Of a stretch of DNA of 19,385 bases, positions 1 through 19,385 are shown in pieces. A program made the position numbers and the translations under genes. Within the stretch, counting starts at the first letter, position 1; each line of letters begins with the position of its first letter. Source of the stretch: an uncultured Eubacteriales bacterium (GTDB lineage: Bacteria; Bacillota; Clostridia; Christensenellales; Borkfalkiaceae); the NCBI GenBank assembly GCA_902797515.1, contig CADBSX010000031.1, positions 1 to 19,385 of the forward strand, in the 5' to 3' direction. The notes below the pieces were generated by a model. That model searched no databases, had not been told where the DNA came from, and saw nothing but the letters and a program-made list of their open reading frames with translations.

Positions 1-66
1 CGACCTTGATTTTATTAACATTTTTATTTTTTCCGTTCATAAATATATTGTGACGGAGATTTTTTT

Positions 67-348
67 ATGAAAGATTTCAACGATTTCAAAAGGGAAGAGA
101 CCTTTTCTTCCGACGCCTTGAAAGGCGGCGACGCGATGGAAATGCTGTCGAAACTTTCTTCCGCATACGAGGGCAAGAGTTCCGACGCGATAATGCGGGA
201 TATTCTTCGCGAGGCGGAAAGGAGCAGAAAAAACGGCACTTTATCCGACGCGGATATCGACGCTTTCGTTTCGGCGATCTCGCCTATGCTCGACGGAAAA
301 CAGAAAAAGACGCTCGAACACGTCGTCGGAAAACTCAAAAAGTCCTGA
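67..348 (+). CDS. small hypothetical protein, predicted helical
   Basis: A 93-residue protein that I do not recognise. The start is supported by CGGAG at 54-58, eight bases before the ATG. The sequence is rich in Lys, Glu, Asp, Ser and Ala and looks helical throughout; it has no signal peptide, membrane segment or cysteine. Residues about 35-60 alternate charged and hydrophobic positions, and the C-terminus is basic (ends KLKKS), which would suit a small soluble adaptor or nucleic-acid-associated protein, but no function is claimed. Codon use matches its neighbours, so it looks like a real gene. Its stop lies only two bases from the stop of the convergent cysteine desulfurase gene, with no terminator between them. 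Confidence 0.7.
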   Translation: MKDFNDFKREETFSSDALKGGDAMEMLSKLSSAYEGKSSDAIMRDILREAERSRKNGTLSDADIDAFVSAISPMLDGKQKKTLEHVVGKLKKS

Positions 349-350
349 CG

Positions 351-1481
351 CTAAATTCCGTGCGTGATCTCTTCGAGAGCGTTCGCGAGGAAGTTTATTT
401 CCCGCCTCGTGTTTTTCGGGGAAAGGCTTATTCTTAAAAGTCCGGACTTTTCCGTGCCGAGAAAACGGTGCATAAGCGGCGCGCAGTGAAAACCGCCGCG
501 CGCGCAGACGTCGTACTTTTCGGAAAGCGTTTCCGCGAGTTCCTGCGACGGTACGTCCGCGTGAGAAAACGAGATTATTCCGCACGGATTAGGCTCGGAG
601 TAAATTTTAAGGTATTTTTTTCCGGCAAGAGCGGAACAGAGGTAATAAGAGAGCGATTTCAGACTTTCCGAAACGTAGGGGAAATTTTCGGAAAGGTAGT
701 CTATTCCGCCGCCGAGCGAGAGTATCGCGGGAAGCGAAAGAGTTCCCGCCTCTAATCTTTCGGGATAGTCGTCGGGCATATCCTCGTTGAAGGTTTCCGT
801 GCCCGTACCGCCGAAAAGAAGGGGGCGTATATCCGTTTTCCTGCCGAAAACGAGAACGCCCGCGCCTTGCAGCGACAAAAGTCCCTTGTGTCCCGCCGCG
901 CAGAGAACGTCTATTCCGTCCGCGCGCATATCTATAGGGATATGCCCCGCGGCTTGCGCCCCGTCAACTATGAACGCGACGTTTTTATCCTTTAAAAACG
1001 CGCCTATCGAGCGGAAGTCGTTTTCCCTGCCGGTGACGTTTGAAACGGCGTTTAAGACGACCGCCGCCGTCTTTTCGGTGATATAGGGCGCGACGTCGTC
1101 TTTCGTCACGGCTTTTCCCGCGGGCTTAACGACGGTTAAAGATATTTTTCCTTCCCGCGCGAGTTTATAGAGCGGGCGAAGAACGGAATTGTGTTCGGTG
1201 ACGGTGGTCACTATTTCCGCTCCCTCTCTGTAAATACCGAATATCGCGGTATTGAGCGCGGCGGTGCAGTTGTCGGTGAAAACCACTCTTTCCACGCTTT
1301 CGGCGTTGAAGAACGCCGCAAGTTTCTTTCTCACCGAATACACGGCGAAAGACGCCTCGGCGGAGAGTCTGTGACCGCTCCTTCCGGCGTTGGCGTTCAG
1401 ATATTTCATCGCTTTTACGGCGGCGTCCGTCGTTTTATCCGGTTTGAAACCGCCCGTCGCGGCGTTGTCGAAATATATCAT
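351..1481 (-). CDS. cysteine desulfurase family protein (class V aminotransferase)
   Basis: A 376-residue PLP enzyme expected to take sulfur from L-cysteine (or selenium from selenocysteine) as an enzyme-bound persulfide, leaving alanine. Visible landmarks are the N-terminal YFDNAAT motif, His97 (TEHNS) that stacks on PLP, Asp173 and Gln176 (VDGAQ), the PLP-binding Lys199 (GHKG), and a catalytic Cys333 in a RGGFHCAP context typical of the SufS/CsdB-like group. Length fits the family. The overall form resembles the clostridial branch usually labelled 'cysteine desulfurase family protein' rather than housekeeping IscS or SufS, and no IscU/SufU scaffold lies beside it. It is divergent from a DUF3343 protein gene, a likely sulfur or selenium carrier partner. 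Confident on the fold and chemistry, less so on the physiological acceptor. Confidence 0.9.
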   Translation of the reverse strand: MIYFDNAATGGFKPDKTTDAAVKAMKYLNANAGRSGHRLSAEASFAVYSVRKKLAAFFNAESVERVVFTDNCTAALNTAIFGIYREGAEIVTTVTEHNSVLRPLYKLAREGKISLTVVKPAGKAVTKDDVAPYITEKTAAVVLNAVSNVTGRENDFRSIGAFLKDKNVAFIVDGAQAAGHIPIDMRADGIDVLCAAGHKGLLSLQGAGVLVFGRKTDIRPLLFGGTGTETFNEDMPDDYPERLEAGTLSLPAILSLGGGIDYLSENFPYVSESLKSLSYYLCSALAGKKYLKIYSEPNPCGIISFSHADVPSQELAETLSEKYDVCARGGFHCAPLMHRFLGTEKSGLLRISLSPKNTRREINFLANALEEITHGI

Positions 1482-1502
1482 AAAAATTTTCGTCCTACGA
1501 TT

Positions 1503-1508
1503 ATTATA
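1503..1508 (-). promoter_or_regulatory. possible -10 element for the cysteine desulfurase gene
   Basis: Read on the minus strand, a perfect TATAAT lies 22 bases upstream of the ATG at 1481. No good -35 sits at 16-18 bases; the best match, TTGTCA (plus-strand 1529-1534), is 20 bases away. The assignment is therefore weak. Confidence 0.3.
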
Positions 1509-1568
1509 TTGTTTCCGTTATTTTTTAATGACAAAGCATATATAAAATAAAATACAAAGGAGAATAAA

Positions 1569-1829
1569 ATGAATTACGTTTTAGCGGTGTTCCGTTCGCG
1601 CACGCAGGTGCTCGAATTTACCGATTATATGAAGGCGGGCGGAGTCGATTGCAAAGTGATTAACACGCCGACCGAGGCTCACGTCGGTTGCGGTATATGC
1701 GCGGCGTTTCCCTATCGGTATCTCGCCTACGCGCGGACGGTGGTAAAATACTACTCGTTGTTTTCCCTCACGGGATTTTATTCGTATTCGACCGAGCGGG
1801 GAAGAACGGCGGTAATGAAACTTATATAA
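1569..1829 (+). CDS. DUF3343 family putative Se/S carrier protein
   Basis: An 86-residue protein of the DUF3343 type, a family annotated as putative selenium/sulfur carriers. It shows the usual layout: an N-terminal beta-alpha unit (YVLAVFRSRTQVLEF), a second strand (CKVINTPTE), then the conserved cysteine motif GCGICAAF with Cys41 and Cys44, followed by a basic/aromatic helix. The start is fixed by AAAGGAG at 1556-1562, six bases before the ATG. Family members often sit beside cysteine desulfurases or selenium genes; here the desulfurase is the divergent neighbour. The C-terminal third is rich in tyrosine. The exact cargo (persulfide or selenide) and acceptor are inference from context. Confidence 0.8.
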   Translation: MNYVLAVFRSRTQVLEFTDYMKAGGVDCKVINTPTEAHVGCGICAAFPYRYLAYARTVVKYYSLFSLTGFYSYSTERGRTAVMKLI

Positions 1830-1881
1830 TTATAAAAATATAATAAAAATAATAAAAAATAGCGTCAGGGGCTGAAAATCC

Positions 1882-1910
1882 TTGAAAAAATCGTCTCGGT
1901 GTGGTAAAAT
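1882..1910 (+). promoter_or_regulatory. predicted sigma-A promoter for the nth operon
   Basis: TTGAAA (1882-1887), a 17-base spacer, then TAAAAT (1905-1910) preceded by TGG, which forms an extended -10 (TGN). Transcription would start near 1917, about 50 bases before the nth ATG, inside the right arm of the hairpin at 1886-1928, so the new transcript would not contain that hairpin. Confidence 0.5.
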
Positions 1911-1928
1911 CTAACCGAGGCGATTTTT
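1886..1928 (+). terminator. terminator-like hairpin after the DUF3343 gene
   Basis: Arms 1886-1900 and 1914-1928 pair over 15 positions with one G-U wobble (AAAAATCGTCTCGGT with ACCGAGGCGATTTTT), enclosing a 13-base loop. A T-rich tail continues to about 1938. The A-tract/T-tract arrangement could act in both directions. The stem overlaps the predicted nth promoter, so it may instead, or also, be an operator. Confidence 0.6.
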
Positions 1929-1965
1929 ATATTATATTCAATCGCCGTTTTACGGATGTGCGCAA

Positions 1966-2595
1966 ATGAAAAAAGAGACCGCGAAAACAATATGCGAGAG
2001 GCTGGAAGGGAAATATCCCGATCCCCGTCCCGCGCTCAGATACCGTTCGGCTTACGAACTTCTGGTCGCGGTGATACTCTCGGCGCAGTGTACCGACGAA
2101 AGAGTGAATAAGGTGACCGAGGAACTCTTCAAAATAGCGAACACGCCCGAAAAGATGGCGGCGCTTTCGGCGGAAGAACTCGGAAAATATATTTTTTCCT
2201 GCGGACTTTACCGATCGAAGGCGGAACACATAATAAGCGCGTCGAAAGACATAGCGGAAAAATTCGGCGGGGAAGTTCCCGACAATCTCGAAGATTTAAG
2301 GACTCTCGCGGGCGTAGGCAGAAAGACGGCGAACGTCGTTTACAGCGTGGCTTTCGGCGGCGACGCGATAGCGGTCGATACGCACGTTTTCAGAGTTTCC
2401 GCGAGAATAGGGCTCGCGAAAGGCAGAAATCCGCTCGACACGGAAGAAAAACTGATGAAAGTTATTCCGAAAAAAGAGTGGTCGAAGATGCACCATTGCC
2501 TGATATTTCACGGCAGGGAAACTTGTTCGGCGAGAAGTCCGAAATGCGGGGATTGCGTTTTGTCGGACGTTTGCGAGCGGAACGGAGTAAAGTAA
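1966..2595 (+). CDS. nth: endonuclease III (DNA glycosylase/AP lyase)
   Basis: A 209-residue base-excision repair enzyme that removes oxidised pyrimidines and cleaves the abasic site. Key residues fall at the same numbers as in the E. coli enzyme: catalytic Lys120 in the helix-hairpin-helix loop (LAGVGRKTANV), Asp138 (VDTHV), and the [4Fe-4S] ligands Cys187, Cys194, Cys197 and Cys203 near the C-terminus. Full length and apparently functional. The ribosome site is weak (CGGA, about ten bases from the ATG). It is the first gene of a run of information-processing genes and is followed after three bases by obgE, with that gene's ribosome site inside its own 3' end, so the two are almost certainly co-transcribed. 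Confidence 0.97.
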   Translation: MKKETAKTICERLEGKYPDPRPALRYRSAYELLVAVILSAQCTDERVNKVTEELFKIANTPEKMAALSAEELGKYIFSCGLYRSKAEHIISASKDIAEKFGGEVPDNLEDLRTLAGVGRKTANVVYSVAFGGDAIAVDTHVFRVSARIGLAKGRNPLDTEEKLMKVIPKKEWSKMHHCLIFHGRETCSARSPKCGDCVLSDVCERNGVK

Positions 2596-2598
2596 AAA

Positions 2599-3867
2599 AT
2601 GTTTATAGACAAGCAGACCATAATTTTAAAATCGGGCGACGGCGGCAACGGCATGACGTCGTTCATGCGCTTTAAAGGCGTCGCGAACGGCGGTCCGGAC
2701 GGCGGCGACGGCGGAAAGGGCGGCAGCGTGTATTTTATCGCGGACAGACAGCGGTCGAGCCTTATAGATTTCCTTTACAGAAGGAAATATTACGCCGAAA
2801 ACGGCGGGAAAGGTGACACCAACAACCGCCGCGGCAAAGACGGAGACGACCTCGTTATAGCCGTTCCCCTCGGCACGGTCGTTAAAGACTTCGAGACGGG
2901 CGGCATAATATGCGATATGTACTACGACGGGCAGAAAGAACTCGTGCTCGAAGGCGGCAGAGGGGGAAAGGGCAACGTGCATTTCTGCACGGCTAAACGC
3001 CACGCGCCGCATTTTTCGCAGGTTGGCGAAAAGACGGTCGCGAGAAAGATAACGCTCGAACTCAAAATCATAGCGGACGTAGGGCTTATAGGTTTTCCGA
3101 ACGTCGGAAAATCGACTATGCTTTCCAAGATCTCGGGCGCGAGACCGAAGATCGCGAACTACCATTTCACGACTATGTCCCCGAACCTCGGCGTAGTAAG
3201 GCATTTCGACGACTCTTTCGTCTGCGCGGACATCCCCGGACTTATCGAGGGGGCGGCGGAAGGCGCGGGGCTCGGCACGGAATTTTTAAGGCATATCGAG
3301 AGGACTCGGCTTTTATTGCACGTCGTGGACGTTTCGGGCATAGAGGGCAGAGATCCGTATTCGGACTATCTTAAAATCAACGCGGAACTTAAAAATTATT
3401 CGGAAGAACTCGCGAAAAGGCCGCAGATAATAGTCCTCAACAAATGCGACGTGTTCGGCGCGGAAGAAAACGCGAAGGAATTTGAAAAGAGAATAGCGGG
3501 CGGAGCGAAGATCTTCCGCGTGAGCGCGATAAACGGCGAAGGCGTGGAAGAAGTTATAAAATGCGTTTTCGACGAACTTAAAAAACTTCCCGAAAGCAAA
3601 CCGCTCGAATTTGAAAAATTCTCTTACCGAAAAGCGGACGAAAGCGAGTTTACCGTGGAATACGACGAAGAGGACGGCGCGTATATCGTCGATGGTCCGT
3701 TCGTTTCGATGCTCGAAAGGAACGTCGTGTTAAACGATACGGACAGCCTCGCGTACATGCAGAAAACGCTTAAAGATTTCGGCGTTATAAACGCCCTTAA
3801 AAGGGCTGGCGCGAAAGACGGCGACACCGTTATAATAGGCGACGTCGAATTCGATTTTATAGAATAG
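2599..3867 (+). CDS. obgE: Obg/CgtA GTPase, ribosome assembly and stress
   Basis: A 422-residue Obg GTPase with all three family domains. Residues about 1-158 are the glycine-rich Obg fold (repeated GG/GD turns such as GGPDGGDGG). The G domain follows with P-loop GFPNVGKST (165-173), switch I TTMSPNLGV, G3 DIPGLIEGA and G4 NKCD. Residues about 345-422 form the Obg C-terminal domain typical of Gram-positive members. The protein acts in late 50S subunit maturation and ppGpp-linked growth control. The start uses GGAG at 2584-2587, inside nth. Next downstream is a YhbY-type protein, also implicated in 50S assembly, a common pairing in this phylum. Confidence 0.97.
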   Translation: MFIDKQTIILKSGDGGNGMTSFMRFKGVANGGPDGGDGGKGGSVYFIADRQRSSLIDFLYRRKYYAENGGKGDTNNRRGKDGDDLVIAVPLGTVVKDFETGGIICDMYYDGQKELVLEGGRGGKGNVHFCTAKRHAPHFSQVGEKTVARKITLELKIIADVGLIGFPNVGKSTMLSKISGARPKIANYHFTTMSPNLGVVRHFDDSFVCADIPGLIEGAAEGAGLGTEFLRHIERTRLLLHVVDVSGIEGRDPYSDYLKINAELKNYSEELAKRPQIIVLNKCDVFGAEENAKEFEKRIAGGAKIFRVSAINGEGVEEVIKCVFDELKKLPESKPLEFEKFSYRKADESEFTVEYDEEDGAYIVDGPFVSMLERNVVLNDTDSLAYMQKTLKDFGVINALKRAGAKDGDTVIIGDVEFDFIE

Positions 3868-3899
3868 AGGATAAGAATTTCAGGAGTTAAAAAGTAAAA

Positions 3900-4193
3900 A
3901 TGTTCACATCGAAGCAAAGAAGCAATCTTCGCTCGCTCGCGCAGAATATCGAGCCGATAGGTCAGATAGGAAAAGGCGGGATAAGCGAAAATATGATAAA
4001 GAGTTTTTCCGACGCATTGGACGCGCGGGAAATAGTGAAGATCACGGTACTCAACAATTCCGAAGAGGACGCGGGCGAGGTATGCGGCGAACTCGCCGAA
4101 AGGCTCGGCGCGGAAGTCGTATGCGTGATAGGGAAAAAAGTCGTTTTGTATCGCAAAAGCGATAAAAAAGGCGTAAAGCATATAGAATTTTAA
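3900..4193 (+). CDS. yhbY: YhbY-type CRM-domain RNA-binding protein
   Basis: A 97-residue protein made up of a single CRM (YhbY) domain, associated with pre-50S ribosomal particles. It begins with LTSKQ-like FTSKQRSNLRSLA, contains the hallmark loop IGQIGKGGIS (the GxxG motif that contacts RNA), and ends with the IGKKVVLYRKS strand typical of the family. Full length. An AGGAG at about 3881-3885 is further from the ATG than usual, and no better start was found. It lies between obgE and aspS, in line with a translation-related operon. Confidence 0.93.
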   Translation: MFTSKQRSNLRSLAQNIEPIGQIGKGGISENMIKSFSDALDAREIVKITVLNNSEEDAGEVCGELAERLGAEVVCVIGKKVVLYRKSDKKGVKHIEF

Positions 4194-4207
4194 ACGGAGA
4201 CGGAACA

Positions 4208-6019
4208 ATGGCTGAATTTATGGGAAATTTACGCAGGACGGATATGTGCGGAACTCTTCGCATGAAAGACGTCGGAAGAGAAGTGACGCTTATGGGCTGG
4301 ACGCAGAGGAGAAGAAATCTCGGCAGTCTTATTTTCGTCGATTTGAGAGATCGGTCGGGAATATGCCAGATAGTATTCGACGACACGACCGAAAGCGCGG
4401 TGTTTGAAAAGGCGGAGTCCGTAAGGTCGGAATACGTCCTCGCGGTAAGGGGCAAGGTGCGCGAGCGTTCGAGCAAGACGGACAAAATAGCGACGGGCGA
4501 TATAGAGGTGCTCGCCGAAGAATTGAAGATACTGTCCGAAGCGGACGTAACGCCCTTTGAAATAACGGACGACGTAAACGTGAACGAGGCTCTCCGTCTC
4601 AAATACAGATACCTCGATCTTCGCCGCCCCGCGCTTCAAAGAAATCTTTTCGTCCGTCACGCGATAGCGCGGGCGGCGAGAGAATATCTCGACGGCAACG
4701 GATTTACGGAAGTGGAAACGCCGATGCTCGGAAAGTCCACGCCGGAGGGCGCGAGGGATTACCTCGTTCCGTCGAGAGTGAAACAGGGCAGTTTTTACGC
4801 CCTTCCGCAATCCCCGCAACTCTATAAGCAACTGCTTATGATAGCGGGATTCGACAGATATTATCAGATAACCAAATGTTTCCGCGACGAGGATCTCCGC
4901 GCCAACCGTCAGCCCGAATTCACGCAGATAGACATCGAAATGAGTTTCGTGGAAAAGATCGAGGACGTGACCTATCCGATAGAAGGGCTTATCAGAAAGA
5001 TATTCAAAGACGCGATAGGCAAAGACCTCGGCGAAGGGCATTTCAGGACGATGACCTACAAAGAGGCAATGGAAAATTACGGCTCGGACAAGCCCGACAC
5101 GCGTTTCGGTCTTAAAATTATCAACTGTTCGGATATTTTCGCGGGCTCGGAATTCAAAGTGTTTTCCGACGCGCTCGCGATCGAGGTCGGACCTATCCGC
5201 GGCAGCATACGCGCGATAAACGCGAAAGGTCTCGCGGGCAACTTTTCGAGAAAAGACCTCGACGCTACCGTCGAATACGCCAAAACTCTCGGCGCGAAAG
5301 GACTTCTTTGGATGACGTGGCAAAAGGGCGGGGAAATAAAGTCGTCTTTCTCTAAATTCCTCACCGAAAAAGACGTCGCGGCGATAAAGGAAAGGCTTGA
5401 CTTTAAAGAGGGGGACGTTTTGTTCTTCTCCGCGGATAAAGATTACGTCGTGTTCAACGTCCTCGGCGGTCTCCGCCTTTATATCGCGGACAAATTCGGA
5501 CTTTACGACAAAAACGAATACGATATACTCTGGATTACGGAATTTCCGATGTTCGAGTGGTCGGAAGAAGAAAACAGATATACGGCGGTGCATCATCCGT
5601 TCACCGCGCCTATGGAAGAGGATCTCGATATAGTCGAAAAAGAGCCGAGCAAAGCGAGGGCGAAAGCGTACGACCTCGTAATAAACGGTCAGGAATCGGG
5701 CGGCGGATCGATAAGGATACACTCGCGCGAGATACAGAAAAAGATGTTCAAGGTTTTAGGCTTTACCGACGAGGATATCGAGAGAAAATTCGGATTTTTC
5801 GTCGGCGCGTTCAATTACGGAACGCCCCCGCACGGCGGACTCGCGTTCGGGCTCGACAGGCTTACGATGCTGCTTTGCAAAGACGATTCCATAAAGGACG
5901 TAATAGCCTTCCCGAAGGTACAGACCGCGGCTTGCCTTATGAGCGACGCCCCGTCGGGAGTCGATGAAAAACAACTCGAAGAACTCGGGATAATTCTCAA
6001 AAAAACAGAAAAAGATTAA
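4208..6019 (+). CDS. aspS: aspartyl-tRNA synthetase, bacterial type
   Basis: A 603-residue class IIb synthetase that charges tRNA-Asp. Order of domains: an N-terminal OB-fold anticodon-binding domain (about 1-110, with GWTQRRRNLGSLIFVDLRDRSG-type sequence), the catalytic core with motif 2 (CFRDEDLRANRQPEFTQID), the large GAD insertion that marks bacterial AspRS (about 295-415), and motif 3 (GLAFGLDRLTMLL) near the C-terminus. Length is normal for the bacterial type (about 590-600). The start is set by CGGAGACGG, ending about six bases before the ATG; an in-frame ATG at 4220 has no ribosome site. A yqeY gene follows at once, which is notable given the tRNA-dependent amidation link of GatB/YqeY domains. 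Whether the enzyme also charges tRNA-Asn is not decidable by eye. Confidence 0.97.
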   Translation: MAEFMGNLRRTDMCGTLRMKDVGREVTLMGWTQRRRNLGSLIFVDLRDRSGICQIVFDDTTESAVFEKAESVRSEYVLAVRGKVRERSSKTDKIATGDIEVLAEELKILSEADVTPFEITDDVNVNEALRLKYRYLDLRRPALQRNLFVRHAIARAAREYLDGNGFTEVETPMLGKSTPEGARDYLVPSRVKQGSFYALPQSPQLYKQLLMIAGFDRYYQITKCFRDEDLRANRQPEFTQIDIEMSFVEKIEDVTYPIEGLIRKIFKDAIGKDLGEGHFRTMTYKEAMENYGSDKPDTRFGLKIINCSDIFAGSEFKVFSDALAIEVGPIRGSIRAINAKGLAGNFSRKDLDATVEYAKTLGAKGLLWMTWQKGGEIKSSFSKFLTEKDVAAIKERLDFKEGDVLFFSADKDYVVFNVLGGLRLYIADKFGLYDKNEYDILWITEFPMFEWSEEENRYTAVHHPFTAPMEEDLDIVEKEPSKARAKAYDLVINGQESGGGSIRIHSREIQKKMFKVLGFTDEDIERKFGFFVGAFNYGTPPHGGLAFGLDRLTMLLCKDDSIKDVIAFPKVQTAACLMSDAPSGVDEKQLEELGIILKKTEKD

Positions 6020-6033
6020 GGAGATATACCGTT

Positions 6034-6462
6034 ATGGATATAAACGATTTTAAAAAAGTAAAAATAGACGCCATGAAGGCGCGCGATAAAGACGCGGTCG
6101 CCGCTTTGAACGTAGTTATAAACAAACTTATGCTCGCGGGCATAGAAAAGAAAGCGGCGGGCGCGGAAATGACCGACGCGGACGTTACGTCCGTCCTTCA
6201 AAAGACCATAAACGAACTCACGGAAGAAAGAGAGGGCTTTTTGAAAGCGGGAAGAGCGGAAACGGTCGAAAGTCTCGATCGCCAACTCGAAACGGTAAAA
6301 AAATACCTTCCGAAAATGCTCTCCGAGGACGAGATAAAGGAAATAATACTTTCTTTGGACGACAAGACCGTGCCTTCGGTAATGAAACACTTCAAGGCGA
6401 ATTACGCGGGCAAAGTCGATATGAAACTCGTCGGAACGGTTTTGAAGAGCATATCGCAATGA
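6034..6462 (+). CDS. yqeY: GatB/YqeY domain protein
   Basis: A 142-residue helical protein of the YqeY family, related to the C-terminal tRNA-binding tail of GatB in the Asp/Glu-tRNA amidotransferase. Typical family features are the opening helix (KKVKIDAMKARDKDAVAALNVVINKLML), the conserved central charged helices (ELTEEREGFLKAGR), the KKYLPKMLSEDEI segment, and the C-terminal MKHFKANYAGKVDMKLV. A strong AAGGAG overlaps the aspS stop. The cellular role of stand-alone YqeY is not settled; by homology it may bind tRNA. The stop overlaps the ATG of the next gene (ATGA), which implies translational coupling to the DeoR-type regulator. Confidence 0.93.
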   Translation: MDINDFKKVKIDAMKARDKDAVAALNVVINKLMLAGIEKKAAGAEMTDADVTSVLQKTINELTEEREGFLKAGRAETVESLDRQLETVKKYLPKMLSEDEIKEIILSLDDKTVPSVMKHFKANYAGKVDMKLVGTVLKSISQ

Positions 6463-7202
6463 AAGACGACGGCGCGTTTATAAACACGGTCGAATATCTA
6501 AAAGCGGCGGGAAAGTCCGACGTGAAGAAGATCGCGGAAGAACTCGGAATAAGCGAATCGACGGTAAGAAGAAAACTCGAAGTCCTCGAAAAAAAGGGGA
6601 TAGTAAAGAGGGATCGCGGCGAAGTTGAACTTTGCGAAGAGGCTTATACGGGCAGTTTCGAGTACAGGACGCAGAAACACGCGAGCGAAAAGAGGGCGAT
6701 TGCCTTGAAGGCTTTGCGTTTCGTCAAAGACGGCGACGTGGTCTTTCTCGACGGCTCGACTTCCACTTTCTTTATCGGCGAATACCTTTCGGAATTCGAT
6801 AATCTGAAGGTCGTGACCAACGGGATAGACACGCTTTCCTTTCTCGCTAAAAACGGCGTATCCGTCTATTCGACGGGCGGGCAGGCAAATCCCGACAACA
6901 GGGCGGTTTTAACGGGCGAGATCGCGCTCGGAACAGTAAAAAAAGTGAGGGCAAACGTCTGCTTTTTCTCGGCGGGCGCGATAGACAAAAACGGCGATAT
7001 TTACGATTCTTCGGGGACGGGCGAGGTGATAAACGAAATGATAAACCGTTCCGATCTCGCGGTCTTTCTCTGCGACAGCACGAAAATGCTCGCGGGAACG
7101 GGAATAAAGATATGTTCGCTTTTCGATATCGACTATGCCGTAACCGAAAAAGACGTTCGGGAATTTTTCGTTCCGGAACTCCGCAAGAAGATAATTTTCT
7201 GA
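6459..7202 (+). CDS. DeoR-family transcriptional regulator
   Basis: A 247-residue repressor of the DeoR type. An N-terminal winged helix-turn-helix (about residues 16-48, IAEELGISESTVRRKLEVLEKKG) is followed by the DeoR sensor domain, an ISOCOT-fold sugar-phosphate pocket, with motifs FLDGSTSTFFI, VVTNGI, STGGQ and LCDSTKM. The family usually senses phosphorylated sugars. It starts within the yqeY stop (ATGA) and has no ribosome site of its own. It is the last gene before the terminator at 7268-7302, and the next promoter carries twin operators built from CTTTA/TAAAG repeats, so it may regulate the downstream amino acid transporter or itself. That target is inference; DeoR proteins more often control sugar genes. 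Confidence 0.92.
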   Translation: MKDDGAFINTVEYLKAAGKSDVKKIAEELGISESTVRRKLEVLEKKGIVKRDRGEVELCEEAYTGSFEYRTQKHASEKRAIALKALRFVKDGDVVFLDGSTSTFFIGEYLSEFDNLKVVTNGIDTLSFLAKNGVSVYSTGGQANPDNRAVLTGEIALGTVKKVRANVCFFSAGAIDKNGDIYDSSGTGEVINEMINRSDLAVFLCDSTKMLAGTGIKICSLFDIDYAVTEKDVREFFVPELRKKIIF

Positions 7203-7239
7203 CGGTCGCCTTTTTCGGGCGGGAAAATATAATATATAG

Positions 7240-7255
7240 TTATATGCGCATATAA
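7240..7255. repeat. perfect 16-bp palindrome in the deoR-transporter gap
   Basis: TTATATGCGCATATAA reads the same on both strands. It lies after the deoR stop and before the terminator, and is followed directly by AAGCGATAAA (7254-7263), a ten-base match to part of the operators found further downstream. Possible protein-binding site; no function is assigned. Confidence 0.5.
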
Positions 7256-7267
7256 GCGATAAAAATT

Positions 7268-7302
7268 ATCCGGAAAAATTTTTCGGATTTTTTTATTTTT
7301 TT
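7268..7302 (+). terminator. intrinsic terminator of the nth-deoR operon
   Basis: Arms ATCCGGAAAA and TTTTTCGGAT (7268-7288) pair with one G-U wobble around a minimal loop, followed by a run of T bases to 7302 interrupted by one A. Well placed 66 bases after the deoR stop. Confidence 0.8.
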
Positions 7303-7312
7303 GCGTCAAAAC

Positions 7313-7338
7313 GCTTTACAAATTTAAAGCGATAAAGT
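7313..7338. promoter_or_regulatory. operator copy 1, overlaps -35 to -10
   Basis: Matches operator copy 2 at 22 of 26 positions, including the identical block TTTAAAGCGATAAAGT. Its left half is less palindromic than that of copy 2. It lies exactly across the promoter. Confidence 0.65.
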
Positions 7339-7343
7339 ATAAT
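7315..7343 (+). promoter_or_regulatory. sigma-A promoter of the amino acid transporter operon
   Basis: TTTACA (7315-7320, five of six to consensus), a 17-base spacer and a perfect TATAAT (7338-7343). Start of transcription is expected near 7350, giving a leader of about 50 bases. Operator copy 1 (7313-7338) covers the -35 and spacer up to the -10, and copy 2 (7356-7381) lies just after the start, an arrangement suited to repression. Confidence 0.8.
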
Positions 7344-7355
7344 AGTCTCACAATC

Positions 7356-7381
7356 ACTTTACTGCTTTAAAGCGATAAAGT
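7356..7381. promoter_or_regulatory. operator copy 2, 26-bp imperfect palindrome
   Basis: ACTTTA, two bases, GCTTTAAAGC, two bases, TAAAGT: a 26-bp palindrome broken only at the two dinucleotides (22 of 26 symmetric). It can also be read as four CTTTA/TAAAG quarter-sites. It sits between the expected transcription start and the ribosome site of the lipoprotein gene, 43 bases after copy 1. Confidence 0.7.
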
Positions 7382-7398
7382 AAAAAGGAGAAAGAAAA

Positions 7399-8175
7399 AT
7401 GAAGAAATTTATTACTGTTTTGCTTTCGGCGGCTCTCGCCGTATGTTGCTTTTCGGGGCTTATCTCGTGCAAGAAGACGGATAAACTCGTTCTCGGATTC
7501 GACGCGGAATTTCCGCCTTACGGATACGAGAAGAACGGCGAGTACGTCGGTTTCGATATAGAGTACGCTAAAAAAGTCTGCGGAAATCTCGGATACGAAC
7601 TCGAACTCAAACCTATCGACTGGGATTCCAAAGACGCGATGCTCGAACAGGGCGCGATAGATTTTATCTGGAACGGCTTTACTTACGAGGGCAGAGAGAC
7701 CGAATACGAGTGGACGGTGAGGTATCTCGATAACAGTATCGTAGTCCTCGTCCTTTCGGGATCGGGAATAGAAACTCTCGACGACCTTTCGGGCAAGAAA
7801 GTCGCGGTGCAGAGCGATTCTTCGGGCGAGGCGGCTTTGGAAGAAAACGAGGAACTCACGGCTACCTTTGACGGCGGAAAGTATTCCGTCGAGCCCGATT
7901 ACGTCGCTGCTTATACCAAACTCAAAGCGGGCGGTTACGACGCGATAGCGGTGGACGTAGGCGTCGCGAAATATCTTAAATCGACTGACGCGTCGCTCGT
8001 GATATTGGACGAAGAAGTCGCGAGCGAGACTTACGGCGTAGGCTTTAAGAAAGGAAATAAAGAACTTTGCTCGAAGATATCCGCCGAGATGGAAAAGGTC
8101 GGAAAAGACGAGGCGTTCATAAAGGGACTTTGCGAAAAGTACGGCGTTGATTATAACGCGTTCTTATTGAAATAA
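7399..8175 (+). CDS. polar amino acid ABC transporter, solute-binding lipoprotein
   Basis: A 258-residue family 3 solute-binding protein anchored outside the membrane. The signal peptide (KK then a hydrophobic stretch) ends in a lipobox LISC with the lipidated Cys24. The mature domain starts LVLGFDAEFPPYGYEKNGEYVG, the typical opening of amino acid binding proteins; a ligand-carboxylate arginine is seen in TYEGRETEY, and a ligand-amino aspartate in AVDVGVAKYL. Length is standard. AAAGGAG lies seven to eight bases before the ATG. It is the first gene of a three-gene importer with its own regulated promoter. The family covers Gln, His, Arg, cystine and others; the exact ligand cannot be told here. 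Confidence 0.93.
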   Translation: MKKFITVLLSAALAVCCFSGLISCKKTDKLVLGFDAEFPPYGYEKNGEYVGFDIEYAKKVCGNLGYELELKPIDWDSKDAMLEQGAIDFIWNGFTYEGRETEYEWTVRYLDNSIVVLVLSGSGIETLDDLSGKKVAVQSDSSGEAALEENEELTATFDGGKYSVEPDYVAAYTKLKAGGYDAIAVDVGVAKYLKSTDASLVILDEEVASETYGVGFKKGNKELCSKISAEMEKVGKDEAFIKGLCEKYGVDYNAFLLK

Positions 8176-8189
8176 TTCGGTTGACAAAA

Positions 8190-8855
8190 ATGAATTTTTG
8201 GGATATACTGTGGAATATGAGAAACGGTTTGTTTACGACCGTTTCCATATTCTTTTTAACTCTTATAATATCTCTTCCTCTCGGGCTTTTAGTCTGTTTC
8301 GGAAGGATGAGCAGAATAAAGCCCGTCGCCGCGTTTTTCGGATTTTTTATTTCCGTGATGCGCGGCACGCCCCTTATGCTGCAACTTTTCGTCGTTTACT
8401 TTTTGCCGTTCTACGCGTTCGGGATCAAACTCAAATTTATGGGCGAAAATTGGCTTTTCATATCGGTCGTTATCGGTTTTTCGGTAAACTATTCGGCGTA
8501 TTTCGCGGAGATTTACCGCAGCGGGATAAATTCCGTTCCGGAAGGTCAGCGCGAGGCGGCGAAGGCTTTGGGGCTTACGAGAGGAAGGACTTTTTTCGCG
8601 ATAATTCTTCCGCAGGTGTTAAGGAATATCCTTCCCGCCGTCACCAACGAGATAATAACGCTCGTAAAGGACACGTCTCTCGCGTTCGCGATAGGACAGG
8701 CGGAAATGTTCACCGCGGCTAAAAGACTCGCGTCGAAAGAAGTCAGTATGCTGCCTTACGCGGCGGCGGCGCTTATCTATTACGCGTTCAATCTCGCCGT
8801 GGCGTACGTTATGTCGAGGATAGAGAAGAGAACGCGCAGGTACGCGGTAAGGTGA
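8190..8855 (+). CDS. polar amino acid ABC transporter, permease
   Basis: A membrane protein of the HisM/GlnP type with about five predicted segments. The conserved GTPLMLQLFVVYF near the start, and the EAA loop that docks on the ATPase (EGQREAAKALGLTRGRTFFAIILPQVLRN), are both clear, as is the later EIITLVKDTSLA motif. Start choice: a TTG at 8181 is in frame and would add three residues, but neither it nor the ATG at 8190 has a good ribosome site; the ATG is preferred because family members usually start at such a short amphipathic leader. The ATPase ribosome site overlaps the end of this gene, implying coupling. Confidence 0.92.
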   Translation: MNFWDILWNMRNGLFTTVSIFFLTLIISLPLGLLVCFGRMSRIKPVAAFFGFFISVMRGTPLMLQLFVVYFLPFYAFGIKLKFMGENWLFISVVIGFSVNYSAYFAEIYRSGINSVPEGQREAAKALGLTRGRTFFAIILPQVLRNILPAVTNEIITLVKDTSLAFAIGQAEMFTAAKRLASKEVSMLPYAAAALIYYAFNLAVAYVMSRIEKRTRRYAVR

Positions 8856-8857
8856 GG
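8851..8857 (+). promoter_or_regulatory. ribosome site deciding the ATPase start
   Basis: GGTGAGG lies six bases before the ATG at 8864. An in-frame GTG at 8852 falls inside this site and overlaps the permease stop, but has no ribosome site of its own at proper spacing, so the ATG is preferred. Confidence 0.65.
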
Positions 8858-8863
8858 TCGGAT

Positions 8864-9664
8864 ATGGCGTTTCTCGAAGTGAAAGGTTTAAAAAAGAGTT
8901 ATAAGGATTTCACCGCGTTGAACGGAATATCATTTTCGGTCGAAAAAGGCGAAGTCGCGGCGGTAATCGGTTCGTCGGGCGCGGGGAAAACGACGCTTTT
9001 ACGGTGTCTCGACTTTCTCGAAAACGCGGACGGCGGGGAAATAATACTCGACGGCAAAACGCTCACCGAAGGCGGACCTTTGAGTGAAAGAGAGGCGAGA
9101 GAAAAGAGGCTCGGTTTCGGGCTGGTTTTCCAATCGTTCAATCTTTTTCCGCACTTCACGGTAAAAAAGAACGTAGTTTACAGCGCGATAAAGAGGGCGA
9201 AGGAAGATATTGCGGTATCCGGAAAGGGAATAAAGGCTCTTAAAGAGAAGAGGAAGAAACTCGCGGAAAAAAAGGCGGAAATAAACGCCGAGGCGGACGC
9301 TCTTCTCGGAAAATTCGGACTTTCCGAAAAAGCGGACGCGTATCCCGCGTCGCTTTCCGGCGGACAACAACAGAGGGCGGCGATAGCCCGCGCTATGATA
9401 CTCAGACCGAAAATACTTTTATTCGACGAGCCGACGAGCGCGCTCGATCCCGCGCTCACGGGCGAGATAGTAAACGTTATAAAAGACCTGAAAAGCGACG
9501 GCGCGACAATGCTTATAGTAACTCACGATATGGCTTTCGCGGAAAAGGTGTCGGACAAAATAATTTTCGTGAGCGACGGAAAAGTAGTCGAAGAAGGTCG
9601 GACGGAAGAGATATTTTCCGCGCCGAAAACCGAAGAACTGAAAAACTTTATCAATAGTTTTTAA
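8864..9664 (+). CDS. polar amino acid ABC transporter, ATPase with internal insert
   Basis: A 266-residue ABC ATPase of the GlnQ/HisP type. Walker A GSSGAGKTT (36-44), the Q-loop FQSFNLFPH (about 89-97), signature LSGGQQQR (164-171), Walker B ILLFDEP (184-190) and the switch histidine in VTHD (221) are all intact, so it should hydrolyse ATP. The length exceeds the usual 240-250 because of a lysine/glutamate-rich helical stretch of roughly 25-30 residues between about 110 and 142, after the Q-loop and before the helix leading to the signature. That is the region facing the permease, so it may alter coupling. Cotranscribed with the lipoprotein and permease genes. Confidence 0.94.
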   Translation: MAFLEVKGLKKSYKDFTALNGISFSVEKGEVAAVIGSSGAGKTTLLRCLDFLENADGGEIILDGKTLTEGGPLSEREAREKRLGFGLVFQSFNLFPHFTVKKNVVYSAIKRAKEDIAVSGKGIKALKEKRKKLAEKKAEINAEADALLGKFGLSEKADAYPASLSGGQQQRAAIARAMILRPKILLFDEPTSALDPALTGEIVNVIKDLKSDGATMLIVTHDMAFAEKVSDKIIFVSDGKVVEEGRTEEIFSAPKTEELKNFINSF

Positions 9665-9677
9665 AAAGGGAAAGTAT

Positions 9678-9959
9678 ATGCGAAAGGACGAAGAGAAAGA
9701 GATAAGAGAACTCTACGAAACCGTATTGAAACTGAAAACGGTCAAGGACTGCGAAATGCTTTTCGAGGATATGTGCACTAAAAACGAAATATCCGCGATG
9801 GCGCAGAGGATAAGGGCGGCTAAACTTTTGAAAGAGGGCAATACTTACGGACAGGTGATAGCGGCGACGGAAATATCTTCCGCGACTTTGAGCAGAGTTT
9901 CCAAATGCCTCAAATACGGCGCAGGTTATCAAAAATTCGTCGGTGAAGAGGAAAAATAA
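9678..9959 (+). CDS. YerC/YecD family TrpR-like regulator
   Basis: A 93-residue protein of the YerC/YecD family, which shares the helix-turn-helix fold of the Trp repressor. Characteristic segments are the N-terminal helix (ELYETVLKLKTVKDCEMLFEDMCT, with the TxxE/C pattern), the EISAMAQRIRAAKLLKEGNTYGQV core, and the recognition part EISSATLSRVSKCLKYGAGY. Family members are small DNA-binding proteins of the Bacillota whose ligands and targets are mostly undefined. It starts 13 bases after the ATPase stop with an AGGGAAAG ribosome site, so it belongs to the transporter operon. Its inclusion suggests an amino acid-related regulatory link, but this is inference. Confidence 0.9.
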   Translation: MRKDEEKEIRELYETVLKLKTVKDCEMLFEDMCTKNEISAMAQRIRAAKLLKEGNTYGQVIAATEISSATLSRVSKCLKYGAGYQKFVGEEEK

Positions 9960-9974
9960 ACAGGACTTTATTTT

Positions 9975-10805
9975 ATGGACGGGAAAACGATAGTAATTAC
10001 GGGCGCGAGCGACGGAATAGGCGCTGCGGCGGCGAGAGAACTCAAAAGACGCGGCGAAAACGTCGTGATCTGCGGCAGGAACAGGGAAAAGACGGAAAGG
10101 ATCGCGGCGGAACTCGGCGCGCCCTGTCATCTGGCGGATTATTCGAGGCTTTCGGAAGTCAAAAGGCTTGCGGAAGAACTCAAAGAATACGACAGGATAG
10201 ACGTACTTTGCAATAACGCCGGCGGCGTGCTCGGAGACAGAGCCGTGACCGAGGACGGATTTGAAAAGACCTTTCAGGTGAACGTCCTCGGCGGTTTTTT
10301 GCTCACTCGCCTTTTATTCGGTAAACTTACCGAAAGCAACGCGACGATCATACAGACTTCGAGCATAGCCGCGAATCTTTTCGGTTCGGATTTCCGCGCG
10401 GACGATCTTCAGAACGAAAAGAACTATTCGGCGGTGAAGGCATACGGTTACGGGAAACTGTGCGACGCGCTTTTGACGCGCGAACTCGCGAAGAGGTACG
10501 GCGATAAAATAAACGCGGTGGCGTTCGAGCCCGGCGTGGTGAGGACCAATTTCGCCGCCGAGGGAAAGGGATTTATTAAATTCTGTTATCATACGCCTCT
10601 TAAATATTTCTTTACCATAACGCCGAAAAAGAGCGCGGAAAGGCTTGTTAAACTCGCTTTGGGAGAAGCGGGAAAAGACTTCGTAACGGGCGAAACTTAC
10701 GGCAAGAAAAAGCCTATGAAATTCAAATTCAAAGACGAAGGCGGCGAGGCTGCGAAAACTCTCTTCGACGAGTGCGTCAGACTGACCGACCGATTTATAG
10801 TATAA
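9975..10805 (+). CDS. short-chain dehydrogenase/reductase (SDR)
   Basis: A 276-residue classical SDR oxidoreductase. The Rossmann glycine motif TGASDGIG (9-16), the NNAGG motif (80-84), a catalytic serine in QTSSIA (about 129-130) and the YxxxK pair Tyr157/Lys161 (AYGYGKLCDALLTREL) are all present. An Arg after the second strand (CGRNREK) favours NADP(H). The segment around Tyr157 and the extra residues before it resemble the retinol dehydrogenase-like group of SDRs, but the substrate is unknown. The ribosome site is AGGA at 9962-9965. It is the last gene before the strong terminator at 10811-10849. Confidence 0.9.
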   Translation: MDGKTIVITGASDGIGAAAARELKRRGENVVICGRNREKTERIAAELGAPCHLADYSRLSEVKRLAEELKEYDRIDVLCNNAGGVLGDRAVTEDGFEKTFQVNVLGGFLLTRLLFGKLTESNATIIQTSSIAANLFGSDFRADDLQNEKNYSAVKAYGYGKLCDALLTRELAKRYGDKINAVAFEPGVVRTNFAAEGKGFIKFCYHTPLKYFFTITPKKSAERLVKLALGEAGKDFVTGETYGKKKPMKFKFKDEGGEAAKTLFDECVRLTDRFIV

Positions 10806-10810
10806 CGATA

Positions 10811-10849
10811 AACCGCCCCGAAAAGCGTTCGCTTTTCGGGGCGGTTTTT
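10811..10849 (+). terminator. strong intrinsic terminator after the SDR gene
   Basis: A 16-bp perfect stem (arms 10811-10826 and 10831-10846) with a four-base GTTC loop, running into five T bases. It begins six bases after the SDR stop. It also faces the convergent RpiR-family gene on the minus strand, where only a short U-run would follow, so action in that direction is probably weaker. Confidence 0.95.
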
Positions 10850-10872
10850 AAGCGTTTTGAAACAAGCCGTTT

Positions 10873-11706
10873 TCAGTATTTTTTCTGTCGGAGCGCGGAT
10901 TCCGTTTTCGCTATCTCTTCTTCGGCTTTTCCGAGGCGGCAGGCGAGATATGAATAAATCGTATCGACTATGGCGAGTTGCGCTATCCTCGAACTTAAAC
11001 CGAGTATTCTGTAATTCATCTCGTCCGAAACCGTTTCGAGAACTATATCGCTCGCTTTGTCTATAGGCGATTTCCCCTTGTGCGTGAGAGCGACGGTAGT
11101 CGCGCCGTTCTGTTTAGCGGTTTTCAGCGCCTCGACTATATCTTTCGACTGTCCCGAATGCGAAACGCCTATCGCGACGCTTTTTCCGTCGGCGTGCGCG
11201 GCGGCTATCGCCTGCATATGATTGTCGGTATAAGCGGTCGCGTTAAGTCCGAGACGGAGCATCTTATGCGCCGCGTCGATGCAGACGGACGCCGAATTTC
11301 CGAGCCCGAATATCATAATTCTGTCCGCGGAAAGTATCTTTTCGCACGCTTTTTCGAGCGCGCCGCCGTCTATCGAATTTTTGGTTTTTTCCAGAGAACA
11401 GTATATATCGTCGCAGACTTTTCCGAATATTTTATACGCGGAATCGTCTTTTTTAATGTTTTCGCTCACAGGTTTGACTTCCGTTTCGGACGCGACTGCG
11501 AGTTTTAATCCCTGATAACCGTCGAAACCGAGTTTTTTCGCGAACCGCACCGCCGTAGCCTCGCTGACGGCGCACTCGTCCGCAAGTTCCGTTATATAGA
11601 GCGAAATAAGTCTCCGCGGATTTTCCATAACGAAATCCGCGATCTTTTTTTCCGTCTTGCTGAAAGAGTCGTAAAGTATTTTTATTTTAAGAAGAGTTTT
11701 TTCCAT
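10873..11706 (-). CDS. RpiR/MurR-family transcriptional regulator (HTH + SIS)
   Basis: A 277-residue sugar-phosphate-responsive regulator. The N-terminal RpiR helix-turn-helix covers about residues 1-77 (FSKTEKKIADFVMENP, then ELADECAVSEATAVRFAKKLGFDGYQGLK, both typical of the family). A SIS domain follows at about 110-245 with GLGNSASVCIDAAHKML and VSHSGQSKDIVEAL, which binds phosphosugars in relatives. Length is standard (about 280). It is divergent from the polyol/sugar-acid catabolic operon starting at 11883. Two related 17-bp palindromic sites lie in the 176-base gap between them, one beside its own promoter and one over the operon promoter. It is thus the likely local repressor or activator of that operon. 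Confidence 0.93.
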   Translation of the reverse strand: MEKTLLKIKILYDSFSKTEKKIADFVMENPRRLISLYITELADECAVSEATAVRFAKKLGFDGYQGLKLAVASETEVKPVSENIKKDDSAYKIFGKVCDDIYCSLEKTKNSIDGGALEKACEKILSADRIMIFGLGNSASVCIDAAHKMLRLGLNATAYTDNHMQAIAAAHADGKSVAIGVSHSGQSKDIVEALKTAKQNGATTVALTHKGKSPIDKASDIVLETVSDEMNYRILGLSSRIAQLAIVDTIYSYLACRLGKAEEEIAKTESALRQKKY

Positions 11707-11738
11707 TTTTTCGCCGACCGTTAATTATTTTCGTTTAG

Positions 11739-11767
11739 AGTATATCAAAAATTAAAATAAATGTCAA
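11739..11767 (-). promoter_or_regulatory. sigma-A promoter of the RpiR-family gene
   Basis: On the minus strand: perfect TTGACA (plus-strand 11762-11767), a 17-base spacer, and TATACT (plus-strand 11739-11744). Transcription would start near 11732, about 26 bases before the ATG. Operator copy A (11771-11787) lies just upstream of the -35. Confidence 0.75.
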
Positions 11768-11770
11768 ATT

Positions 11771-11787
11771 TTAAAAATAATTTTCAA
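11771..11787. promoter_or_regulatory. putative RpiR operator, copy A
   Basis: TTAAAAATAATTTTCAA, an imperfect palindrome identical to copy B (11805-11821) at 15 of 17 positions. It lies directly upstream of the -35 of the regulator gene promoter. Confidence 0.6.
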
Positions 11788-11801
11788 AAAACGGATTGAA
11801 A

Positions 11802-11831
11802 TTGTTGAAAATCATTTTCAAATATGATAAT
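11802..11831 (+). promoter_or_regulatory. probable promoter of the catabolic operon
   Basis: GATAAT (11826-11831) or TATGAT (11823-11828) can serve as -10. The -35 is uncertain: TTGTTG (11802-11807) is 18 bases from GATAAT, and TTGAAA (11805-11810) is 15 away. The uncertain -35 overlaps operator copy B. Confidence 0.4.
11805..11821. promoter_or_regulatory. putative RpiR operator, copy B
   Basis: TTGAAAATCATTTTCAA, a perfect palindrome apart from its central base. Its centre is 34 bases from that of copy A, close to three helical turns, so both copies face the same side of the DNA. It overlaps the likely -35 region of the rightward catabolic operon. A half-site TGAAAAT recurs at 11839-11845. 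Confidence 0.7.
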
Positions 11832-11882
11832 ATATATATGAAAATATAAAGGCAAAAACGAAAACGGTTTACAGGAGAGGAT

Positions 11883-13307
11883 ATGAACGACTTTTTATTT
11901 ACGCAAGTCCTTACGGAACTCGAAGACGCGGTCGGCAGAGAAAACTGTTCGACGAGCGAAATAGACAAAGTGACGCACAGCGTCGATTATTTCTGGCTGT
12001 CGCGCATGTGGGCGGACAGAGGCAGAAGGATGCCCGAGGCGGATTTCGTCGTATCGCCGAAAGACGCGCGCGAAACGTCGAAAGTAATGAAGATTGCGAA
12101 CTATTACAAGATCCCCGTCACGACTTGGGGGGGAGGCGGCGGAACGCAGGGCGGCGCGATCCCCGTCGCGGGCGGCATACTTCTCGACACGAAGAGGATG
12201 TGCGAGATATACGAGATAAACGAAGAGGGGATGTATATCGAGTGCGGCGCGGGCGCGATATATAAACACGTCGAATGGGCGGCTAACGAAAGGGGATATT
12301 GCACGATGCATTATCCTTCGTCGCTCACGTGTTCGACCGTCGGCGGATTTCTGGCGCACAGGGGCATAGGAGTAGTCTCGACCAAATACGGCAAGATAGA
12401 CGATATGGTGCTGAAAATGGAAGTGGTGCTTCCGAACGGCGATATAATAGAGACTTCGCCCGCGCCAAAACATGCGGCGGGACCGGATCTCAATCAGATA
12501 TTCATAGGCTCGGAAGGAACTCTCGGCGTAATAACGAAGGCGCAGATGCGCATATACGATCAGCCCGAAACGCGGCGTTTCAGAGGATTTCTCTTTAAAG
12601 ACCTGTCGTCGGCTTTTAAAGCGTCGAGGGAAATTTTACAGAAATTCAAACCTTCGGTAATGCGCCTTTACGACGAGGCGGAAACGGCGAGTTTAATAAA
12701 GAAGATAGTCGGAGTCGAAAGAAAAGGCGCGTTTATGAACGTTGCGTACGAGGGCGTAAAAGAACTCGTGGACGTCGAAGAAAAAATACTTCTCTCGACT
12801 TTTAAAAAATACGGCGCGGAGGACCTCGGCAGCGAGTACGGCGAAAAGTGGTGGAAAGAGAAGATAACTTTCTTTTATCCCGGGCATATGATGGATCTTC
12901 CGCAGATGTTCGGAACGATGGACACGATCGCGCCTTACGACAAGATAGAAAAGATATATCGGGCGATGAAAGAGGCGATAGAGACGAATTTCCCGCAGGC
13001 TAAATTCATAGCGCATTTCTCACACTGGTACGAGTGGGGCTGTATGGTTTACGATCGGTTTATAATCGACGGAAAAGACGTTCCCGAAGATCCGCGCGAG
13101 GCTATGCGACTTCACAACGCGATATGGAATTTAGGCGTTCGGACGGCGATAGCGAACGGCGGCGTGGTAAACGATCACCACGGCGTTGGAATAAAACTCG
13201 GGCGTCTTATGAAAGAGCAGTACGGCCCCGCGATGCAGGTATTCGAGGGCATCAAAAAATCTCTCGATCCGAACGGGATAATGAATCCGTTCAAACTCGG
13301 TTTGTAA
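11883..13307 (+). CDS. FAD-binding oxidoreductase, GlcD / alkyl-DHAP synthase-like
   Basis: A 474-residue flavoprotein of the VAO/PCMH superfamily. An N-terminal FAD-binding domain (about 50-230) shows the pyrophosphate loop TTWGGGGGTQGG (80-91), then SSLTCSTVGGFLAHRGIG (146-163) and IFIGSEGTLGVIT (207-218). A C-terminal FAD-oxidase domain ends in NDHHGVG (about 428-434) and LDPNGIMNPFKLG. The HHGVG motif resembles alkyldihydroxyacetonephosphate synthase; the C-terminal tail is shared with glycolate and D-lactate dehydrogenases. It probably oxidises a hydroxy-acid or polyol carbon. A strong AGGAGAGG ribosome site precedes the ATG. It leads the operon, is followed at once by a ferredoxin-type protein, and shares the operon with a fused ETF, so electrons probably leave through these rather than to oxygen. 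The substrate is unknown. Confidence 0.9.
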   Translation: MNDFLFTQVLTELEDAVGRENCSTSEIDKVTHSVDYFWLSRMWADRGRRMPEADFVVSPKDARETSKVMKIANYYKIPVTTWGGGGGTQGGAIPVAGGILLDTKRMCEIYEINEEGMYIECGAGAIYKHVEWAANERGYCTMHYPSSLTCSTVGGFLAHRGIGVVSTKYGKIDDMVLKMEVVLPNGDIIETSPAPKHAAGPDLNQIFIGSEGTLGVITKAQMRIYDQPETRRFRGFLFKDLSSAFKASREILQKFKPSVMRLYDEAETASLIKKIVGVERKGAFMNVAYEGVKELVDVEEKILLSTFKKYGAEDLGSEYGEKWWKEKITFFYPGHMMDLPQMFGTMDTIAPYDKIEKIYRAMKEAIETNFPQAKFIAHFSHWYEWGCMVYDRFIIDGKDVPEDPREAMRLHNAIWNLGVRTAIANGGVVNDHHGVGIKLGRLMKEQYGPAMQVFEGIKKSLDPNGIMNPFKLGL

Positions 13308-13317
13308 GGAGAACGTA

Positions 13318-14397
13318 ATGATGAATATATCCGAAAAAGCGAAAAAAACGATAGACAGTTGCAGATTTTGCTGGATGTGCCGTCACGTCTGCCCGATAGG
13401 GAACGCCACGGGACAAGAGAGAAACACGGCGCGGGCGCGGGCTCTCGGCTCGTCGCTCGTCGCGAGGGGCGCGGAAGAAATAAAAGTCATCGCCGCCAAC
13501 GTTTACGAGTGCGCGCTCTGCGGCGCTTGCACGAACAACTGCGTTACGGGTTGGGATCCGAAAACTTTTATAATCGAGGAAAGACGGGAAATAATTCTCG
13601 AAAACGCCGCGCCGGAATATATAAAAGCGTTGCTAAAAAAATACTTTGAAACGGGCAATATATACGGTAAAAAGGCGGACGGTATTCCCGAAACCGCGTA
13701 CGGCGGCGGCGAAGAAATACTTTTCGTCGCGGGGACGGACGCGGTCGTAAACGCGCCCGAAAACGCAGTAAACGCGCTTGCGCTTATAAAAAAAGCGGGC
13801 GAAAGAGTTTCGTTTATAAAAAATCAGGACAGCGGCGCGGCTCTTTATTTTCTGACGGGAAAAACGCGGGAAACGGAAGAGGCGGCGAAGAGATTTGCGG
13901 AAGATATAAAGGGATATAAGAAAATAGTTTTCTACGATCCGACGGACCTCGCGCTCGTTTCGCACGAATACAAAGAGTGGGGAATAGAAATAAGCGGAAA
14001 CGCGGTATCTTTTAACGAATACTTGCTTTATTTGACGGAGAGTGGTAAACTTAAACCGAAGAAGAGCGGAAAGAGGTATTCTTTGCAGGACAATTACGCT
14101 TACGCCAGAGACCTCGACGACGCGGAAACGGGCAGAAAACTTATAGAAAAGGTCGGCGAAAACAAAGATATGCTGCTTTGCGGAAAAGAGGCGAACTTCG
14201 CGGGAAGTCTTATTATGAACGAGTATATGCCGGAAGTTATGAAAAAAGTCGCGGAAAACAGATGGCGCGACGCAATAAATTCCGATTGCGAAACTCTCGT
14301 TACCGAAAGTCCGTCGGAATACGTTATGCTTAAAAAGACCGAACCTGAAGGCAAGAGAGTTATAACCGTCGAAGAAATGCTCGCGGAAAATCTATAA
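13318..14397 (+). CDS. GlcF-like Fe-S protein with cysteine-less C-terminal half
   Basis: A 359-residue protein with two N-terminal [4Fe-4S] motifs: Cys15, 18, 21, 25 (CRFCWMCRHVCP) and Cys65, 68, 71, 75 (CALCGACTNNC), as in the GlcF/LutA/HdrC-type electron carriers. After about residue 130 the protein follows the pattern of the two CCG (HdrB-like) modules but the cysteines are gone: VAGTDAV stands where a PGC would be, QDSGAAL for CCG, YDPTDLAL for ACATC, CGKEANFAG (288-296) for the second CCG, and TESPSEYVML (329-338) for ACPFC. Only Cys288 and Cys324 remain. It follows the FAD oxidoreductase by ten bases with AAGGAG before ATGATG; the second ATG is also possible. Likely role: electron transfer from the flavin subunit, probably towards the ETF. 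Confidence 0.85.
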   Translation: MMNISEKAKKTIDSCRFCWMCRHVCPIGNATGQERNTARARALGSSLVARGAEEIKVIAANVYECALCGACTNNCVTGWDPKTFIIEERREIILENAAPEYIKALLKKYFETGNIYGKKADGIPETAYGGGEEILFVAGTDAVVNAPENAVNALALIKKAGERVSFIKNQDSGAALYFLTGKTRETEEAAKRFAEDIKGYKKIVFYDPTDLALVSHEYKEWGIEISGNAVSFNEYLLYLTESGKLKPKKSGKRYSLQDNYAYARDLDDAETGRKLIEKVGENKDMLLCGKEANFAGSLIMNEYMPEVMKKVAENRWRDAINSDCETLVTESPSEYVMLKKTEPEGKRVITVEEMLAENL

Positions 14398-14414
14398 ATT
14401 AAGAGGATACGAAA

Positions 14415-15203
14415 ATGGAACTCAAAAAAACTTACGTTGAAGAATACGGCTACAAAAAGGTTATAACGGACAGAAACAGTCCGCTTTGCTATCTCGAACT
14501 CGATTTTCTCAAACTCGCCGACGGCGAGAGTATGTCGTTAAAAGAGATCGGGAAAGAAACCGCGCTTATAATATTATACGGAAAATGCCGCGTTTCGGGC
14601 GAGAATTTCGATTTTCCCGAAGTCGGGAAGAGGGCGGACGTATTCGCAGGGCCCGCGGAGGCGGTGTATATCGGAAAAGATACCGCATATACGGTCACGG
14701 CGAAAGGCGACGTGAAGATAGCGGTATGCAAAGCGCCCGCGGAAAAATATTTCGCGCCCGCTTACGTAAAGACGGAAGATATAAAGACAAAAGATCTCGG
14801 AAAGGGCGCATACGCGAGAAAGGCGGCGTTCAATTTCCCCGAAACCGTGCCCGCGAATTTGCTCTATATCGGCGAATTCTGGGTAAGCGACGGCAACTGG
14901 GCGAGTTTCCCGCCGCACAAACACGACGTCGATAATATGCCGACGGAAGGCGCGCTCGACGAGATATACTATTTCGAGTTCGACCGCCCCGAAGGTTTCG
15001 GATTTCAGGCGGTATATACCGAGAACGGCGATATAGACGAGGTGTATAAAGTAAAGACGGGCGACACGGTGGAAGTTCCGAGGGGCTATCATCCGTTCAC
15101 CGTCGCTCCGAATTATAAAAATTATTGTCTTTGGATAATGGCGGGGAAAAACAGAGGAATTTTCTCCACTACCGAAAAAGAACATAAATGGATGGTAAAA
15201 TGA
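14415..15203 (+). CDS. iolB: IolB-like 5-deoxy-glucuronate isomerase (KduI/IolB family)
   Basis: A 262-residue bicupin isomerase. In the C-terminal cupin the metal ligands are visible: His168 and His170 in SFPPHKHD, Glu183 in DEIYYFEF, and His226 in PRGYHP; these are the family signature positions. The N-terminal cupin is degenerate, as is usual. IolB converts 5-deoxy-D-glucuronate to 2-deoxy-5-keto-D-gluconate in myo-inositol breakdown. It is slightly shorter than the usual 270 residues. AGAGGAT precedes the start. The operon also holds a class II aldolase and a PfkB kinase that would follow IolB in that pathway. However, no IolD, IolE or IolG is in the window, and related isomerases act on other acidic sugars, so the substrate is likely but not certain. 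Confidence 0.85.
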   Translation: MELKKTYVEEYGYKKVITDRNSPLCYLELDFLKLADGESMSLKEIGKETALIILYGKCRVSGENFDFPEVGKRADVFAGPAEAVYIGKDTAYTVTAKGDVKIAVCKAPAEKYFAPAYVKTEDIKTKDLGKGAYARKAAFNFPETVPANLLYIGEFWVSDGNWASFPPHKHDVDNMPTEGALDEIYYFEFDRPEGFGFQAVYTENGDIDEVYKVKTGDTVEVPRGYHPFTVAPNYKNYCLWIMAGKNRGIFSTTEKEHKWMVK

Positions 15204-16657
15204 AGTACGTTTTAGGCGTCGATTTCGGCGGCGGGGCGAGCAAAGCCACTCTTTTAGACGAAAACGGGAAAGTCGCGGCGACCGCCGCGACGGAATATCC
15301 GACCTTTTACGGCGAGAACGGTAAAGCGGAACAAAATCCTCTCGATTGGTATAAAGCGGCGTGTAAAAATATCCGCGAGGTATTGAAGGGGAAAGATCCG
15401 TCGGACGTCAAAAGGCTTTGTTTCGACGCGGCGACGCATACCGCCGTACTTCTCGACGAAAAGGGCGCGCCCGTCGCGAATTCTATTTACTGGACGGACG
15501 CGCGCTGCGTAAAGGAAAAGGAATATTTAAAGAAATATTACGGCGATCGTATTTTCGGAAAATGTCTGCACGAAGTCGATACTATCTGGACCTTGCCCGA
15601 AATAATCTATTTCAAAAACGTCTTTCCCGACAAGTTCGGAAAGGTGAAGAGAGTTACTTTCGCCAAAGACTTCGTCCGCGGTCTTTTCACGGGCGATTTT
15701 CTGACCGACAAGACGGAAGTTCAGGGCAGTATGCTGTCCGATTTTCGGAAAAACGCGTGGGACCGGGAACTTCTCTCTCTCGCCGGTCTTACCGAAAGCA
15801 ATATGCCGAAGATCGTTTCTCCGCTTTGTTCGGCAGGCCGCGTCACTGAAAAAGCCGCCGCGGATTCGGGACTTAAAGAGGGAACGGAAGTAATAGTCGG
15901 CTCGACCGATACGGCGATGGAAGTTTTCGCGAGCGGCGGCGTAAGCGCGGGCGATACGACCGTAAAACTCGCGACCGCCGGGCGTATATGCGTCGTTTCA
16001 AAGAGGTGTTATCCCGATAAGCACGTAATAAATTATTCGCATTTAAAAGACGGACTGTATTATCCGGGGAGCGCGACGAAATCGTGCGCCGCGTCGCTCA
16101 GATGGTTTAAGGGCGCGTTCGGCGGCTCGTATGAAGAACTCGACGAACTCGCGGCGACCGTTCCCGTCGGCGCGGACGGACTTATCTTTCATCCCTATCT
16201 CACGGGCGAACTTACGCCGTATGCAAATCCGCTTTTAAGGGGATCGTTCACGGGAATATCCGCGGGACACGGAAAGGCGCATTTCGCGAGAGCGGTAATG
16301 GAAGGAGTCGCGGCGAGCCTTCTCGACTGCAAGAAATATCTCGAAGAAAAGGGAATAGCCGTAGCGGGGAAAGGCTCGGCGTATATAATAGGCGGCGGAG
16401 CGAAGAGCGGAGTATGGCGGAAAATAGTCGCCGATACGCTCGGAATAACGCTTAAAACCACCGAAAACAACGATTCGTCGTTCGGCTCGGCAAAGTGCGC
16501 GGGGATATCCGCGGGATTTTTCAAAGACTACGACGAGGCGTCGGCGGCTTGCCTTAAAATCACGGGCGAAACCGAGCCCGACGAAAAGAACTCGGCGATA
16601 TACGCCGAAAGGTACGCGAAGTATAAGAAAATAAGCGAATTTCTCGGTACGTTATGA
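15200..16657 (+). CDS. FGGY-family carbohydrate kinase (xylulokinase-like)
   Basis: A 485-residue sugar kinase of the actin-like ATPase fold. The phosphate-1 loop (VLGVDFGGGASKATLLDENG) opens the protein, the substrate region has THTAVLLDEKG and a YWTDAR segment, and the C-terminal half shows VGSTDTAMEVFASGG, the AGRICVV region and the adenosine-site IIGGGAKSGVW. The start at 15200 overlaps the iolB stop (ATGA) and begins MKYVLGVD, the usual opening; an in-frame ATG at 15188 would add four residues. FGGY kinases act on xylulose, ribulose, glycerol, erythritol and related compounds; this one is nearest in form to xylulokinase. It makes a second kinase in the operon beside the PfkB kinase, suggesting that more than one phosphorylation occurs or that the two serve different substrates. 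The stop overlaps the next ATG. Confidence 0.9.
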   Translation: MKYVLGVDFGGGASKATLLDENGKVAATAATEYPTFYGENGKAEQNPLDWYKAACKNIREVLKGKDPSDVKRLCFDAATHTAVLLDEKGAPVANSIYWTDARCVKEKEYLKKYYGDRIFGKCLHEVDTIWTLPEIIYFKNVFPDKFGKVKRVTFAKDFVRGLFTGDFLTDKTEVQGSMLSDFRKNAWDRELLSLAGLTESNMPKIVSPLCSAGRVTEKAAADSGLKEGTEVIVGSTDTAMEVFASGGVSAGDTTVKLATAGRICVVSKRCYPDKHVINYSHLKDGLYYPGSATKSCAASLRWFKGAFGGSYEELDELAATVPVGADGLIFHPYLTGELTPYANPLLRGSFTGISAGHGKAHFARAVMEGVAASLLDCKKYLEEKGIAVAGKGSAYIIGGGAKSGVWRKIVADTLGITLKTTENNDSSFGSAKCAGISAGFFKDYDEASAACLKITGETEPDEKNSAIYAERYAKYKKISEFLGTL

Positions 16658-18027
16658 AAGGTAAAGCCGTCGTCTGCGTAAAACTCAATAAGGGCGAAAT
16701 AAATCCCTTTGACGGGGCGGCTCTGGAAAGCGCGCTTTGTCTCGGCTTTGACGAAACGACCGTTCTCACGATGTCTCCGCCGTCGAGTAGTCCCGTCGCG
16801 GAAAGCATAACGAGGCTCGGCGTAAAGGTAATCGTCCTTTGCGATCCCGCGTTCGCGGGCAGCGACACGGTCGCGACGAGTTATATATTAAGTAAGGCTA
16901 TAAGTCGATTAAATCCCGATTTTATATTCTGCGGCAGGCAGAGTACCGACGGGGATACGGGGCAAGTTCCGCCGATGATAGCGGAAAGGCTCGGCTTTTC
17001 TTCGGTCGCGGGAGTAATGGAATTTTCGGAAAGCGGCGTAAAGACGAGAGCGGGGAAAAGCTATCCGTTTGAAAAGAAAACGGTTTATACTTTTGAAAGG
17101 ATCAAAAATCTGCGGTTTCCGTCGATGTTTTCCGAAAAAGGGGAAGTCACTGTTTTAAGCCGCGGCGATATAGGCGCGGAAACCGAAAAATGCGGACTTA
17201 TCGGCTCGCCGACGAGAGTTATACGTTCTTACGAAAGCGAGATCGGAAGAAGGCGGTGCGTTTTCGTAAAAGCCGAAGAGTTAAAGACCGAGATCGGAAA
17301 AGCGCTTTTAAAAAACGCGGTAAAAAAAGAAATTCCCGATCCGAAGGAAAAATTGCCGATAGTATATTACGTCGGAAATTTAAAAGATACCGCGGAAAAA
17401 CTCGGCGAGAAAGCGGAAAGGATATTCGCGGAGGGAAAAACCGCCGAGGATATATCGGAAGAAGTTATCGGAAAAGACGTAAAAGTCCTGCTTTTCGAGG
17501 ACACCGACGAATTTAAGGACCTCGCGCCGAAAGTCGCGGTAAAGACCGACGCCGGTATATGCGCGGACTGCGTTGCTTTCGGCGTCTCGGACGGAACGCT
17601 CGTTATGACCCGTCCGGCGGCGGGCGGAAACGTGACCGCCGATATAAAGTGCGAGGGAAAAAGGACTTTCGCGACGGTCAGAACGGCGAAAAGGGGAACT
17701 TCCGACGTCGTTTTTGCGGTCGGAAAGGGCGCGGCGGCGCATATGGACGAAATAAAGAGATACGCCGACTCGTTCGGCGCGGAAATATGCTGTTCCAGAT
17801 CGGTCGCGGACGCGGGGCTTATGCCTTATTCCGCGCAAGTCGGGCTTACGGGAAAGCGCGTTTCGCCGAAAGTTTACGTCGCGTTCGGAATATCCGGCGC
17901 GGTGCAGCACACCTGCGCGATATCGGGCGCGGGAACGGTGATCGCCGTCAACAATGATAAAAACGCAAGGATATTCGACTACGCCGACGTCGGTATAATC
18001 GGCGATATATCGGATATCGATTTATAA
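16654..18027 (+). CDS. fused electron-transfer flavoprotein, EtfB-EtfA
   Basis: A 457-residue single chain joining both ETF subunits. Residues 1-222 are EtfB-like: INPFDGAALESAL, the GRQSTDGDTGQVPP motif (95-107, AMP/nucleotide site) and LIGSPTRV (182-189). After a linker at about 223-235, residues 236-457 are EtfA-like, with ADCVAF (304-309), RPAAGGN (320-326), and the FAD domain: Ser-Arg 381-382, QVGLTGK (395-401, Thr399), FGISGAVQH (411-419, His419) and VNNDKNARIFDYADVGIIGD. Separate EtfB and EtfA total about 590 residues, so both halves are trimmed. The Arg of the canonical GGRG turn is Lys here (VGKG). ETF passes electrons from flavin dehydrogenases to a further acceptor; here its likely donor is the GlcD/Fe-S pair. 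It starts in the FGGY stop (ATGA). Confidence 0.92.
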   Translation: MKGKAVVCVKLNKGEINPFDGAALESALCLGFDETTVLTMSPPSSSPVAESITRLGVKVIVLCDPAFAGSDTVATSYILSKAISRLNPDFIFCGRQSTDGDTGQVPPMIAERLGFSSVAGVMEFSESGVKTRAGKSYPFEKKTVYTFERIKNLRFPSMFSEKGEVTVLSRGDIGAETEKCGLIGSPTRVIRSYESEIGRRRCVFVKAEELKTEIGKALLKNAVKKEIPDPKEKLPIVYYVGNLKDTAEKLGEKAERIFAEGKTAEDISEEVIGKDVKVLLFEDTDEFKDLAPKVAVKTDAGICADCVAFGVSDGTLVMTRPAAGGNVTADIKCEGKRTFATVRTAKRGTSDVVFAVGKGAAAHMDEIKRYADSFGAEICCSRSVADAGLMPYSAQVGLTGKRVSPKVYVAFGISGAVQHTCAISGAGTVIAVNNDKNARIFDYADVGIIGDISDIDL

Positions 18028-18039
18028 AGGAGAAAAGCA

Positions 18040-18867
18040 ATGCTTGTTAATTTACAGACGATTTTAAAAGACGCATACGAAAAGGGATACGCCGTGCCCG
18101 CGTTCAACGTGTATAATATGGAAACGGTGAAGGGCGTTATAGAGGCGGCGGAAGAAAAGAGGTCGCCCGTTATAATGCAGTTTTATTCGCGGCTCGCGAC
18201 AACGGGAGTTTCGGATTACCTTCTTCCCGTGATGCTCGCCGCGGCGAATAAAGCGACCGTGCCCGTATGTATCCATCTCGACCACGGTTCGGGATTTCCC
18301 GCGGCGGCGATAGCGGTCAGAAACGGTGCGAGCGGGATAATGGTGGATTTTTCAACTCTTCCGCTCGAAGAGAATATCGCGAACACCGAAAAAGCCGTGA
18401 AATTATGCGCGGCTCTCGGCATCGGAGTGGAGGGGGAAATCGGGCATATCGGCTCGGCGGCGGAGGGAGTTTCCGAGGATTACACGACCGTGGAAGAGGC
18501 GACCGAATTCGTTAAAAGAACGGGCGTTTCCGCGCTCGCGATAATGGTCGGCACGGCTCACGGAAGATATAAAAAAGCCCCGAAACTCGCGATAGAAAGG
18601 ATAAGGGAAATAAGGAACGCGGTGAAAACGCCGCTTGTCCTTCACGGCGGGAGCGGCGTTCCCGACGACCTTATAAAAGCCGCGATAAACGCGGGGATAT
18701 GTAAAATAAATTTCGGAACGGACCTTTGCTATTCCTTTCTCGACGCCGTTTTCGCGGTTGACAGAAAGATATACGCGATAGACCTGTTTATGAAAGAGCC
18801 GATAGAGGCGGTAAAGAAATTCGCGCTCGGAAAGATAGAACTTCTCGGCTCGGAGGGAAGAGTATGA
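18040..18867 (+). CDS. class II fructose-bisphosphate aldolase family (IolJ/GatY-like)
   Basis: A 275-residue zinc-dependent aldolase. Catalytic Asp81 and zinc ligand His82 (HLDHG), the EGEIG segment (131-135), His174 (GTAHG), His202 (LHGGSG), and the phosphate/DHAP loop KINFGTD (222-228) are present, as is the VDFSTLPLEEN loop. In the myo-inositol route IolJ of this family cleaves 2-deoxy-5-keto-D-gluconate 6-phosphate to DHAP and malonate semialdehyde; the family also includes fructose-, tagatose- and sulfo-sugar aldolases. AAAGGAG lies six to seven bases before the ATG. Its stop overlaps the PfkB start. Placed with iolB and a PfkB kinase it most likely acts on an IolC-type phosphorylated product, by inference from context. 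Confidence 0.92.
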   Translation: MLVNLQTILKDAYEKGYAVPAFNVYNMETVKGVIEAAEEKRSPVIMQFYSRLATTGVSDYLLPVMLAAANKATVPVCIHLDHGSGFPAAAIAVRNGASGIMVDFSTLPLEENIANTEKAVKLCAALGIGVEGEIGHIGSAAEGVSEDYTTVEEATEFVKRTGVSALAIMVGTAHGRYKKAPKLAIERIREIRNAVKTPLVLHGGSGVPDDLIKAAINAGICKINFGTDLCYSFLDAVFAVDRKIYAIDLFMKEPIEAVKKFALGKIELLGSEGRV

Positions 18868-19385
18868 AACGCGGCGTCGCAGGGCTCGGCGCATGCGTTT
18901 TCGACACGCTGATAAGCGTAGGAAGTTATCCCGAAGAGGACAGAAAAGTAAAGGCGGACGACGTGTTCGTTTCGGGCGGCGGTCCGGTCGCGAACGCGCT
19001 CGTGGTGATAAGCAAACTCGGCGTAGAGACCGAAATACTCGGCTGTATCGCGGACGATAAAGCGGGCGATTATATTGCGGCGGACTTTGAAAAATACGGC
19101 GTTTCGACGAAAAACGCGGTGAGAGTGAAAGGCGCGCGTTCGTTTACTTCGTATATTCTTCTTTCCGGAAAAACCAAAACGCGGACTTGCGTGTTCGACA
19201 GGGGCGATCTTCCCGACGACGAAAAAAACGTCGCCTTTTCCGCGATAGACGGCGCGGCTGTATTGCACCTTGACGGAAACTACTTAAAAAGCGCGCTTGC
19301 CGCGGCGAAGTACGCGAGGGAAAGACGCGTAAAGGTAAGTCTTGACGCGGGCGGATTGTACGAGGGCATAGGCGAACTTCTTCCG
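18864..19385 (+). CDS. PfkB-family sugar kinase, 3' end outside window (IolC candidate)
   Basis: An open frame from the ATG at 18864 (overlapping the aldolase stop, ATGA) to the last base, 174 codons with no stop. The N-terminal part is a ribokinase/PfkB kinase: GVAGLGACVFDTL at the start, a GGGPVANALVVISKLG substrate loop, GCIADDKAGDYI, then the lid region and LHLDGNY. The C-terminal ATP-site motif (GAGD) would lie beyond the edge, so catalytic completeness cannot be checked. Within an operon holding iolB and an IolJ-like aldolase, an IolC-type 5-dehydro-2-deoxygluconokinase is the natural candidate, but the family has many substrates and this is context-based. Confidence 0.88.
   Translation, partial: MKRGVAGLGACVFDTLISVGSYPEEDRKVKADDVFVSGGGPVANALVVISKLGVETEILGCIADDKAGDYIAADFEKYGVSTKNAVRVKGARSFTSYILLSGKTKTRTCVFDRGDLPDDEKNVAFSAIDGAAVLHLDGNYLKSALAAAKYARERRVKVSLDAGGLYEGIGELLP

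Follow-up and report, generated by a model that had tools for sequence, protein, structure and literature searches.

Our analysis showed that a set of seven genes, encoding an FAD dehydrogenase (FADox), an Fe-S protein and an electron-transfer flavoprotein (ETF) together with enzymes of carbohydrate metabolism, is real and conserved. It is also widespread in gut bacteria: in an even sample of 391 genomes of the class, FADox was present in 26 (E up to 1e-150, own genome included), and yet we found no description of it in the literature searched. The reading we favour, with a rough probability of 0.55, is that the operon encodes an oxidative sugar-catabolic system, in which oxidation through FADox, the Fe-S protein and the ETF would be joined to two isomerase-kinase arms placed around a ketose-1-phosphate aldolase, acting on what homology suggests would be an unusual sugar. 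The initial annotation had proposed a flavin/ETF route for the oxidation of a cyclitol, polyol or sugar acid; the flavin-route half of that idea held up and the cyclitol half did not. If the substrate is found, the system would contribute both a sugar and a route by electron carrier, and would serve to study the rewiring of an Fe-S-linked dehydrogenase to ETF.

Gene content and distribution of the operon

The window analysed is a stretch of 19,385 bases that makes up an entire contig (C31 of genome G000). All seven genes are present at 11883-19385, with order and spacing as first described, and open reading frames and Pfam/NCBIfam domain matches confirmed the family initially assigned to each: on the plus strand, FADox (11883..13307; FAD_binding_4 and FAD-oxidase_C) is followed by a two-[4Fe-4S] electron-transfer protein (13318..14397; Fer4 dicluster), an IolB/KduI-family isomerase (14415..15203), an FGGY sugar kinase (15188..16657), an ETF with beta and alpha fused in one chain (16654..18027; ETF and ETF_alpha), a class II aldolase (FBA, 18040..18867; F_bP_aldolase) and a PfkB-family kinase (18864..19385). 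The contig ends inside this last gene, which is therefore cut off in this assembly, so that gene content further to the right was read from relatives; complete homologues of PfkB are found in loci L013 and L014. The tight packing noted earlier is evident in the gaps at the six junctions (10, 17, -16, -4, 12 and -4 bases), the overlaps of the ATGA type being confined to two of the six (4 bases each), with one further junction overlapping by 16. The divergent gene at 10873..11706 on the minus strand, encoding an RpiR-family regulator (Pfam HTH_6 and a SIS sugar-phosphate domain), probably belongs with the cluster, and RpiR is found in 26 of the 46 loci of at least 17.5 kb.

A contig scan gave 263 relatives, of which the best 80 by similarity (FADox 86-92% identical) were kept and combined with the window and L013 to give 82 loci; L035 and L013 are one contig. 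The search of genomes for the gene order, proposed initially, thus showed that the cluster recurs with largely the same partners in these best 80 of 263, and that the flavin/Fe-S/ETF module inside a carbohydrate operon is conserved from locus to locus. The 82 loci, many of which are cut short, contain FADox (82), FeS (77), FBA (69), IolB (66), FGGY (65), PfkB (62), ETF (57), RpiR (45), FucI (42) and DUF4867 (20). Among the 46 long loci, with genes counted anywhere in the locus, FeS and FGGY are found in all 46, IolB in 44, ETF in 44 (42 by ORF and 2 by tblastn), FBA in 42 plus one partial (L087) and PfkB in 41 plus one partial (L019), followed by FucI (25), DUF4867 (14), NagA (14), NagB (13), aldose epimerase (11), and ManA-like and GKRP-like proteins (3 each). 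The two long loci without ETF, L082 and L095, both end at FGGY, and in the genome of L095 ETF comes next after FGGY (L160). A second set of 19 class-sample loci, five of which share their FADox with earlier loci, has ETF in 16/16 that extend past FGGY; the other three end before the ETF position.

Two gene orders recur, that of the window, FADox-FeS-IolB-FGGY-ETF-(FucI)-FBA-PfkB, and (FucI)-FADox-FeS-FBA-PfkB-IolB-FGGY-ETF. In genome G438 the genes stand in two separate units, one being FADox-FeS-IolB-DUF4867-FGGY-ETF and the other FucI-FBA-PfkB, which suggests that the operon consists of two modules. Four long loci have no FBA and PfkB beside FADox (L047, L076, L087 and L090). Both genes are present elsewhere in the genome of L047; L087 and L090 are also without IolB, the best aldolase match in the genome of L090 (of unstated completeness, like that of L076) is at 37%, and in L087 a fragment of the aldolase is joined to FGGY, which may be an artefact of assembly or deletion. 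The genome of L076 has the same short operon as G438 and a best aldolase match of 44% with no FucI or PfkB around it, a lone aldolase that counts against the two-module reading.

FADox had no match (E up to 0.001) in 14/14 genomes searched from the same genus, and was present in 2 of 10 genomes from other genera of the family (92 and 88% identity) and in 3 of 398 evenly drawn genomes of the phylum (E up to 1e-90, own genome included). The 25 other FADox genomes of the class sample comprise 24 at 84-88% identity and one at 54%. With so uneven a distribution, the gene may have been transferred or lost. Of the 80 record titles, 38 mention the rumen, a ruminant, a deer or a rabbit (Lapin), and the others carry codes uninformative about the host; the titles mostly give Clostridia or one of its families, with L083 labelled Erysipelotrichaceae and L091 Cloacimonadota. 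The best 120 relatives listed in a protein search with the window FADox are 82-93% identical to it, and the best 120 listed from the distant G154 FADox are at 60-76%, besides itself, with names from Bacillota, Armatimonadota, Spirochaetota, Thermoguttaceae and Oligosphaeraceae among these matches.

The FAD enzyme and the proposed path of its electrons

FADox is far better conserved than its partners or ObgE. Its median pairwise identity is 86% (minimum 80), compared with 59 for FBA, 57 for FGGY, 55 for PfkB, 52 for RpiR, 51 for FucI, 50 for FeS, 48 for DUF4867, 45 for ETF and 42 for IolB, in loci selected by FADox similarity, which narrows the spread of FADox and not that of its partners. In the most distant pairs the partners drop to 33-47%, with FADox 80-100% identical among loci, and 274 of its 474 alignment columns are invariant. 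In the control genomes G016 and G018, ObgE is 58 and 57% identical versus 92 and 88% for FADox, AspRS being unusable there because of short, weak matches only; a within-genus control (two genomes) gave 70 and 73% for ObgE and 80 and 82% for AspRS. The corresponding values for the distant G052 and G154 are 47 and 46 (ObgE), 51 and 47 (AspRS) and 72 and 60 (FADox). So slowly evolving an enzyme next to diverging partners points to demanding chemistry.

The nearest solved relatives of FADox by sequence are AGPS (2uuu, 5.4e-41; about 25% identity), then D-lactate dehydrogenases and LctD. FADox shares the motifs SH..Y..G and HHG with AGPS, an AGPS-type active-site motif is present in 81/81 sequences, and near AHFSHWYEWG and NDHHGVG each position varies in at most one of the 81. 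The AlphaFold2 model (mean pLDDT 86.3) matches both the AGPS and the lactate-dehydrogenase families, AGPS coming first by Foldseek; since it matches both, the predicted fold leaves the choice between AGPS and LctD types undecided. Residues were compared with the LctD-type protein of L018. The catalytic His (His423 of A. woodii Ldh) is kept in 81/81, the second His of NDHHGVG aligning with the His of SGEHGIG in L018. The metal ligands of Ldh, given as His377, His384 and Glu422 in PMC9232219, are kept in one case (His) and replaced in two (Met and His). We rejected a lactate dehydrogenase of the LctD/GlcD type as the identity of FADox on these two replacements and the AGPS-type motif in 81/81. 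FADox is presumably a redox enzyme, since it is found together with Fe-S and ETF genes.

In the system proposed here, FADox would dehydrogenate a sugar derivative, and the fused ETF would receive the electrons by way of two [4Fe-4S] clusters. Eight N-terminal Cys of the Fe-S protein are kept in 75-76 of 76 sequences, and its C-terminal half resembles CCG-domain proteins (HdrB/GlcF-like). Five CCG columns were defined by the Cys of G052 and G154. All 76 of 76 gut proteins have lost the CCG pair and the last Cys, which G052 and G154 keep; one of the five columns still has Cys in 20/76, none of the gut proteins has all five, and the letters CCG occur out of register in three. Gut operons carry ETF, which tblastn did not find in the stretches retrieved from G052 and G154. 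In view of these two outgroups, the electron exit may have changed, ETF perhaps having later replaced the CCG Fe-S clusters. A third distant operon, G806 (FADox 54%), is without CCG, and its contig ends before ETF could show.

Among 53 full-length ETFs, the b-FAD motif DGDTAQVGP is kept at most positions, D122 and P130 being the least constant (D122 in 34, G in 53, D124 in 51, T in 53, Q in 52, P130 in 36), as is the EtfA Arg (53/53). The NAD motif RXFXG has F in 42 and G in 53, and NAD-linked confurcation appears doubtful because its Arg is kept in just 7 of 53 (Lys in 13). The likeness to the LctD-EtfAB lactate complex pointed out in the initial annotation is weakened by this count and by the replaced metal ligands. 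FADox could also belong to a flavin-based, electron-confurcating system for hydroxy acids like LctBCD, lying inside a sugar operon by chance, but two of the three metal ligands are replaced, the NAD-motif Arg is mostly lost and the operon partners are largely constant between loci, and we regard this as improbable.

The proposed carbon path and its possible substrates

The aldolase keeps its zinc His and DHAP-phosphate loop (LDHG, HG and VLHGGS in 65/65). R259 and R280 of Giardia FBPA bind fructose bisphosphate (PMC6692403), and at these positions the gut aldolases have Cys and Asp in 65/65; the Cys is also found in 17/17 of the second set of loci. The same pair occurs in G052, with Tyr and Ala in G154. 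The E. coli references have Lys (KbaY, GatY) or Gln (FbaA) in the first column, and the second Arg is retained in all three; in YdjI the first column is Cys and the DPR Arg is absent. Judged from the alignment, loss of the DPR Arg is the stronger sign, because the bisphosphate references are also without Arg at the R259 column. Cys and Asp at the far-phosphate positions favour cleavage of a ketose-1-phosphate to DHAP and an unphosphorylated aldehyde. The replaced Arg pair (65/65) speaks against fructose/tagatose-bisphosphate aldolase as the identity of the enzyme.

In the first arm of the favoured pathway, a FucI-family isomerase and PfkB would supply the ketose-1-phosphate that the aldolase would split, with NagA/NagB or ManA-like proteins perhaps standing in for FucI in other loci. 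Among the 46 long loci, 21 have FucI only, 11 Nag only, 4 both and 10 neither (Fisher p 0.012 for mutual exclusion, loci counted as independent with no tree correction), as if FucI and NagA/NagB were alternative ways to the ketose. In L026 and L074 the model cut-off is passed by NagA and missed by NagB. In the second arm, the IolB-like isomerase and the FGGY kinase might convert an aldose, possibly the aldehyde released by the aldolase, to a ketose phosphate. The window FGGY protein has xylulokinase as its nearest model (TIGR01312, 332 bits, cut-off 380), which its G154 homologue passes (400 bits).

The IolB-like protein keeps its metal-binding HxH..E..H ligands in 65/65 and passes the 5-deoxy-glucuronate isomerase model TIGR04378 (229 bits, cut-off 205; G154 homologue 185, below cut-off), so its substrate may be uronate-like. 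IolB/KduI enzymes work on uronate-like aldehydes, and FADox could oxidise an aldonate or uronate, the IolB-like protein then giving a 5-keto-hexonate to be phosphorylated and split to DHAP and tartronate semialdehyde. Permeases of organic-acid type occur in few gut loci (Lactate_perm in L083 and Mem_trans in L093; 2/46 each by cluster). The G154 operon, of order RpiR-FADox-FeS-FBA-glycerol-dehydrogenase-like-TRAP-TIM-IolB-FGGY, also fits this sugar-acid route: having a TRAP transporter, it may take up a substrate that is acidic. The best DctP match is 4ovt, whose ligand we take to be L-fuconate. The dehydrogenase-like protein of G154 passes the glycerol dehydrogenase cut-off, its TIM protein comes closest to the models of hydroxypyruvate isomerase and IolO, far below both cut-offs, and no ETF, PfkB or FucI was found in the retrieved stretch. 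The route is nevertheless rather unlikely, as the invariant aldolase Asp, an Arg in bisphosphate aldolases, does not speak for an acidic aldehyde, and no tartronate-semialdehyde enzyme was recognised among the general domain matches of the gut operons. G052 has yet another order, NagA-Gfo-NagB-TIM-FADox-FeS-FBA-PfkB-IolB-FGGY-FAD oxidoreductase.

Several matches point instead to sulfoquinovose degradation by a sulfo-EMP2 variant. The best PDB match of the aldolase is 8q58/8q57, which we take to be SFP aldolase, although the entries carry other names; that of PfkB from L013 is 7ag6, a sulfofructose kinase, and the sole NCBIfam match of the L014 FucI-family protein is SQ isomerase SftI. DUF4867, the SqvB/SftX family in PMC11968277 and PMC9594981, occurs in the 14 long loci counted above; the former assigns it to ketose metabolism, with FucI-family and FGGY neighbours. 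Against this, the SftI match reaches 79.8 bits for a cut-off of 700, the pathway as described has no role for FADox, FeS, ETF, IolB or FGGY, the aldolase has Asp at its aldehyde end, and neither a sulfoquinovosidase nor a sulfolactaldehyde enzyme was recognised among the general operon annotations, making it a quite improbable explanation.

The cyclitol (inositol-type) pathway first proposed drew on the co-occurrence of an IolB-like protein, a PfkB with a weak match to the IolC model and an aldolase of class II, to which IolJ also belongs. We give it a very slim chance: PfkB scores closer to ribokinase than to IolC, IolD has no match in G000 (83.7% complete), the IolD and IolG models are over cut-off in 0/6 genomes, and the IolE-like TIM protein of L014 reaches 28.9 bits for a cut-off of 290.

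Returning to the oxidative sugar pathway, we tentatively entertain, at somewhat below even odds, a bolder form of it, in which a novel, mobile flavin-driven pathway would use AGPS-type oxidation, perhaps an oxidative ether/C-O cleavage, on a range of similar aldoses (at C2 gluco-, manno- and N-acetyl-gluco-like), followed by the ketose-1-phosphate aldolase split and with the electron exit moved from CCG Fe-S to fused ETF; the sugar would be one often met by gut anaerobes.

Comparison with known systems

LctBCD (Ldh-EtfAB) of Acetobacterium woodii shares with the operon a PCMH-type FAD dehydrogenase, an ETF and much of the EtfB b-FAD motif, whereas the operon has an active site of AGPS type in which two of the metal ligands differ, a separate 2x[4Fe-4S] protein, a one-chain ETF that has mostly lost the NAD-motif Arg, and a sugar-operon setting. 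AGPS is alike in its active-site motifs and as first match by sequence and by Foldseek; FADox differs in its low identity to it, in the Fe-S and ETF genes alongside and in an operon where no ether-lipid gene was recognised. E. coli YdjH/YdjI (annotated as octuluronate kinase and 1-phosphate aldolase) also pair PfkB with a class II aldolase, and YdjI and the gut aldolase alike carry Cys in place of R259 and lack the DPR Arg, but at the R280 column the gut enzymes have Asp, and the ydj stretch inspected is without a flavin module. Sulfo-EMP2 sulfoglycolysis likewise combines a FucI-family isomerase, DUF4867, a sugar kinase and a class II aldolase, to which the operon adds the flavin module, IolB and FGGY, with no sulfoquinovosidase or sulfolactaldehyde enzyme recognised in it. 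The IolBCJ end of the Bacillus-type myo-inositol pathway brings together IolB-, PfkB- and aldolase-family proteins as the operon does, but neither IolG nor IolD was over cut-off in the six genomes searched.

A putative mobile island at L013

The operon at locus L013 is preceded by a gene for a large serine recombinase with Resolvase/Recombinase domains (L013:3221-4825, on the contig shared with locus L035), an arrangement consistent with a mobile island. The adjoining gene encodes an 834-aa protein that appears TIR-like on inspection by eye.

Other genes within and around the operon

Within the L013 operon, and also in that of L019, lies a gene for a 671-aa protein (L013:10502-12517) with no match to Pfam or NCBIfam models. 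In the distant operon of genome G806 the FAD dehydrogenase and Fe-S protein genes are followed by that of a UPF0261 protein (L173:220-1446). Three operons encode a GKRP-like SIS protein (L095:17741-19438; also in L027 and L082) close to NagA and/or NagB genes; L082 additionally carries a GlcNAc 2-epimerase. In the window, a DeoR-type regulator is followed by an ordinary ABC transporter (6459-9664), comprising SBP_bac_3, a permease and an ATPase named by eye.

AGPS-type enzymes beyond the operon

More distant AGPS-like FAD proteins with the HHG motif are encoded at loci L015, L016 and L017 within the same order; the first two have ETF genes nearby and the third adjoins an FGGY kinase gene. The linkage of AGPS-type enzymes to ETF may thus be a wider theme among anaerobes.
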